64,000 bases of DNA from Actinomyces sp. oral taxon 414 (GTDB lineage Bacteria; Actinomycetota; Actinomycetes; Actinomycetales; Actinomycetaceae). Under the pieces are notes generated by a model. The model ran no database searches. It saw nothing but the letters and a program-made list of their open reading frames with translations, and had not been told where the DNA came from. Position numbers and translations under genes: made by a program. The DNA lies in the NCBI RefSeq assembly GCF_001278845.1, contig NZ_CP012590.1, forward strand, positions 1,488,001-1,552,000, read 5' to 3'. Positions 1 through 64,000 of the stretch are shown piece after piece; the first letter of the stretch is position 1; each line of letters begins with the position of its first letter.

Positions 1-1195
1 ACGGCGGGTCGGCGGCGATGAGCGGGGCGGACCAGGCCAGCTCGGCGGGAGGGCGCGGCTCGGGCTCCCGCCACAGGCCCAGCGGGGCGGGTCCGGCGTC
101 CCGGGCGTCGCGCACCGGCGCGGCGCCGGAGCTCTCCCACGCGGACAGCAGGCGGAAGGCGAGTCGGGCGGTGTTCACATCGGGCTCGGCCGTGAGCTCG
201 CGAACCTGTTCGACCAGCTCCTGGCCGGGGGAGTCCAGACCGGTCAGGGCCCGCAGCACCGTTCTGCGCACGGTGCGTTCGGGGCGCGCCAGGACGATCA
301 GGGCCAGGGACGTCAGCGCCTCGTCGTCCAGCTCCGCCTCCAGCAGCCGCGGGCACAGCCGGGTCACGACCGAGGAGTGGGCCTGGGGCAGGGCGCCGAT
401 GAGCCTGTCGCGGTGGAGGACCAGGCGGTCCTCGAGGTCGAGGGCCCGCAGCCAGGCCAGGGCGGCATGCTGCACGCCGGGCCGGTCCCCGCGCTCGAAG
501 ATGCCCAGGAGGGCGCCCGTCAGGGCGTCGTCGTCGACGTCCTCGGCCCGCCTGAGCCCGGCCATGGCGCGGCGCACGGCCCGCTCGGCCGCTGCCCGCC
601 GCCGGTCCCGGGAAAGGCGCGGGTCCTGCGGCGGGCCGTCGTCGGCGGCGGGCCCGCCGAGCGCCCCCGGGGCCGCGCAGGCCGCGGCGAAGCACTGCGC
701 CCAGCGCTCCCCGGGGCGCGGCCGCGCCGAGACGGCGCACCAGATCCGCCAGTACTCCGGCGAGTCCGGCGGCTCCAGGTCGTGGGCCAGGACGAGGCGG
801 TGCAGGAGGGGCCAGATCGTCCCGTTCCAGCCGCGGCGGGCGGTGACGCGCCCGACCAGCTCGGCGCACCACCGCCTCCCGCGCCCCTCCAACCGCCTTT
901 GCGCGTAGGCCCGGACCAGGTCCCCGTCGGCGCCCATGAGGAATGCGTCGGCGAGCCGGTCCGCGACCTGCGCCGGGGTCGATGGCAGGTGGCAGGCCAC
1001 AACGAGGGGCAGGAGCGACCACCGCAGGTCCTCCTGGGCGCGCAGGGCGGACAGGACCCGGCCCGGGGCCGCCGTCGTCAGGAGCGAGCCCGCGGCATCG
1101 AGGCCCTCCAGGCGGGCGATGAGGGCGGCGACGTCGTGATCGGCGCGGTAGGCGTCGAGGGGGGAGAGGGTGTCGGGGGTGGCGGCCGGACTCAT
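1..1195 (-). CDS. hypothetical helical protein, partial (C-terminus outside window)
   Basis: Open minus-strand frame from an ATG at 1195 to the left edge with no stop, so at least 398 residues are present and the C-terminus is missing. It begins [16 protein letters not shown] and continues as Ala/Leu/Arg-rich segments that look like stacked helices. I recognise no catalytic motif, signal peptide or membrane segment. The frame has the G/C-ending codons of the core genes, whereas plus-strand frames over the same bases give low-complexity Arg/Ser protein, which is why I chose the minus strand. It is divergent from cmk-der, with 127 bp between the two starts. Function unknown. Confidence 0.6.
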
Positions 1196-1322
1196 GCGGT
1201 GCAGGCTAGCGGTGGCCCACGACACGAACCCCGTGCGCGATCTCATGACCCGTTCGCGCGAGACCGGCGGGCGCGTGTGGGACCCTTGGGTCGATCGAGG
1301 GCCGGAAGGGCTGGAGGAAGCA

Positions 1323-3557
1323 ATGGGAATCGTCGTCGCCATCGACGGGCCGAGCGGCTCGGGCAAGTCCACTGTGTCGCGGCGCGTGGCCGCCGGGCTG
1401 GGCCTGGCCTACCTCGACACCGGCGCCATGTACCGGGCCGCCGCCTGGTGGTGCGAGCGCCGCGGCGTGGACCTGTCCGACGCCGCGGCCGTGGCCGGGG
1501 CCGTGCGGGCCATGCCCCTGGATATGGGCCTGGACCCGCGTTCGCCTGGCGTGGTCTGCGACGGCGTCGACATCGCCGCGGCCATTCGCGAGCCCCACAT
1601 CGCCGCCGTCGTCTCGACGGTGGCCACGAACCTGGAGGTGCGCGCCGAGCTCGCCCGCCTCCAGCGCGAGATCATCCGCGCCGAGGCCGACGGCGCCGCC
1701 GGGGCCGACGGCGACGGGGCGGGCCCCTTCTCCGGCGGGGCCGGCATTGTGGCCGAGGGCCGCGACATCACCACCGTCATCGCCCCCGACGCCGATGTGC
1801 GCCTGCTGCTGACCGCCTCCGAGCAGGCGCGCCTGGCCCGCCGCGCCGCCGACCTGGAGGCGGCCGGCAAGAGCGTGGACGCCGCCGCCCTGCGCGACCA
1901 GGTGGTGCGCCGCGACCGCGACGACGCCACCGTCTCCCAGTTCCTCACGGCCCCCGAGGGCGTCACCCTCCTCGACACCAGCGACATGGGCCTGGAGGAG
2001 ACCGTCGAGCGCGTCACCGCCCTGGTGCGGGCGGCGCGGGAGCGGGCCGGGGCCGGGGACGGGGAGGCCGCGCCCGATTCCGCGCCCGGCGCCGGGCCCG
2101 GCGGGGACGAGGCCCAGGACGAGCTGCGGGCCCAGGCCCTGCGCGCCGGCCTGGCCGACTACGAGCTCGACGAGGAGGACCTGGCCCTGCTCGAGGGCGC
2201 CGGCGCCCCCGCCGCCGCCGAGGTCCCGCAGGCCGGGGCGCCCGTCCTGGCCGTCGTCGGGCGGCCCAATGTCGGCAAGTCCACCCTGGTCAACCGGGTG
2301 CTGGGGCGCCGCGCCGCCGTCGTCCAGGACACGCCCGGGGTGACGCGCGACCGCGTCTCCTACCCGGCCGAGTGGGCCGGGCGCCGCTTCACCATCGTCG
2401 ACACCGGCGGCTGGGAGGTCGACGTCGCCGGCCTCGACTCGGCCGTGGCCGCCCAGGCGGAGGCCGCCATCGACCTGGCCGACGCGGTGCTGCTCGTCGT
2501 CGACGCCCGGGTGGGCGTGACCGAGACCGACGCCCGGATCGTGCGCGTGCTGCGCCGCTCGGGCAAGCCGGTGGTGCTGGCCGCCAACAAGATCGACTCC
2601 CCGGCCCAGGAGGGCGACGCCGCGGCCCTGTGGGGCCTGGGCCTGGGCGAGCCCCACCCGGTCTCGGCCCTCCACGGGCGGGGGGCCGGCGAGGTGCTCG
2701 ACGCCGTCATGGCCGTCCTGCCGGAGGTGTCCGCCGTCGCCGGGCCCGCGCCGGCGGAGGGGTCCCTCCACCGGGTGGCGCTGGTGGGCCGGCCCAATGT
2801 CGGCAAGTCCAGTCTTCTCAACTCCATCGCCGGTTCGCAGCGGGTCGTCGTCGACGAGACCGCCGGCACCACCCGCGACCCCGTCGACGAGATCGTCGAG
2901 CTCGACGGGCGCCGGTGGGTGTTCGTGGACACCGCCGGCATCCGCCGCCGCATCAGGCAGGTGCGGGGCGCCGACTACTACGCCGTGCTGCGCACCCAGG
3001 GGGCGATCGACAAGGCGGAGGTCGCCGTCGTGCTCCTGGACGCCTCCGAGCCGGTCACCGAGCAGGACGTGCGGATCATCCAGCAGGTGATCGACGCCGG
3101 GCGGGCGCTGGTCCTGGTCAACAACAAGTGGGACCTGGTCGACGAGGACCGCCGCGCCGCGCTCACCCGGGAGGCCGAGCGCGACCTGGCACACGTCGCC
3201 TGGGCGCCGCGCATCAACCTGGCCGCCCGCACCGGCTGGCACACCAACCGGCTCACCCGCGCCCTGGACGCGGCCCTGGACGGGTGGACCACCCGCGTGC
3301 CCACCGGGCGCCTCAACGCCTTCCTCGGCGAGCTCCAGTCGGCCACGCCCCACCCGCTGCGCGGCGGCAGGCAGCCGCGCATCCTCTTCGCCACCCAGGC
3401 GCAGACGGCGCCCCCGCGGATCGTCATCTTCACCACCGGGTTCCTCGACGCCGGCTACCGGCGCTTCATCGAGCGGCGCCTGCGTGAGGACTTCGGCTTC
3501 GCCGGCTCTCCCATCCAGATCTCGGTGCGCGCGCGCGAGAAGCGCCGGCGGCGGTGA
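1323..3557 (+). CDS. cmk-der: fused cytidylate kinase / ribosome-biogenesis GTPase Der
   Basis: A 744-residue fusion. Residues 1-230 are cytidylate kinase, which phosphorylates (d)CMP to (d)CDP; the P-loop GPSGSGKST is at 9-17. After an acidic, Ala-rich linker (about 240-305) comes Der (EngA), the double-GTPase needed for 50S ribosome assembly. Its first G1 motif GRPNVGKST is at 313-321 and the second GRPNVGKSS at 489-497, with [16 protein letters not shown] and NNKWD (G4) visible and a basic KH-like C-terminus. The frame is open further upstream to 1170, but the ATG at 1323 starts the kinase fold directly ([12 protein letters not shown]) and follows GGAGGAAGCA. Fusion of these two genes is common in Actinomyces and Bifidobacterium relatives. 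Essential cytoplasmic protein. Confidence 0.96.
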
Positions 3558-3635
3558 AGCGCCGCCGTTGTCGCGCGGTCAGCGGTTCCCGGCGGTCACA
3601 AGGCAGCGGAGTCAGCGGAACCGGGGCCCGTGCTC

Positions 3636-5126
3636 TCAAGCGGGGGCGTCATCAGGGGAGCCGGCCTCGGGGCCCTCGTCATCGGCGTCGGCCCACCGGG
3701 CACCGTGCGGCAGACCGTCCTCATCGACCTGCTCAGGTGGAAGATCCATCGGTGGTGCCGACCTGCTGAAGGTCGCGTCCTGGAAGTTGGCGTCGTTGAA
3801 GGTCGTGCCCCGGAAGTTGGCGACGCCGTTGGTGAAGGTTGCGTCCTGGAAGTTGGCGTCGTTGAAGGTTGCGTCCCAGAAGTTGGCGACGCCGTTGGTG
3901 AAGGTTGCGTCCTGGAAGTTGGCGTCGTTGAAGGTTGCGTCCCAGAAGTCGGCGTCGTTGAAGGTCGCGCCCCGGAAGTTGGCGTCGTTGAAGGTTGCGT
4001 CCTGGAAGTTGGCGCGGTTGAAGGTTGCGTCCTGGAAGTTGGCGTCGTTGAAGGTTGCGTCCCAGAAGTTGGCGTCGTTGAAGGTCGCGCCCCGGAAGTT
4101 GGCGTCGCGGTTGAAGGTTGCGTCCTGGAAGTTGGCGTCGTTGAAGGTCGCGTCCCGGAAGTAGGCGTTGTTGGTGAAGGTCGCGCGCCAGAAGTAGGCG
4201 TCGCGGTTGAAGGTCGCGCCCTGGAAGTCGGCGTTGTTGGTGAAGGTTGCGTCCCAGAAGTTGGCGCGGTTGAAGGTTGCGTCCTGGAAGTTGGCGTCGT
4301 TGAAGGTTGCGTCCTGGAAGTTGGCGTCGTTGAAGGTCGCGTCCCGGAAGTTGGCGTCGTTGAAGGTCGCGCCCCGGAAGTCGGCGATCTCGGTGAGAAC
4401 GGCGTCGTGAAGGTCGATGGTGCAGTCGCACCAGAGCTGGTCGTCCTCGACCAGCTGGGTGACCGCCTCACGGTGCTTCGTCTTCTCGCAGCGCTTGCGC
4501 AGGTGCCTGACGAGCACCTCCAGCACCGTCGACTCGACGGCGCCGTCGTGGCTCACGTAGACCTTCTCCTCGCTGGACTGTTCCGGTCCGTCCTGCTCGT
4601 TGACGATGGTCCTCCGCTCACCGCGCTGCGTTCGCAGGTACCCGCACAGGATGCTCACCACGCGCTGGCGGTACTCCCCGCGGTAGGTGTCCGCCACGTC
4701 GGCGAGGGAGTAGACTCCGGCGATCCTCACCTGTGGTGACCCGCTTCCCAGCTGCTGCACCCCGCTGAGCAGCCTCTGCTCGGCCCTGTTCTGCTCGGCA
4801 TCCCTCTCGGCGCGCTCGGCGCTGGCCCGTTCGCGGTACTTGATGACGAGGTAGCCAGTGCCTCCAATGCCTCCGATGGTGGTCAGGGACACCTTGACGA
4901 GGTCGAGCGAACCCGCCCCCGCGCTGGCGCCGCGCCAGTTCGTCAGCCACCGCTGCCAGGACCAGAGCGGGCCCTCACCCCACAGCCACCCCAGGACGGT
5001 GAACACGACCAGGGCGAGCACCACCCACACGAGGATGACGCCGAACAGGGGCCACGTACCGAACCGGCGTGTCACGGCGCGCAGGAACCCGCGGCGAGGC
5101 TTCCTTGTGTCGGTCGTCTCAGACAT
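3636..5126 (-). CDS. membrane-anchored pentapeptide-repeat protein
   Basis: A 496-residue protein in three parts. Two hydrophobic segments lie near residues 26-48 and 74-95. A charged, partly helical cytoplasmic region follows (about 96-240). A pentapeptide-repeat tract runs from about 247 to 465, built from alternating A(D/N)F-x-x and ATF-N-x units, roughly 20 ten-residue blocks, so about 40 pentapeptides. Such repeats fold as a right-handed quadrilateral beta-helix. One- or two-residue insertions (FTNNADF, FTNGVANF) break the five-residue period at several points. The start has GAGGAAA five bases upstream of the ATG. The C-terminal 30 residues are acidic and Pro-rich. The gene converges on cmk-der. 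Pentapeptide proteins include DNA-gyrase mimics, but the anchored N-terminus here argues for a membrane role; function unknown. Confidence 0.9.
   Translation of the reverse strand: MSETTDTRKPRRGFLRAVTRRFGTWPLFGVILVWVVLALVVFTVLGWLWGEGPLWSWQRWLTNWRGASAGAGSLDLVKVSLTTIGGIGGTGYLVIKYRERASAERAERDAEQNRAEQRLLSGVQQLGSGSPQVRIAGVYSLADVADTYRGEYRQRVVSILCGYLRTQRGERRTIVNEQDGPEQSSEEKVYVSHDGAVESTVLEVLVRHLRKRCEKTKHREAVTQLVEDDQLWCDCTIDLHDAVLTEIADFRGATFNDANFRDATFNDANFQDATFNDANFQDATFNRANFWDATFTNNADFQGATFNRDAYFWRATFTNNAYFRDATFNDANFQDATFNRDANFRGATFNDANFWDATFNDANFQDATFNRANFQDATFNDANFRGATFNDADFWDATFNDANFQDATFTNGVANFWDATFNDANFQDATFTNGVANFRGTTFNDANFQDATFSRSAPPMDLPPEQVDEDGLPHGARWADADDEGPEAGSPDDAPA
3768..4388. repeat. 30-bp coding minisatellite of the pentapeptide gene
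   Basis: About 20 tandem units of 30 bp (plus-strand form GAAGGTTGCGTCCTGGAAGT, then TGGCGTCGTT) inside the pentapeptide gene. Many units are identical at the DNA level, far closer than protein selection alone needs, which suggests recent unit duplication. A few units are 31-36 bp because of extra codons. Confidence 0.93.
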
Positions 5127-5372
5127 CTGGGTTTCCTCTCACTGCTCCGCCCTGGAGTCGTCGGACAACCCAGCCAGGGCGGCGCGCACGGCGTCGGCCG
5201 TGGTGAGGGCGGGCTCGGCGGGGACCATGGGGCTCCTTGCGGGTCGCGGCCGCGGGCGCGGCACGGGGCTGACCCCGTAGACTGTAGCCGTCGCCGGCCC
5301 GGTCGCCCCAGCGGGGCGGGCGGCGGATTTCGGGCGCGGCGGAGCGCCGGGATAGTCGAGGAGGACGGTGCG

Positions 5373-6893
5373 ATGAAGGTCGTGATCGGCGAAGACGAGC
5401 TGGACCCCGCGGTGCAGGCCTACCTGGACGGCCTGAACCGCTCCGAGCTGCACGAGCTGGTGTTCACGCTGGCCGAGTGCTCCGAGACGGTGCGCCGCAC
5501 CCTGGAGGCCGTCGCGGAGCTGGCCGGGGAGCGTCGGGGCGGGGCGGGCGAGAACCTGGTCCGCCGGGCCGCCGCCCTGCTGTCCGCGCCCAAGGGCTAC
5601 GAGGACTACGAATCCTACGACTTCGAGTACGGGGAGTACGCGGACAACGGTTACGCCGCCGACATCCTCGACTTCCTCGACGAGCTGGAGGTCCTGATCG
5701 ACGACGGCGGAGCCGACGCCGCCGCCCCGCCGCTGCACATGATCATTGTGCGCCTGCGCCCGGACCTGTACGAGGGCCGGGGCGACACCGGCGGGCTCAT
5801 GGAGCGGGCCAGCGACCGGGCCGCGGAGCTGTACGCGCGCGCATGCCGCGAGGGCCGGCCCGACGTCGGCGCGCTGGCGGTCTGGCTGGCGCAGTTCCGG
5901 CTGGAGGCCCTGAGCTGCCCGGACCTGGCCCTGAAGGATTTCCTCCCGGCGCTGGGGCAGGAGGGGCTCGCCGTCTACCGGGAGGCCGTCGAGGACGCGC
6001 CGCCGAGTCGGCAGAGGTTCGTGCTCGAGGTGGAGCTGGCCGACGCGGACGGGGACGTCGACCGGGCCGTGGAGCTCCTGGCCGAGGAGAACACCGGCCC
6101 CTGGTACGCCTCGATCGTCGAGCGGCTGCTGGGGGCGGGGCGGCGGGACGAGGCGATGACCTGGCTCGACCGCGCCGTCGCCGCCGAGAGCGTGGGGAGG
6201 AGTTTCTGGGACCGGCCGGAGGACACGGACATCGTCAGAAAGCGCCTGGACGCGCCGCGGGCGATCGACCTGTACATCGGGGCCGGACGGCCCGACGACG
6301 CCGTGGCGCTGGCGCACCGGCTGTTCCGGGACAACCCCGGCACGGCCGCCTACGACCTGCTCCTGAACACCGCGGAGCGCCTGGGCCGCCGGGACCGGGA
6401 GCACGAGGCGGCGCTGGCGTGGATCGACGGGCGCAACTGGCGCGACGCGGACATCCCCATCGCCCTGGCGCTGCACGAGGGCGACGTCGAGCGCGCCTGG
6501 CGGGCCGCCGACCGGTGGGGCGCCGACGACGCCTGGCGGAGCCTGGCCGACGCCGTGCCCCAGCCCCGGCCCGCGGACGCGATGCGCCTGTACGAGGAGG
6601 CGGTGACGCGGACGCTGGGGCGGCGCTCCGGCAGGGAGACGTCGCAGAGGATCGCGCAATTCGCCGTGCGACTGCGCGATATCGCCGCGGCGGCCGACGC
6701 GGCGGGCGCGGCTGAGGCCGCCGATGAGGCGGGCGCGGGCCCGACGGATGAGGGCGCGGCCGCCGTCGGCGCCGGAGCGGGGCGGCGGTCCGGGGCGTAC
6801 ACGAAGCGCTTCCGGGTCTGGCTGGACAACCTGCGCAACAGCTGCCGGCACCGCCCCACCGTGCACGATGAGCTGAGGCAGGCGGGGCTGTAG
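5373..6893 (+). CDS. helical-repeat protein, paralogue of the SWIM protein at 15542
   Basis: A 506-residue protein starting at an ATG preceded by GAGGAGGA. From about residue 140 on it aligns with the C-terminal two thirds of the SWIM-finger protein at 15542: shared blocks include RACREGRP, FLPALG, DGDVDRAVELL, ERLLGAGRRDEA, AAFDLLLNTAERLG-like, and DAxWRSLADxxPQPRP. This part is TPR-like or HEAT-like. It lacks the SWIM zinc finger; its N-terminus is instead an acidic stretch of about 130 residues with a Tyr/Asp/Glu-rich segment (EDYESYDFEYGEYADN). Function unknown. It is a stand-alone gene between the pentapeptide gene (divergent) and pgi. Confidence 0.85.
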   Translation: MKVVIGEDELDPAVQAYLDGLNRSELHELVFTLAECSETVRRTLEAVAELAGERRGGAGENLVRRAAALLSAPKGYEDYESYDFEYGEYADNGYAADILDFLDELEVLIDDGGADAAAPPLHMIIVRLRPDLYEGRGDTGGLMERASDRAAELYARACREGRPDVGALAVWLAQFRLEALSCPDLALKDFLPALGQEGLAVYREAVEDAPPSRQRFVLEVELADADGDVDRAVELLAEENTGPWYASIVERLLGAGRRDEAMTWLDRAVAAESVGRSFWDRPEDTDIVRKRLDAPRAIDLYIGAGRPDDAVALAHRLFRDNPGTAAYDLLLNTAERLGRRDREHEAALAWIDGRNWRDADIPIALALHEGDVERAWRAADRWGADDAWRSLADAVPQPRPADAMRLYEEAVTRTLGRRSGRETSQRIAQFAVRLRDIAAAADAAGAAEAADEAGAGPTDEGAAAVGAGAGRRSGAYTKRFRVWLDNLRNSCRHRPTVHDELRQAGL

Positions 6894-7018
6894 GGCCTTC
6901 CGGCCCCTTGCCGCCCCTTGCCGCCGTGCGACGGTGGGCCGGGGGCGCGGCGGGCGGTCCGCCGCCGTCGTGGAGGAATCCCCTCCCCGCCGGGACCCCT
7001 CCCGTTTAGACTGGCGTC

Positions 7019-8680
7019 ATGATCAAGCCCGTTGACGCCACCACCACACCCGCCTGGTCCGCTCTCACCGCCCTCCACGAGTCCCTGGACCCCGATCTGC
7101 GAGCCTGGTTCGCCGAGGATCCCGGCCGCGCCGAGCGCTTCTCCTACGAGGTGGGCGACCTGTTCGTCGACCTGTCCAAGAACTTCCTCACCGACGAGGT
7201 GCGCGACGCTCTCGCCCAGCTGGCCGAGGCCGTCGACGTCCCCGGCCGCCGCGACGCCATGTTCGCCGGCGAGCACATCAACATCACCGAGGACCGCGCC
7301 GTCCTGCACACCGCCCTGCGCCGCCCCGCCGGCGACGCCCTCACCGTGGACGGCCAGGACGTCGTCGCCGACGTCCACGAGGTCCTGGAGAAGATCTACG
7401 CCTTCGCCCGGCGCGTGCGCTCGGGGCAGTGGACCGGCATCACCGGAAAGCCCATCAAGACGGTGGTCAACATCGGCATCGGCGGCTCCGACCTGGGCCC
7501 CGTCATGGTCTACGAGGCCCTCAAGTCCTACGTCGCCGAGGGCCTGTCCGCCCGCTTCATCTCCAATATCGACCCCACCGACTGCGCGGAGAAGGTGGCG
7601 GACCTCGACCCGGAGACGACGCTGTTCATCATCGCATCCAAGACCTTCACCACCCTGGAGACCCTCACCAACGCCCGCATGGCCCGCGACTGGTTCCTCG
7701 GCGCGCTCGAGGCGCGGGGCATCGACGCCGAGGGCGCCATCGCCAAGCACTTCGTGGCCGTGTCCACCGCCCTGGACAAGGTCGAGGCCTTCGGCATCGA
7801 CCCGGCCAACGCCTTCGGCTTCTGGAGCTGGGTGGGCGGACGCTACTCGGTGGACTCGGCCGTGGGCACGGTGCTGGCCGTGACCATCGGCCCGGAGAAC
7901 TTCGCCGACTTCCTCTCCGGCTTCCACGTCGTCGACGAGCACTTCGCCACCAGGGCCCCGGCTCAGAACGTTCCCATGCTCATGGGCCTGCTCAACGTCT
8001 GGTACACCAACTTCTACGGGGCCGCCTCGCACGCCGTGCTGCCCTACGCCCAGGACCTGCACCGCTTCCCGGCCTACCTCCAGCAGCTGACCATGGAGTC
8101 CAACGGCAAGTCCGTGCGCTGGGACGGCACGCCCGTGACCACCAACACCGGCGAGATCTTCTGGGGCGAGCCGGGCACGAACGGCCAGCACGCCTTCTAC
8201 CAGCTCATCCACCAGGGCACCAGGCTCATCCCCGCGGACTTCATCGCGGTGGCGGACCCGGCCCACCCCACCAAGGACGGGGGAGTGGACGTCCACGAGC
8301 TGTTCCTGTCCAACTACCTGGCCCAGACGGCGGCGCTGGCCTTCGGCAAGACCGAGGAGGAGGTGCGTGCGGAGGGCACGGCCGAGGAGATCGTGCCCGC
8401 CCGCGTCTTCCCCGGCAACCGGCCGACGACGTCGATCCTGGCCCCGGCGCTCACGCCGAGCGTGGTGGGCCAGCTCATCGCCCTGTACGAGCACATCACC
8501 TTCACCCAGGGCATCGTGTGGGGCATCGACTCCTTCGACCAGTGGGGCGTGGAGCTGGGCAAGAAGCTCGCCCTGCAGATCGCCCCGGCCGTCGGGGGCG
8601 ACGCCGCCGCGCTGGAGGCTCAGGACGCCTCCACCCGCGGGCTCATCGGCCGCTACCGGGCGCTGCGCTACGGGGCCTGA
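7019..8680 (+). CDS. pgi: glucose-6-phosphate isomerase
   Basis: A 553-residue full-length phosphoglucose isomerase, which interconverts glucose-6-phosphate and fructose-6-phosphate in the cytoplasm. Family signatures are plain: [13 protein letters not shown] (about 143-155), [10 protein letters not shown] (about 207), the [13 protein letters not shown] region, ESNGKS, and the C-terminal [11 protein letters not shown]. It starts at an ATG directly downstream of a short 125-bp intergenic region, and a GC-rich hairpin follows the stop. Third positions are strongly G/C, as expected of a core gene. No oddities. Confidence 0.97.
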
Positions 8681-8686
8681 CCGGGC

Positions 8687-8723
8687 CGGCCCGGCCCGGT
8701 CGCACTTCGATCGGGCCGGGCCG
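8687..8723 (+). terminator. GC-rich hairpin after pgi
   Basis: Perfect 12-bp stem CGGCCCGGCCCG / CGGGCCGGGCCG with a 13-base loop, starting 7 bases after the pgi stop. There is no T-run, so it may be a weak terminator or a 3'-end stabiliser. Confidence 0.5.
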
Positions 8724-8785
8724 GCGGCCGGCCGGGGAGACGTCGGATGCAGTGGAAACTACGGAAGCGGGAAGAGGTGACGGCG

Positions 8786-9142
8786 ATGGAGGAGATCACC
8801 GCGTCGGAGGTGCGTGCGCGCCTGGCCGCGGGGGAGCGGGTGGGCGAGAGCTTCACCCTGCTGGATGTGCGCGAGCCGGACGAGGTGGCGGCCGACGCCA
8901 TTGAGGGCTCCCAGCGGATCCCGCTGGGCGAGGTCGTGAGCCGCATGGGGGAGCTGGACCCGGCGCGGGTGACGATCGTCCACTGCGCCGCCGGGGTCCG
9001 TTCGAAGCGGGCCATCAAGGCGCTGCGGAGGGCGGGCTTCACTGGCGAGCTGGTGAATCTCGCCGGCGGCATGAAGGCCTGGAACAAGAGCGCTCCCGCC
9101 GCCCCGCCCGCGTCCTCGCCGCCCCCGCGGGACCGGTCGTAA
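8786..9142 (+). CDS. rhodanese-like domain protein
   Basis: A 118-residue single rhodanese domain. LLDVREPDE, the active-site loop HCAAGVRS with the catalytic Cys near residue 71, and the closing LAGGMKAW motif are all visible. Such proteins carry persulfide sulfur, or act as phosphatase-like binding domains. I chose the ATG at 8786 (MEEITASEV) because GAAGAGGT lies 7 bases upstream; an in-frame ATG at 8747 would add 13 basic residues with no family similarity. The last 20 residues are Pro/Ala-rich and probably disordered. Small cytoplasmic protein between pgi and tRNA-Pro. Confidence 0.9.
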   Translation: MEEITASEVRARLAAGERVGESFTLLDVREPDEVAADAIEGSQRIPLGEVVSRMGELDPARVTIVHCAAGVRSKRAIKALRRAGFTGELVNLAGGMKAWNKSAPAAPPASSPPPRDRS

Positions 9143-9160
9143 CCTCATCGAGCCCGGTTC

Positions 9161-9282
9161 TGGCGTCCCGGGAGGATCGTTCGGACCGGCACCCCGGATG
9201 CGCCCGGCGGTTTCCGCGTAATTCCGCGGTTCGTGCAGCAGTGGCGCCGGGTGCGGGGCAGAACGATCCTCCCGGGACGCCA
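9161..9282. repeat. 122-bp palindromic element, divergent-arm copy
   Basis: Perfect 22-bp inverted repeat: left arm 9161-9182 begins TGGCGTCCCGGG and right arm 9261-9282 ends CCCGGGACGCCA. Total span is 122 bp. The core ATTCCGCGGTTC begins at offset 60 (9221). It shares length, layout and core with the elements at 11797, 15212 and 30351, but its arms have a different sequence. It lies between the rhodanese gene and tRNA-Pro. Confidence 0.85.
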
Positions 9283-9422
9283 TTCCCCGCTTCGAGCGGA
9301 TCCGCGGAGGCCGGGGCGAGGGCGGCCCACGGTGAGCGGGGTCACCGTCCGTAGATTTCGGACGGGGCCCGCTCATGGGCTAGGGTTCTACTCGTTCCGA
9401 GCGGCCCCGCGCCGTGAGGCGA

Positions 9423-9499
<77 letters not shown>

Positions 9500-9513
9500 T
9501 TGAGCCCGTACTC

Positions 9514-9553
9514 AAACCCGCGTCATGGTGAACCCGTGGCGCGGGTTTTTGTT
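9514..9553 (+). terminator. terminator after tRNA-Pro
   Basis: Stem AAACCCGCG / CGCGGGTTT with a 17-base loop followed by a T-rich run (TTTTTGTTTGG). It begins 15 bases after the tRNA, a good intrinsic terminator. The next 460 bases (9554-10016) hold no gene or repeat that I can support. Confidence 0.8.
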
Positions 9554-10016
9554 TGGTTTTGAGGGTTTTAAAGGTGTTTTGAACTTGTTCGGGCATGTTC
9601 GGTTGTGCGCGGGTGGGGGTCACGAGGTCGACTTCCACGCCTGATGCGACTTGGTGACCCCCTGCGGGCGGGGTTCGCGGAGCGCCAGGGGCTGTGAGGT
9701 CGGTCACTGCGGTGGTCGGGGTCTCGCCGTGGGTGGCGGGCGCCGGCGCGCACCCTCCCGGCCCCGGCCCGTGACCGAGCAGATCCCGCGCCAGCATCCG
9801 CCCCTTGTCCCTCCTCGGACGCCTTCGCGCACCTCCCCGGCGCACTTCCCAGTGATCTCGGCCCTGGCCCGCACCGGGCAACCCGCTTCCCATGCCCGCC
9901 ACAGCCCCGCGGTTTTCGCGGGCAGTCCCACGTGAGGCACCGGGTGCCCTTCGCGGGCATCCCCGATGAGTCTCGTCGCACTGTGGACGTTGATGGCCCG
10001 CGGGTGTCATAATGGT

Positions 10017-10050
10017 GGGGACCCACCCGGCGGCAACCGGATGGGTCCCC
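10017..10050 (-). terminator. strong hairpin downstream of the 47-residue gene
   Basis: GGGGACCCACCCGG / CCGGATGGGTCCCC with a 6-base loop, one mismatch in 14 bp. It begins 13 bp beyond the minus-strand stop at 10063. No T-run follows, so terminator function is inferred from position. Confidence 0.5.
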
Positions 10051-10062
10051 GATGCGGCAGTT

Positions 10063-10206
10063 CTAGAAGAACCAACCGCGGAGGGCATCCACAAGGACGG
10101 CGACGGCCCGGATCAGGCGAGCGATGGAGTTAATGATCTCGCTCACCTTCCGGGCCGTTCCCCTGTCCTTGCGGACCTTGGCGTGACGTCCCTTGGGCTT
10201 GGTCAC
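10063..10206 (-). CDS. 47-residue highly basic peptide
   Basis: Small minus-strand gene that is easy to miss: GTG at 10206, stop TAG at 10065-10063. The start is backed by a near-perfect Shine-Dalgarno GGAGGAGGTGA about 7 bases upstream. The first half is very basic (VTKPKGRHAKVRKDRGTARK) and the second is an amphipathic or hydrophobic helix (ISxIARLIRAVAVLVDAL) ending RGWFF. This could be a nucleic-acid-binding or membrane-active peptide. It lies 86 bp behind the small membrane gene on the same strand, so the two are probably co-transcribed, and a strong hairpin follows. I recognise no family. Confidence 0.7.
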   Translation of the reverse strand: MTKPKGRHAKVRKDRGTARKVSEIINSIARLIRAVAVLVDALRGWFF

Positions 10207-10292
10207 GACCCTCACCTCCTCCCTGGCTCCTCACCTCCCCGGCAAGGACAGCGGGTGATCCGGGGGGAGGTGCCGGAGAAGGCCCGCCGAGC

Positions 10293-10652
10293 CTATGGCA
10301 TGGGCTGCGGGGGCGTCGACACGATCCCGGACGCAGCGGCGGGGGTCATCGGCGTGGGCGCGGATGATGTCGGGAGGGAGGCTGAGGCGGCAGATGACGT
10401 CCGCAGCGGAAAGGCGGTGGACGGGCACGAGCGGTGGAGGCGGTCGCGACGGACCCAACTGATGGTGCTGATGATCAAGGAGCTGACCCAGCAGGCCCAG
10501 GCGACTACGGCGAGCCAAAGGTCAACCCGGGGCGTGGCCCAGGCCATGGCGATCGCCATGACGGCGAAGCCGATTGCGGCTGCGATGGCGCGGGTTCTCG
10601 TGAGAGTCGGTCCTTTCCCGGAGGGCTTGTTCGAGAGGGGCGCGAGGCTCAC
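10293..10652 (-). CDS. small two-helix membrane protein
   Basis: A 119-residue protein from a GTG at 10652 with AAGAAAGGGG just upstream. After a basic N-terminus (SNKPSGKGPTLTRTR) two hydrophobic segments follow, near residues 23-40 and 45-65, then a basic cap (WVRRDRLHR) and a Ser/Thr/Pro-rich tail of 45 residues. No family recognised. It is divergent from the HicA-like gene, with 61 bp between the starts that contain an inverted-repeat operator candidate. The hydrophobic part is convincing; the low-complexity tail makes the 3' end less certain. Confidence 0.55.
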   Translation of the reverse strand: MSLAPLSNKPSGKGPTLTRTRAIAAAIGFAVMAIAMAWATPRVDLWLAVVAWACWVSSLIISTISWVRRDRLHRSCPSTAFPLRTSSAASASLPTSSAPTPMTPAAASGIVSTPPQPMP

Positions 10653-10669
10653 CCCTTTCTTGCGCTATA

Positions 10670-10693
10670 GCAAGATAGTCACTATGATCTTGC
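10670..10693. promoter_or_regulatory. inverted-repeat operator candidate in a divergent promoter
   Basis: GCAAGAT (10670-10676) and ATCTTGC (10687-10693) separated by 10 bp, in the only A/T-rich patch of the 61-bp divergent region between the membrane gene (minus) and the HicA-like gene (plus). Position and symmetry fit autoregulation by the HTH protein encoded next door; that link is inference. Confidence 0.5.
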
Positions 10694-10713
10694 CATATCA
10701 AAAGAAGGCGGGG

Positions 10714-10920
10714 ATGATGGACAAGGACCTCAAGAAGATCGTCAAGGCGTTGCGCGCCGCCGGCTACGACGTGTCCCCAACCAGGCGGGGTCATATCCGC
10801 GTCAGCCGCGACGGCCGCGCAGTGACGACATTCTCGGGCACCGCCTCCGACTGGAGGGCCCACAGGAACGCGCTGGCGGCTCTTCGACGAGACGGGTTCC
10901 AGTGGCCGCCCGGCCGTTGA
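10714..10920 (+). CDS. HicA-like mRNA interferase-type toxin
   Basis: A 68-residue protein resembling the HicA/dsRBD-like toxin fold: N-terminal helix DLKKIVKALRAAGYDV, then the strand GHIRVSRDGRA with the conserved Gly-His that carries the catalytic His in HicA, then TTFSGTASDWRAHRNALAAL. HicA toxins cleave mRNA. The start is taken as ATG 10714, or the adjacent ATG 10717, after AGAAGGCGGGG; an ATG at 10684 would add ten residues. The gene lies 76 bp upstream of an HTH protein that probably acts as antitoxin/repressor. A degenerate copy of its 3' end lies at 13794. Confidence 0.65.
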   Translation: MMDKDLKKIVKALRAAGYDVSPTRRGHIRVSRDGRAVTTFSGTASDWRAHRNALAALRRDGFQWPPGR

Positions 10921-10996
10921 GAACCCCCGCCCGGGACCCGCGCACCGCCCTAGGTCCGACCATCATCATCTCGTCACGAGCAGGAGAGGCAACGAT

Positions 10997-11410
10997 ATGG
11001 ATTACAACGCCACCCTCACCTTCACCCCGGCCGACGGCGTTGACGACGACGAGCTCGTCGACCGCCTGGTCGACTACCACCCCGCCGTCGGGCCCTCGGA
11101 CCTGGTGCCCGGGGCCCGGGAGGCGGTCATCACCCTTCCCGCCGCGTCCCTGTCGCAGGCCATCACCACCATCCGCGCCGTCGCCGCGCCCCTGGGCGTC
11201 CTTCACGGCCTGGAGATCGTGCCCACCGCCGCCTGGGACCGCCGCCTGGGGAGAACGACGAACGAGGACGACCTGATCGGCGTCACCGAGGCCGCCGGCG
11301 CACTGGGGGTCACCCCTCAGGCCGTGCGCGAGCGCCTCGCCGCTGGAACCCTGCCCGGCCGCAAGATCGGCCGCAACTGGGCGCTGCCCGCCTCGGCGCT
11401 GCACCGGTGA
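10997..11410 (+). CDS. HTH protein, probable antitoxin/repressor partner
   Basis: A 137-residue protein with AGGAG ten bases before the ATG. Residues 1-85 form an alpha/beta domain (MDYNATLTFTPADGVDDDEL). Residues 93-137 are a MerR/excisionase-type helix-turn-helix: LIGVTEAAGALGVTPQAVRERL, then an arm-like ALPGRKIGRNWALPASAL. The wHTH would bind DNA; the N-terminal domain may bind the HicA-like toxin encoded 76 bp upstream. A broken second copy at 13830-13950 shows the pair was once duplicated. Confidence 0.75.
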   Translation: MDYNATLTFTPADGVDDDELVDRLVDYHPAVGPSDLVPGAREAVITLPAASLSQAITTIRAVAAPLGVLHGLEIVPTAAWDRRLGRTTNEDDLIGVTEAAGALGVTPQAVRERLAAGTLPGRKIGRNWALPASALHR

Positions 11411-11654
11411 GACGGCCGATGACCGGCGGAGCGCACGACCTCCGGCACGGGTTGGCCGCGTCCACGCCGGTCGGCCTACTGGTGGTTGCCGGTTGACATT
11501 GCGCAGGTGTATGAGGCGGTAGACGGTCTCACGTATTGGGCCTTTCTCACCAGGATTCGTGCCAAAGTGAGCCTTTCTCCCCGGATCATCGGAGATGTTC
11601 CGGGGCGGGACCGGCGCCGCGGTCCGCGACGGGCGCGACCGACCCCTTCCTCGT

Positions 11655-11723
11655 CGAAAGGTGCATTTCGCACTCGAGAACGACGGTTGGAACTGCACTT
11701 TCGAGTGCGAAGTGCACGTTTCG
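11655..11723. repeat. GTGCA palindrome, copy 1
   Basis: Inverted repeat with inner arms GTGCATTTCGCACTCGA (11661-11677) and TCGAGTGCGAAGTGCAC (11701-11717); pairing resumes outside with CGAAA/TTTCG. The 23-base loop CGACGGTTGGAACTGCA is shared with the copy at 30145. Confidence 0.8.
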
Positions 11724-11796
11724 GCGTCAGGGGCACCCGCCGCGGCCTCCGCCCGGACCGCGGCACACCTCCCCGACCGGCCCACGGCAGCGCAGG

Positions 11797-11918
11797 TTGT
11801 CCGAATCTGTTGCAAAGGCCCCGATCGAGCCGAAGCGCGCGAGAAGAATCGTTGATATTTCGCGCTTCTTCTCCCTGTCGGTCCCGGCCCGGAGCGCCTT
11901 TGCAACAGATTCGGACAT
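11797..11918. repeat. 122-bp palindromic element, copy B1
   Basis: Left arm 11797-11819 (TTGTCCGAATCTGTTGCAAA then GGC) and right arm 11896-11918 pair over 22 bp. The core here is ATTTCGCGCTTC at offset 60 and is preceded by AAGAATCGTTGAT. The 40 bp beyond the right arm (GGACCG, CCAGGAGCCCCACCCGCACC) are also shared with the other two B copies. Confidence 0.88.
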
Positions 11919-12191
11919 GCCCCGCCCCGGACCGCTCCAGGAGCCCCACCCGCACCACCACGCGCCCGTTCATCCCCGCCACCGCGCCGATCCGGGCCCA
12001 CGGATTACCGTTCCCAGTAAGAAAGGCTCAATAAGACGATACCACAGGAACCCCGAATAACCTTACTCCATGAGTTCGTGAGGAGTGTCGTTATCATATT
12101 GCCTCCTGAAATAACTTAGGACACACCCAGAATAAACTTCCTATTATAGAGATCAGGAGGGAATCGACAAGAGTCCTGTGCAATCGATAAT

Positions 12192-12992
12192 CTACGGCAG
12201 TCGCACCGCCGCCTGGAGCTGTTCAAGCTGCAGGGGCACGTACTCGCCGTCGACTCTTCCGCCCCCACCGAGAAACTTGACAAGGATAGGACCTGCGTCT
12301 TCATTCAGGCCGTCATTCGTTTCGAGCATCTTGTTGATCAGGTCTACGACCGGTTCGGTCGAGATGTTGGCCAAGGTCTTCTTAAACTCTTGGAGTTCCT
12401 TCTCTCCGCCTTCGATGTGAGCTTCCTTCAGACTTCGGAACTGCTCTGCGGCTACAGCGGCAGCGAGTATCATTGCGATGAATCGTCGTTGCGCTTCTTC
12501 GCTGCTCATGACAGCCCGAGTGTCAGCAAGGGCAGCGGTGACCTCTGCCGAGAAGGTTTCGGTCGAGACCCCTTCAAGACTGATTTCCGGTCGACCAAGG
12601 GGTTCAATCTGCACGTCAGCGTCTTTTTCCGTCTTCTTCGGCAACAAGGAACTGAATCTGGATCTCAATGACGGGTACGCATTGTCCTGCCACCAGGACT
12701 TCACCTTCGGTGCCGCTTTGGTGGCGACAACGCCGAGCGCAAGTCCTGCTGCAAGAACTATGATCTGGGCAAGAGCATCGGAGGCGTTTTCCACTTGTTC
12801 GTCATCGTCTTGTTCGTCATCGTCTTGTTCGTCATCGTCTTGTTCGACTTCGACAAACTCCGCCTGCCCGCTGATCTGGTTCGTCTCGTCATCCAGATAT
12901 GTTCCGCGAAAAGCACCGTCGGTGTTCCGTGATGACGCCAGATGGGTTCCCTTGGGATGTACGGCGCGATACAGCGGCTCGTCGCTGCTCAT
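12192..12992 (-). CDS. single-pass membrane protein with DDDEQ repeats
   Basis: A 266-residue protein. I chose ATG 12992 (MSSDEPLYRAV) because AGGAG lies 9 bases upstream; an in-frame ATG at 13010 lacks that. Order: N-terminal 55 residues (HPKGTHLASSRNTDGAFRG), an acidic tract with DDDEQ three times (about 51-66), a hydrophobic segment near 77-95 (IIVLAAGLALGVVATKAA), then a cytoplasmic helical region with EEAQRRFIAMILAAAVAAEQFRSL. Composition is clearly lower in GC than the surrounding genes, suggesting transfer. The acidic tract is written as a 15-bp tandem repeat (12793-12843). Similar to unnamed actinobacterial proteins by style only; function unknown. Confidence 0.8.
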   Translation of the reverse strand: MSSDEPLYRAVHPKGTHLASSRNTDGAFRGTYLDDETNQISGQAEFVEVEQDDDEQDDDEQDDDEQVENASDALAQIIVLAAGLALGVVATKAAPKVKSWWQDNAYPSLRSRFSSLLPKKTEKDADVQIEPLGRPEISLEGVSTETFSAEVTAALADTRAVMSSEEAQRRFIAMILAAAVAAEQFRSLKEAHIEGGEKELQEFKKTLANISTEPVVDLINKMLETNDGLNEDAGPILVKFLGGGGRVDGEYVPLQLEQLQAAVRLP

Positions 12993-13052
12993 GATAGATC
13001 TCCTTCTCAAGTAACACGCTACGAACTGAACATGTTCCTGTTGGCAGTGTCG

Positions 13053-13568
13053 TTACTGCGTCGCTCGCATTATCTTCCGCACCGCCCTCTTACCAACTCC
13101 CAGTCTCTTGGCGGTGCTCTTGATCGTACCCGTCTCAGCGTACACCTGGCGCACTCGCCGACGGAAGGACTCATCCGAGACGTCCGTGCGAAGCGTCAGA
13201 CCGGCTCGCTTGAGGTGCTTGGACACCGTCGTCCGATGACAGCCCGCTCGCTCGGCGATCTCGTCCACCGTGAGGTCCTCGCGGCGGAGCGACACCATCT
13301 GCTCCACCACCACACTACGAGACGCGCCCCTGCTCGCGTAGCGGTTGAGCCGAGGCTGTGGCGGCAGGCCGCCCTCGGCAGAGAAGTCCGGGCCGGAGGC
13401 AGCCTCCGGCCTGACACCGGTGCCAGACGGGCCGGACGGAATCGGGGGAGTGGCGTCATCCCTGACCTCGGTCTCGTTCCCATCGCCACCGAGTTCAGAC
13501 TCCAGACCGACAGGCGAGGCACCGTCGGGCCTCCCGTCCGACCGCACCGAGCCACCCACCTCCCGCAT
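13053..13568 (-). CDS. double-HTH DNA-binding protein
   Basis: 171 residues from ATG 13568; the frame is open to 14018, but the upstream part is low-complexity and overlaps other remnants. The N-terminal 85 residues are Gly/Pro/Ser-rich and likely disordered. The C-terminal half holds two successive helix-turn-helix units of the resolvase/transposase type: LTVDEIAERAGCHRTTVSKHL and then GTIKSTAKRLGVGKRAVRKI. AGGAGGTG precedes the ATG but is 12 bases away, so a GTG at 13583 is also possible. It could be a regulator or a remnant of a recombinase; no catalytic domain is present. Confidence 0.6.
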   Translation of the reverse strand: MREVGGSVRSDGRPDGASPVGLESELGGDGNETEVRDDATPPIPSGPSGTGVRPEAASGPDFSAEGGLPPQPRLNRYASRGASRSVVVEQMVSLRREDLTVDEIAERAGCHRTTVSKHLKRAGLTLRTDVSDESFRRRVRQVYAETGTIKSTAKRLGVGKRAVRKIMRATQ

Positions 13569-13620
13569 GACGTACCGCCACACCTCCTCCCAGTAGTTTG
13601 GCAGCCAGAGGCCGACGGAC

Positions 13621-13654
13621 AAGTGGCCGCCGTTGTGTGACGGCGGCCACTTTT
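13621..13654 (+). terminator. perfect 13-bp hairpin with T-run
   Basis: AAGTGGCCGCCGT (13621-13633) and ACGGCGGCCACTT (13640-13652) around TGTGTG, followed by TTTTCGTTG: a textbook intrinsic terminator on the plus strand, although no intact plus gene lies just upstream. It sits 53 bp upstream of the double-HTH gene and could shield that gene or act as an attenuator. Confidence 0.6.
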
Positions 13655-13787
13655 CGTTGTAACCGCGGCGTCGACTCGGTCGAGGGACTGGGAGCCCGGA
13701 CGCGGCCCCAAAGATCCTCTGCGAGGAGAGACTCATCATCCCGGACGGCTCCATCCAGCACAGCGGGAACGCCCCAGCGGCTCTTGG

Positions 13788-13960
13788 TTGGGACGGGTTC
13801 CAGTGGCCGTCCGGCCATTGAGGACCCCGCCCGGGGTCCGGGAGGCGGCCATCACTCTCTCCGCCGCGTCCCTGTCGCAGGGCATCACCACCGTCCGCAC
13901 CGTCGCCGCGCCCCCGAGTGTCCTTCAGGGCACCAGCGAGTCGGTCATCCAGGACCGGGA
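13788..13960 (+). pseudogene. degenerate HicA/HTH duplicate with internal deletion
   Basis: The last 30 bp of a HicA-like gene (GACGGGTTCCAGTGGCCG, then the stop) are joined directly to the middle of the HTH gene (CGGGAGGCGGCCATCAC to GTCGCCGCGCCC), matching 10889-10935 and 11115-11205 of the intact pair. About 180 bp, including the HTH start, are missing; the join is at CCCGCCCGGGG, which resembles both parental sequences. 13569-13787 contains only the hairpin at 13621. Confidence 0.75.
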
Positions 13961-14468
13961 CGGCCGTCACCACGGATACTCGCGGCCCACGCGCGTATAC
14001 GCGTCTTGACGCCCTCAAGTTCGTCGAGTGTAACGCCGTAGACGAGCACCTCCTCTGGGCGCAGGCGTTCTACGCCCTCGAGGCTCCGACTGAACTGCTC
14101 CAGGTCGAACCCCGGATCGGCTCTGCGGGCGAGGTCGAGCAGTTCCCCGTCGCCGTAACGCCCAGAGCGACGAATCGCGTCCACATCGAGGTAGTCACGG
14201 GTCTCGGCACGAGAGAACAATGCGGCGACCTTATTGCCCACCGCGTCCTCGACGGCCAGTACCGAGCCGACATCCAGGTGGACGGGCGGGTGCACCCGCC
14301 AATCCACAGCCAGATCGAGGTTGGTGATCAGCCTCTGGGGTCCGGTGACGGACAACTGGACGAAGAAGTTTCGGCGATGACGGATTTAACATCCGTAACC
14401 CGCCGCTCGCCCGCCGCTTCGAGGGCCAGGCTTGCGACGCGCCGCTGCTCCTGATGCCGGCTTTTCAC
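13945..14468 (-). pseudogene. AbiEii-type nucleotidyltransferase toxin, catalytic core deleted
   Basis: Starts at GTG 14468, overlapping the stop of its partner gene by 3 bp, and reads KSRHQEQRRVASLALEAAGER, the usual N-terminus of AbiEii-family toxins. It then breaks: the expected GG-x-AF and R-x-T-x-DLD nucleotidyltransferase motifs are absent, and a different frame resumes with FFVQLSVTGPQRLITNLDLA and the normal C-terminal domain (NKVAALFSRAETRDYLDVDAI, YGDGELLDLA). Roughly 80 residues plus the reading frame have been lost near 14380-14400. The gene is therefore inactive as a toxin. Confidence 0.75.
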
Positions 14469-14788
14469 GCGGCAGCCCTCAGCTCGGGAAAGCGTTCGAC
14501 CCACAGGTCGCGTATGCGCGGGTCCATGCTCAACGTCGACCAAGCCTCGATGAGGCGCTCGCGATTGAGCAGCCGTTTTTGCTCGTCAATGGTGCCCTCG
14601 GCGAGCAGCGCCTGATAGGCCATGCGCCGCCAACCGGGTTTGGACATGTCCACACCTAACCGGTCGGCCTGCCAGCGAACACCGTGGGGCAGATCGATGA
14701 ACCCGTCGTACGGGCCCTCCAGTTCGTCGAGGGAGTCCGGCGCCTCATAAGGCCTGATATCGCGCATCCTCACGCGCGCCTCGGTCAT
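14465..14788 (-). CDS. antitoxin-type partner of the AbiEii toxin
   Basis: A 107-residue protein from ATG 14788 (MTEARVRMRD) with AAAGGAAG upstream; an ATG at 14818 is also in frame. It is helical and charged, with GFIDLPHGVRWQADRLGVDMSKPG and LLNRERLIEAWSTLSMDPRI, and has no obvious HTH. Its stop overlaps the start of the toxin remnant (GTGA), the normal arrangement of this toxin-antitoxin pair. Still intact although the toxin has lost its active site. Confidence 0.65.
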   Translation of the reverse strand: MTEARVRMRDIRPYEAPDSLDELEGPYDGFIDLPHGVRWQADRLGVDMSKPGWRRMAYQALLAEGTIDEQKRLLNRERLIEAWSTLSMDPRIRDLWVERFPELRAAA

Positions 14789-14973
14789 GCTGCTTCCTTT
14801 CATCTTCTGCTGGCCCATCCGCGGCCTCGCATCTCCGGTATCCGCCGTCTGCGGGCCTCCATCCGGGTGACCCCGCTGCCGGTACCCTCGGCGCGGCGGG
14901 GGAGACCTGCGGAACCCGGTTCCCAGGGCCTGTCAGAGAAGTTCGTCATGGCTGCCGGTGCGGACGAGTACAA

Positions 14974-15399
14974 GGAAGGTTATTCCGGAGGCGTCTGAGT
15001 GCGTTGTGTGATGCGGATCATTGGGAGGTGGGTGTGGGGGCCGCGGGGCCGGTCGTGATGGTCCCGGGGCGCCTGCGCGCGGGTCGGGCGGAGTCGGCGC
15101 GGTCGAACGGGGCGTCCGCCCGGTCCACGACCGCCCTCCGCGCCGGTGTTGACGTCATGGACCTCGCCGAGGCGGGGAACGTCCTCCCCACAGGGCCCGC
15201 AGCGGCGCCAGTTGTCCAAATCTGCCACAAAGGCCCCGATCGAGCCGGAACGCCGGAAAAGAATCGTTGATATTCCGCGGTTTCATTCGCGGCCGATCTC
15301 GCCGCGGGACGCCTTTATGGCAGATTTGGACACGACCCCACCCCAGGTCGCCCCAGGAGTTCCACCAGCACCACTCAAACACCCCTAGAATAACCTTCC
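14974..15399. mobile_element. MITE-like element with IS5-type ends
   Basis: 426 bp flanked by GGAAGGTTATTC (14974-14985) and GAATAACCTTCC (15388-15399). Similarity extends inward to 28 bp (23 matches, both ending TGAGTG), and GAGTACAA is repeated in inverted form just outside. The same end sequence closes the IS5-type transposase remnant at 24157. No transposase is present. It carries the 122-bp element B2 and otherwise GC-rich sequence with no supported gene. Confidence 0.7.
15212..15333. repeat. 122-bp palindromic element, copy B2
   Basis: Arms 15212-15234 (TTGTCCAAATCTGCCACAAA then GGC) and 15311-15333. Relative to the other copies, arm positions 14-16 change from TTG to CCA and the partner arm changes from CAA to TGG, keeping the stem. 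Core ATTCCGCGGTTT at offset 60. Confidence 0.88.
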
Positions 15400-15541
15400 A
15401 TTTGTACTCCGAATGGGAGGTCCTTGATGACGTGAAGGGTCTACGCCGCCCGCCGCACGGGCTCCGCGACGCACGGTCCGCCCGTCCCGACGCGCCGCCC
15501 CGCGCTTGCCCCGCCCGCCGTCGGCCTGCGACCCTTGCCCC

Positions 15542-17137
15542 ATGGCAATCATCCTGGACGGGGTCCTGAGCGAGAAGGCGCTGCGCACGGTCGCCGGCGA
15601 CGACGTCTACGAGCGCGGCGAGGGCCACGTCGAGGCCGTCTGCGTCCACAGCCTCGCCGTCGGCGGCGCGACTGCGACGGTCGGCGGCGGGGGCCCCTGC
15701 GACGTGCACCTGTTCTGGTACGACGACGTCGTCACCGGCGTGTGCACCTGCCCGTGCTTCTCCGATCGCGGCTTCTGCGAGCACATGGTCGCGGTCGGGC
15801 TGGCCATCCTCGACGACATCCGGGACGGCGTCGTCATCCCCGGCCCGCCGTCCGGGGTGCCCGTCGCGCCACCCGCCCCGGACGGCTCCGAACCCCTGCG
15901 GGGCGCCCGCTCCCTCACCGTCATCCGGCGCTTCCTCTACCCCGACGAGGCCGCCCGCTACGCGCGCAGCATCGAGAGGTTCCTCGACGGCCTGGAGTCC
16001 TTCCCGGCCGACTGCGGGGGAGCAGACGGCGCGGCCCCGGCCCTCCTGTACATCGCGACCCGCCTGCGCGCGCAGCTCAAAACCCGCATCGACGACTCCG
16101 GCGGGAGGGTCACGCGCGCCTGCCAGCGCGCCATCGACCTGTACGCCCGGGCCTGCCGCGAGGGCCGGCCCAACGGCGTCAGGCTCGGCCGCTGGCTCGC
16201 GAAGTTCCGGCTCGCCTCACCCGGCTGGCCCAATGTCGCCCTGAACGACTTCCTCCCCGCCCTCGGGGGCAAGGGGGTGGCGGCGTACCGCCGAGTCGTC
16301 GACGCCGCTGCGGAGCAGACGGAGGCGCAGGGCGACCATCCCGGTTTCGAGCTGAGATCCATGCTCCTTGAGCTGGCCGACTACGACGGCGACGTCGATC
16401 GCGCCGTCGAGCTGCTCTCCCAGGAGGAGCATCCCCGGTACGCGGCCATTATCGAGCGGCTCCTGGCGGCCGGGCGGCGCGACGAGGCTGTGGCCCACCT
16501 CGATCGGGCCGTCGCCGAGTCGCGGATCGGCGCCGTCGTCCCCGACCCGCGGGACACTGACGACCCCTACTGGGTCCAGCCCGGTCGCGCTGTCGACCTC
16601 TACCTGGAGGCCGGGCGGGGCGGGGACGCCTTCGGCTTCGCCCGCGACCTGTTCCACTCTAACCCCAGGCCGGCGACCCTCGACTTCCTCCTGGCCACCG
16701 CCGAACGGCTCGGTTGCCGCGAGGAGGAGCTGGACTCGGCCCTGGCCTGGATCGACGGCCAGGACTGGCGCACCGGGGACACGGCCATCGTCCTGGCCCT
16801 GCACCTGGGCGACGTCGACGGCGCCTGGGCGGCGGCGGACCGCTGGGGCGTCGATCGCGTCTGGGCGAGCCTCGCTGACGTCGAGCCCCAGCCCCGCCCC
16901 GACGACGCCATTGAGCTGTACCGCCGCGATGTCGAGAGGACCCTGCTCAAGGCCGGCCGGCCCTCGGCCCGGCGGGCGGCGGCCGGGGCCGTGCGCATGC
17001 GCCTGATCGCCGCCGCCGCAGATGCGCGCGACGGCGGCGGGCGCGTGGAGGCCCTGGCCGCCTGGGTCGGCGGCCTGCGGGAGGCCCACCGCCGCCGTCC
17101 GACCGTGGGCCAGGAGTTCGACCGCGAGGGGCTGTAG
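15542..17137 (+). CDS. SWIM zinc-finger protein with helical-repeat C-terminus
   Basis: A 531-residue protein from the ATG at 15542 (MAIILDGVLSEKAL); the upstream in-frame ATG at 15506 adds only 12 unlikely residues. A SWIM finger with C-x-C and C-x-H ligands sits at about residues 69-82 (CTCPCFSDRGFCEHM) and follows a beta-rich N-domain. SWIM fingers bind DNA or protein. From about residue 125 the protein is helical and aligns with the protein at 5373 (RACREGRP, FLPALGGKG, YDGDVDRAVELL, ERLLAAGRRDEA). Function unknown. It lies 281 bp upstream of the kinase/GTPase block on the same strand, with its own promoter presumably in 15404-15541. Confidence 0.88.
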   Translation: MAIILDGVLSEKALRTVAGDDVYERGEGHVEAVCVHSLAVGGATATVGGGGPCDVHLFWYDDVVTGVCTCPCFSDRGFCEHMVAVGLAILDDIRDGVVIPGPPSGVPVAPPAPDGSEPLRGARSLTVIRRFLYPDEAARYARSIERFLDGLESFPADCGGADGAAPALLYIATRLRAQLKTRIDDSGGRVTRACQRAIDLYARACREGRPNGVRLGRWLAKFRLASPGWPNVALNDFLPALGGKGVAAYRRVVDAAAEQTEAQGDHPGFELRSMLLELADYDGDVDRAVELLSQEEHPRYAAIIERLLAAGRRDEAVAHLDRAVAESRIGAVVPDPRDTDDPYWVQPGRAVDLYLEAGRGGDAFGFARDLFHSNPRPATLDFLLATAERLGCREEELDSALAWIDGQDWRTGDTAIVLALHLGDVDGAWAAADRWGVDRVWASLADVEPQPRPDDAIELYRRDVERTLLKAGRPSARRAAAGAVRMRLIAAAADARDGGGRVEALAAWVGGLREAHRRRPTVGQEFDREGL

Positions 17138-17417
17138 GCCCTCGGCGGTCCGCGGTCGTCCCGCGCCGCCGGGCCCCGGCTCGGGGTCGCCACCGGGAGG
17201 CCCCGTGCCGCCGGACGATCCGGGTGCCGGGAAGTGGCCCGGGGCCGGGACCGGCGGCGTTCGGGTTCCCGATGAGAGGGCTCTTCCCGCCCGTCACCGC
17301 GGGGCGCTGCTATCATCGGACCGCCCGCGGCGCCCGCCACGGGCGTACCGGTCTACCCGTTACAGGGCCGGGACGCTATCAGAACGCCCCCGTCCCAGCC
17401 CGATTAGGAGAGTATTC

Positions 17418-18935
17418 ATGACCAGTGCCCTCCCCCCGAGTTATCGGCCCGGCTCCGGAGATCCCTCAAGGGGCGCCATTCCCGCCGGCTTCCGGCCCGA
17501 TAGGGGAGTTGTGCCCGGGCCGACCGGACCGGGGGCCGTCATCCCGACAATGAGTGAGCCCAGGGGCGACATGCCCACCTATCCGATGATGCCCGCGATG
17601 CCCGCGGGCGATATTCGCACCCGGGGCGATCTGCTCGACGGAGACTACGCGATAGTTCTGGAGAAAGTGGCCAACAAGGTTTATCTCGCCCTGGCGACGC
17701 GGGACATGACCATCAACGGAATCGACGTCCGCAGTCAGGAGCCCGTGGTCATCAAGGTCACCGAGCACAATGCGACGCAGAGCGCCCGGGCCGAGGCCTA
17801 TGTGATCCAGCACGCCTCTCAGAGCCCCTACCTCCCGAGGTTCGTGGAGCTGAGGGAGAAGGACGGCAAGGACTGGCTCGTCACCCGCCACATCACCGGC
17901 ACGCCGTTGAGCGACCTCATAAGAATGAGCGGGCCCAATGGCATGGATCCCGTGCGGGCCGCCAGACTCGCGATGGACGTGCTGCAGGCGCTCAAGCTCC
18001 TCCACGGATCCTCGTCCGCCAGCTTCGTCCACCGGGACATCAAGCCAGACAATATCATTGTCACCACGGAGACCGACGGTTGGGAGCACGCGGTCCTCAT
18101 CGACCTCGAGACCGCCATAGATCCGACCAGGACTCTTGATGGGAATATAGCGTACACGCTGCCGTGGGCCTCCCCCGAGCACATGAACACCAAGTTCCTG
18201 AGGTGGTCGTCGGATATTTTCTCCGTCGGGGTGTGCCTATACCAGATGGTGACCGGTCAGCTGCCCTTCGGCGAGCGGGGGGCCATGGAGAACAAGACGA
18301 TGGCGGATTTCCTGCGCGATCGTCCCGACAACGATCTCGTCAACAGGCTCAACGCCGTCATCCGCAAGTCCCTCAATATTAATCAGAGGGACCGCTACCA
18401 GTCGGCAGATGAGATGCTGGCCGATCTGGCATGGGTTCTGAATGGTGGCGGACCACCCTACCCCGGCGTCATCCCCTCTGGCCCGGAGCCTCCCGCCGAC
18501 CCCGAGGCGGTGGAGATGGAGGCCGTCTTAAAGGGAATCTGTCACCAATACACCTCGAAGAGGCGCTTCGAGTCCGTCGCCGAGGAGGTCCATCTGCGCT
18601 GCCGCAGCGAGGTCTTCGCCGCTTTCAACGGCTCCAGACCCCTCAGGGTCTTCTCCCGATGCGGCGGGCGCAAGCGATTCAACGCCTGGCAGCAGAAGCA
18701 GCTGGACAAGATCGCGCCCTTCGATCTCTCCAACGAGGAGAAGCGGATGCTCACCGAGAACTCCGACCTGATGCCCCTCGCCTTCCGTGCAGCGGATCTG
18801 ATCCGGATCGCGAGGGCCGGTGCCGCGGCGCGAGTCAGGTCCCTGAATACCCTGCTCATCGGATTCTTCTTATTCTCCACGGCAGCCGTCGTCGGCCTTG
18901 TTCTCTTCATTATTCTTCTCATCAGTTCGTCCTGA
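17418..18935 (+). CDS. tail-anchored Ser/Thr protein kinase (first gene of GTPase block)
   Basis: A 505-residue protein, ATG at 17418 with TAGGAG 9 bases upstream. Residues 1-65 are Pro/Gly-rich. The kinase domain covers about 70-350: VVIKVT with the ATP-binding Lys near 111, the catalytic loop HRDIKPDN near 205, DLETA in place of the DFG triad near 230, SPEH in place of APE, and DIFSVGVCLYQMVTG. The Asp of the metal-binding triad is kept, so activity is plausible although the loop is unusual. Residues 365-470 form a helical domain of unknown type. A hydrophobic segment (LLIGFFLFSTAAVVGLVLFI) near 480-500 anchors the C-terminus. The next gene starts 29 bp downstream. Confidence 0.88.
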   Translation: MTSALPPSYRPGSGDPSRGAIPAGFRPDRGVVPGPTGPGAVIPTMSEPRGDMPTYPMMPAMPAGDIRTRGDLLDGDYAIVLEKVANKVYLALATRDMTINGIDVRSQEPVVIKVTEHNATQSARAEAYVIQHASQSPYLPRFVELREKDGKDWLVTRHITGTPLSDLIRMSGPNGMDPVRAARLAMDVLQALKLLHGSSSASFVHRDIKPDNIIVTTETDGWEHAVLIDLETAIDPTRTLDGNIAYTLPWASPEHMNTKFLRWSSDIFSVGVCLYQMVTGQLPFGERGAMENKTMADFLRDRPDNDLVNRLNAVIRKSLNINQRDRYQSADEMLADLAWVLNGGGPPYPGVIPSGPEPPADPEAVEMEAVLKGICHQYTSKRRFESVAEEVHLRCRSEVFAAFNGSRPLRVFSRCGGRKRFNAWQQKQLDKIAPFDLSNEEKRMLTENSDLMPLAFRAADLIRIARAGAAARVRSLNTLLIGFFLFSTAAVVGLVLFIILLISSS

Positions 18936-18964
18936 AACTTTTATGACCACTTGTGGAGGTCCGC

Positions 18965-20695
18965 ATGTCGCTTGAATGTCCTCTCTGTGCCAGCAGGAGA
19001 CCATTTCTGCGCGTTGAAAGATTCAAGAACTCGGATGGCGGTATCGGTGTTCGCGCCTACCAGGACACCGGCGGCATCGCCGCCTGGAGGGCGAATGGGT
19101 TCGAGTCGATCCCCTCCGATGCCGGAGCGCAGGTGGTCGAGGCGTACACGGTCTGCCGCAACGGGCACGTCGCCCTCGACGACCCCGAAGTCGGCGCCGC
19201 GCATAAGGTCTGCACCCTGGGATCGGTCGGATCCGGCAAGTCTCAGCTCCTCCACCGGCTGCTCCAGCTGGACCCCCCGGTTTGGGGCCAAGCGCCCCAG
19301 GACGACCGCACACCGGTCGGAGTCTTCATTTCCCACAAGCCCCTTCCCTACGGGGCCCCACCGATTGACAACCCGAATGAGGTCGTCGCCACCGCGGCCG
19401 CCAACTCCGAATCCCTGCGAAACACGCTGCTCAACCTGTTCCGACTGGAATTGAAACTCCGGGGGGTGCGCCGGTGGAATCCTATCACTGGCGGGCGGGA
19501 GACCGCTCTCGTCAGCACACTCGTGGACGAGATTCTATTCAGATACTTCGAGAGCCAGTACGCGGACGACCCGGAATACGCCCAGGAGCAGGCCGACGAT
19601 TGGGGCACGAATCTGCGGGCGCCGTATTTGTATCCCATTACTCTTACAAGGGGCGGGACCTCCTCCACCAAGCACCTGGCCATCGTCGATCTCCCGGGCG
19701 AGGCCACCCGGGAGTGGACCACTCCGACGAGCAATCCGTACGTGAACTCCGACGATGATCTCAGTCAGTTGGAGGACTCGGCGACCATCCTGGCGATCGT
19801 GGATCCGGTTCTGGCGGACTGGTGCTTCAACAAACTCGATGACAGCACCCGCCGTCTCGCCCTGCGTCCCATCTCCGACGAGACGACGACGACGCGCCAG
19901 ACGATGCGCACCGAATCCAGCTCCATCACCAGGAAGCTCCTTCAGGACATCAGCCACCAGGTCCATAACGTCGACAACGCCTCTCTCACGGTCATCGTGA
20001 TCTCCAAGTGCGATGCGATCCGTTACGCTCTCGAGCACGCCTCGGAGAACGCCCCCCACGGACGGTACGACATCGGCCGCTGGAACGACCTCATCCCCAA
20101 GGAGCAGGTGAGCCCCTTCGTCCATTCCGCCAAGAACGCGCTGAGTCAGTTGAGCGACCGGGTGGAGGACTCCCAGATTACGGCGAGCGCTCGGGTCCGG
20201 GAATTCTTAGACAAGTTCCGCATGGCTCCGGTAAGCATGCAGGATCACGTCGCCGCCTCTCTCCTCGCCAACCTGTCCGACCCCTGGAGGTTCTGGAATC
20301 TGGTCATGACGGGGGAAGAGTTCGACCTCGCGGTGAATATGTTCACGCTCCCGGGCGGCGCGGTGACGCATACGGTCTCCTTGAATGATACCGGTAATCT
20401 CAAGCCCCATTCCTTCATCGTCGAGTCCGCGGCATCGTCCTGGAACCGCGGTGTCTCCGGGGAGAGGGTCCAGATGCAGGACGTCGCCGCGTGTGCACTG
20501 GCCAGCGCCCTGCTGGCCAGCATCGTCTCCGAGAACACGGTGGCCCAGTTGAATGCGAATGCGCGTCCGACCTATGCGCTGACGGCCGCCCGCTACCGAA
20601 TCGCCGAGGACGGCGGCGAGCAAACCTCCGACGGCGCTCAGGCGGGCTGCTTCCAGGCTCTTCGGCACATTATTTCTCCGGCTCTGGGGGTGTGA
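18965..20695 (+). CDS. zinc-ribbon P-loop GTPase, DO-GTPase-like (second gene of block)
   Basis: A 576-residue protein. I chose ATG 18965 because GGAGGT lies 4 bases upstream; a GTG at 18953 would add four residues. The N-terminus has a Cys-x2-Cys pair at 5-8 and a C-x3-H motif near 63, suggesting a zinc ribbon. GTPase motifs: G1 GSVGSGKS at about 86-93, a DLPG (G3) near 241, and VISKCDA (G4-like) near 346. Large insertions between G1 and G3 (RYFESQYADDPEY) recall the large TRAFAC-type or double-GTPase proteins of predicted bacterial conflict systems; that comparison is from memory. The C-terminal 200 residues are helical. Its stop is 2 bp from the next start. Confidence 0.8.
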   Translation: MSLECPLCASRRPFLRVERFKNSDGGIGVRAYQDTGGIAAWRANGFESIPSDAGAQVVEAYTVCRNGHVALDDPEVGAAHKVCTLGSVGSGKSQLLHRLLQLDPPVWGQAPQDDRTPVGVFISHKPLPYGAPPIDNPNEVVATAAANSESLRNTLLNLFRLELKLRGVRRWNPITGGRETALVSTLVDEILFRYFESQYADDPEYAQEQADDWGTNLRAPYLYPITLTRGGTSSTKHLAIVDLPGEATREWTTPTSNPYVNSDDDLSQLEDSATILAIVDPVLADWCFNKLDDSTRRLALRPISDETTTTRQTMRTESSSITRKLLQDISHQVHNVDNASLTVIVISKCDAIRYALEHASENAPHGRYDIGRWNDLIPKEQVSPFVHSAKNALSQLSDRVEDSQITASARVREFLDKFRMAPVSMQDHVAASLLANLSDPWRFWNLVMTGEEFDLAVNMFTLPGGAVTHTVSLNDTGNLKPHSFIVESAASSWNRGVSGERVQMQDVAACALASALLASIVSENTVAQLNANARPTYALTAARYRIAEDGGEQTSDGAQAGCFQALRHIISPALGV

Positions 20696-20697
20696 TC

Positions 20698-22782
20698 GTG
20701 GGAAGTGATGGCGTGAGGGACGGCTCGACCCACCGGGGTCCCGCTGCGCACCCTCCCGCGGGCCTCGGATGGACGGCGGCCAGGAGGCCGGGGGCCCCGA
20801 GGCCGGAGATGCCGACGGCGTCATCGACCTGGGTTCTCCAGACCGAACGCGATGCCTCGGAGATCGGCGGCGGCTTCCGGAAGGACATATTCCTCTCATC
20901 GGATGCCGTGACGCCGGATGAGCAGCAGGTGATCAATAAGTATCACAGGCACCTGAGACAACTGAGCATGTCCCTGCATGGAAAACCCGAACCGTTGCAC
21001 TCGATCACCGCCTTCTACGACGGCTCCGCATCCCGGTGGACGGTGGGTCTCTCCGGCTCCGGCAACGCCTACGGCTCCGCCGGCGCCATCCAGATGGCGC
21101 TCGCGCCCCAGCGCATGACGCTGCGGGAGGTCCTCGCCCGGACCTCATTGGCGCTGTCCTCATCGCCGTTTCTGAGCATCGACGCGCTCACGGGGGGCCG
21201 GCCCGCACCGCCTCCAGCGCCATCGGCGGTCGAGCGGGAACGGATCGCCCGGGCGCTCGGCGCCGCCATGCACATGAATTCGAGCCGCATCCTCACTCTT
21301 GTGGACGTTCCGGATGCGGACCCGATGACGGCCCTGCAATGGATGGCGCAGACCGTCCCCGAGAGACTCTGTCAGACCGCTTGGTGGTCGACGGCGCTCC
21401 TGCTCAATAACCCCTCGTCCAGTCGTCGCATCATTGCAACGCCGTGGCCGCAGGCTCTCGCGCAGCGGCATCCGAAGGAGAAGGCGCTGGTCGACGACAA
21501 CGTCTATGCGGCGGACCCGTCAACCGATGCGGCCGAGCGGGGACTGCTGCAGTGGTACACGGGCCTGGTGCTCGGCGCCGGGGGAGGCGCCGCGATCCGG
21601 GATATCGCCGAAACGGCCTTCCTGAATGCCTGCGGCGCGGGAACCGCGCTCACCCAATGGGATGCGCTCGCACCGGTGTGGTTGGCGAGCATCGATCAGG
21701 CCAGGCCGCTCAATGATGACGAGATCGCCCGAGTGATCAACGGCGAGGACGATGGGTCCCTTCTGCGGCGCTGGACGGATGAGTGCGCCGAGCGTGCGGT
21801 GGGATGGGAGAACGCTATTCCCGCACTGGTCGGACACGCGGAACCGGCGGTGTCATCATCGGCGATTCGTGCGCTGGAGGGCTCTCAAACGGGATTCGCT
21901 CACTTGTGCCAGTGGCAGGCCGAGGAGATCGCCCGGGCCGCACTGTCGGCCGGCCCGCCCGCCGGTATCGAGACCGGATACGGCGCCGCCCCCGGGGATT
22001 CCGCCAGAGCGGGGGGTAGGGGCATCGAGGCCCCCCGGGCGCTCCTCTCGTTGCAGGACAAGTCCGCACTGGTCGGCGAAGTGCTGCGGCGACTGCGGGC
22101 CTTCAAGGACGCGCCGCCGGATGCGTGGGCGCCGCAGGCCGAGTCCTGGATCAGGAGCCTGGGTCTCAGACCGCGCGATTTCAACGCCCATCTGCCGTTG
22201 ACGGCGGACCGGGCGATGGAGCGCTTCGCCGCCGCGCCGTATGACCTCTCGCCCATTATGACGGTGGTGAACAATTCGGCCTCCCGGGAGGCCGCCCTGG
22301 ATGTGATGCTGCGCGCATCGCAAGTGGCCCCGTCCCAGCAGGGGGCGCTCCTGTCCGCGCTGCACGACAACCCGCCGCAGCGCGACCTGAACTGGCGCAT
22401 CCTGCTGAACCGGCTCATTCCGAATGACACGCGCCTGGCGGACGTGCCCGGCAGACTCGATGCGCTGAACGAGTCTCTGCCGGACGGTTCGGACGAGTTC
22501 CGTCACGAGATCGTCACAGAGCTTCTGAGAAGACGCGGAACGGAAATGCTGGCGCGGGTCGCGAGCGATCAGACCGGCGCGGGCAGGGACGCCGCCATCG
22601 CCCTGCTGGCCTTCGCCGTCAATGAGCACTACCAGGCCCCCGGCCCCCGCGAGGAGGCGGGAGCCGGCTCCGATCGCGTCCTGGAATGGATCTGGTCCCA
22701 GAGGAAGTGGTTGGCGATCGCGATCGCGGTTGTGACCGCCATCGTCGTCATCGTCTTTATTGCCCAGACGCTGTCGAACTGA
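20698..22782 (+). CDS. large tail-anchored protein of the GTPase block, GAP1-like
   Basis: A 694-residue protein. The start is GTG 20698, preceded by GGGGGT 6-7 bases away; GTG 20692, overlapping the previous stop (GTGA), is the alternative. After a 45-residue disordered leader, the N-terminal domain (STWVLQTERDASEIGGGFRK, SRWTVGLSGSGNAYGSAGAI) is alpha/beta. The remaining 500 residues are helical with no catalytic motif. A single hydrophobic segment near 669-690 (LAIAIAVVTAIVVIVFIAQT) anchors the C-terminus, with the bulk in the cytoplasm. Its place directly after the GTPase suggests a regulator or effector scaffold, like proteins called GTPase-associated protein 1; family assignment uncertain. 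Confidence 0.72.
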   Translation: MGSDGVRDGSTHRGPAAHPPAGLGWTAARRPGAPRPEMPTASSTWVLQTERDASEIGGGFRKDIFLSSDAVTPDEQQVINKYHRHLRQLSMSLHGKPEPLHSITAFYDGSASRWTVGLSGSGNAYGSAGAIQMALAPQRMTLREVLARTSLALSSSPFLSIDALTGGRPAPPPAPSAVERERIARALGAAMHMNSSRILTLVDVPDADPMTALQWMAQTVPERLCQTAWWSTALLLNNPSSSRRIIATPWPQALAQRHPKEKALVDDNVYAADPSTDAAERGLLQWYTGLVLGAGGGAAIRDIAETAFLNACGAGTALTQWDALAPVWLASIDQARPLNDDEIARVINGEDDGSLLRRWTDECAERAVGWENAIPALVGHAEPAVSSSAIRALEGSQTGFAHLCQWQAEEIARAALSAGPPAGIETGYGAAPGDSARAGGRGIEAPRALLSLQDKSALVGEVLRRLRAFKDAPPDAWAPQAESWIRSLGLRPRDFNAHLPLTADRAMERFAAAPYDLSPIMTVVNNSASREAALDVMLRASQVAPSQQGALLSALHDNPPQRDLNWRILLNRLIPNDTRLADVPGRLDALNESLPDGSDEFRHEIVTELLRRRGTEMLARVASDQTGAGRDAAIALLAFAVNEHYQAPGPREEAGAGSDRVLEWIWSQRKWLAIAIAVVTAIVVIVFIAQTLSN

Positions 22783-22795
22783 AGGGTGCGGGGAA

Positions 22796-24118
22796 TTGGG
22801 GTCGCAACCGGTGAACGGCGGTCTGGCCGTCGAATTGTGGGACAAGCTCATGGAGGCGCGCGTATCTTTTCCGTCAGCGGGGGAGCTGATTGTTAAGGGC
22901 GGAGTGTATATCAGCAGAGACCAGGCGGAGCATATGCGATCAAAAATCGCTCCGCTGGTGGGCCGGCTCGGCGGCGACGAGGCCCGGGAGGCACTCGGGG
23001 AGGCGCAGCAGTTCGCGGCCCTGGGGGAGTGCTTCGTGTACCTCCACTGGGTTTCGCAGGCCACCGGCTCTCCGAGCGCCACTTTCCACAGCTACGCCGA
23101 CCACTATCTCACCAGCGCGATCTCCCTTATCGAGGACCGGACGGGCGCCGGTTCCCGCGATGCGGCGAAGAAGCGGGCGCAGGCGCGGCGGCAGGTGGAC
23201 ACCGAGACCTTGCACTCTCTCCTGAACACATACCTCAATATGCCCATACACCTCATCACCGAAACAAAGTACCCAGATCCCTCTCCTCCGTCTGCGCCCC
23301 CGCCGGAACCGCCGTCGCTGACGCTACAAGCAGAACCGCGAGCGGCCGCGCCGTCGGCGCCAGCGGTGGTAAAGGCCCCTGCCGCACCGCACCAGGCCGC
23401 TGACCAAGACCCCGACGCCGGCTCAAGGGCGGCCACTGCACCCGAAACACCCCCGCCGCCGAAGACGAACGAGGTCGGCGTACGCGGGCGATCCAGAGGG
23501 GAGACGGAAGGACAACCCCGCAATGTGCAGCAGACAGCCGGTGCACGCGGGCGATCCGGAGGGAGGCGACGCCCACATCGTACCGGGCGTCGGGTGATTG
23601 CACTTGGAAAGTCCATCCTCGCACTCATCGGGGCCGTCATCGCAGGTGCCGTCGTGGCCGTCGCGGTACTCGCCGCCGCGAGAATAAGAGCATCGCTGTC
23701 TGGGTGGTATGAGAACGTCTTCTGGGGAGGCGTGATCGGATTCTTAATCATGTTCTTGGTCGTGCAGCTTTATCCAAAGGGCGGCTTTAAGGTGCGCGGC
23801 GTCAGGAGATCTGACAGGCGATCCGAGGAGGGTCGGCTCCTGGCCCGGGCCGTCTTCGTCGTCGTGAGCGTCGTCGTGAGCGTCACCGGAGTCGCACGCG
23901 TCAGCGCGAATCCCAGTTCCATGAAACTCGTGGACTCGGGCGTCACCGAACTCACCGCACTGATGTCCGAACAATTCGGAAGGATAATATCCGAGAGAAG
24001 TGCCGACATCTTGAGCGAAACCATCATCTGCGGCATTGTCGGAGTTGTTCTCGGAATTGCTATCGGATTTGTATTTCGCTTGATTCTACTCCTCTTATCG
24101 GGGGAGTCCCGGGAGTAG
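22796..24118 (+). CDS. multi-pass membrane protein of the GTPase block
   Basis: A 440-residue protein from TTG 22796, with GTG 22811 as alternative start. The N-terminal 160 residues are a soluble helical domain (DQAEHMRSKIAPLVGRLGG, SLLNTYLNMPIHLI). Residues 165-265 are Pro/Ala-rich and then Arg/Gly-rich, with the repeated phrase VRGRSRGETEGQ / ARGRSGGRR. Four hydrophobic segments follow (about 268-292, 303-322, 345-366, 405-435). No recognised family. It lies 13 bp after the preceding gene and is followed by decayed IS sequence, so it closes the operon. It may be the membrane-acting component of the system. Confidence 0.75.
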   Translation: MGSQPVNGGLAVELWDKLMEARVSFPSAGELIVKGGVYISRDQAEHMRSKIAPLVGRLGGDEAREALGEAQQFAALGECFVYLHWVSQATGSPSATFHSYADHYLTSAISLIEDRTGAGSRDAAKKRAQARRQVDTETLHSLLNTYLNMPIHLITETKYPDPSPPSAPPPEPPSLTLQAEPRAAAPSAPAVVKAPAAPHQAADQDPDAGSRAATAPETPPPPKTNEVGVRGRSRGETEGQPRNVQQTAGARGRSGGRRRPHRTGRRVIALGKSILALIGAVIAGAVVAVAVLAAARIRASLSGWYENVFWGGVIGFLIMFLVVQLYPKGGFKVRGVRRSDRRSEEGRLLARAVFVVVSVVVSVTGVARVSANPSSMKLVDSGVTELTALMSEQFGRIISERSADILSETIICGIVGVVLGIAIGFVFRLILLLLSGESRE

Positions 24119-24156
24119 CCGCGGCGCCGGCGCTATAATCGATGTCCTCAGCACCA

Positions 24157-24330
24157 GGAAGGTTATTCAGGTGTGGTTTTGAAGGCGTAGAGTGCGGGTG
24201 CGGCAGTGATCGTCTGCTCGAATGTGTGCAGGTGTCTCCTGTGGGCGGTGCGGGTGGATTCTCCAGAACTTGATGTGGGCGATGGTCTGCTCTCTCGGCC
24301 TGGCGTACCTTGAATCGCCTTCCGACGGCG
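24157..24330 (-). pseudogene. IS5-family transposase C-terminal fragment and IS end
   Basis: Minus-strand reading gives PREQTIAHIKFWRI and then, after a frameshift, RHLHTFEQTITAAPALYAFK, the usual C-terminus of an IS5-type DDE transposase. The stop codon lies inside the element end GAATAACCTTCC. The rest of the element is lost. 24331-24734 holds no gene I can support; small hairpins such as GTGGCG-TCATA-CCGCCAC at 24704 lie in the presumed CRISPR leader. Confidence 0.65.
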
Positions 24331-24734
24331 GTCTCGTGCGGGTCCTCCGGACTGGTTGGGAGATCATGCTCGGTCGAGGCGGGATCGTCTCGGCCGGGCC
24401 GGGTGTCCGTGTCGGGTCCGACCGGGTGCGGGGCGGCCTCGGTGGGTCCAGCCCGGTTGGTGCTGGAGGTGCTGCTGTGGCCAGTGGGGTAGTATAGTGA
24501 ACGGGGTGTCATGTTACATGTTTGCAAGATGGTGCTCCGACACCGACTTTTCCGCATGACCTGGTTGAAAGTTGGCGCGCGGAGGGCTCTGAGGGCCGTC
24601 GGTGGCGCTTGGCGTGATTCCGCCACTATGTGCTAGTCTGAGCCCGGTGCTGGCCGGTCCGGAGGAGTGCTCCCGGGGCCGGTGGCGCTCCGGGCCCTCG
24701 AAGTGGCGTCATACCGCCACTCCCGAGAGCAGGG

Positions 24735-24992
24735 GTCAGGGAGCACCACGCACCTGTAGGTGCATTGAGACAATTCGGCGAGCTATTTTCGGCGGGCTTA
24801 GCCCTTGGTCAGGGAGCACCACGCACCTGTAGGTGCATTGAGACGCAATGATGCCAGCCATGTAGGCGGCACCATATCCCAGTCAGGGAGCACCACGCAC
24901 CTGTAGGTGCATTGAGACTCGACGACGATGGCCATGACGGCTACGGCGCCGATGGGTCAGGGAGCACCACGCACCTGTGGCGACTACGAAAC
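24735..24992. CRISPR. three-spacer CRISPR array, no cas genes in window
   Basis: 37-bp repeats at 24735-24771, 24808-24844 and 24882-24918 are identical (start GTCAGGGAG, internal stem GCACC/GGTGC, end ATTGAGAC). A fourth at 24956-24992 keeps the first 22 bases but its 3' half has degenerated, as usual for the last repeat, so the array reads left to right with its leader on the left. Spacers are 36, 37 and 37 bp. No cas gene lies anywhere in the window. I cannot assign a type from the repeat alone. Confidence 0.95.
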
Positions 24993-25052
24993 AAGATAAA
25001 CCGCCGTTGATTCGGCTCGTCCGCGGAGGCGGACGGTCCTCGCGGGGCCTGC

Positions 25053-25424
25053 ATGAAGCGGATTGACGCCAAGGTCGCCGAGATCACGGGGGAGAAGCGG
25101 GACGGGAAGAAGGAGGAAGATCAAGGACGGCGGGATACCGAGAAGAAGAGCCGCGAGGATGTCATAGTGGTATCCGCCGACGAGGTGGGCGCCTGGCACG
25201 AGGCGGTTATTCGACGGGCCTGGTGCAAGAGGTGCGCCAAGACTAAGATCAGGATCGACCGGGAACGACGGTCCCGGAAGTACATCGGGGTCCTCTACGA
25301 ATCGGACGGGAGGGTGGGCCTCGTGCGACTGGGGCGGTGCAATACCGACAACGTCGTGAAGGTCCGACCGAACTCACTCAGAAAACTTTCCAGGACCGCC
25401 TGGGCCCGTAGCGGATTCGTATAA
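25053..25424 (+). CDS. hypothetical basic protein after the CRISPR array
   Basis: A 123-residue frame with mostly G/C third positions. It is very rich in Lys/Arg/Glu (EKRDGKKEEDQGRRDTEKK) with one C-x2-C (WCKRCAKTK) near residue 57, followed by IGVLYESDGRVGLVRLGR. No family recognised, and no similarity to Cas proteins that I can see. The ribosome-binding site is weak. Ten bases before the stop, the DNA runs into a fragment shared with the IS5-type element, so the C-terminus may be truncated. Confidence 0.4.
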   Translation: MKRIDAKVAEITGEKRDGKKEEDQGRRDTEKKSREDVIVVSADEVGAWHEAVIRRAWCKRCAKTKIRIDRERRSRKYIGVLYESDGRVGLVRLGRCNTDNVVKVRPNSLRKLSRTAWARSGFV

Positions 25425-25425
25425 A

Positions 25426-25451
25426 ACACTATCCCGGACCGGTCCCCGCGC
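25426..25451. repeat. 26-bp fragment shared with IS5-type element
   Basis: ACACTATCCCGGACCGGTCC and the next six bases are identical to 59609-59634 inside the IS5-type element. A leftover of an excised or recombined IS copy at the edge of the accessory region. Confidence 0.65.
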
Positions 25452-25499
25452 ACACCGGCGGCAGGTCCGGGGAAATCCGGCGCGTCCACAGCCGGCGCT

Positions 25500-25565
25500 C
25501 CGGGCGGGCGCAGCCGCGGCCGGCGGACCTGAGAAGACCCGCCCGCCGCGGCTGCGCCCGCCCGG
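25500..25565 (-). terminator. 20-bp perfect hairpin behind the ABC exporter genes
   Basis: CCGGGCGGGCGCAGCCGCGG (25500-25519) pairs perfectly with 25546-25565, with extra pairing inside the loop. It begins 16 bp past the permease stop, so it probably ends the minus-strand operon, although no T-run follows. Confidence 0.6.
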
Positions 25566-25580
25566 GCCGCTTCGGCCGCT

Positions 25581-26960
25581 TCAGTCCCGGGCCCGCAGCA
25601 CCGTGGCGACGCTCGCACTGCGCCCCGCCCACGCCGAGACGACGACGGCCGCGCAGGTGGTGGCGAGCGTCAGCGCACCGGTGACGCCGAATTCGGTCCA
25701 GGGCAGGCGCCCGGGCACGTCCGCCCAGGCGATGCCCGAGGTCGGCGCGTACAGCGCGGTGCTCAGCGCGCACACCACGATCCCGAGCAGGCAGGCGACG
25801 ACGGCGTGCAGCACGCCCTCGAGCACCTGCGCGCCGCGCACCTGCGCCGTCGGCGCCCCGGCCGCGGCCAGCAGGGCGGCGTCGCGCCGCCTGCGCCCGG
25901 CGCTCATGGCGATGACGGCGACCCCGCCGATCCAGGCCGTGACCAGGGCCGGGCCGAACACCGCTAGGAAGCTGTCCGTGTTGATCCTGCCCACGCCCAT
26001 GCGCGCGCCGCCCAGCGCGACGGCCACGAGGCCGAAGGCGACCAGGAAGGGCAGGACCGTCGCCGTCGAGCGCCGCGACTCCAGCATCGCGGTGCGGGTG
26101 GCGACGAGCCAGGCGGGCCCCGGCACCGGCACCAGCGCCAGCGCGCGCAGCACGACGGGCACCAGCCAGGCGGTCAGGACGCACACGAGCACGAGCGCCC
26201 CCAGCGCCCCCAGCGGGGCGGCCTCGGCCGCCTGCTCGCTTCCGGCGCCGCCCTGGTGAATGTTGACGGCGGCGGCAATGAAGCCCGCCGCCAGGCCGAG
26301 CGCCACGGCCAGCCGCCCCAGGACGCCGAGGGTGCGGCCCAGACGTGAGCGGCCGCGCTCCTCGGTGCCGCGCAGCAGGTCGGTCTCGGTGGCGCGGGCG
26401 GCGCGGCGGGCGGGGCCCCAGCCGCCCAGGAGCACGGAGCCGGCGACCACGAGGGCGGTCCAGGCCAGGTCCGCCGGCTCCCAGCGCGCGACCGTGCCCG
26501 GCATCGCCACGTCCTGCTCGATGAGCAGCGGCATCATGAGCGCGCTGACGGGCCTGCCCGCGAGGCTGCCGACGAGGGAGCCCAGCGCCGCGACGGCGAC
26601 GAGCTGGCCCAGCAGCAGCGCGCGCAGGCTGCCGGGCCGCATGCCCAGGGCCCGCCACAGCCCGTGGTCGCGGCGGCGCTGGGTCAGGGCCAGCCCCGCC
26701 GTCGAGGCCAGGACGGCCGCCGCGGCCAGGACGACGAGGGCGATGATGAAGCCGGACATGAGCCGTGCGGCGTGGAGCATGTCGGTGGACCGGGGCACGC
26801 CCTGCGGCGTCACGCCGGTGGCCTTCGCGGCCGAGTCGAGCGCGCCGTGCAGGATCCTGAGCTGGCCGGACACGCAGGCCCCGGCCACGAGGGTGATCAC
26901 GCAGGTCCACGCCCACGTGCCGGCGTGGTGGCGCAGGTCGGCGAGCAGCAGACGCAGCAT
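25581..26960 (-). CDS. ABC exporter permease, FtsX/MacB type
   Basis: A 459-residue membrane protein. The ATG at 26960 overlaps the ATPase stop (TGATG), and upstream in-frame codons belong to the shadow of the ATPase gene. About ten hydrophobic segments lie in two halves. The first carries the family's cytoplasmic coupling motif, RRRDHGLWRALGMRPGSLRALLLGQ, and the second RRRRDAALLAAAGAPTAQVRGAQ. Such permeases with a LolD/MacB-like ATPase move lipids, peptides or antibiotics outward, or transmit mechanical signals. The two-component system divergent from it may regulate it. Confidence 0.88.
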   Translation of the reverse strand: MLRLLLADLRHHAGTWAWTCVITLVAGACVSGQLRILHGALDSAAKATGVTPQGVPRSTDMLHAARLMSGFIIALVVLAAAAVLASTAGLALTQRRRDHGLWRALGMRPGSLRALLLGQLVAVAALGSLVGSLAGRPVSALMMPLLIEQDVAMPGTVARWEPADLAWTALVVAGSVLLGGWGPARRAARATETDLLRGTEERGRSRLGRTLGVLGRLAVALGLAAGFIAAAVNIHQGGAGSEQAAEAAPLGALGALVLVCVLTAWLVPVVLRALALVPVPGPAWLVATRTAMLESRRSTATVLPFLVAFGLVAVALGGARMGVGRINTDSFLAVFGPALVTAWIGGVAVIAMSAGRRRRDAALLAAAGAPTAQVRGAQVLEGVLHAVVACLLGIVVCALSTALYAPTSGIAWADVPGRLPWTEFGVTGALTLATTCAAVVVSAWAGRSASVATVLRARD

Positions 26961-27811
26961 CAGCGCCCACCCCCGGCCCGCGCGCTCAGCACGGCGCCGG
27001 ACACCGCGGCCGGATCCCCGCCGGTCAGCTGTCCGACGACGCGCCCGGCGTCCATGACCAGGACCCAATCGGCCCGGGCGGCGGCCGCGGCGTCATGGGT
27101 GACCATGAGGACGGCGCTGCCCTCGGCGGCCAGCTCGGCGAGCCAGTCGAGGACCGCCGCCGCCGCAGCCACGTCCAGGGCCGCGGTGGGCTCATCGGCG
27201 AAGACGACGGCGGGTCGCGAGGCCAGCACGCGGGCAATGGCGACGCGCTGGCGCTCGCCCCCGCTGAGCTCGTGGGGCAGCTGCGAGGCCCGGGCGGACA
27301 GGCCGACGCGATCCAGGGCCACGTTCACCTGCGTGCGACTGAGGGGACGACGCCGCAGCCGCCCGGGCAGGGCGACGTTCTCGCGCGCCGACAGGGCGGT
27401 GACGAGGTTGTCCTCCTGGAAGACGAAGCCCACGTGCTCGGCGCGCAGGCGGGCGGCGGCGCGCGGGCCGAGCCCCGTGGTCCGCTGGCCGAGCACGCTC
27501 ACATTGCCCCGGGTGGGGCGGTCCAGGCCGGCCAGGCACTGCAGGAGCGTCGACTTGCCGCAGCCCGAGGCCCCCACGAGGGCCGTGAAGGAGCCGGCCT
27601 CCAGGGCCAGGCTCACCGACGTGACGGCCACCACGCCCTCCTGGTGCCGCCCGGGCAGCGGATAGACCCGGCCGAGGTCCCAGCACTGGAGGGCCGGGAC
27701 GCCGGGTTCGCGGCCGACGGCGGGCGCCGTCGGCCGAGGCAGGGCTGTGGGATGGGTCGGGGGAGCCTGTGTGCTCCCGGGTGCCGCGGATCGGCTCATC
27801 GGTGTGTTCAT
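26960..27811 (-). CDS. ABC exporter ATPase, LolD/MacB type
   Basis: A 283-residue ATPase with a 40-residue disordered Pro-rich leader. Walker A GASGCGKST lies near 80-88, Q-loop VFQEDN near 131, signature LSGGERQR near 183, Walker B VVFADEP near 206 and the switch His in VTHDAA near 240. It pairs with the permease directly downstream (1-bp overlap). The start at ATG 27811 is divergent from the histidine kinase (27993), and the shared 181-bp region probably holds both promoters. Confidence 0.93.
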   Translation of the reverse strand: MNTPMSRSAAPGSTQAPPTHPTALPRPTAPAVGREPGVPALQCWDLGRVYPLPGRHQEGVVAVTSVSLALEAGSFTALVGASGCGKSTLLQCLAGLDRPTRGNVSVLGQRTTGLGPRAAARLRAEHVGFVFQEDNLVTALSARENVALPGRLRRRPLSRTQVNVALDRVGLSARASQLPHELSGGERQRVAIARVLASRPAVVFADEPTAALDVAAAAAVLDWLAELAAEGSAVLMVTHDAAAAARADWVLVMDAGRVVGQLTGGDPAAVSGAVLSARAGGGR

Positions 27812-27992
27812 GTCCCCCAGACAACCGCCGCCGCCCCCGCCGGGTCACGGGCGCTGGCCCCCGACCTGCACGGCGGCGAAGGCCACCGTGCGGTGGAGGC
27901 GAAGGCCACCGCCCGGTGGTGCTGGCGCCACCCGTCGCCCGGGGCCCTGGCACCCGTGCCAGGCGCCCCCGCGTGCCGTAGCGTCCGAGGTC

Positions 27993-29315
27993 ATGCCACA
28001 CGCCTCCCCGACCACCGACCCGCGCCGCCGCCCGCGCGGCACCGTCATCCTCGTCGAGCTCGCGCACGCACTCACTTTCATCCCGCTGCTGCTGCTGGGG
28101 ATCTTCCTCCTCCTGCTCCTTCCCATCACCGCGCCGCTGGCCGCCGAACTCGAGCGCGCCTGCGCCCGGCTCGCCGGCGCCCAGGCCCCCTCCTCCAGGC
28201 CGCCGGGGCAGGGGACCTGGTCATGGCTGCTGGCCCGCGCGCGCCAGCCGGGCCGCTGGATGCGCGACCTGCCGCTCATGTTCGTGGGGGGCGCGCTGTG
28301 CGCCCCGGGCCTGCTCATCACCGTCGGCGGCGGCGCCCTGGGCGCCATCCTCTGCGCCCTGCCCTCGCGACTGTCCGCCCAGGCGCCGCTCAAACTGCAC
28401 CTGTTCGCCTGGTCCGCGAATATCAGCTCCGCCGGACAGGGCTGGTGGCTCGTACCGCTGGGCGCCGCCTGCCTGGCAGCCGCCGGCGGCCTGCTCTACG
28501 CCCTGGGACGCCTGCGCGCCCGCCTCGCCCAAGCGCTGTCCGACTCCTCGCAGGACAAGCGCCTGGCCACCCTCACCGCCGAGGTCGGGCACCTCACCGC
28601 CGGGCGCACCACCCTCGTGGACGCCTTCGACGCCGAGCGCACCCGCATCGAGCGGGACCTGCACGACGGCGCCCAGCAGGAGCTCGTCGCCCTCACCATG
28701 GGCCTGGGCATGGCCCGGGTGCGCGCGCTCGCGGACGAGGACGGGCCCGAGGCCGGGCGCGAGGCCCTGCTCGCCGACCTCGACGCCGCCCAGGACCGGG
28801 CCGAGGCCGCTCTGCGCTCCCTGCGCGAGACCGTCCACGGCATCCGCCCCGCCGTCCTGACCGAACGGGGCCTGGGCGCGGCCCTGCGCGACCTGGCCGG
28901 CCGCGCGCCCCTGCCCACCACCATGAGCATCACCGACGCCGAGGAGCACCTGGACTCCCTGACCTCGCCGGTCGCCACCGCCGTCTACTTCGCCGTGAGC
29001 GAGGCCCTGACGAACGCCGCCCGGCACGCCGGGCCCGGCGCCACCGCCACCGTGCAGCTCGACGTGGGCGCCCAGGGCCTGAGCGCCGTCGTCACCGACG
29101 ACGGGCGCGGCGGCGCCGACCCCTCGGCCGCCGGCTCCACCGGGCTGGCCGGCATGGCCCAGCGCCTGGAGTCCGTCGGCGGCCGCCTCGCCATTGACTC
29201 CGCCCCCGGGGCGGGTACGCGCCTGACGATCACCGCCCCGCTCACCCCGCCCTGGGCCGAGAGCGCCGCCCCGTCCGCCGCCGCGGGCCCCGCCCGCCGG
29301 GGTGGGGCAGGATGA
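27993..29315 (+). CDS. sensor histidine kinase (HisKA_3 type)
   Basis: A 440-residue membrane kinase. The ATG at 27993 (MPHASPTTD) follows GAGG. Four hydrophobic segments in the first 190 residues make up the sensor part. The dimerisation helix carries the phospho-acceptor His in ERDLHDGAQQELVAL (about 221). The ATPase domain has NAARHAG near 340, DDGRGGAD and GLAGMAQRLESVGG. It would phosphorylate the response regulator encoded 4 bp downstream. Divergent from the ABC exporter genes, a common arrangement for envelope-stress or antibiotic-resistance systems in Actinobacteria. Confidence 0.93.
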   Translation: MPHASPTTDPRRRPRGTVILVELAHALTFIPLLLLGIFLLLLLPITAPLAAELERACARLAGAQAPSSRPPGQGTWSWLLARARQPGRWMRDLPLMFVGGALCAPGLLITVGGGALGAILCALPSRLSAQAPLKLHLFAWSANISSAGQGWWLVPLGAACLAAAGGLLYALGRLRARLAQALSDSSQDKRLATLTAEVGHLTAGRTTLVDAFDAERTRIERDLHDGAQQELVALTMGLGMARVRALADEDGPEAGREALLADLDAAQDRAEAALRSLRETVHGIRPAVLTERGLGAALRDLAGRAPLPTTMSITDAEEHLDSLTSPVATAVYFAVSEALTNAARHAGPGATATVQLDVGAQGLSAVVTDDGRGGADPSAAGSTGLAGMAQRLESVGGRLAIDSAPGAGTRLTITAPLTPPWAESAAPSAAAGPARRGGAG

Positions 29316-29319
29316 CCCC

Positions 29320-30018
29320 ATGAAGATCCTGCTCGCCGACGACACCGCCCTGCTGCGCGAGGGTCTTGCCGGCCTGCTGGCCGCCGCCGGCCACGAGGTC
29401 GTCGCCCGGGTCTCCGACGCCGACGCCCTGCGCGCCGAGGTCACCCGCCTGGCCCGGGCGGGGCGCCTGCCCGACGTCGTCGTCACCGACGTGCGCATGC
29501 CGCCCACCGGCACCGACGACGGCCTGCGCGCCGCCGTGGACCTGCGCGCCGCCTACCCGGGGCTGCCGGTCGTGGTCCTGTCCGCCTACGTCGTTGGCCC
29601 CTACCTGCGCGACCTGCTCGGCTCGGCCACCGCGCCCGACGGCGGCGCCGGGGCGGTGGGCTACCTGCTCAAGGAGCGGGTCGGGCGCGTGGACGACTTC
29701 CTGCGCAGCCTCGACGTCGTGGCCGCCGGAGGCATTGTCGTCGACCCCGAGGTACTGGCCAGGCTCATGGGCGCGCCCGCCCGCACGCCCGCGCAGGCCG
29801 ACGCCGAGCGGGTCGCCCGCCTGACCGACCGCGAGCGCGAGGTCCTGGCGCTCATGGCCGAGGGCCTGTCGAACACGCAGATCGCCGGGCGTCTCGTCCT
29901 GTCCGACGGCGCCGTCGCCAAGCACGTCGCCAACATCCTGGCCAAGCTCGACCTGCCGCCCGAGGAGGACAACCGCCGCGTCAGGGCGGTCCTGACCTGG
30001 CTGCGCACCACCGCCTGA
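29320..30018 (+). CDS. response regulator, NarL/LuxR type
   Basis: A 232-residue regulator. The receiver domain has the acidic pair ADD at 7-9, the phospho-acceptor Asp in VVTDVRMP (about 55), and the Lys in YLLKERVG (about 113). A LuxR-type HTH near 168-215 (LTDREREVLALMAEGLSNTQ) follows. ATG 29320 is chosen over 29302 because it begins the receiver fold (MKILLADD). Partner of the kinase upstream. Confidence 0.95.
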   Translation: MKILLADDTALLREGLAGLLAAAGHEVVARVSDADALRAEVTRLARAGRLPDVVVTDVRMPPTGTDDGLRAAVDLRAAYPGLPVVVLSAYVVGPYLRDLLGSATAPDGGAGAVGYLLKERVGRVDDFLRSLDVVAAGGIVVDPEVLARLMGAPARTPAQADAERVARLTDREREVLALMAEGLSNTQIAGRLVLSDGAVAKHVANILAKLDLPPEEDNRRVRAVLTWLRTTA

Positions 30019-30144
30019 GCGGCCCGGTCCCCGCCCCGCAGTCCTCCGCCGGCCGGCGCCCGCGTGCCCGCCCGGTCCCCGCCTGACCCCGCCGCCCGCC
30101 GGCGATCACACGCCGGCCCGCTCGGGTCCCTTCCCTGTCGAGAT

Positions 30145-30221
30145 GTGCATTTTGCACTCGAGAGGTGCATTTTGCCTTCGAGAATGACGGTTGGAACTGC
30201 ACTTTCGAGTGCGAAGTGCAC
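30145..30221. repeat. GTGCA palindrome, copy 2, with duplicated left arm
   Basis: Two tandem left arms (30145-30161 GTGCATTTTGCACTCGA; 30165-30181 GTGCATTTTGCCTTCGA) face one right arm TCGAGTGCGAAGTGCAC (30205-30221), with the same loop as at 11655. As at 11655, it lies about 130 bp before a 122-bp element. Confidence 0.8.
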
Positions 30222-30350
30222 GTCTCGGCGCCCGGGGACGCCCTGGGAGGCCTGCGTCGCGGCCCGCGGGCCCCGTTCGCTCGCCGCAGCGCCCGCCCGG
30301 GCCGCCGCCCGGCCCGCGGACGCCCTCCCCGGCCGGTCTGCGGCGGCGGA

Positions 30351-30472
30351 TTGTCCAAATCTGTTGCAAAGGCCCCCATCGGGCCGGGACGCGCGAGAAG
30401 AATCGTTGATATTCCGCGGTTCTGCTCCCGGTCGATCCGGTCGCAGAGCGCCTTTGCAACAGATTTGGACAA
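30351..30472. repeat. 122-bp palindromic element, copy B3
   Basis: Perfect 23-bp arms, 30351-30373 (TTGTCCAAATCTGTTGCAAA then GGC) and 30450-30472, with core ATTCCGCGGTTC at offset 60. The best-preserved copy. It lies between two convergent genes (response regulator and P-loop kinase). Confidence 0.9.
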
Positions 30473-30700
30473 CCGCCCGCCCCGGACCGTCCCAGGAGCC
30501 CCACCCGCACCAGCGCGGTCGCGCCTCACCCGCACGATGAGCGAGGAGGCGGCCCCGCCCATGCGGATCCTCGCCCGGCCGCGCCCCACCCGCGCAATAG
30601 GCGACGACGGCCCGCCGGGGAGGAGCTCCACCGCGCCACGCGCCGGGGGACTCACCCGGCGGGCCCGCGTCTGCTACACCCTTTGTCCTCTACTACGCTC

Positions 30701-30747
30701 CTTCACCCTCCGATGTACGAGAAGAAGGAGCGCAGCGGAGGGTGAAG
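30701..30747. terminator. hairpin between convergent genes
   Basis: CTTCACCCTCCG / CGGAGGGTGAAG with a 23-base loop, located 61 bp past the minus-strand P-loop gene. Possible bidirectional terminator; there is no T-run. Confidence 0.45.
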
Positions 30748-30807
30748 AGGCGCAGCAGACGGCGCGGAGCGACCCCCGCGCAGCCGCGAGAGCCACTTCT
30801 TCGCCGC

Positions 30808-31338
30808 TCAGCCGCTCCCGCGCCGCCGCCGGACCTCGTCGCGGATCATCCGCACCGCCTCGTCGGGCCCGACGGCGCTCGTGTCGATGACGAGGCGGTC
30901 GCGCCCCCACGGCTCGTAGTGCCGTTCGACGACCTGTCGCCAGGACGGGTTGCGCAGCCCGTCGATGTCGGGCGTGCGCGCCTGAAGACGTGCGCGGTGC
31001 TCGGCGGCGTCGGAGCAGACCAGCTCGACCTCGACGATGCGCGCGCCACGGCGGGATGCGGCCGCGCGCCAGGCGTCGCGGGTGATCGGCAGGGGGTTGA
31101 CGCACTCGGCGATGACGTCGAGCCCCAGAGCGAGCTGATCGGCCGCCAGGTCGTAGCCGACGGCGTACCCCTCCCCGCCCGTGACCAGTTCGGCGCGGTC
31201 CTGGGCGCGCAGGATGGCCGTCTCGATCGTGTCGATGCGCAGGTAGGCGGCCCTCAGCTCCCGCGCGAGGGGGCGGGCGAGGGTCGTCTTGCCCGTGGCG
31301 GGCAGGCCTGCGATGACGACGAGCACGGGCGCATCCAT
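30808..31338 (-). CDS. small P-loop nucleotide/sugar kinase-like ATPase
   Basis: A 176-residue protein of the AAA_33/zeta-toxin-like kinase group: Walker A GLPATGKTTL (10-19), IDTIETAI (about 35-42), AECVNPL, and the lid Arg region RLQARTPDIDGL. It phosphorylates an unknown small substrate in the cytoplasm. ATG 31338 is the natural start (MDAPVLVVIAG); the frame further upstream is a shadow of the CehA gene. It is the last gene of the minus-strand carbohydrate block, 125 bp after the previous one, so it may be separate. Confidence 0.82.
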   Translation of the reverse strand: MDAPVLVVIAGLPATGKTTLARPLARELRAAYLRIDTIETAILRAQDRAELVTGGEGYAVGYDLAADQLALGLDVIAECVNPLPITRDAWRAAASRRGARIVEVELVCSDAAEHRARLQARTPDIDGLRNPSWRQVVERHYEPWGRDRLVIDTSAVGPDEAVRMIRDEVRRRRGSG

Positions 31339-31463
31339 GCGGCCAACGCTACCGCCCCCGGCCGCCGGCGCCTCGCGTGGAGCGCGCCCCGCCCGACGGG
31401 GACTGCCTCCCCTGCCCGGCGGTCGGGGCGCCGTCCGCCGGCCGCGCCCCGCCCGCCAGCCCC

Positions 31464-32750
31464 TCAGGCGGACAGGGCCACGACCCACCGCTTGGCGGTC
31501 TCCAGGCGGTAGGGGCCCCTGCCGGCCGGCGCCCGCACCACCTGGCGGTTCTCCTCGATCACCAGGCGGGCGCCGAACCTGTCCACGAGCACGGTGCCCA
31601 CCGCGTCCACGGCCATGAGGTCCTCGGCCCCGTGCCCGCCCACGCCGCCCAGGCGCACCAGGGCGGGGGAGTCGAACAGGACGGGGCGGGCCTCGTTCTC
31701 GCTGACGCGCCGGGCGCTGCCGGTCACCATGGTCCGGCCCGCCGCCATGGCCTCGATGAGGGCCGGCGGGCTGCACTCCTCGGCGGCGATCCAGGTCGTG
31801 GGCATCCCCGGGCGCAGGGAGGTGGAGCGGTTGTGGAAGTCGCCGCCGCCCAGGACCACGACGGCGTCGGGCAGCATCGCCGCCCAGGCCAGGATCGAGG
31901 TGTCGGCGAGGTTGCGGTACCAGGTGCCGTGGAAGAGCTCGGCGCCGGGGGGCATGCGCTCCAGGGGGTGCAGCCACGCGCAGTCGTCGGCGACCGGGTG
32001 GTTGATGGACATGAAGCCGCCGCGGCGCTCGACCTCCTCCACCCAGGTGCGGGCCTCGTCGCGGAAGTCGATGACGCCGATCTCGCCCCACGCGTTGGCG
32101 TGCCCGCGGTGGGTGGTCATCTCCTGGCCGGGGATCAGGGTGATGCCGTGACGCTGCGAGACGGAGGCGAGGTGGAGGTGGTGACTGGTGGTGTTGTGGT
32201 CGGTGCAGCCCAGGTAGTCCAGCCCGGACCGAACGCCCTCGTCGGCCAGCTCCCACAGCGACAGCTCCCCGTCGGAGTGCAGGCAGTGGTTGTGGGGGTC
32301 GCCCGCGTACCAGGTCAGTCCCCGGGGGGCGGGCAGGGCCCGGTCGGATCCTCGCAGGAGGCGCCGGGCGGGGGTCGGACGCGGGCCGTGGTCCGGACGC
32401 TCCCCGGCGGGGCAGACCACCGTGACGGTGACGTCCACACCCTCGGCGCTCACCTGGTGCAATCCCAGGAGCACCGCCCAGTCCCCGGCCTCCAGGCCCG
32501 GGCGGTAGCCGGGGGTGGCGTCGTCGCGCTCGACGACGTAGGAGGTCCGCGCCCCTCCGGACCAGCCGCGCAGGCCGTCGGGGCCCAGCAGGCCCAGGTC
32601 GACGCACGCCTTCCCGTCCGTGCAGTCCACCTCCAGGCTCACCCCGATGGACTGGGCGTCGGGCGGAACCTCGAAGGGGAAGGCGGGGTAGCGGTTCGCG
32701 GCCTGGTCGGCCAGGGTCAGGCGCACGCTCGTGCGCCGCAGGATGGTCAT
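31464..32750 (-). CDS. CehA/McbA-type PHP-domain metallohydrolase
   Basis: A 428-residue protein. The ATG at 32750 overlaps the mannosidase stop by 4 bp (ATGA). A beta-sandwich N-domain of about 145 residues precedes a PHP phosphoesterase domain with metal ligands in GDPHNHCLHSDGEL (about 150), CTDHNT, GQEMTTHRGHANAWG, INHP and GGGDFHN. CehA-like proteins act on phosphoesters or carbamates; in sugar operons of this kind they probably handle a modified sugar phosphate. There is no signal peptide, so it is cytoplasmic. Translational coupling to the GH38 gene argues for a role in the same pathway. Confidence 0.88.
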   Translation of the reverse strand: MTILRRTSVRLTLADQAANRYPAFPFEVPPDAQSIGVSLEVDCTDGKACVDLGLLGPDGLRGWSGGARTSYVVERDDATPGYRPGLEAGDWAVLLGLHQVSAEGVDVTVTVVCPAGERPDHGPRPTPARRLLRGSDRALPAPRGLTWYAGDPHNHCLHSDGELSLWELADEGVRSGLDYLGCTDHNTTSHHLHLASVSQRHGITLIPGQEMTTHRGHANAWGEIGVIDFRDEARTWVEEVERRGGFMSINHPVADDCAWLHPLERMPPGAELFHGTWYRNLADTSILAWAAMLPDAVVVLGGGDFHNRSTSLRPGMPTTWIAAEECSPPALIEAMAAGRTMVTGSARRVSENEARPVLFDSPALVRLGGVGGHGAEDLMAVDAVGTVLVDRFGARLVIEENRQVVRAPAGRGPYRLETAKRWVVALSA

Positions 32751-35557
32751 CGCTCCTCCTCGTTGGTGTGCGCCGCGCCGTCTCGCGCGCCCTGCTGCGG
32801 GCCCGCCCCGTCGGGGCGCCGACGCAGGGTGATGATCGCCGAGGCCGGGGCCGTCAGGGACCACGGGTCGACTCCGGCCTCCAGGAGGGCCCCGGTCAGG
32901 TCCGTGCGGTCCCACCGCCCCTGCATCCGGGCCCGCAGCGGCTCGGCGTGGTGATGATAGTTGACGAAGCGGGCCTCGACGACGCCGTCGTCCAGGTGGC
33001 GCAGCGACTCCAGGGCGACGCGCCCGCCGGTGGTCACCACGGGGCCCACCGGCGCCGCGCCGCCCGCCCCGGGGTGGGCGGCGCCGGGCACCAGGACGGG
33101 CTCGTAGCGGAACAGGTCCGAGTGGCGCACGATCTGCGAGTCGTCCCACTGGGGGCACGACAGGTCGACGGCCAGGTCGGTGTCGACGCGCACGCCCAGG
33201 TACTGGGCGCCGGGCACGGGGATCTGCGAGCCCGCGGGCTCGTCGCGCAGCGGGTGCACATTGACGCTCATGAGGTCGACGGCGCGCACCAGCGTAATGG
33301 CGATCTCGTCGGGCCGCCCGCCCTCCGGCCCCGCGCCGGGCGCGGAGGGCCGGTCCGGCGGGGTGAGGATCTCGTACTCCGTGAGCCGGTCGGTGTGGAC
33401 CGCCACCCCGCCGGCGTGAACGAAACGGGTGGCCGGGTAGGTCGGCAGGGGGTACTCGCCCCACCCGGCCTCGCCGGTACGCCCGCGGCGGGTCGCCCCG
33501 TACTGCCCGCCCGCCACCGAACCGTCCAGATCCCGGCCCAGGGTGGGCACGTGGAGCCTGAGCCGGTGGTTGCCGACCCCGTTGACCAGGGAGGTGCGCA
33601 CGCGCACGAAGCGCTCGCCCTCGCGGATCTCCAGGCGCGTGTCGACCACCTGCTCGTGCGGGGGGCCGCTGCGGGCCGAACGGTCGGCGCTCAGGCCCTG
33701 CGGCAGGCGGTAGGTGCGCCGGATGAGGATGCGGGCCCGCAGCGGGCCGCGCTCGCGGACCTCCACTCGGGTGGCGGCCGGGGCGCGGACCGCGCCACCG
33801 GCCGCGGGGGCGAAGTTGTAGGAGTCGCCCCGGTCGCCCTCGTCGACCAGGGCCAGGGCCCGGACGATGACGCGGCCGTTGAGCAGGTCCTCGATGCGCA
33901 CCAGGCCGTCGTCGTCGACGTCGACGCGCACCAGGTCGTTGGAGGCGCTGCGCCCGTGCACGCGCACCGGGTGGTCGACGCCGCCGGCGCCGGCCCCCAG
34001 GGCCACCGCCGCGGTGCCCTGCGCCCGTCCGGCGACCAGCACCCGGCACGAGGGGGGCATGACGGTGAGCACGCGCCAGGGCCGGTCGTCGCGCGCCGCC
34101 GCCAGACGCCGGTCGAGTTCGGCGGTGAACTCGTCGAGGTCGAAGTCCCCTCCGCCGCGGCGGGCGACTTCGAAGACGAGTTCGCCCGGGGCGGGGAAGG
34201 ACCAGCCGCGGATGCGTCCGCCGAACAGCTCCTGGCTGTGGATCCGGCGCAGGATCCGGCGCACGTGAGCGGCGGGCATGGTCTCGTCGCCGAGGACGGT
34301 GGGCAGTTCCTCAATGAGCTGGACCCCCTCGGGCAGGGCCCCGGGGGCGCCGTCGAGCACGGTCTCGCCCTGGACGCGGCGCGCCCACCCCGACTGGTTG
34401 AAGGCCACGAGTTCGCCGCTCCGCCCGGCCCCGGCCAGGGCCGGCAGGGCGACGTCGATGGCGCCGGCGGCCGTGTGGGCGGCCATGTGCAGGCGCGTTT
34501 CGACCTGCTCCGCCGTGGCGTCGGCGCCGCAGCCGGTCACCGAGTCGTGCGCCGAGGACTCCACGACCAGCCGCCAGCCCCGCTCCAGCAGCGCCGTGCG
34601 GGAGGGGCCCCCGACGGCGGCGTCGAGGCGCTCGGCGGTGGTCAGGGCGCGCTCGGCGCGCGCCATCGCCGCCTTGAGATTGGTCCTGACGGACAGGACC
34701 CCGGGCAGGATATTGCCCAGCGCGTGGGAGCGCATCTCGCCCACGACCAGGGGCAGGGTCTCCAGGCCCGCCTCCTCGTGCGGGCGCGAGGCCACGACCT
34801 CGCCCAGGGTGGCCACCGCCAGGCTCGTCTCGGGGCGGCGGGCGTTGTGGGCCCGCACGACGTCGACCAGGTCCTCCCGCGGGCCCATGTGGTCGGTGCC
34901 GTACATGCCCGCCGGCGGCCCGTCGAAGCGTCCGGCGTTGGCCTCCAGGTAGTCCGCCACCAGCCGGTCGAGCTTGCCGGGGGGGTCGAACAGTTTGAGG
35001 GCGGATCCGTAGCCGTCCCACAGGTACTCCACGCGCACCTGGGAGCCGTCCGGGGCGCGCCAGCGGAAGGCGTCGCGGTCCACCCCGGCGGGCACGCCGC
35101 GCCACAGGGCGGCGTCGGCCAGGCCGAACCCGCGCAGCACCTGCGGCATCTGGGCGGCGTGGCCGAACATGTCGGGCAGGTAGCCCACCCGCATCTCCCC
35201 GCCCATGGCCCGGCAGGCCCTGATGCCCAGCTCGAGGTTGCGCACCACGGTCTCCCCGTCGCAGCAGAACTCGTCCAGCAGGATCAGGAAGGGGCCGATG
35301 GCCAGCTGGCCGCGGTCCACCGCGGCGCGCAGCCGCTCGCGGTTGTGCGGGCGGATGGCCAGGTAGTCCTCGAAGGCGGCCGCCTGCCCGTCGAGGGTGA
35401 AGCGGTAGGCGCCCTCGCGCTCGAGCAGGTCCAGCAGGCCGTCGATCATGCGCACCAGTCGCGCGCGGAACACGTCGTGGGGCTCGTACCACTCCCGGTC
35501 CCAGTGGGTGTGGGGGATGATCCACATGGCGGGGGAGTCCTGGGGCGTCGTGCTCAC
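32747..35557 (-). CDS. GH38 alpha-mannosidase
   Basis: A 936-residue cytoplasmic glycoside hydrolase. GTG 35557 overlaps the ATPase stop (GTGA); an ATG ten codons later is the alternative start. Family motifs: zinc ligands in HTHWDREW (16-23), the nucleophile region LPDMFGHAAQMPQVL near 130, and HDSVTGCGAD near 336. The remaining 550 residues are the beta-sandwich domains typical of the family. It would release mannose from imported alpha-mannosides delivered by the ABC transporter encoded just upstream. Confidence 0.94.
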   Translation of the reverse strand: MSTTPQDSPAMWIIPHTHWDREWYEPHDVFRARLVRMIDGLLDLLEREGAYRFTLDGQAAAFEDYLAIRPHNRERLRAAVDRGQLAIGPFLILLDEFCCDGETVVRNLELGIRACRAMGGEMRVGYLPDMFGHAAQMPQVLRGFGLADAALWRGVPAGVDRDAFRWRAPDGSQVRVEYLWDGYGSALKLFDPPGKLDRLVADYLEANAGRFDGPPAGMYGTDHMGPREDLVDVVRAHNARRPETSLAVATLGEVVASRPHEEAGLETLPLVVGEMRSHALGNILPGVLSVRTNLKAAMARAERALTTAERLDAAVGGPSRTALLERGWRLVVESSAHDSVTGCGADATAEQVETRLHMAAHTAAGAIDVALPALAGAGRSGELVAFNQSGWARRVQGETVLDGAPGALPEGVQLIEELPTVLGDETMPAAHVRRILRRIHSQELFGGRIRGWSFPAPGELVFEVARRGGGDFDLDEFTAELDRRLAAARDDRPWRVLTVMPPSCRVLVAGRAQGTAAVALGAGAGGVDHPVRVHGRSASNDLVRVDVDDDGLVRIEDLLNGRVIVRALALVDEGDRGDSYNFAPAAGGAVRAPAATRVEVRERGPLRARILIRRTYRLPQGLSADRSARSGPPHEQVVDTRLEIREGERFVRVRTSLVNGVGNHRLRLHVPTLGRDLDGSVAGGQYGATRRGRTGEAGWGEYPLPTYPATRFVHAGGVAVHTDRLTEYEILTPPDRPSAPGAGPEGGRPDEIAITLVRAVDLMSVNVHPLRDEPAGSQIPVPGAQYLGVRVDTDLAVDLSCPQWDDSQIVRHSDLFRYEPVLVPGAAHPGAGGAAPVGPVVTTGGRVALESLRHLDDGVVEARFVNYHHHAEPLRARMQGRWDRTDLTGALLEAGVDPWSLTAPASAIITLRRRPDGAGPQQGARDGAAHTNEEER

Positions 35558-36663
35558 CGGCGTCCACCCCCCACGAGCTCGCCGGTCTCGGCGTCGAACA
35601 CCAGGGTCTTGGCCCGGGGGAAGGCGAACCGGCATCGCCGGCCCGGTTCGGGCAGCGGGTCCTCCCCGACGACGGCCTGCAGCCGCCCGCCCTGGCAGCG
35701 CATGGTGAGCAGGTTCTGGGCCCCGAGGTTCTCCACCGCGTGCACCCGCCCGTCCACGCCGCCGTCGCCGTCGCCGTCGCCGTCGGCGGTGTCGGCGTCG
35801 GACCAGCGGACGTACTCGGGGCGCACGCCCCATCTCACCGCGGTCCCCTCCGCCGGCTCGCGCGTCATGGTGCGGGGCAGGGCGATGCGCGCGCCCAGCG
35901 ACTCGATGGCCCCGCCGCGGATGACGCCGTCGTTGAGGTTCATGGGGTGGGAGCCGATGAAGGAGGCGACGAACTCGTTGGCGGGGCCGTGGAAGATCTC
36001 GCCCGGCGTGCCGACCTGCTGGATCCTGCCCGCCCTCATGACGGCGATGCGGTCCGCCAGCGCGAGGGCCTCCGCCTGGTCGTGGGTGACGAACACCGAG
36101 GTGACGCCCAGGTCGCGCTGGAGCTCCTTGAGGAAGGTGCGCGCCTCCAGTCGCAGTCTGGCGTCCAGGTTGGACAGGGGCTCGTCGAGCAGGAGCACGT
36201 CGGGCCTGGTGGCGATGGCCCGGGCCAGGGCGACGCGCTGCTGCTGCCCGCCGGACAGCTGGGCGGGCCGGCGCTCGAGCAGCTCGGCCAGGGAGAGCTT
36301 TCCCGCGGTGTCGGCGGCGGCCTTCCGGCGTTCGGCCCGGGGGATCCGGCGGATGCGCAGCGGGTAGGCGATGTTGTCCGACACGTCCATGTGGGGGAAG
36401 AGGGCGTAGTCCTGGAAGACCATGGCCACGCCGCGCCGGCCGGGCTCGACGTCGGTCATGTCGGCCCCGCCGATGCGCAAGGTCCCCTCGGTGATGGTCT
36501 CCAGGCCGGCGATGGATCTGAGCAGGGTCGTTTTGCCGCATCCCGAGGGGCCCAGCAGGGCGAAGAACTCGCCGTCGGCGATGGACAGGTCCACCCCATC
36601 CACGCCGCGCACCCCGTTGGGGTACTGCTTCACGAGGCCCTCCATGACGATCGTGGCTGTCAT
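35554..36663 (-). CDS. sugar ABC transporter ATPase, MalK/UgpC type
   Basis: A 369-residue ATPase with Walker A GPSGCGKTT (38-46), Q-loop VFQDYALF, signature LSGGQQQR near 133, Walker B LLLDEP near 156, switch VTHDQAEA, and the C-terminal OB-fold regulatory domain (WGVRPEYVRW) typical of carbohydrate importers. A short Asp/Gly repeat (DGDGDGDGG) lies in that domain, coded by repeated CGTCGC at 35763. ATG 36663 overlaps the permease stop (ATGA), with GGAGGT 8 bases upstream. Confidence 0.94.
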   Translation of the reverse strand: MTATIVMEGLVKQYPNGVRGVDGVDLSIADGEFFALLGPSGCGKTTLLRSIAGLETITEGTLRIGGADMTDVEPGRRGVAMVFQDYALFPHMDVSDNIAYPLRIRRIPRAERRKAAADTAGKLSLAELLERRPAQLSGGQQQRVALARAIATRPDVLLLDEPLSNLDARLRLEARTFLKELQRDLGVTSVFVTHDQAEALALADRIAVMRAGRIQQVGTPGEIFHGPANEFVASFIGSHPMNLNDGVIRGGAIESLGARIALPRTMTREPAEGTAVRWGVRPEYVRWSDADTADGDGDGDGGVDGRVHAVENLGAQNLLTMRCQGGRLQAVVGEDPLPEPGRRCRFAFPRAKTLVFDAETGELVGGGRR

Positions 36664-37526
36664 GACTTGATACCTCCATAGAAGCGGAAGCCGAACTTCC
36701 TGTTGACGACGAAGTAGATGGCCAGCACGGGCAGGGCGAAGACGAGGGCGAACACGGAGATCAGCCGCAGGTCGGCCTGCCCGGACTCGGTGTAGAAGGT
36801 GTACATGAGCACGGCCGCGGGCTGGCCGGCGACGTCGCGCAGCAGCAGGTAGGGGACCAGGAAGTTGCCCCAGACCTGCACGACGGACCAGATCGCCACG
36901 AAGGCGATGCCGGGGCGGGCCACGGGGATGACGACGTCGGCCAGGATCCTGCCCGGGCCCGCCCCGTACAGGCGGGCGGACTCCTCGTAGGACTTGGGGA
37001 CCGAGTCCATGAAGTCCTTGAGGATGAAGACGACCGTGGGCAGCAGGCCCCCGGCTAGCACCAGGATCACCCCGGTGCGGGTGTTGATCAGGCCGATGAG
37101 GTTCATCAGCTGGAAGGTGGGCACCATGGCCGCCGTGCCCGTGACGATGGAGGACAGCAGGAGCATGGCGTACAGCAGGGCGTCGCGGCCGGGGATGCGC
37201 ACTCGTGACAGCGCGTAGGAGGCCAGCGTGCCCAGGGCGACGACCACCGTCATGGTGCCCAGGGCGATGAGCAGGGAGTTGAGAATCGACCCCAGGGCGT
37301 AGGGGTTGTCCAGCAGGCGCCGGAAGTTGGACAGCGTCCACTGCGGCCACTTCACTGCCATGGTCGGGTTCGCGTCGAAGGGGGCGACCAGCAGCCAGGC
37401 CAGGGGCAGGGCGAACAGGGCCCCGACCACGCCGAGGGCGACTGCGAAGACAATGCGTCCGGCGGTCCTGCGCAGGGCCGCCGCCGGCGTCAGCGGGCGC
37501 GGACGATCGGATACCGGTGCGCTCAT
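36660..37526 (-). CDS. sugar ABC transporter permease, MalG type
   Basis: A 288-residue inner-membrane permease with six hydrophobic segments and the EAA loop ESARLYGAGPGRILADVVIPVARPG near 203 that docks the ATPase. ATG 37526 overlaps the stop of the preceding permease by 4 bp. Second half of the permease pair of the mannoside importer. Confidence 0.93.
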   Translation of the reverse strand: MSAPVSDRPRPLTPAAALRRTAGRIVFAVALGVVGALFALPLAWLLVAPFDANPTMAVKWPQWTLSNFRRLLDNPYALGSILNSLLIALGTMTVVVALGTLASYALSRVRIPGRDALLYAMLLLSSIVTGTAAMVPTFQLMNLIGLINTRTGVILVLAGGLLPTVVFILKDFMDSVPKSYEESARLYGAGPGRILADVVIPVARPGIAFVAIWSVVQVWGNFLVPYLLLRDVAGQPAAVLMYTFYTESGQADLRLISVFALVFALPVLAIYFVVNRKFGFRFYGGIKS

Positions 37527-38449
37527 CGCCGGCTCCTTCCGACTCTCATGTAGGCCAGGGCGATGACCAGGTTGATGACGAGCATGAGCACCGACAGCGC
37601 CGCCCCGCGCCCGAGCTGCCCGCCGGGGATGGCCGTCTTGTAGATGTACACCGACATGATCTCGGTGCGCCGCCCCGGCCCGCCGGCGGTGAGCAGGTAG
37701 GGGGTGAAGGTGTTGAAGGTCCACAGCGTGATCATGAGGGTGTTGGTCAGGATGTGGCCCCTGATGGTGGGCAGGACGACGTCGCGCAGCTGCTGCCACC
37801 CCGACGCCCCGGCCATGCGGGCGCTCTCCAGCTGGGAGGGCGGCACCGCCGACAGGGCCGAGGAGAACAGTTGCATGGAGAAGGCCGTGCCGCACCAGAT
37901 GTTGAACACGACAATGACGGCCAGGGGGTGCTCGATGAGCCAGGCCCGCCCCGGCGTGTGCGCCAGCGCGTTGAGCGTGCCCCCGCGCCGGTCGAGCAGG
38001 GCGATCCACAGGAAGGAGACGACGGAGCCGGGGATGACCCAGGCGGCGAGCACCACCGACTCCAGGGCGGTGCGCGCCCACCCGCCCAGGCGCCGGGTGG
38101 ACCAGGCCAGGGCGAAGCCCGTGACGCTCTGGCCCACGACCCCGGACAGGGCGACGAACAGCACCGTCACGCGCAGGGAGTTCCAGAAGGAGGGGTCGCG
38201 CAGGGTCCTCAGGTAGTTGTCGGCCCCCACGAAGTCGGTGGCGGAGGCGGCCAGACCGGTCAGCCGGTAGTCGGTCAGCCCCAGGTAGATCGTCCACACC
38301 GCCGGGAACAGCAGGAACAGGGCGATCACGATCAGGGCCGGGGCCACGAACAGGGCCGCCCGCCTCCCGCCCAGGCCGGCGACGTCCTCGGCGCGTCCCC
38401 CCGGGCGCGACGCCCGGGGGGAGGGCTCCGTCGCAGTTGCAGCGGGCAC
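37523..38449 (-). CDS. sugar ABC transporter permease, MalF type
   Basis: A 308-residue permease. GTG 38449 begins 5 bp after the binding-protein stop. Six hydrophobic segments follow a 30-residue disordered leader; the EAA loop is LESARMAGASGWQQLRDVVLPTIRG near 210. It works with the next permease and the MalK-type ATPase. Confidence 0.93.
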   Translation of the reverse strand: MPAATATEPSPRASRPGGRAEDVAGLGGRRAALFVAPALIVIALFLLFPAVWTIYLGLTDYRLTGLAASATDFVGADNYLRTLRDPSFWNSLRVTVLFVALSGVVGQSVTGFALAWSTRRLGGWARTALESVVLAAWVIPGSVVSFLWIALLDRRGGTLNALAHTPGRAWLIEHPLAVIVVFNIWCGTAFSMQLFSSALSAVPPSQLESARMAGASGWQQLRDVVLPTIRGHILTNTLMITLWTFNTFTPYLLTAGGPGRRTEIMSVYIYKTAIPGGQLGRGAALSVLMLVINLVIALAYMRVGRSRR

Positions 38450-38454
38450 CGCGA

Positions 38455-39861
38455 TCAGTCCCCGCTCCTGACGGCGTCGGCGCCCACGACCCCTTCGAGG
38501 CCCGTCACATAGGACTTCACGGCCTCGTCGACCCCGGTCCCCATGACGACGTCGAGGGTCGCCTGCTGCAGCAGGGAGGAGACCTGCGGGTACTGGGCCA
38601 GGCCGGGCCGGTAGGCCGTGATGGGCAGGACCTGCTCGGACACGAAGGAGAGCATGGGGTCGGAGGCCAGGAGCTTGGCGTTGACGTCGTTGCGCGGCGA
38701 GATCGACAGGGTGCCGGCCGCACGGGCCTCGAAGGCCTCCACGGAGTTCATGAAGGCCAGCAGCTCCCAGGCCAGTGCCGGGTCGGCCGTGTTCGGGTTG
38801 AGCACCCTGGCGGTGCCCCCGGACATGGACACGAAGTCCTGCCCGTTGATCCCCGCCCCGGCCTTCACGGCGGGGATCTTGGCGTAGCCGACCACGGTGT
38901 CCCTCTCCGCCATCGGGGCGGTGCCCACGCCCTCGGCGGGGTTGATGACGGAGCGCCAGAAGTAGTCGCCCTCGAACAGGATGGCGATGCGCCCCGCCGC
39001 GAACTCCTGGAAGGAGGTGTCGCGCCCGGAGGCCTCCTGCTGGAGGACCGGGTCGCCCAGCCCCTCGTCGACGTAGATCGTCTTGTACAGGTTCAGCACC
39101 TGCCTCATGCCCCGGGTGTCACCGGCCCAGGCGCCGTCGGCCCACAGGGGCCGGCCGGTCCCCACGAGCAGGGGCAGCAGGCCCTGCATGGAGGTGGCCT
39201 CCCCCATGGCGGTACCCGCGTTGAGCTGGACGGGGACCACGCCGGCCGCCTTGTCCTTGACGGCGCGGGCCGCGGCCAGGATGTCGTCCCACGAGGCCGG
39301 CTGCCAGGTGGCGGGCAGCCCGGCCGTTTCGAAGATGGTCTTGTTGTAGTAGATCACCCGGCCGTCGGCCCCCTGCGGCACGCCGTAGCGCTTGCCCTCG
39401 AAGGAGGCGGCACCCTGGATGGACTGGGGGATCTGCGCCCACCCGTCCCACGAGCCCGCCGCCGCGGCAATGTCCTCCAGGGGCTTGATGTAGCCGGCCT
39501 GCGCGTACTCCCCGATCCAGATGCCGTCCAGGGCGACGATGTCGGCCCCCTTGCCGGACTGGAAGTCCAGGGCCGTCTTCGTCTTGTAGTCCTCGTCGTC
39601 GACCCCCTGGGCCTCGAAGACGACGTCGACCTCCTTCCCGGCGCTCTTCTGGGCCTCCTTGAATCCCGGGATGACCCACTGCTCGATCCACGTGGCCTCC
39701 GCGGCGTTCTTCCCGCCGCTAATGGCGTTGGTCATGATCCTCAGCGTCCCCGGCTTGGAGCCGGACCGGCCCCCGCCCCCGCACGCCCCCAGCGCGAGCG
39801 CGGCCGAGGCCAGCGCCGCGCCCGTGAGCGCGCTGCGCCGCGAAATGGATGGTGCTCTCAT
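38455..39861 (-). CDS. sugar-binding lipoprotein of the ABC importer
   Basis: A 468-residue extracellular solute-binding protein (family 1). The signal peptide has twin Arg (SISRRSAL), a hydrophobic core and lipobox ALGAC, so Cys near 27 would be lipidated. The mature part starts Gly/Ser-rich and then LRIMTNAISGGKN. Two adjacent ATG codons exist; I prefer 39861 because GGAGGT lies 5 bases from it and only 2 from 39864. It delivers the oligosaccharide to the permeases encoded downstream. The 77-bp gap before it is the longest inside the operon. Confidence 0.93.
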   Translation of the reverse strand: MRAPSISRRSALTGAALASAALALGACGGGGRSGSKPGTLRIMTNAISGGKNAAEATWIEQWVIPGFKEAQKSAGKEVDVVFEAQGVDDEDYKTKTALDFQSGKGADIVALDGIWIGEYAQAGYIKPLEDIAAAAGSWDGWAQIPQSIQGAASFEGKRYGVPQGADGRVIYYNKTIFETAGLPATWQPASWDDILAAARAVKDKAAGVVPVQLNAGTAMGEATSMQGLLPLLVGTGRPLWADGAWAGDTRGMRQVLNLYKTIYVDEGLGDPVLQQEASGRDTSFQEFAAGRIAILFEGDYFWRSVINPAEGVGTAPMAERDTVVGYAKIPAVKAGAGINGQDFVSMSGGTARVLNPNTADPALAWELLAFMNSVEAFEARAAGTLSISPRNDVNAKLLASDPMLSFVSEQVLPITAYRPGLAQYPQVSSLLQQATLDVVMGTGVDEAVKSYVTGLEGVVGADAVRSGD

Positions 39862-39938
39862 CATCTACCTCCGTGGTTGTGTTGTTTCTCCTCCCCGCGG
39901 CCCACCGCGGCCGGCCGGGGAGCGGCGCCGGGCGGGCC

Positions 39939-41126
39939 TCAGCCCCGTCCGGCCTCGGAATCGGGGTCGGGCGCCACCCCCGCGCCGGCGGCGCACGCCC
40001 GCCACAGGCGCTGGGCGGTCACCAGGTCGGCGCGGGCGGCCACCGGGCCCGACCCCGCGGCCCGCCTGCCGCGCACGAGCGCGACCAGCTCGTACAGCTC
40101 GCGCTCGAAGGCCTCCTCCTGGGGCCAGGCGGTCCGGGCGACGGCGCTGCCCAGGTCCGGGCCCGCCGAGCGCACCCGCAGGACCGTGGGGGCGTTGAGC
40201 AGGTAGGGGGTGGCGAATTCGAGCTCGATGCTCCCCTCGTCGTGGTGGACGACGACGCGCTCGCGGTACTCGGGGTAGTGGGCAATGAAGTGCCACCCCA
40301 GGTGCCAGGGGATCGCCCCGCCGTCGGCGCCGCGGGCGCGGGTGGTGCCCTGGGCGACGACGCTGCCGGGGAGGGCCCCGCCGGTGCGCGCCGCGGCCGT
40401 CACGTCTTCGAGGGGCAGGCCGAGCGCGCGCGTCAGGGCGATGTCGTGGATGATCGAGCCGAGGATGACGTCGGTGTACAGGCGGCGCATGGCGTCGTGG
40501 TCGGCCAGGGCGCCCAGGGCCTGGCGCACGGCCCGGTCGGTGCGGGCGGCGAGCCCGTCGCGCGATGCGGGGTCCGCGTCCCCCTCGGGCGGGTCGAGGC
40601 GGGCGAAGCGCAGCTGGGCGGCGTCGGCGGGGTGGAGGACCTCGACGCCCAGGTGGCGCGGGCGCAGCCCGTGCAGGAGGGCGCGGGCCCGGGCCACCGC
40701 GGGGTCGTGCTCCTTCATGTAGCCCACGCGGATCCACTCGTCGGGTTCGGCCCCCAGGCGCTCCAGGCCGGTCTGGAGCCGGTCGAGCTCGCCGTGCGAC
40801 AGGGCCAGCGGCTTCTCCACCAGGACGCGCACCCCGGCGCGAACCAGGGCCAGGGCGTCGTCGACGTGGCTGCCGCTGGTGGCCAGGATCGCGCAGTCGA
40901 CCCGGATGCGGCCCCCTTCGATGGCCTCCACGAGGGCCCCGACGCTGGTGAAGCGCCTGTGGGCGGGCACGCCGCCCAGCTCGGCGTGGCGCGCCAGGCG
41001 CGCGGGGGAGAGCTCGACGAGGGCCTCGAGGCGCACCAGGCGGTGGTTGCGGCGCAGCAGGGGCAGGTGCACGGCCTGGGAGATGACGCCCAGGCCCGCC
41101 AGTGCGACGCGCACGGGGGCGGTCAC
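39939..41126 (-). CDS. Gfo/Idh/MocA-type oxidoreductase
   Basis: A 395-residue NAD(P)-dependent sugar dehydrogenase family protein. The nucleotide-binding motif is AGLGVISQAVH (10-20), VLVEKPLALS supplies the catalytic Lys near 104, and WHLGWHFIAHYPEYRE lies in the C-domain. GTG 41126 overlaps the stop of the TIM-barrel gene (GTGA). With the isomerase it probably oxidises or epimerises the imported sugar. Confidence 0.9.
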   Translation of the reverse strand: MTAPVRVALAGLGVISQAVHLPLLRRNHRLVRLEALVELSPARLARHAELGGVPAHRRFTSVGALVEAIEGGRIRVDCAILATSGSHVDDALALVRAGVRVLVEKPLALSHGELDRLQTGLERLGAEPDEWIRVGYMKEHDPAVARARALLHGLRPRHLGVEVLHPADAAQLRFARLDPPEGDADPASRDGLAARTDRAVRQALGALADHDAMRRLYTDVILGSIIHDIALTRALGLPLEDVTAAARTGGALPGSVVAQGTTRARGADGGAIPWHLGWHFIAHYPEYRERVVVHHDEGSIELEFATPYLLNAPTVLRVRSAGPDLGSAVARTAWPQEEAFERELYELVALVRGRRAAGSGPVAARADLVTAQRLWRACAAGAGVAPDPDSEAGRG

Positions 41127-42031
41127 GGGATCCACCTGCGCAGGGTCTCGCGGTTGCGCACCTGGTCGGCCCCGGCCCGCTCGGCGTCGCCCCGCTCGAG
41201 CAGGACCACGTCCTGCTCGACGACGAGGTAGCCGTCGTAGCCGCCGGCGACAATGCGGTCCATGAGCCCGGCCACGTCGAGGTCGCCGTCGCCCAAGGCG
41301 GTGAACGCCCGGTCCTCCCACAGCCGGCGCAGGGCGTCGGGGCCCCGGCCCGCCCGGGGCAGGACGGAGGCGTCGACGTCCTTGAGGTGGATGTGGTTGA
41401 TGCGATCGCGCCACCTGTCGAAGCCCTCCAGGGGGTCGCCCCCGGCGAGCAGGAGGTGGCCCGAGTCGAGGGTCAGGCCCACCGAGGTGTCGCGCAGCAG
41501 CCTGTCGATCTCGGCGGGGGTCTCCACGTAGGTGGCCGCGTGGTGGTGGAACGTCGGCTCCAGCCCGAGGCCGCGTGCGAGCGCGCACACGCACTCGACG
41601 TGCTCGACGAGGGCCGCCCATGCGCGCCCGTCCGCCTCCAGGTCGGGGCCCCCGCCGGGGCGGGCGCGGCGCGACTCGTCGCCGGCGTCGGCCAGGGTGG
41701 GCCTGGGGGGCGGCCCGTCCTGGATGGAGGCGAGGAGGGCGAGGTCCTCGAGCACGGGCAGCGCCCGGGCGAGCGCGGCGTCGAACTCGGCGTCGCCCCC
41801 GGTCAGGGGCAGGTCGATCCACGCCCCGCACAGCAGCAGGCCGTGCTCGGCGAGCGCGTCGGCCAGGGCCCGTCCCGTCCCGAACAGGCCGCGGGGCCCC
41901 AGGTCGACGGCGTCGTACCCGGCGGCGGCGACGGCGTCGAGCAGCTCGCCGCCGCCGGGCGGGGGGACGAGCTCCGGCCTGGCGAGGTCGAAGACCCCGT
42001 AGGACACGGGGGCGTTGGCAACAGTGATCAT
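41123..42031 (-). CDS. sugar phosphate isomerase/epimerase-like TIM barrel
   Basis: A 302-residue xylose-isomerase-like TIM barrel. ATG 42031 (MITVANAPVSYGVFD) has GGGAGA just upstream; an in-frame ATG at 42061 is less likely. Metal and substrate residues are visible in TFHHHAATYVET, LTLDSGHLLLAGGD, NHIHLKD and YLVVEQD. IolE/IolI-like sugar isomerases share this pattern. First gene of the operon, 48 bp from the inferred transcription start. Confidence 0.9.
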   Translation of the reverse strand: MITVANAPVSYGVFDLARPELVPPPGGGELLDAVAAAGYDAVDLGPRGLFGTGRALADALAEHGLLLCGAWIDLPLTGGDAEFDAALARALPVLEDLALLASIQDGPPPRPTLADAGDESRRARPGGGPDLEADGRAWAALVEHVECVCALARGLGLEPTFHHHAATYVETPAEIDRLLRDTSVGLTLDSGHLLLAGGDPLEGFDRWRDRINHIHLKDVDASVLPRAGRGPDALRRLWEDRAFTALGDGDLDVAGLMDRIVAGGYDGYLVVEQDVVLLERGDAERAGADQVRNRETLRRWIP

Positions 42032-42085
42032 GGCTCTCCCGCCGGGATGTGGGGGCGCCACGTCCTCAGGGCGCCGTCCCGCATT

Positions 42086-42114
42086 ATTCTGAAGTCCAGA
42101 TTAAATCATGTCAA
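42086..42114 (-). promoter_or_regulatory. promoter and ROK-type operator of the mannoside operon
   Basis: On the minus strand TTGACA (42114-42109), a 17-bp spacer and CAGAAT (42091-42086) form a sigma-70-like promoter in a short A/T-rich island. Between and over them lies the inverted repeat ATTATTCTG-AAGTC-CAGATTAAAT (42084-42107). That position would let a ROK repressor block RNA polymerase. The regulator is encoded 62 bp further upstream. Confidence 0.65.
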
Positions 42115-42175
42115 GCTCGCCCCCCAACCGTCACCACTTCGTGACCCCCCGGCCAGACCCGGGCCACCGCCCCGC

Positions 42176-43390
42176 TCAGCGACCGGCCGAACTCGGCGCG
42201 CGCGGCACGTAGAGGCTGTCGTGCACCACCGAGGCGGCCCCGATCGCGCCGACGTTCTCACCCATGGCCGTGGACACCACCGTCACCGGGTGCGGCCCCC
42301 GGGCCGAGGGGCGCCGCACCGCCCGCCTGGCCGCGGGCGCGTACCACGGCTCCAGCAAACGCCAGTACGGGCCGCCGAACACCACCATATCGGCGTCGAG
42401 CAGCTCGGTCGCCATCATGACCAGCTCGGCCATCCGCTCCGCCGCCCCTCCCAGCAGCCGATCCGCGCGCTCATCCCCCCGCCCGGCCAGAGAGCACAAC
42501 TCCGCGAAACGGCGCTCCAGAGCCACGAAATCCGAACGCGACGGCAGTGGCCCGGACTGAATCCCCAGAGCATGGGCCCGCTCCACCAGAACCGCGGGAT
42601 CATTGGCCATCCCCGGGGGCTCACCGGGGGCGTTGGGGCCCAGGGCCGTCATCATCGCCCCCACCTCCCCGCTGTTGCCCGAGAACCCGCGCACCGGATC
42701 GCCATTGACCGACAACCCCAGCCCTGTCCCCGTCCCCACGTAAACGAACACCATCGTCGAGTCCAACGACTCCCCGGCCCGCACCCAATTCTCCCCGATC
42801 ACCGCCGCCAGCGTGTCCTTGACCACCGGCACGGGCATCCGCAACTGCTCGCCCAGAATCCCGCCCAGGGGCACCCTGGCCCAACCGGGTAGCCACACCG
42901 CGCTGTCGGGCGCCCCGGTCGCAGGATCCACCGGCCCCGGCAGCGCCAGGCAGGCGCCGACCAGCTGGCGCTCATCCACCGAGCCGTCCCGAATGAGCCG
43001 GCGCACCATCGCGGCGACCTTCACCATCGCCGAACGCGGATCATCGACATCCACATCGGTCGACGAGGCCGACGCCCTCACCTCACCCCCCAGATCCAGC
43101 GCCACAACCGTGATCAGGGAGGGATCGACATGCACCCCCACGGCGATGCGCGCCGAGGCGACAATATCCAGGATCGTACGCGGACGCCCCCGCCCACTGA
43201 CCCTGGTCCCCACCTCGGCCAGCAGACCCCGCTCCTGAAGACCGCGCACGATCGCCGACACCGTCTGCACCGACAACCCCGTCGAAGCGGCGACATCCCG
43301 CTGACTGGAAGCGCCCAGACGGCGAAAGGCGTGAATGACCACATTCTCGTTGTACCTGCCCAGACCCGTCAGACTGGTGCCCGCCCTCAT
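42176..43390 (-). CDS. ROK-family transcriptional regulator
   Basis: A 404-residue protein with an N-terminal winged HTH (SSQRDVAASTGLSVQTVSAI, about 27-47) and an ASKHA sugar-kinase-like domain (GVHVDPSLITVVALD; GTGTGLGLSVNGDPVRG). The usual cysteine zinc motif of ROK proteins (CGxxGCxE) is absent: that stretch reads ALGPNAPGEPPGM. It may have lost kinase activity or metal binding while keeping sugar sensing. Probably represses the operon starting at 42031. It lies 68 bp downstream of the GH2 gene on the same strand. Confidence 0.9.
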   Translation of the reverse strand: MRAGTSLTGLGRYNENVVIHAFRRLGASSQRDVAASTGLSVQTVSAIVRGLQERGLLAEVGTRVSGRGRPRTILDIVASARIAVGVHVDPSLITVVALDLGGEVRASASSTDVDVDDPRSAMVKVAAMVRRLIRDGSVDERQLVGACLALPGPVDPATGAPDSAVWLPGWARVPLGGILGEQLRMPVPVVKDTLAAVIGENWVRAGESLDSTMVFVYVGTGTGLGLSVNGDPVRGFSGNSGEVGAMMTALGPNAPGEPPGMANDPAVLVERAHALGIQSGPLPSRSDFVALERRFAELCSLAGRGDERADRLLGGAAERMAELVMMATELLDADMVVFGGPYWRLLEPWYAPAARRAVRRPSARGPHPVTVVSTAMGENVGAIGAASVVHDSLYVPRAPSSAGR

Positions 43391-43458
43391 CGAACCGCCC
43401 TCCTACGCATCCCGCACCGCACGGGGCACGCCCCCTACCATAAGGGCGGGCGCAGCGG

Positions 43459-45354
43459 CTACGCGCGGCGGACGCGGACGAAGGCCTCCTCCAACTCCCG
43501 ATTGAGCCGGGCCATGAGCGCCGGATCGACCTTGACGACCACCCGGTCATAGGTCATGAGCCCATTGCTCTCGCGCTCGACATCACTGACCTGCGTATAG
43601 GTGCACGCCGCCAGCCCCGCCCCGACCAGCGGCACCAGCTGACCGCGGTAGAGCTCCGTCATCGCCCGCGCCAGGGCCCCCCGATCCTCCAGGAAGCGGT
43701 AGCCGAAGGGAGCCTCGGGCCAGGCGCGCCCCTCGACGGCCAGATTCAGACCCCCGAACTCCGACAGGTAGAAGGCCCGCCCATCGCCCCGGGGCGGCGC
43801 CACGAGCCGCAGGACGTAGCGATGCCGACTACGGAAGTCCCCGCCGCCCTGATCGAACCAGCCCGAGGCGGCGTCGACCAGACGACTGGGATCCGCCCGG
43901 CGCACGAACCTCTCCGCGCGCCGGGCGTCGAACTGCCCCCAGGCCTCATTGAAGGGCACCCACATGACAATGCAGGGATGGGAGCGCAAATGACGGATCA
44001 TGCCCGCCAGCTCGCGGACGAAGCACACCCGGTCGGCGGCCCGGGACCGCCCGGTCCAGCGCCGGAAGGCGGCCGAACGGTCCGGAAGCGTGAACCCCAG
44101 CGCCTGAACCGCCCCCGAGGCCCTGATCCCCAGGGGCGCAACCCCGCCGGAAACCATGTCCTGAACCACCATCAGGCCGAGCCGGTCGCACAGGTGGTAG
44201 AAGCGACGGGACTCGACCTTGACGTGAACGCGCACGGCATTGAACCCCATGCGCCTGAGAGTGACCAGATCGTGCAGAAGCGCCGCCTCACAGGGCGGCG
44301 TCATACCCGACTCCGGCCAGTAGCCCTGGGACAGGGGGGCGTTGACCAGGACGGGCTCCCCATTGAGCAGCACGCACCGGCCGGGCCCGCCGCGGCGCCG
44401 GCCCGACGGCGCCCACCGGCCCGGCAGGCCCCGCGGACGCCACCGGCCCCGCCGGCCCGGCGGATCCGGCAGACCCCGCCGGGGCGCGCCGCCCGCGCTC
44501 GCGGGCGGCGCGGAGAGCCCCACGGTGCGCAGGGCCGACCACGTGCGCACCTCGTCCTCGCCCGCGCGGATCGTGAAGCGGTACAGGGCGGGGGAGTCGG
44601 GGGACCAGGGCAGCGGGTCGGGGATCTCCACGCGCCTCCAGGCGCCCGTGGTGCCCGCGGCGCGCAGGCGCCCGCCGTCGGGCAGGCCGATCTCGGCCTC
44701 GAAGGGCCCGCGGCCGGCACCCTCGACGTCCACCCGCAGGCGGAACCCCGACAGGTCCGGTTCAGTCCGGATGTCCACCGCCTCGATCGCCGCCCGCGGC
44801 AGCGCCTCCATCCACACGCTGCCCCAGATGCCCGAGGTGGCCGTATACCAGATGGTCCGGGGGTTCAAGGACTGCTTGCCCCGCTGGATGCCGCGGGTGT
44901 CAGTCGGGTCGGCCACCCGCAGACGCAGCTCGACGGCGTCGCGGTCCGTGTCGGCCACATCGACGTGGAAGGGCAGATAGCCGCCCGTGTGGCGGGCGAC
45001 CGGACGCCCGTCGATCAGGACCTCGCACTCGTGGTCCACGGCGGAGAAATGGATGCGGATCCGCTCCCCCCTCCACGCGGGCGGGATGGGGACGGGGCGG
45101 CGGTAGTGGAGGCGCTCGTCGGGCAGCAGGGGACGGGCGACGCCGGAGGCGGGCGTCTCCACGGCGAAGGGCACGAGGATAGGCCGCCACTGGCCGGGCG
45201 CGGGCCCGGGGGAGCCGGCCGGGACGATCGCGCACTGCCACCACCCGTTGAGGCTCTCCCACCGGGCGCGCTCCATCATGGGGTCGGGGTGCTCGGGCAG
45301 GGGGATGCGCGGCAGGTCCCGCCCCCAGGGTGTGCACAGCCGGTCGGCCTCCAT
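43459..45354 (-). CDS. GH2-family glycosidase (beta-galactosidase/mannosidase-like)
   Basis: A 631-residue cytoplasmic glycoside hydrolase. Sugar-binding jelly-roll domain (LNGWWQCAIVPAG; CEVLIDGRPVARHTGGYLPF), immunoglobulin-like domain (DIRTEPDLSGFRLRVDVEG), then TIM barrel with the acid/base Glu in PFNEAWGQ near 471 and the nucleophile Glu in LSEFGGL near 535. It is shorter than LacZ, like other compact GH2 enzymes. A 45-residue Gly/Arg/Pro-rich insert (about 284-328) interrupts the barrel entry. ATG 45354 follows GAGGA. Confidence 0.88.
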   Translation of the reverse strand: MEADRLCTPWGRDLPRIPLPEHPDPMMERARWESLNGWWQCAIVPAGSPGPAPGQWRPILVPFAVETPASGVARPLLPDERLHYRRPVPIPPAWRGERIRIHFSAVDHECEVLIDGRPVARHTGGYLPFHVDVADTDRDAVELRLRVADPTDTRGIQRGKQSLNPRTIWYTATSGIWGSVWMEALPRAAIEAVDIRTEPDLSGFRLRVDVEGAGRGPFEAEIGLPDGGRLRAAGTTGAWRRVEIPDPLPWSPDSPALYRFTIRAGEDEVRTWSALRTVGLSAPPASAGGAPRRGLPDPPGRRGRWRPRGLPGRWAPSGRRRGGPGRCVLLNGEPVLVNAPLSQGYWPESGMTPPCEAALLHDLVTLRRMGFNAVRVHVKVESRRFYHLCDRLGLMVVQDMVSGGVAPLGIRASGAVQALGFTLPDRSAAFRRWTGRSRAADRVCFVRELAGMIRHLRSHPCIVMWVPFNEAWGQFDARRAERFVRRADPSRLVDAASGWFDQGGGDFRSRHRYVLRLVAPPRGDGRAFYLSEFGGLNLAVEGRAWPEAPFGYRFLEDRGALARAMTELYRGQLVPLVGAGLAACTYTQVSDVERESNGLMTYDRVVVKVDPALMARLNRELEEAFVRVRRA

Positions 45355-45503
45355 GCGATCCTCGCTCTCATGCCCGGCCGGGCCGCGGCGTCCGCCCGGC
45401 CCCTCGCGAACCGTTCTACACCGCCGCGCCCCGCGCGTCCTCCCGCGCCGCCGCGGCGAAGAGCCCCTCGACGCGGCCGCCGGGGCCCACCTACCATGGC
45501 CCC

Positions 45504-46397
45504 ATGGAAGGCGATGGGGCCGACGGGAACGGGACGGGCGCGCCCGGCGGGACCGGCGGCGCGGGCGGGGCCGTGCGCGAGCTGCGGGGCGTACCGGACA
45601 CGCTCTTCATCCCGCTGGCCGCGCGCGTGCACGTCTCGCGGCGCTTCCCCGACTACTTCCACGACGGGGCCGCGCTGTCGCTGGCCCGCCTCATCCCCGC
45701 CGCCGTGGACGGGTCCGCCTCGGAGTACGGGCACATGGCCTCGGTGGCCCGGTACCACAACCTGGACGAGATGACGCGGGCCTTCGCCGCCCGACGCGGC
45801 CGGTGCGCCATCGTCAGCCTCGGGGCCGGGCTGGAGACCGCCGCGTTCCGGCTGGCCGACCTGGGGGCGACCTTCTACGAGGTCGACCTGCCCGAGGTCA
45901 TCGAGGCCCGCCGCGCCCTCCTGCCTCCAACGCCCCACGAGGTGCTCATCGGGGCGGACGTGCTCGGGCGCGACTGGATGGACCGGCTCGAACCCGGGGC
46001 GCCGACCCTGTTCATCGCCGCCGGCCTCTTCCAGTACTTCCACGCCGACGACGTCGTCTCCCTCATCGGGGCGCTGCGGGACCGCTGCCCGGGCGGCGAA
46101 CTCGTCTTCGACGCCACCAACCGGGCGGGCCTGGCCTACGGGAACAGGTACGTGCGCCGGACCGGCAACACGGCCGCCCCCATGCACTTCCACGTGGACG
46201 ACCCCGCCGCCTTCGCCCGGGCGTGCGGCGTCGAGCTGGTCGAGCAGCGCCCCTTCTTCACCCGGGCCCGAGCGCTCCTCGGCCGGCGCCTGGGCCTGCG
46301 CACCCGCATCGCCATGGCGGTCGCGGACCGGCTGCGGCGCACCATGATCGTGCACCTCGCCTTCAACCCCGGCGCGACGCCGGGCGCTCCCGGCTGA
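45504..46397 (+). CDS. SAM-dependent methyltransferase (leucine carboxyl methyltransferase-like)
   Basis: A 297-residue protein. ATG 45504 after a weak ribosome-binding site; the frame upstream is a shadow. A Gly-rich leader (25 residues) precedes a class I methyltransferase fold: IVSLGAGLETAAFRLAD (SAM-binding, about 105), FYEVDLPEVIEARRALL, and LFIAAGLFQYF. This is the Ppm1/TcmP group. Substrate unknown. The D12 methylase follows 67 bp downstream. Confidence 0.85.
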   Translation: MEGDGADGNGTGAPGGTGGAGGAVRELRGVPDTLFIPLAARVHVSRRFPDYFHDGAALSLARLIPAAVDGSASEYGHMASVARYHNLDEMTRAFAARRGRCAIVSLGAGLETAAFRLADLGATFYEVDLPEVIEARRALLPPTPHEVLIGADVLGRDWMDRLEPGAPTLFIAAGLFQYFHADDVVSLIGALRDRCPGGELVFDATNRAGLAYGNRYVRRTGNTAAPMHFHVDDPAAFARACGVELVEQRPFFTRARALLGRRLGLRTRIAMAVADRLRRTMIVHLAFNPGATPGAPG

Positions 46398-46464
46398 CCG
46401 CGGCGTGCCCGGTAGGATCGCCGCGCGGGTCCGGTCGGGGATGACGAGCAGGTGAGGAGGGCCC

Positions 46465-47535
46465 TTGATCAAGTACCTGGGATCCAAGCGGGTCCTCGTG
46501 CCGGTCCTGGGGGAGATCTTCGCCGCCTCACGGGCGCGCACCGCCCTGGACCTGTTCACGGGGACCACCCGCGTCGCCCAGGAGATGTGCCGCCGCGGCC
46601 TGCGCACCACCGCCGTCGACATCGCCACCTACTCCGAGGCGCTGGCGCGCACCTACGTCGAGGCCGACGCCGACGCCGCGGACCACGGGGCCATCGCCGA
46701 GGCCCTGGCGCGCCTGAACGCCCTGCCCGGGCGCCGCGGCTACGTCACGCGGACCTTCTGCGAGGACAGCCGCTACTTCCAGCCCGCCAACGGCATGCGC
46801 ATCGACGCGATCCGCCAGGCCATCGAGGCCGACTACGCGGGCACCTGGCTCCACCCGATCCTGCTCACCAGCCTGCTGGAGGCGGCCGACGCCGTCGACT
46901 CCACCGTGGGAATACAGATGTCCTACCTCAAGACGTGGGCGCCGCGCTCCTACAAGCCGCTGGCGCTCAGGGCCCCGGTACTCACCCCGGGGCGAGGCCG
47001 GGCCCTGCGCGCCGACGCCACGAAGATCGTCGACGAGCTGGAGCCCGTGGACCTGGCCTACCTCGACCCGCCCTACAACCAGCACCGCTACTTCACCAAC
47101 TACCACGTGTGGGAGACCCTCGTGCGCTGGGACGCCCCGGAGCACTACGGCGTGGCCTGCAAGCGGGTCGACGCCCGCGACCAGGCCACCAAGAGCGTGT
47201 TCAACCGCCGTCGCGAGATGCCCCGGGCCCTGGCCGGGCTCATCGCCCGGGTCAGGGCCGAGGTCCTGGTCCTGTCCTTCTCCGACGAGGGCTTCGTCCC
47301 GCTCGAGGACCTGGTGGCCATGTGCGGGCAGCGCGGGCGGTCGGTCGAGGTCCTCGCCTTCGACTCGGCCCGCTACAACGGCGCGCGCATCGGCGTCTTC
47401 AACGCCTCGGGGCAGAAGGTGGGGCGGATCAGCCACACCCGCAACACGGAGTACGTGCTGCTGGCGGGGGAGCCGGAGCGGATCGCGCGCATGAGCGAGC
47501 GGGCCCGGCGGGCCGGGACGCGCTCGACGGCGTAG
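46465..47535 (+). CDS. D12-class DNA adenine-N6 methyltransferase
   Basis: A 356-residue protein starting at TTG 46465 after GGTGAGGAGG. FxGxG-like motif: LDLFTGTTRVAQEM (about 28-41). Catalytic motif IV: AYLDPPYNQHRYFTNYH (about 199). KYLGSKRVL at the N-terminus is the usual D12 opening. It would methylate adenine in a short DNA site. No restriction endonuclease gene is next to it, so it is either an orphan regulatory methylase or a solitary defence remnant. Confidence 0.9.
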   Translation: MIKYLGSKRVLVPVLGEIFAASRARTALDLFTGTTRVAQEMCRRGLRTTAVDIATYSEALARTYVEADADAADHGAIAEALARLNALPGRRGYVTRTFCEDSRYFQPANGMRIDAIRQAIEADYAGTWLHPILLTSLLEAADAVDSTVGIQMSYLKTWAPRSYKPLALRAPVLTPGRGRALRADATKIVDELEPVDLAYLDPPYNQHRYFTNYHVWETLVRWDAPEHYGVACKRVDARDQATKSVFNRRREMPRALAGLIARVRAEVLVLSFSDEGFVPLEDLVAMCGQRGRSVEVLAFDSARYNGARIGVFNASGQKVGRISHTRNTEYVLLAGEPERIARMSERARRAGTRSTA

Positions 47536-47544
47536 GGTCTGACT

Positions 47545-48378
47545 ATGAGTGACATCACCCTGACTCTGCCCCCCATCGGGTTCGGCACCTACGCCCTGCG
47601 CGGCCGGTCCGGGGCCGATGCCGTCACCTCGGCGATCCGCAACGGCTACCGCCTCATCGACTCGGCCTTCTCCTACGAGAACGAGGCGAGCGTGGCCGAC
47701 GGCGTCGCGCGCGCCGTCGACGAGGGGGCCGCCGCGCGCGGGGATCTCATCGTCACCTCCAAGATCCCCGGGCGCCACTTCGGCTACGAGCCGGCGCTGG
47801 CCGCGATCGAGGAGTCGGCGGCCCGCATGCGCGTCATCGGCCCCATCGACCTCTACCTCATCCACTGGCCCAACCCGCTCCAGGACAAGTACGTGGACAC
47901 CTGGCGGGCGCTCATCGAGGCGCGCGAGCGCGGGCTCGTGCGCGCCATCGGGGTCTCGAATTTCCTGCCCGGGCACATCGAGCGGCTGGAGGCGGCCACC
48001 GGGGTGCTGCCGGCGGTCAACCAGATCGAGAGCCACCCGCGCTTCCCCAACACCGGGCTCATCGCCTACAACGCCGAGCGCGGTATCGCCACGGAGGCGT
48101 GGAGCCCGCTCGGGCGGGACTCGAACCTGCTGGCCGAGGCGGTCATCGTCGACGTCGCCGCGGCGCACGCCATCACGGCCGCGCAGGCGGTGCTCGCCTG
48201 GCACGTGGCGCGGGGCGTCACCCCCATTCCGAAGTCCGCCAGCCCCCACCGCCAGGCGGAGAACCTGGCCTCGCAGGCGGTGCTCCTCAGCCCCGCCGAG
48301 GTCGGGGCCATCACCTCGCTGGGCCGCCCCGACGGCCGCCTCGCCGGCCAGGACCCGGAGACCTACGAGGAGATGTGA
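47545..48378 (+). CDS. aldo/keto reductase
   Basis: A 277-residue NADPH-dependent oxidoreductase with the catalytic tetrad visible: Asp and Tyr in DSAFSYENE (about 40), Lys in VTSKIPG (about 71), His in YLIHWPNPL (about 107). IGVSNF and IPKSASPHR (cofactor phosphate site) follow. It begins 9 bp after the methylase stop, so it is co-transcribed. Substrate unknown. Confidence 0.94.
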   Translation: MSDITLTLPPIGFGTYALRGRSGADAVTSAIRNGYRLIDSAFSYENEASVADGVARAVDEGAAARGDLIVTSKIPGRHFGYEPALAAIEESAARMRVIGPIDLYLIHWPNPLQDKYVDTWRALIEARERGLVRAIGVSNFLPGHIERLEAATGVLPAVNQIESHPRFPNTGLIAYNAERGIATEAWSPLGRDSNLLAEAVIVDVAAAHAITAAQAVLAWHVARGVTPIPKSASPHRQAENLASQAVLLSPAEVGAITSLGRPDGRLAGQDPETYEEM

Positions 48379-48433
48379 GCCCGCCTCGTTGCGTGCGCCG
48401 CCGGGCGGGGTGTAGGGTCGGGCCGCCCGGGAG

Positions 48434-48457
48434 GGCGGCGGTTGCGCCGCCGCTTTT
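48434..48457 (+). terminator. terminator between aldo/keto reductase and RHS gene
   Basis: GGCGGCG-GTTG-CGCCGCC followed by GCTTTTCCC, 55 bp past the reductase stop and 40 bp before the RHS start. Confidence 0.65.
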
Positions 48458-48497
48458 CCCGTTGTCCTGAATGTCCCTGCGTTCCTGGGAGCCGATT

Positions 48498-51400
48498 GTG
48501 GCTGAGTACTCCGATAAATTGGGCGCCTACGACGAAGCCGTGGTGTTCGATGATGCGACGGCGGATCGTCTGATCTCGGCGGCGCAGACCCTGTCGAGCA
48601 CGCTGACGACTCAGGGGTCGGATCGCACCAGTTGGGCGGCCACGGCGTCGGTCGATTTCAAGGGCCATTACGCGGAGGTCTTCGACACCAATTCCAAGGC
48701 CGGGTCGACGGATTGCACGAATATATCGTCGGCCCTGAACGACCTGGTGTCCGAGGTCCAGGCCCTGAAGAGAGCCGCCGCGGCCGAGAGGAGCCGGCGC
48801 GCCCAGGCCAAGGAGTGGGCCGACCGGCAGGACCACGAGACGTTCCTGAAGAAGGGGTGGGACTGGCTGACCAGTCAGGACCAGCCCCCGCCGGGCCCGG
48901 ACCAGGTGCCCCTGCCCCAGCCCCACGAACCGGTCACCTCCTCGTGGAGTGAGCCGGCGCCCGCCGCGAGCGGGTCGGTCAGCTCCGCGTGCCCGGACGA
49001 CCTGCGCACCTACGCCACCAATATCAGCGGCGCCAATGACACAGTGGTGACCCAGAAGGGAACCCTGGACGGGGCGATCTCCGACTTCGCCACCGCCTGC
49101 GCCTGGTGCACGATCGACGCCTCGGGCATCACCGCCGCCCTGACCTCGTTCACCTCCAACAACACCAGCGAGGCCGCCTGGGTGAACACGGTGGCCGACG
49201 CCTTCGAGGCCGCCGGCGGCGGGGACGGGGGCATCTCCACGGTGTCGGACGAGGCCATCGCCGCGTGCCTGGAGGCCGCCGGGGTCGCCGAGAACCGCAA
49301 GCCCCTGGACGTGGCCTCCCCCCAGATCATGGGCGACCCCCAGACGTCGGGGTACGCCGACGACCCGGTCAACACCACCACCGGCAACTTCGTCGAACCC
49401 GAGGCGGATCTGGTCTTCACCGGGGCGGCCGCCTCCCTGGGGTTCGAACGCGTGTACAATTCGGTGTCGACCTCCCACGACTCGGACGGCGCGCCGGGGG
49501 CGTTCGGGCCCGGCTGGTCCTCCACCGCCGATGAGCGCCTGGTGGTCGACGACGAGGGCGCCACCTGGGTGCGGGCCACCGGCCGCCACGTCGTCTTCCC
49601 CCGCGCCGGGGCCGGCTGGGGGCGCGCGGTGGGCGAGAACCTGTGGCTGGAGGCCCTCGACGCCGCCGACACCGGCGACGACGGCGCCGCCAGCGCCGCC
49701 GACGACGGCACTGGCGGCGCCGCGCGCGCCTGTGGTGCGGGTGGTTTTGTGGTGTCGGACAATGAGGGTGGCCGGTGGTGCTTCGATGCCGCGGGGCGGC
49801 CGGCGTGGTGGGGCCGGGGTGCGGGCACGCGCGTGGAGCGCTCCTACGACTGCGCCGGTCGCCTGGCGGGGCTGGTTCATGAGCGGGGCCGGGGCGTGGA
49901 CGTGGTCTGGGACGAGTCCGGGTCGCGCATCGCGGCCCTGGTGGCCTGGGACGGGCGGCGGGCGGACTTCTCCTACGACTCCTCCGGCCGCCTGGTGGGG
50001 GTCACTCGCAGCGGCGGGGGGGGCGCGCCGCTACGAGTGGGGCGAGTCGGGGCGCATCGAACGGGTGATTGATGCCGATGGTGTGGTGGAGGTGGACAAC
50101 GCCTACGACGAGGCCGGCCGGGTGGTCCGCCAGCGCTCCGCGTTCGGGCGGGTGTCCCACTACTCCTACCTGCCCGGGGGCGTCACCCAGGTCGCCGACG
50201 CCGATGGCTCCCGGGCCAATGTGTGGGTCCACGACGCCCGCGGCCGCCTGACCGGCATGATCGACGCCGCCGGCAACCGCCAGTCCATCAGCTGGGACCG
50301 GTGGGGCAACCGGGTCATGATCACCGGCCGCGACGGCGGACGCACCATCAACCAGTACGACGGGCGCGGACGACTGGTCGTGCGCGTGGAGGAGACCGGC
50401 GCGAGATTCGACTACGACTACGACGACGCCGATCGCGTCGTGCGGGTGAGGGCCGACGACGGGTCCGGGGCGGCGGTGACCGCGTACGAGTACGCGGGGG
50501 CGGACCGCAATCCCCGGATGATCACCGACCCCGAGGGCGGGATCACCCGCCTGGACTGGCAGGACGGGCTCCTGGTGGGTGTGGTCGACCCGGTCGGGGT
50601 GCGGGTGCGCCTGGGCTACGACGAGCACGGCGAGCTGACCTCGGTCACCAACGCCGTCGGCGACACCGCCCGCCTGGAGCGTGACGATGCCGGACGGATC
50701 ACCGCGTCCATCACACCGTCGGGCCGGCGCACCCAGTACCGCTACGACGCCGCCGGCAACCTCGTCTCGCGCCGCGACCCCGACGGGGCGACCTGGCGGT
50801 GGGAGCACACCCCCGGCGGGCGGGTGCGCGCCGAGATCGACCCGGCCGGGCATCGTAAGACCTGCGAGTACGGGGAGCACGGGGAGCAGACCGAGTACGT
50901 CGATCCCCTGGGTGAGCGGCTGCGCAACCGGTGGGATGACGTGGGCAACCTCGCCGAGACCGTCATGCCGGACGGCACGTCGTGGGCGTATACCTATGAC
51001 GCCCTATCGCGACTGGTCGCGGTGAAGGACCCCGCGAATGCGGTGTGGCGCAATGAGTACGACGTCGTCGGCCGCCTCACGGCGACGGTGGATCCGACCG
51101 GGGTGCGCCGCGAGCAGGGCGTTTTCGCGCGCGGCATGCGGCGCACCCTCACCGACGGCGCCGCGACGAGCGCGGTGACAACGGACGCGCTGGGCCGTAT
51201 CACGGCCGTCACCGGTGATGACGGCGCCGATCGGGTGACTCGCTACGATCTGTGCGGGCGCCCGGTGGAGTACGTGGACGCCGAGGGCGGATCCACCGTG
51301 CTGGAGCGTGATCCGGCGGGCAAGGTTGTTCGCTTGGTGCGGCCCTCGGGCGAGGAGACCCGCTACGAGTGGGATGAGTGCGGTCGCCTGTCGGCGGTGA

Positions 51401-54400
51401 TCGACGCGGCAGGCGGGGCGAGCCGGTTCGAGTACAACGCCGATTCGCTGCTGGTGCGCGAGATCTGGCCGACGGGCGAGGCGAGTTGGTTCCGTTACGA
51501 TCCGTGCGGCCGCGTGGCGGCCAAGCACGTGCCCGGGTACGGCACGACCTGTTATGAGCGGGACCTGTCCGGCCGCGTCGTGGTGCTGGTGGATCCGGCG
51601 TGCGGGCGCCGTCGTTTCCGCTATAACGAGGTTGGGAATCTGGTTGAGGCGGTCGCCGGCACGGGTGCGGTCACGCGCTACGAGTACGACTCCATGGGTG
51701 TTCTGGTGGCGGTCATCGATCCGTTGGGCGGGGTGACGCGCTACGAGCGCGACGCCCGCGGCAATGTGGTGCGGCTGGTCGATCCCCTGGGGCGCGAGAC
51801 GACGGCGCGCTACGACGCCGCCGGACGCCAGGTGTCCCAGCGGGACGCCGCCGGTCACGTGACCGACTGGGAGTACGACGCGAACGGCTGGTTCGCGGCG
51901 ATGAGTTACGACGGGGTCGAGCACCACCGCGTGGAGCGGGACTTCGCCGCTCGGACGATGCGCATCACGCAGGCCGGCGGGCACACCATGACGGTGCGCT
52001 GGGACGGGGCCGGCCGCCTGGTGTCGCGCAGCAGTGACGGGCGCACGGTGGAATGGGGCTATGACGGCGATGGGCGCCGGGTGTGGATGAGGGCCCCCGA
52101 CGGGGCGGTCACCGACTACGCCTACGACGGGGCCGGCCGCCTCGTCCGGGTGGAGAATTCGGCGTTCGGGCGGGTGGTGTACGAGCACGACGCGTCGGGG
52201 CGGATGGTGTCGGCGACCGCCGGGGACGTGCGCCAGGAGTGGGTGCGCGGCGACGGGTTCGTCACCGAGTACCTGGTGCGCGATCTGGCGGGCAGCGGCA
52301 TCTCCCACACGAGCGTGGGCCGTGATGAGGCCGGTCGGGTGACGTGGACGTCTCAGGACGGCTCCCACACCGATTACACCTACGACGGGGCGAACCAGCT
52401 CGTGGGCGCGGTGGTGGACGGGATCGCCTCCACCTACGTCTACGACGACGCCGGCCGTCTGGTGGAGGAGATCGTCGATGACGGCGCCGGTGGGACGCGC
52501 CGGCGGACCCTGGCCTACGATGCGACCGGGCAGTTGGTGTCCGCCGGTGGCGGCGGCGCGGTGGAGACGCGATTCGTCTATGATGCGGCCGGGCGCAGGG
52601 TGCGCGAGGAGCGCGCCGACGGCGGTGTGCGCGTCTTCGCCTGGGGTGCGCTGGCGAGGCTGGAGTCGGTGAGCATTGACGGCGCGCTGGAGAAGCGGCG
52701 CGTGTCGCTGCTGACCGATGCGCTGGGCGAGTTGGCGGCCGTCGACGGTGCGCGCCTGGACTGGGACAGCGCCTCGGCGGTTCCGGGTCTGCTGGGCGTG
52801 GGCGGGGACAGTGCGGTGGGTGTGCCCGGGTTCACGGCGGTCGGCGACGGGTGGCGGGCGGCGGGTTGGCGCGACGCCCGATCGGACGGTGCGGACCCGT
52901 GGGGCGGGCCCGGCGGGGCGGACGGTCCCGACGGTCCCGTTGGCGGGGTGTCGTGGGGCGCCGGCGGCGAATTGGGGCTGCCCGGTGGCCTGGAGTGGTT
53001 GGGGGCGCGCGTGTACGACCGGGGTACGCGCGGGTTCCTGTCGCGCGATCCGCTGGAGGCGACGGCGGGCGCGGGCTGGGCGGGCAATCCGTACTCCTAC
53101 GCGGGCAACAACCCGGTGGGGATGAGCGATCCCTCGGGGCGCCATCCGCTGACCGACGCCGAGCTCGCCTCCTGGAAGGACTCCCACAAGACGGGTCTGG
53201 CGGCGGCCGGGGCGTGGGTGGCCGACAACTGGGAGTACCTCGTGGCGGGCGCGGCCATCGTGGCCGGGGTGGCCCTGATGTTCACGGGCGTGGGCGGGCC
53301 GGCCGGCCTGGCCCTGATGTCCGTGTCGGGGGCGCTGGTGTCGGGGGGCATCAGCATCGCCGAGCAGAAGCACGGCAAGGGGTCGGTCGACTGGGGCGCG
53401 GTGGGCAGGGAGGCCGCGATCGGGGCGATCCCCTTCCCCGGCGGGGGCGCCGCCGCGGCGGGCCGCGAGGCCGCCGAGCAGGTCGGGCGCGAGGCCCTGG
53501 AGGCCGGTACCCGCGAGGCCGTCGAGGCCGCCGCGCGCAGCGCGGGCGAGCGCGAACTGGGGGCCGTGGGCCGCGAGGCCGTCGAGAGCGCGGGCGACCG
53601 GGCGGCGCAGGAGGCCGCGGAATGGTGCCACGGGGCCGCCTGCTTCGCCGCGGGCACCGGCGTGCTCATGGCCGACGGGACCGTCCGGCCCATCGAGGAC
53701 GTGGCGGCCGGTGATCGGGTCGCCGCCTGCGACCCGATCACCGGGGAGGCCCTGGCGCGCACGGTGACCGCCACCGCCTCCCACGACGACGTCCCCGTCC
53801 TGCGGGTGCGCACCGACGACGGCGGGGAGGTCGAGACCACCGCCACCCACCCCTTCTGGGTCGAGGACCGCGGCTGGACCCCCGCCGGCCGCCTGAGGGC
53901 CGGGGACCGTCTGCTCACCCCCGACGGGAGGACCGTCAAGGTCACCGCCACCGCCCCCACCGGCCGCACCCAACGGGTGTACAGTCTCGAGGTCGACGGC
54001 CTCCAGGCCTACTACGTTCGCGCTGGCACCACCTTCATCGCCGTCCACAACGAATGCTCCGAACTCGCACGACAACTCCAACGACGCGCACAACAACTCA
54101 ACGACGCCAGAGGCGGTTGGTCTCCGAAGTACGGTACAACCGCCGTGATACAAGCACAGGCTGAGATCGATGGCAAAACCGTGATCACCACATTCGTGGC
54201 AACCAACAGTAAATACTCGGAGAAACCGATAAGAGATATGCTGCGGGAAGGTGTGGAGGAATTCGTTACAGGAAAAGGTCATGCCGAGGACACGATCCTC
54301 AGGCATCTCGACGAGGACAAGTACACTTGGAGGGTCATCGCCGGCGGGACGTCCCGCAACGTCTGTCGAGGAACGTGCGCACCGTGCGTCGAAAAGCATG

Positions 54401-54486
54401 GACTGGAGCTGACGGGGCCGGAATTCCGGGGGCGTGCGGATAAGACTCCCTACCGCATGTTCCAGATCCCCGGACTGGGCCATTGA
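48498..54486 (+). CDS. giant WXG/RHS/Hint polymorphic toxin, frameshifted at a G8 run
   Basis: Two frames joined at 50017-50024 make one product of 1995 residues if one G is removed. GTG 48498 (VAEYSDKL) with GGGAG six bases upstream is preferred to ATG 48471, which has no ribosome-binding site. Order: WXG100-like helices 1-110, second helical region 165-240, DUF6531-type RHS entry (DDPVNTTTGNFVEPEADLVF, about 288), YD repeats about 480-1400, RHS core end (WLGARVYDRGTRGFLSRDPL, about 1500), two hydrophobic segments about 1575-1615, Hint autoprotease (CFAAGTGVLMADGT to FIAVHN, about 1714-1850), and the toxin tip. The tip has GHAEDTI and CRGTCAPC, the His/Cys/Cys zinc pattern of nucleic-acid deaminase toxins. 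Export by a type VII-like route is inferred. As assembled, the frame stops at 50072. Confidence 0.85.
50017..50024 (+). repeat. G8 homopolymer at the RHS frameshift
   Basis: GCGGCGGGGGGGGCGCGCCG: eight G. With seven G the frame reads SGGGARRYEWGESGRIER and continues to 54486; with eight it terminates at 50072. Candidate phase-variation tract or sequencing error. Confidence 0.85.
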
Positions 54487-54527
54487 AGAAGACGAGTAAA
54501 ACACCACACCGAAGGAGTGTTCCAGCA

Positions 54528-55136
54528 ATGGTAGAAGAGTATCTCACCGCTGATGATTTCGAGGGTCTATCCGAGGACGACCTGGCGGAGGCGTGCCTGG
54601 CGTGTTCGGCGAGGCTGTCGCCCATGTTCGCGGCCTTCGCCACGCGCAGCGACCCGCGGGACTACGACGACCTGGTCAGGGACCTGTGGGCGTGCGCGGG
54701 CCGGAAGGTGAGCCCGCGGGAGGCCGAGGAGTTCGAGCGGCGCATGGAGGCGTTCCCGGAGGTGGGCTGCGACGACTCCTACCTGCTGGACTACTACGCC
54801 ATGAGCGTTATGGGCATCCCCCTCGAGGCCCTGCACGTCCTGGCGGGAGGCGGGGTGAGAAGGGCCCTGGCCTGCTCGGAACTCGCGCTGGAGGTGCCGG
54901 GCGAGTTCAGGGAGGAGCTCGATGACGAGAACGAGCTGTGGGACGCCGAGCGCCAGGAGCAGCTGCGCGTCATCGCAGGCCTCAAAGCCGGCGAGCGCCC
55001 GACCTTCGACTCCTGCCTGGCCTCGCCCGCCTCCCGCAGACTCGCCGAGGTCCTGCCCGCAATCGTCGCGAAACAGCGCGCGGAGCAGGACGAGTACCTG
55101 GCCCGCATCCGCCACCAGCAGCAGACCCGCGAGTAG
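54528..55136 (+). CDS. putative immunity protein for the RHS deaminase-like toxin
   Basis: A 202-residue acidic helical protein. ATG 54528 (MVEEYLTADDFEGL) has AAGGAG 10 bases upstream and lies 41 bp after the toxin stop, the standard immunity position. ARLSPMFAAFATRSDPRDY resembles the start of DUF416 proteins; that similarity is from memory and weak. No signal peptide, so cytoplasmic, as expected for binding a cytosolic nucleic-acid-acting toxin. Confidence 0.7.
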   Translation: MVEEYLTADDFEGLSEDDLAEACLACSARLSPMFAAFATRSDPRDYDDLVRDLWACAGRKVSPREAEEFERRMEAFPEVGCDDSYLLDYYAMSVMGIPLEALHVLAGGGVRRALACSELALEVPGEFREELDDENELWDAERQEQLRVIAGLKAGERPTFDSCLASPASRRLAEVLPAIVAKQRAEQDEYLARIRHQQQTRE

Positions 55137-55269
55137 ACCCGCCCCCGACGCAGACAAACCCCGAGGTCCACACGGAAAGGCATTCCGGGGGCGTCTGGGA
55201 GAACTCCCCGGATGCGACACGGCGATGATCCATTCCCGTGGGTCATCACGGATGCCTTAGTGATAACTA

Positions 55270-56954
55270 TTGCGAGTCCACGAGGAGCGGGTCACCACGA
55301 CCGGTTCGTGGGGGTCCTCCGTCCACGAGCTGGGCGTGGATGGTCTGGGGGAGTTGGCCCGTGTGGACGGGCAAGAGGTGATGTGGGACGAGTCCGCCGG
55401 TGGCGGGGCGGTCGCGCAGCTGGGCGAGTTCCCGATCGTCGACGTCGGTTTCGCCCTGGGTGCGGGCGGGCCCGGGGGCGGGTGGCTGATGCCCGAGCGT
55501 CCCGGGCGCGACGCCCGTGCCGGACTGTGGGAGGCGGGCGCCGTCGTCCGCCCGGCCGGTTCGGATGGTTCGGATGGGGTGGGGCTGTCGAGCACCGGGG
55601 CCCTGAGCGTGGACGGGCTGACCTGGCTGGGGGCGCGCGTGTACGACCCGGCCACCCGGTCCTTCCTGTCGCGCGATCCCCTGCCCCCGGTCCTGGGGGC
55701 GGGCTGGGCCGCCAACCCGTACTCCTGGGCGGGCAATGACCCGGTCAACCTCGCGGATCCCTCTGGTGCGCATCCGCTGACCGACGCCGAGATGGAGGCC
55801 TGGAGGGACTCCCACAAGACCGGCCTGGCCGCGGTGGGGGACTACCTGGCCGACAACTGGCAGTACATCGTGGGCGGCATCGTGCTGGGCACCGTGCTCA
55901 CCGCCGTGTGTGGGCCCGTGCTCGGCGGGGCGCTGACCGGCGCGATCATCTCCGGCTGGCAGAACGTGGACCAGCAGGCGGCCTCCGGGGGACCCTTCGA
56001 CGTGGGCGGCTTTGTTGGGGCGGTGGTCCTGGGAGGGGCCTCCGGCGCCATCGGCGGGGCCGTGGCCCAGGGCGTGGCCGGCACGGCCCTGGCCCGGGGC
56101 ATGGGCTGCCTGGGGCGCTCCACCCTCGTGGGCGGGGTCTCGGGTACCGCCGCGGGCGGTTCGGGTGCTTCCCGGCTGGTACCCGGGTGCTCATGGCCGA
56201 CGGGACCGCCAGGCCCATCGAGGACGTGGAGGTCGGGGACCGGGTCGCCTCGGCGGATCCGGACACCGGCCGCCCGGTCACCGCGACGGTCACCGCCACG
56301 TTCACCCACCGGGACGTGGACGCCCTGCGGATCACCACCGACCGCGGCGAGCTGGTCGCCACCGCCGCCCACCCCCTGTACGCTCAGGGTAGGGGCTTCG
56401 TCCCCGCCGGGGACCTGAGGCCCGGCGATGTTCTGCGCGACGCCGACGGACCCGCCGCCCGCGTGATCCGCGTCCGGCCCGCCGGGCGCACCCGGACGGT
56501 GCACAACATCGAGGTCGACACCACCCACGCCTACTACGTCGCCACCACCACCGCCACCTGGACCCTCGCCCACAACGGATGCACCTGGGACGATGCGGCC
56601 GGCGGGTGGGTTGACACCGAAACCGGTGAGCCCAGGACGCCTACGCGCTTCTCCGAACTCGTCAGCAGCAAGGGGAGGATCAACTACGACGACGTCGACC
56701 GACTCGCCACCCAGAACGGGCTGACGAACCGGTTCCTGGCGCCCCAGAACCTGGATTCGAGCTCGCAGCGGTTCCTCGACGGAGGATTCAAGTACGACCT
56801 CGGCGCGGAAACTGCCTGGGGCCACGGACCCGACATCGCTACCGGCCCCTCCCAGTACGCGTACAATATTCCGACTACGAGCATCTCCAGGCCCATGACT
56901 CCCAGCAGCACCGGAGCAAAACGGTATGAGTACTACCATACGGATGGGACGTGA
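55270..56954 (+). pseudogene. orphan RHS core end, Hint and toxin tip (cassette 2), frameshifted
   Basis: Lacks any N-terminus. Homology to the main RHS protein begins near HELGVDGLGELARVDG, includes WLGARVYDPATRSFLSRDPL, ADPSGAHPLTDAEMEAWRDS and hydrophobic segments, and then shifts frame near 56155-56165. The second frame has the Hint domain (CFPAGTRVLMADGTARPIED to TLAHNG) and a different tip (TRFSELVSSKGRINYDDV, ending YEYYHTDGT) whose family I do not recognise. It looks like a silent donor cassette able to replace the tip of the main toxin. 55137-55269 has no gene. Confidence 0.75.
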
Positions 56955-56973
56955 GTCGCGGTGCTCAATCGAG

Positions 56974-57097
56974 GCGTCACCTGCCGCTGGACAACTCGCC
57001 CTACAAGCAGTAGAATGCATGGGTTCGTCCCGGGAGTGAAATATAATCGGGATGAGAAACTCTTCGGGCGTGATCCCGGGGTGGATGGAGGTATGTC
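56974..57097 (+). repeat. upstream duplicate of 62833-62957
   Basis: About 124 bp, including GCGTCACCTGCCGCTGGACA, CCCTACAAGCAGTAGAAT and GGATGGAGGTA, closely match 62833-62957. Each copy directly precedes a copy of the same immunity-like gene, so the unit duplicated as a block. Confidence 0.8.
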
Positions 57098-57277
57098 GTG
57101 GTTTGGCCGTCGGTGAGTGGCCCTGAATCCCACTGGGGTGTGAGTCAGTACCTGGAGTACCCGTGGCTGCTGGAGGCGTATGCGGAGACGGTCAGGCTCA
57201 TGAGGGTGTTCGTGGACGAGGACCCCCGTGAGATCCGTGCGCACGAAGAGGAGTTCTTCGGCATCATGTTCTACATG
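57098..57277 (+). pseudogene. immunity-like gene, 3' end replaced by an IS
   Basis: GTG 57098 after GGAGGT; reads SGPESHWGVSQYLEYPWLLE, then EAYAETVRLMRVFVDEDPRE up to FFGIMFYM, where the IS5-type left end begins. Closely related to the genes at 62958 and 63309, which continue with MYVVVTDGPCYFKGEDLETW. About 60 residues are retained. Confidence 0.8.
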
Positions 57278-57399
57278 GAGCCTTTCTCACCAGGATTCGT
57301 GTCAGGATTCGTGCCAGAGGGTGATGATGACGAGGGCGGCGGCCATGATCGTGGTGATGGTGGCGGGATCGAGAGAGACTCGTTGCAGGGCCCTGAAGT

Positions 57400-58900
57400 G
57401 GCTCTTCGCATTTGAGGGTGTGGTAGGCGGGGCCAATCGGATTCTTAGGCGGTTGCCATCAGGTGGTCCTTGAGGCGTCCGGCGTGGATGAGGCTGCGGA
57501 TGGTGTAGTGGGTGAGGTTTCTGAATCCCAGGGCGATGCCGCGCAGGTGCCCTGGGCGTCCGTTGACCGCTTGGCGTGGGGCCGTTGGAGGTGCCAGGTC
57601 TATCGAAGTAGGTCAGGATGTCGGCGCTGCGCTCGGTCAGGGTCCGGGCCAGCTCGGTGATCTCCTCCAGCCCGGTCGGGACGGCCTGCCTCAGGGAGCT
57701 GATGAGCCGTTGCATCAGGAACTTCCCCAGGCCCGGGTCCTGGGCGCGGTAGGCCCGGGGTCAGGCGCTGGTGGACGCCCCAGGTGGCCTTGACCGGGGC
57801 GTTGCGCTCGTCGGCGAAGAGGTTCTCCAGGCGCTGGGCCTGGGCGTCGGTGAGCAGGTCGGCGCCTGTCAGCAGTGTGCGCCGGGCCCGGTGGAGGGGG
57901 TCGTTCTTGCGGCCCCGACGGCCGGTGGTCTCGCGCTGGACGCGGCGGCGGCACTCGTCGAGCCTGTTTCCTGACAGGGACACGACGTGGAAGGGGTCCA
58001 TCACCGCATGGGCCTTGGGCAGCTCCTCGCCGGCGGTGCTCTTGAACCCGGTGAAGCCGTCCATGGCCACCACCTCGACCTTCTGCCTCCAGGACTCGTC
58101 CCGGGCGGCGAGCCAGGTCTTGAGGACCTTCTTGGACCGGCCCGGGGTCATGTCCAGTAGGCGGGCCGGGCCGGTCCGGTCGCGCACGGGGGTCAGGTCG
58201 ATGATCACCGTGACGTACTTATCGCCCCGCTTGGTGTGGCGCCACACATGCTCGTCGACACCGAGGACCTCCACGCCGTCGAAGCGATGGGGATCGTCCA
58301 GCAGCGTGGCCTGAGCGCTTGCCAGGATCGCGGTGTTGGCGGTGTGCCAGGAGATCCCCAGCGCCGCAGCCACCCGGGAGATCGACATGCACTCCAGCCC
58401 CAGGGCCCGCAGCCCCCACTTCACCGCCGAGCGGGTCAAACGGGCTCTGGGCTCAGCCAGCCGGTTCGTGTCCTGCCGCCACACCCGCCGGCAGTGCCGG
58501 CAGGCGAAGCGCCGCACACGCACCACCAGCTCGGTGGGCCGCCAGGCCACCGGCACGTGCGCCAGGCGCCGGGCCACCGTCCCCCGAGCCGCCCCCTGCG
58601 CCCCGCACACCTTGCAGAAGGGATCCTCCAAGCCGATGGGCATGCGGCACTCGATCACCGCCCGCTGCGCCGTCAGGAACTGACCCACCGCGGTCAGTCC
58701 CAGGGCCTCCAGGCCCAGGAAGGTCGTCAAGTCGGGGCGGGAGAAGGTAGTCTCAGACATGTCGAGGTCTCTCTGATGGCGTGTGTAGCAGCCCCCATCA
58801 TCGGGGGACCTCGACCCCCACCCGCGCAACGACGCACCCACCCAACCCCGCCTAAGAATCCGATTGGCCCCGCCTACCACACCCTCAAATGCGAAGAGCC
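57400..58900. mobile_element. ISL3-family insertion sequence with 8-bp target duplication
   Basis: 1501 bp with perfect inverted terminal repeats of about 52 bp (57400-57451 and 58849-58900), opening GGCTCTTCGCATTTGAGGGT. Flanked by the perfect 8-bp direct repeat CCTGAAGT (57392-57399, 58901-58908), so it inserted once, into the IS5-type transposase gene, and has not recombined since. Confidence 0.95.
57445..58760 (-). pseudogene. ISL3-family transposase with two frameshifts
   Basis: ATG 58760 (MSETTFSRPDLTTFLGLEAL). Zinc-ribbon region CKVCGAQ and CRHCRRVW (about 48-90), HTH ISRVAAALGISWHTANTAI, catalytic block VDEHVWRHTKRGDKYVTVII with further acidic residues in VVAMDGFTGF and KAHAVMDPFHVV. 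The frame breaks near 57770 (ATWGVHQRLTPGLP) and again near 57615 (TSNGPT); the true C-terminus NLTHYTIRSLIHAGRL ends at TAA 57447-57445. Probably inactive unless supplied in trans. Confidence 0.85.
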
Positions 58901-59718
58901 CCTGAAGTGCTTGAACATGGCATTGGCCCTCTCGGCCGGGGCCCGCAGGGCGGACAGCAGGCTGTTGCAGGCCTCCTCGTCGGGGGTCGGATTGGGGTTC
59001 TTCGTGGGCACGAGGATGCCGATCCCGGCCCCCTGGTACCCCTTGTCCGCCAGGACCGGCATCCCCAACCAGGCCGACCGGTACAGGGCCGGTGGCACAT
59101 GCAGCCTGGCCGCGGCGGGGTCGTGGGTGGAGCCGGGCTCCACCGGACCCGTATACACCGGGAACCCAGCGAAAATCCATCACCACCTGCACGTTGCCCC
59201 CGAAGGCCCCGGCCAAGACCTGAATACCACAGGTGGCGGCCCGTGTCGGGGTTGCGCTGGGCCACCCGGTCGGTGCGGATCAGGGTCCCGTCCAGGCCGG
59301 CGTTCGGCTCTTTCCGCTCGCGCAACCGCTGAAGGACCTCGGGAAGGTCCGGGGCCCGGTCGGCGATCACCCCCAGGGCCTCATGCAGATACCTGTAGGC
59401 CGTGGCCCGGCTCACCCTCGAGTCGCGGGCCAGGGTGGTCAGGGCCGTGCCCGCCACCATCCACCGCAGCACCAGCACCGCCCGGGACCCGGCAGGTGGG
59501 CGGCCAACCACAGGCAGATGGCGTGGGCGATGGACTCGGGAACATCGCCAGTGGCAGGATAAGACACCCGCGCGGGGACCCCCTGGTAGCGGTTTCTGTG
59601 GTTAGAACACACTATCCCGGACCGGTCCCCGCGCGCACCACCCCCACCCCACCCAATCCTTCCCGCACCACCACACCGATCCCCAGCCCCGAACCGCCGT
59701 TCCTGGTGAGAAAGGCTC

Positions 59719-60021
59719 AATGAAGTGCAGATACAAGAACCAACAACGCTTTATCGTGTCTATGCTGATGCTCGCAAGAAATTTGGTAGATTTTGGAGTA
59801 GAACCAAACCATCCGGACCCCTCCAGTCTCAACTCGATATTGCCCTCAACCCCGCATGGGGGAACACTGCCGACAACGTGGTCACGATTCGAGTTCCTCC
59901 GGGAACGCTGATCTACGAGGGGGTTGCCGCGCCGCAGCCGATCTCAGGGGGTTCCTCGTATCTCGGTGGAGGGAATCAGGTCATCATACCCAAGGTCAGA
60001 GGGGGATGGGAGTTGCCGTAA
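59719..60021 (+). pseudogene. orphan toxin tip truncated at the Hint boundary
   Basis: Directly after the IS right end the frame reads NEVQIQEPTTLYRVYADARK; NE is what normally follows the VH of the Hint domain (VHNE in the main toxin), so only the tip remains. It continues FGRFWSRTKPSGPLQSQLDI, NVVTIRVPPGTLIYEG and LGGGNQVIIPKV. The LYR opening and Gly/Asn/Gln-rich end suggest an ADP-ribosyltransferase-like toxin, not certain. The stop TAA shares a base with the next ATG. Confidence 0.65.
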
Positions 60022-60347
60022 TGAGTATTTTCCCCGTGGACTGGAGAATAAGACTCTTTTTCCTCAGACATCGAAGATGTCACGTGAAGCTTCCGGACGG
60101 ATGGTTCGGTAGACCGTACGATAGTTATTATTCGTTGGTTAAAGTCGAAATTGATGATGACACATTGACCATCGAGTTGACGTTTTCTCTGCGCCTCATA
60201 TTTCGCGGCATTCCGGAACTGGAATCGAAGGCGGACGGGCTTCACCTGACCGACTTCGATACATTCATATTCGAAGGAGGAAAGGATGGTGTACATAACG
60301 ATAAGTACACCTCGGGAGAGGTGCATCTTGTTACCATGACTCGATGA
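60021..60347 (+). CDS. immunity protein candidate for the tip at 59719
   Basis: A 108-residue protein with a 1-bp overlap to the tip stop (TAATG). Beta-rich with aromatic residues (PDGWFGRPYDSYYSLVKVEI, ELTFSLRLIFRG). Low-GC codon use (GAT, TTT, ATA) unlike the core genes, as for the rest of 59719-62460, pointing to transfer. Family not recognised. Confidence 0.6.
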   Translation: MSIFPVDWRIRLFFLRHRRCHVKLPDGWFGRPYDSYYSLVKVEIDDDTLTIELTFSLRLIFRGIPELESKADGLHLTDFDTFIFEGGKDGVHNDKYTSGEVHLVTMTR

Positions 60348-60454
60348 GTTCTCTTGATCGAAATATATTCATGTCGAGCAGGGGAGTCGACCATGCGGAT
60401 CACATTTTGGTGAATGATCCTGGTGGGCGCGTCTATCTGTGGACAGTAGATTAA
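60344..60454 (+). CDS. 36-residue ORF overlapping the immunity gene
   Basis: ATG 60344 overlaps the preceding stop (ATGA) and the frame runs to TAA 60452-60454: SSLDRNIFMSSRGVDHADHI, then VNDPGGRVYLWTVD. Either a small coupled gene or the tail of a decayed immunity gene. 60455-60600 shows nothing else. Confidence 0.35.
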   Translation: MSSLDRNIFMSSRGVDHADHILVNDPGGRVYLWTVD

Positions 60455-60600
60455 GCGTAGTGTTGGCGTCTCTTCTCGACGGCAGGTTGGAGTCGTTGAC
60501 TTATTCGATCGGGTTCTTGAGCGCCCCGCCCGACAGGGTGGCGCGGGCTGCGAGAATGAGTCGTGCGCATATCGATCTTCATTAGGATTGAGTTGATTTT

Positions 60601-60987
60601 ATGAGAGATGTTGATGGGGTTCTGCGGCGGGCGAGTCGGACGTTCTCCCCGCATAGGGTGGATGAGGTGTACGTTAATGTGAGTACTGCGCTCTTCATCG
60701 AAGCGGAGGGGCTTCGCTTCGGTGTTCTGGGATTCTTCCGGGTCCTGGATCCTCGTGGTCGCGTGGTGCTGTACTACTCGTGCGAGCCGACGTCGTCCTC
60801 AGACGCCTCCTCGCCACTATCGGTGTTCGATGGGGCATTCATCGTGGCGATGGACGTGTCGGAACAGGGGGACCTTGTGGACATTGAATTCGTTTTCGAC
60901 GATGGTTATCGAATTCAGGTGTTCGACATGGATCCCTGGGAGACGTGGAGCCTGTCTCTGGAGGGTGCGGTTCTTCATGGACCCTGA
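60601..60987 (+). CDS. immunity-like protein
   Basis: A 128-residue protein. ATG 60601; no strong ribosome-binding site. Beta-rich: LFIEAEGLRFGVLGFFRVLD, and the phrase VDIEFVFDDGYRIQVFDMDP followed by W-x2-WSL. The pattern F-x-(D/N)GY/W-x-I then a Trp pair recurs in the proteins at 60998 and 61777, so the three form a loose family. No toxin gene is adjacent. Confidence 0.6.
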   Translation: MRDVDGVLRRASRTFSPHRVDEVYVNVSTALFIEAEGLRFGVLGFFRVLDPRGRVVLYYSCEPTSSSDASSPLSVFDGAFIVAMDVSEQGDLVDIEFVFDDGYRIQVFDMDPWETWSLSLEGAVLHGP

Positions 60988-60997
60988 GAGGAGAATC

Positions 60998-61483
60998 GTG
61001 GGGGACGTGAGCGGATGGCTGCCGTTGAAAGCGGTTCTGCCGATGCCCCGGGGAGGCGTACGCCTGCTGGCCGGGCCTCTCGCCCCGGTGGACGTCTTCA
61101 AGGTGCTGGTGGGCCCCGAATTCTTCTGGGATGAGGCCGACGGCGCGGCCCCGCCACCCTGGGACGGGATCTTCACGGATGACTTGTTCTGCCTCGTAGT
61201 AGGAGGGAGAGGATGGAACCTGCGGACTCTGGGACAGTGGAGGGCTCTGGATGAGAATAGTGGGTTTCTGGCCAGCAGTGACGTGCCGTGGCGGCGCACG
61301 GATGTCCCTGGGCTTCTTGGAGCCGTGGTGGCGGAGTTCCAGATACTCCCAGTGGGGGAGGTCTGCGACCTGCGCATGCAATTCACTAACGGATATATCT
61401 TGGAAATTTTCAGTAGAGTCCCCCTCACCTCATGGAGATTGGAGGGCAGCACTGTGGAGTTACCGGTTGTGAACGATGTGTAA
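60998..61483 (+). CDS. immunity-like protein
   Basis: 161 residues from GTG 60998, chosen because GAGGAG lies 5-6 bases upstream; ATG 60977 is the alternative and would overlap the preceding gene. N-terminal half is Pro/Gly-rich (LPMPRGGVRLLAGPLAPVDV); the C-terminal half carries LRMQFTNGYILEIFSRVPLT then SWRLEG, like the neighbours. Probably co-transcribed with 60601. Confidence 0.6.
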   Translation: MGDVSGWLPLKAVLPMPRGGVRLLAGPLAPVDVFKVLVGPEFFWDEADGAAPPPWDGIFTDDLFCLVVGGRGWNLRTLGQWRALDENSGFLASSDVPWRRTDVPGLLGAVVAEFQILPVGEVCDLRMQFTNGYILEIFSRVPLTSWRLEGSTVELPVVNDV

Positions 61484-61499
61484 GTTCTGTGCAAGGAGG

Positions 61500-61646
61500 A
61501 CTCGGTTCACTCCAGTCCGCCGCACGGGAGTGTGCTGGGGCAACGTCCGGGCCGAATCATTCAACGCCACCCTGAAGATTATTCAGCGGGCGCCCGACCA
61601 CATTTATGGGAAGCGACGTTTGGCGGTTCGCCCGCATGAGAAATAA
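61500..61646 (+). pseudogene. IS3-type transposase fragment
   Basis: Reads TGVCWGNVRAESFNATLK, matching the TGVCWDNAxAESF motif of IS3 OrfB, with the last conserved Glu region, then decays to a stop at 61644. 61647-61776 holds another IS-end-like motif, GAATAACCTTC at 61732, and no supported gene. Confidence 0.7.
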
Positions 61647-61776
61647 TGGCCGACGAAATCAACGTCCACAACCTCATGAGAAACGGACTGCCGTCATATC
61701 TCCCCCAGGAATGCATGCAGACGCCAACTGAATAACCTTCAAGCCAAATGTCGAACGAACAGGTTTTTGAACATTC

Positions 61777-62130
61777 ATGACGATTAATATTCGTGAGCGC
61801 ATTAATTCTATCTTGCCAGCAACGGTGACGAGTTTCGAGCTGGTGTCAGATACTGTTCCAGTCATGCATGCCGATATTATGGGACTTCAAATTTGGGGCG
61901 TCTTTGTGGGGCAGAGCGAGGGAGAGACGCTGTGGGATGAAATGAATCCATCGGATCTTGCTGTTCGCCTGAAAGCATTCGAGAAAAATGACCTGTTGTC
62001 GATGGATGGCGGCCCGGGTTGGCTGCATCTAGATTTTACAAATGGGTGGATTCGCATTGTGGCAGACACATGGGAATGGGAACCATGGTCGATTATTTTT
62101 CCTGAGATCTGGTGGACTGGGGACATATGA
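61777..62130 (+). CDS. immunity-like protein
   Basis: A 117-residue protein of low GC. Contains WLHLDFTNGWIRIVADTWEW then EPWSI near the C-terminus, the same pattern as the proteins at 60601 and 60998. ATG 61777 with a weak ribosome-binding site. 62131-62370 holds no gene I can support. Confidence 0.55.
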   Translation: MTINIRERINSILPATVTSFELVSDTVPVMHADIMGLQIWGVFVGQSEGETLWDEMNPSDLAVRLKAFEKNDLLSMDGGPGWLHLDFTNGWIRIVADTWEWEPWSIIFPEIWWTGDI

Positions 62131-62370
62131 GGATCATCCGACGGACGTCCGAACGCATTTTTGAGAAGAGAGTCGATACACCCGCCGAGCCAGGGGCGGC
62201 GCGAGGGGGCACTTGTGGACGAAGATGACATCGGCGACGACCTCGCCGGTGACGGGATTGATCAGACGCCTTTGTTGTCGCCACGCGGGTCGCGCTGCAC
62301 CCGCATCAACACACCAGACCCCCAGAGATCAGACAACCGCTCATCGACTTTGCCGACCCTATGCACCGTC

Positions 62371-62438
62371 CTTTTCCTTTCCGCACCACCACACCGATCC
62401 CCAGCCCCGAACCGCCAGTTCTGGTGAGAAAGGCTCAG
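62371..62438. mobile_element. right-end remnant of the IS5-type element
   Basis: Matches 59650-59718 over about 68 bp (CCGCACCACCACACCGATCC; GGTGAGAAAGGCTC). No left end or transposase nearby. Confidence 0.8.
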
Positions 62439-62444
62439 TAGATC

Positions 62445-62789
62445 ATGTTTCGTTCACTTGACGACCTGACCGACCTTCCGTACATAGTATCGATTCGGCA
62501 GGAGGAGGAGATCATCAAGTTACTCATGAGCATGCCGCTCGATTATTTGCGGCAAAATTATGAAGCATTCGACGACGCCGTGGATGTGCTGATGGTATCT
62601 CACATCGATGTGGGGTACGCGCATGTCACCGAGGAGAATGAGGCGCTGTTCCTTGAGTTCTCACGATGGTTGCCCGCGACGTACGAGGCGCTGGGCCACC
62701 CGAAACCGGCCTCGGACGGCATATTCGCTATGCGCTACGAGACGCTTCGACAGTGGAGAGAAACCGGGATACCGCCTTCTGGCGAATAG
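62445..62789 (+). CDS. immunity-like protein after an IS remnant
   Basis: A 114-residue acidic helical protein (RSLDDLTDLPYIVSIRQEEE; EALFLEFSRWLPATYEALGH). ATG 62445 lies 7 bp from the IS end, so its native upstream region has been replaced and its expression may depend on the IS sequence. Family not recognised. Confidence 0.6.
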   Translation: MFRSLDDLTDLPYIVSIRQEEEIIKLLMSMPLDYLRQNYEAFDDAVDVLMVSHIDVGYAHVTEENEALFLEFSRWLPATYEALGHPKPASDGIFAMRYETLRQWRETGIPPSGE

Positions 62790-62832
62790 ATCTCCATCGG
62801 GACGGGACGTGGAATCGTCACGTCCGCTTGAC

Positions 62833-62957
62833 GCGTCACCTGCCGCTGGACAACTCGCCCTACAAGCAGTAGAATATTCGGGTCTGCCCCGGGGGCGAAA
62901 TATGGTCGGGATGAGAAGTTTCTTCGGGTGTGGGTCCGAGATGGATGGAGGTAGGTC
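62833..62957 (+). repeat. upstream duplicate of 56974-57097
   Basis: Second copy of the 124-125 bp block that precedes each immunity-like gene; includes CCCTACAAGCAGTAGAAT and the ribosome-binding site GGATGGAGGTAGGTC. Confidence 0.8.
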
Positions 62958-63308
62958 ATGTGCTTGCTGTCGGTGAGTGGCTCCGAGTCCCATTGGGGTG
63001 TGAGTCAGTACCTGGAGTTCCCGTGGCTGCTGGAGGCCAAGGCGGAGACGGCCAGGCTCATGAGGGTGTTCATGGATATGGATCCCCGTGAGATCCTCGA
63101 AAACGCGGATGAGTTCTTCAACGTCCTGGAATGCATGTACGTCGTCGTCACCGACGGTCCGTGCTATTTCAAGGGCGAGGACCTGGAGACATGGCGGAAA
63201 TTCCACACCTGGGTGCGGACGACCCTCAAGGACATGTACCCCGACGACCCGGATTTCGACGAGGACTGGGTCGAGGGATTCGAGGTTTACGTCGAGGTGT
63301 GCCAGTAG
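62958..63308 (+). CDS. immunity-like protein, intact copy
   Basis: A 116-residue protein. ATG 62958 after GGAGGTAGGTC. Helical and acidic: HWGVSQYLEFPWLLEAKAET, MYVVVTDGPCYFKGEDLETW, LKDMYPDDPDFDEDWVEG. The only copy of this three-member family (57098, 62958, 63309) that is both complete and in frame. Its stop (TAG 63306-63308) touches the next ATG. Confidence 0.7.
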   Translation: MCLLSVSGSESHWGVSQYLEFPWLLEAKAETARLMRVFMDMDPREILENADEFFNVLECMYVVVTDGPCYFKGEDLETWRKFHTWVRTTLKDMYPDDPDFDEDWVEGFEVYVEVCQ

Positions 63309-63719
63309 ATGGATGAAGCCGTGTCTAGTGGTGCTCGCCCCCACTGGGAGGTGAGAGAGTCCCTCAAGTCCCCCTGGCTGGAGGACGCCTATATCGAATC
63401 GGCCAGGCTCATGAGTGTGTTCATGGATATGGATCCCCATGAGATCCGTGCGCACGAGGGGGAGTTTTTCAACACCCTGTTCTGGATGTATGTCGTCGTC
63501 ACCGACGGTCCGTGCTATTTCAAGGGCGAGGATTTGGAGACATGGCGGAGATTCCACACCTGGGTGCGGACGACCCTCAAGGACATGTACCCCGACGACC
63601 CGGATTTCGACGAGGACTGGGTCAGGTCCATGTTGAGGTGTGCCAGTAGCGGGGGCCGTCTTCTCCCCGCCCGCGGCGTCCGCATCCGCCGAGCGATCTC
63701 AGGAGAGGAGGCGGCGTGA
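63309..63719 (+). CDS. immunity-like protein, tandem copy with frameshifted C-terminus
   Basis: A 136-residue protein. ATG 63309 immediately follows the previous stop. Residues 12-108 match the copy at 62958, but ten bases are missing after DEDWV, so the ancestral stop (CAGTAG at 63644) is read in another frame and the protein runs on through RSMLRCASSGGRLLPARGVR to 63719. The new stop overlaps the next start (GTGA). Confidence 0.65.
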   Translation: MDEAVSSGARPHWEVRESLKSPWLEDAYIESARLMSVFMDMDPHEIRAHEGEFFNTLFWMYVVVTDGPCYFKGEDLETWRRFHTWVRTTLKDMYPDDPDFDEDWVRSMLRCASSGGRLLPARGVRIRRAISGEEAA

Positions 63720-64000
63720 CTGCGGTTGGGGCTGCGGTGGTTCGGGTCGGCCGTCTTGTGTGGGAGGCGGGCGCGGCCGTCGGTCCTCTGCTAGGCAACG
63801 GTGATGCCGTGGGTGTGCTGGGGCGGTGGTTGGACGGCGCCGATGCCGGGCGGGCCGAGGACGCCCTCCTGGCCTCCTATCACTTGTACGACGAGGATCT
63901 GCTCGCGCTGGTCCCCGCCATTGCGCGGTGGGTGGGGGTGGAGTCCGCGGCCGCGCACGTCCGGCGTCTGCTGGGCATGGTCCCGGTCAGGAGGCTGCGT
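63716..64000 (+). CDS. hypothetical protein, partial (runs off right edge)
   Basis: GTG 63716 overlaps the preceding stop by 4 bp and follows AGGAGAGGAGG. At least 95 residues: TAVGAAVVRVGRLVWEAGAA, LGRWLDGADAGRAEDALLAS, HLYDEDLLALVPAIARWVGV. Helical, high GC, no recognised family. Translational coupling to the immunity-like copies suggests membership of the same locus. Confidence 0.55.
   Translation, partial: MTAVGAAVVRVGRLVWEAGAAVGPLLGNGDAVGVLGRWLDGADAGRAEDALLASYHLYDEDLLALVPAIARWVGVESAAAHVRRLLGMVPVRRLR

Follow-up and report, generated by a model that had tools for sequence, protein, structure and literature searches.

A kinase-linked DO-GTPase2-family cassette of Actinomyces with a candidate GAP1-like membrane regulator

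Layout and setting of the cassette

The window analysed here, a stretch of 64,000 nucleotides from Actinomyces sp. oral taxon 414, contains a cassette of four genes, all on the + strand and separated by gaps of 29, 2 and 13 bp; the coordinates that a sequence-only reading had assigned to the kinase, the GTPase, gene 3 and gene 4 proved exact. The genes and their features are the following (positions in the window):

17418..18935, + strand: gene 1, Ser/Thr protein kinase, predicted to be tail-anchored, 505 aa (PF00069, 85.9 bits; C-terminal hydrophobic segment)
17721..18416, + strand: kinase domain, residues 102-333 (PF00069; invariant catalytic residues)
18867..18923, + strand: predicted membrane segment of the kinase, residues 484-502 (hydropathy)
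18965..20695, + strand: gene 2, DO-GTPase2-family GTPase, 576 aa (PF19993, 31.2 bits, cut-off 27)
18977..19168, + strand: zinc-ribbon-like CxxC ... CxxxH (C5, C8, C64, H68), invariant in 5/5
19220..19246, + strand: P-loop GSVGSGKSQ, residues 86-94
19682..19702, + strand: Walker B IVDLPGE with the Glu of the family, residues 240-246
20003..20014, + strand: SKCD, an NKxD-type motif, residues 347-350
20698..22782, + strand: gene 3, putative GAP1-like protein, predicted to be membrane-anchored, 694 aa, GTG start (position in 5/5 loci; model; no Pfam match)
20821..21192, + strand: longin-like N-domain of gene 3, residues ~42-165 (model)
21220..21522, + strand: presumed GAP1-M/DENN-like middle region with a WST motif, residues ~175-275 (low model confidence)
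21523..22626, + strand: helical region of gene 3, residues ~276-643 (model)
22708..22764, + strand: predicted membrane segment of gene 3, residues 671-689 (hydropathy)
22796..24118, + strand: gene 4, 440 aa, TTG start, outside the conserved core (N-terminal domain common only to A. dentalis, then four predicted membrane segments)
23615..24091, + strand: membrane half of gene 4, residues 274-432 (hydropathy; absent in A. dentalis)

The GC content of the cassette is 0.60-0.69, compared with 0.73-0.80 in the nearest flanks. Of ten neighbouring ORFs scanned, five received a Pfam name (FtsX permease, ABC ATPase, response regulator, phosphoglucose isomerase, HTH protein) and 5 none, and PADLOC returned weak matches for two neighbours only (PDC-S62, 25.6 bits; mad1, 26.8 bits). 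The repeat array near the cassette comprises three full repeats and one partial, and the cas1 matches of the source genome are located elsewhere. These scanned, mostly non-defence surroundings do not bear out the proposal that the cassette sits in a defence island. The HTH ORF has an IS21 match that falls below the cut-off.

A conserved three-gene core

The kinase, the GTPase and gene 3 form a conserved core that is present in 4 of 49 Actinomyces genomes, at five loci and in identical order in all of them, with two diverged copies in the genome of the window. Cassettes elsewhere share the order at ~25-35% identity to that of the window. Compared with A. dentalis, dN/dS is 0.51 for the kinase, 0.25 for the GTPase and 0.59 for gene 3; with Pkinase and DO-GTPase2 matches above curated cut-offs and syntenic relatives, these values make the observation more than a chance arrangement. 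The expectation that all four genes would be conserved together holds for these three and fails for gene 4 (dN/dS 0.57 over residues 1-165, 0.70 over all aligned codons), whose N-terminal domain is common only to A. dentalis, in a version that lacks the membrane half. No relation was detectable between gene 4 and the multi-pass proteins of A. glycerinitolerans, and the membrane partners differ between loci.

The neighbours of the cassette differ in three of the five loci. When both flanking proteins (SWIM-like, FtsX) were sought in the 49 genomes (cut-offs 1e-20 and 1e-60), seven genomes matched both, the pair being adjacent in two (the window and A. dentalis), far apart on the same contig in three and on separate contigs in two; an empty site was shown in none of the seven. 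Relatives of the GTPase were absent from 72,556 plasmid and 50,697 phage records and from viral contigs (0/23 stretches), relatives of gene 3 from viral contigs (0/26) and plasmids, and the products of genes 2-4 (P0002-P0004) had no match in PHROGs.

The kinase exceeds the curated cut-off of PF00069 and retains the full set of Lys, catalytic Asp, Asn and Mg-binding Asp characteristic of active Ser/Thr kinases (K113, D207, N212 and D229, invariant in 5/5 loci), making it a candidate active kinase. Both peculiarities noticed earlier are present, an intact HRDIKPDN and DLE where DFG is expected. The latter position reads DLE also in A. dentalis, DFG in the paralogue of the same genome and DLG in the other two loci, such that the Asp is kept in all five kinases while Glu replaces the Gly in the window, where the glycine loop is also not recognisable. 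In PADLOC the kinase matched PDLC04053 (PD-T4-6) with 109.7 bits. PD-T4-6 is a stand-alone defence kinase that protects against phage; it shares with gene 1, as do the PglW and MADS kinases, a Ser/Thr kinase domain, beyond which no similarity was found.

The GTPase of the window surpasses the Pfam cut-off for DO-GTPase2, bearing out the suggestion of a DO-GTPase-family switch. PF19993 matches occur at E<=0.1 in 3 of the 5 cassette GTPases, the paralogue in the same genome (20.3 bits) and that of A. israelii (11.9 bits) lying below the cut-off, and the A. glycerinitolerans protein has no match. The DLPGE of the window GTPase is invariant in 5/5 loci, as are the N-terminal Cys motifs, which form one C-x2-C/C-x3-H pattern, a putative zinc ribbon; a second ribbon was not seen. 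A profile of the GTPase found weak matches only among PDB sequences, mostly to P-loops. Identification as a housekeeping GTPase was dropped, no such family having matched, as was identification as an ABC ATPase, the match being confined to the P-loop stretch.

Hydropathy analysis agreed with the membrane attachments read from the sequence: in 5/5 loci a single hydrophobic segment lies at the C-terminus of the kinase and likewise of gene 3, gene 4 of the window has four segments, and the window GTPase has none, two of the five GTPases showing one segment barely above threshold.

Gene 3 and its relation to GAP1

Gene 3 matched no Pfam family at E<=1, TagF included. It lies directly downstream of the DO-GTPase-family gene in 5/5 loci, the position of GAP1, which in DO-GTPase/GAP1-N2 systems combines GAP1-N2, -M and -C domains. 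The best PDB match of its model, which is of modest confidence, was the type VI secretion (T6SS) regulator TagF, and the same protein was the best match of a canonical GAP1 encoded in this genome, for which the model was good, a top rank reached among 350,542 chains by two separately made models, with no unrelated control model among the queries. Moreover, the N-domain model of gene 3 matches longin-containing GTPase regulators, the GAP1 N+M model aligns along its length with the Rab exchange factors DENND1A/1B, and the order of elements in the two models matches over two regions (N and M).

Sequence comparison did not add to this. Profiles of gene 3 and of GAP1 N+M each found nothing among PDB sequences at E<=10, and comparing the proteins of the window and its relatives with four canonical DO-GTPase/GAP1 regions found nothing. 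In hhalign, the gene 3 alignment scored 16.5 (11 rows) and 17.7 (12 rows) against Actinomyces GAP1s, below unrelated GTPase (19.8) and kinase (24.5) alignments. The N+M part scored 17.6, against 17.3 for the reversed alignment and a null of 200 column shuffles with mean 14.1, sd 2.4 and five highest values of 19.8-22.7; in global mode it scored 3.5 against a null of 4.0. Secondary structure taken from the models raised the score to 19.0 (E 0.097), and the 87 reversed-and-rotated controls (maximum 13.6) are interdependent and carry no weight. With controls scoring as high as the match, sequence support for gene 3 as a GAP1 failed. The identification therefore rests on the models and on gene position, and we accordingly lowered our confidence in the explanation we favour and raised that in convergence.

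In our reading, which is drawn from predicted structure and gene position, the gene 3 product would be a GAP1-like protein of longin/DENN-like character that regulates the GTPase from its anchor in the membrane; the kinase may gate it. This is in line with the GAP1-type membrane partner proposed earlier. The same models suggest a possible kinship with the eukaryotic proteins by which trafficking GTPases are switched. Eukaryotic longin/DENN modules, in which a DENN domain follows a longin fold, occur in DENND1A/B, DENND10, FLCN-FNIP and C9orf72-SMCR8; the modelled N-domain of gene 3 and the modelled N+M of canonical GAP1 match such modules, and the partners would on both sides be P-loop GTPases, but no sequence similarity was detected and the GTPase class is different. 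It is unlikely, in our estimate, that gene 3 is unrelated to GAP1 and that its longin/TagF likeness reflects convergence on a common alpha/beta sandwich or the weakness of a low-confidence model; its place beside a DO-GTPase-family gene, the shared top match and the matching order of elements all speak against this.

A variant of predicted kinase-linked loci

To our knowledge, DO-GTPase/GAP1 systems are known from computation only. Kaur, Burroughs, Iyer and Aravind 2020 (PMC7159879) predict them to be conflict systems and describe, as a third theme, kinase-bearing GAP1-N2 loci found in actinobacteria only. The kinase is thus no addition to the published scheme, and the core of the cassette is a variant of an already predicted kind of locus rather than the undescribed system first proposed. 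It shares with that theme a DO-GTPase2-family GTPase that carries the Walker B Glu and a ribbon pattern at its N-terminus, an immediately following partner gene whose product is predicted to end in a membrane helix, a protein kinase with a predicted membrane helix, as some kinases of the theme also carry, an actinobacterial host and paralogous copies within one genome. In contrast, it has one GTPase, one ribbon where DO-GTPase/GAP1-N2 systems usually have two, the kinase first in the operon, a partner missed by Pfam, and the extra multi-pass gene 4. PP2C phosphatase and vWA genes, usual but not universal in the theme, were absent from the ORFs scanned at the cassette loci; the G541 locus has PP2C. 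No fn3 domain was found in the four genes, the SWIM gene, the 10 neighbouring ORFs or the ORFs scanned at other loci, and since these ORFs lack an FNIII protein we do not class the cassette as a full GAP1-N2 system. Two canonical regions of the same genome (L068, L069) offer a further comparison: the GTPases of L068 belong to the same Pfam family, and the elements of N and M in canonical GAP1 follow an order comparable to that in gene 3, whereas L068 encodes an fn3 protein, two DO-GTPase2 proteins and GAP1-N2/M, and neither region has a kinase match.

That the cassette belongs with the DO-GTPase/GAP1-N2 systems as a kinase-linked relative with a single GTPase, gene 3 being the GAP1 counterpart, seems to us an evenly balanced proposition. 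Gene 3 would begin with a longin-like domain, continue with what is probably a GAP1-M/DENN-like middle and then a helical region, and end in a C-terminal membrane anchor. The target of the kinase, the direction of the switch and the output are conjecture: the tail-anchored kinase would relay an envelope signal and phosphorylate either the GTPase or its GAP1-like partner; from its fixed place in the membrane, this partner would recruit the soluble zinc-ribbon GTPase and use its longin and middle domains to alter the nucleotide state of the GTPase; and the GTPase would drive an output via variable membrane partners, gene 4 here and other multi-pass proteins elsewhere.

What such a switch serves could be read in two ways. 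A non-defence cell-envelope regulator (membrane stress, polarity or secretion control), resembling the T6SS threonine-phosphorylation circuit, is a serious possibility, somewhat short of an even chance. In that circuit, according to the excerpted text of PMC6082577, tagF lies directly downstream of tssM, and phosphorylation of Fha by PpkA overcomes the TagF block on membrane-complex assembly; the nearest solved fold to gene 3, as modelled, would thus belong to a protein against which a Ser/Thr kinase acts. The cytoplasmic part of TssM carries Walker A/B motifs in some homologues. Differences are that the solved chains of TagF are 234 and 324 residues long, compared with the 694 and membrane anchor of gene 3, that Agrobacterium TssM uses ATP, and that altering Walker A in EvpO was without effect. 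The hydrophobic C-termini of the kinase and gene 3 and the mostly non-defence neighbours also fit an envelope role, as does a DO-GTPase in some psp operons with a predicted role in membrane stress (PMC11237479, in part). However, its patchiness, lower GC and differing neighbours make the cassette look accessory rather than a core envelope regulator.

An antiphage, abortive-infection-like system, in which gene 4 or its counterparts would provide the output by acting on the membrane, we regard as rather improbable. The conflict prediction for DO-GTPase/GAP1 systems, the patchy distribution, the two diverged copies and the changing membrane partners favour it, but the literature examined held no experiment, the plasmid and phage records yielded no GTPase relative, and the A. 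dentalis gene 4 has no membrane half. Moreover, kinship with known anti-phage loci was not found: none of the PADLOC models matched the products of genes 2-4 at E<=0.1, and matches to the kinase were confined to its kinase domain.

A wider reading, which we offer tentatively and hold to be less than probable, would group GAP1-N2/M, the gene 3 family and T6SS TagF together as longin-DENN-like regulators of GTPases in bacteria, and would treat GTPase-GAP1-kinase(-PP2C) loci and TssM-TagF-PpkA-PppA as two branches of one membrane-switch design, in which a membrane P-loop NTPase would be paired with an adjacently encoded longin/DENN-like partner, and the block would be released by a Ser/Thr kinase. 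A longin/DENN-like fold would suggest a function of GAP1 that is open to assay, namely to act on the nucleotide state of its GTPase neighbour, for which the compact three-gene version would be a convenient test system. If right, this would hint at how TagF might act, which PMC6082577, as far as its excerpts go, leaves open. The origin of the DENN module has been placed in the eukaryotic stem lineage; were the two-branch reading true, the module would have bacterial counterparts, and the eukaryotic DENN exchange factors would gain a possible counterpart in bacteria.

A kinase–GTPase–gene 3 core in five Actinomyces loci

The four open reading frames lie where the sequence-only reading placed them, separated by gaps of 29, 2 and 13 bp; the window covers bases 1488001-1552000 in a single-contig genome of 3.84 Mb. 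With the GTPase (gene 2) as query, matches were found in 4 of 49 genus genomes including the window's own, giving five loci, one of them a second copy of the core in the same genome (own paralogue).

Cassette loci: GTPase identity to the window GTPase; kinase–GTPase spacing; GTPase–gene 3 spacing (bp)
Window: query; 29; 2
A. dentalis: 88%; 27; 2
Own paralogue, GTPase at C1:115671-117389, same genome as the window: 34%; -4; -4
A. glycerinitolerans: 35%; 34; -1
A. israelii: 33%; -4; -1

The negative A. israelii and A. glycerinitolerans spacings come from ATGA, TGATG and TAGTG overlaps, read by eye from the DNA. In all five loci (5/5) the order is kinase, GTPase, gene 3 on one strand; of the joint conservation proposed for four genes, this part held, whereas a recognisable homologue of gene 4 occurs among the five loci in A. 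dentalis only, where the protein stops short of the membrane half. No GTPase relatives outside the genus were found in our order and class samples, which are partial, overlap and contain few congeners: in the order sample (396 genomes) five genomes had matches at E<=0.001, those beyond the own genome being P-loop-region fragments of 19.5-24 bits, and in the class sample at E<=1e-8 the window's own genome was the sole match (1/394), as it was for a gene 3 profile in another sample of the order (1/297). The three-gene core is real, and is conserved in a small number of Actinomyces.

Comparison with A. dentalis shows the cassette genes to be under constraint, the GTPase most strongly (dN/dS 0.25, against 0.51 for the kinase, 0.59 for gene 3 and 0.57 for residues 1-165 of gene 4). 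In 500-base steps, the cassette has a G+C of 0.60-0.69, against 0.73-0.77 for the preceding 2 kb and 0.77-0.80 across 25.5-27.5 kb; the low-G+C stretch extends beyond the cassette to about 25.5 kb. The nucleotide match to A. dentalis breaks off at window 23324 and restarts at 25486.

The surroundings hold two further features.
Window 15506-17137: gene for a DUF6880/SWIM-like protein, on the upstream side
Window 24735-24978: short CRISPR-like array with a 37-bp repeat in three identical copies and a partial one, at intervals of 73-74 bp

The SWIM-like protein has a weak PADLOC PDC-S62 match, a dN/dS of 0.59 against A. dentalis and a 55% identical second copy 10 kb upstream (G000:C1:1493649-1494713, in the window's genome). 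The array stretch is left out of the A. dentalis match, and the genome's cas1 matches are at other sites, at 2.87 Mb and, split, at 0.67 Mb.

A variant of the predicted DO-GTPase/GAP1 systems

Pfam assigns gene 2 to the DO-GTPase2 family (31.2 bits, cut-off 27). Its relatives are recognised less readily, with 20.3 bits (own paralogue), 11.9 (A. israelii) and no match (A. glycerinitolerans); 3/5 cassette GTPases match at E<=0.1. All five keep C-x2-C with a Cys and a His further on, as well as the P-loop, DLPGE and a [ST]KCD motif. Among seven canonical GTPases examined, four carry D[TA]AGE at Walker B; the remaining three gave no hit with the search pattern.

The sections of Kaur et al. 2020 (PMC7159879) considered here describe predicted loci in which a DO-GTPase with a Walker B Glu, in many cases also bearing zinc ribbons, is typically followed downstream by its partner GAP1, built of N, M and C domains. 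In GAP1-N2 systems this GAP1 often carries C-terminal membrane helices, and the loci include a protein with FNIII repeats. The third theme, seen in actinobacteria only, includes a protein kinase, sometimes fused to membrane helices and usually accompanied by PP2C and vWA genes. The kinase, which the sequence-only reading took as an addition to the published scheme, is therefore none. One such locus from another actinobacterium (G541/L071) reads DO-GTPase2, GAP1-N2/M/C, DO-GTPase2, PP2C, kinase, in that order. GAP1-N2 occurs in 15/49 genus genomes and in 4/296 of a phylum sample, and the window's genome has two canonical loci besides its two variant cassettes:
G000:C1:476409-480313 (L068): fn3 protein, two DO-GTPase2 proteins, GAP1-N2/M
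G000:C1:500234-500641 (L069): GAP1-N2/M, with an upstream ORF whose vWA match is just below cut-off

The cassette is a new variant of an already predicted kind of system.

Gene 1 matches Pkinase (85.9 bits, cut-off 31.7), one of 14 such matches genome-wide, and a C-terminal hydrophobic segment is present in 5/5 loci. Lys113, Asp207, Asn212 and Asp229 are invariant across the five; the window and A. dentalis kinases have Glu in place of the DFG glycine, which the remaining three retain. Because of this replacement, and because no glycine-rich loop is recognisable in it, activity of the window kinase is uncertain. Its PADLOC matches to PD-T4-6, MADS and PglW kinases are confined to the kinase domain.

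Variable partner proteins

Beyond the core, A. glycerinitolerans has two different multi-pass proteins after gene 3 (mutually 31% identical across 159 residues), neither of them detectably related to gene 4. The own-paralogue (L014) and A. israelii (L017) loci share a protein just upstream of the kinase (44% identical); a BLAST comparison gave no window counterpart for it. Near the own paralogue there is also a DUF4407 membrane protein.
L014:14127-15899, minus: pre-kinase protein, TPR match below cut-off
L017:13312-15168, minus: pre-kinase protein
L014:16165-18402, minus: DUF4407 protein
L014:18601-19551, minus: its neighbour
L017:4678-5658, plus: similar protein

Since partners differ between loci, the output side varies, as in the published systems; any effector role is putative. 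The C-terminal 200 residues of the DUF4407 protein resemble both the adjoining 316-residue protein and one encoded close to the A. israelii cassette; PADLOC (ZorA, JetC, LmuB) and NCBIfam (SMC) give weak matches in this region, apparently to generic coiled coil. Also beside the own paralogue is a 673-residue protein of many near-identical TPR units (L014:6441-8462, plus).

Possible longin, DENN and TagF likeness of GAP1

Model evidence suggests that canonical GAP1 is longin/DENN/TagF-like and, less surely, that gene 3 is too. According to the parts of the sources consulted, longin domains are GTPase-binding and PAS-fold-like, and fusion of one of them with DENN and d-DENN took place in the stem lineage of eukaryotes (PMC3521125). 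In type VI secretion (T6SS), tagF lies directly 3' of tssM, and TagF blocks membrane-complex assembly until PpkA-mediated Fha phosphorylation overcomes the block (PMC6082577). Some TssM homologues carry Walker A/B motifs in their cytoplasmic part, which in Agrobacterium binds and hydrolyses ATP; a Walker A change in EvpO left secretion unaffected (PMC9972734). The cassette has ingredients comparable to this circuit: a P-loop GTPase, an adjacent partner modelled as TagF/longin-like and a membrane kinase.

A literature search of partial coverage, and hence no proof of novelty, returned no paper with TagF and DENN together and no title on this likeness. It found DO-GTPase in two papers, and GAP1 in PMC7159879 and one unrelated paper. 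TagF, longin and roadblock are absent from the main text of PMC7159879, where type VI appears only in a reference title. This likeness, which goes beyond the sequence-only reading, is the most interesting part of the analysis: if GAP1 is indeed longin/DENN/TagF-like, a GTPase-regulator function would be directly testable.
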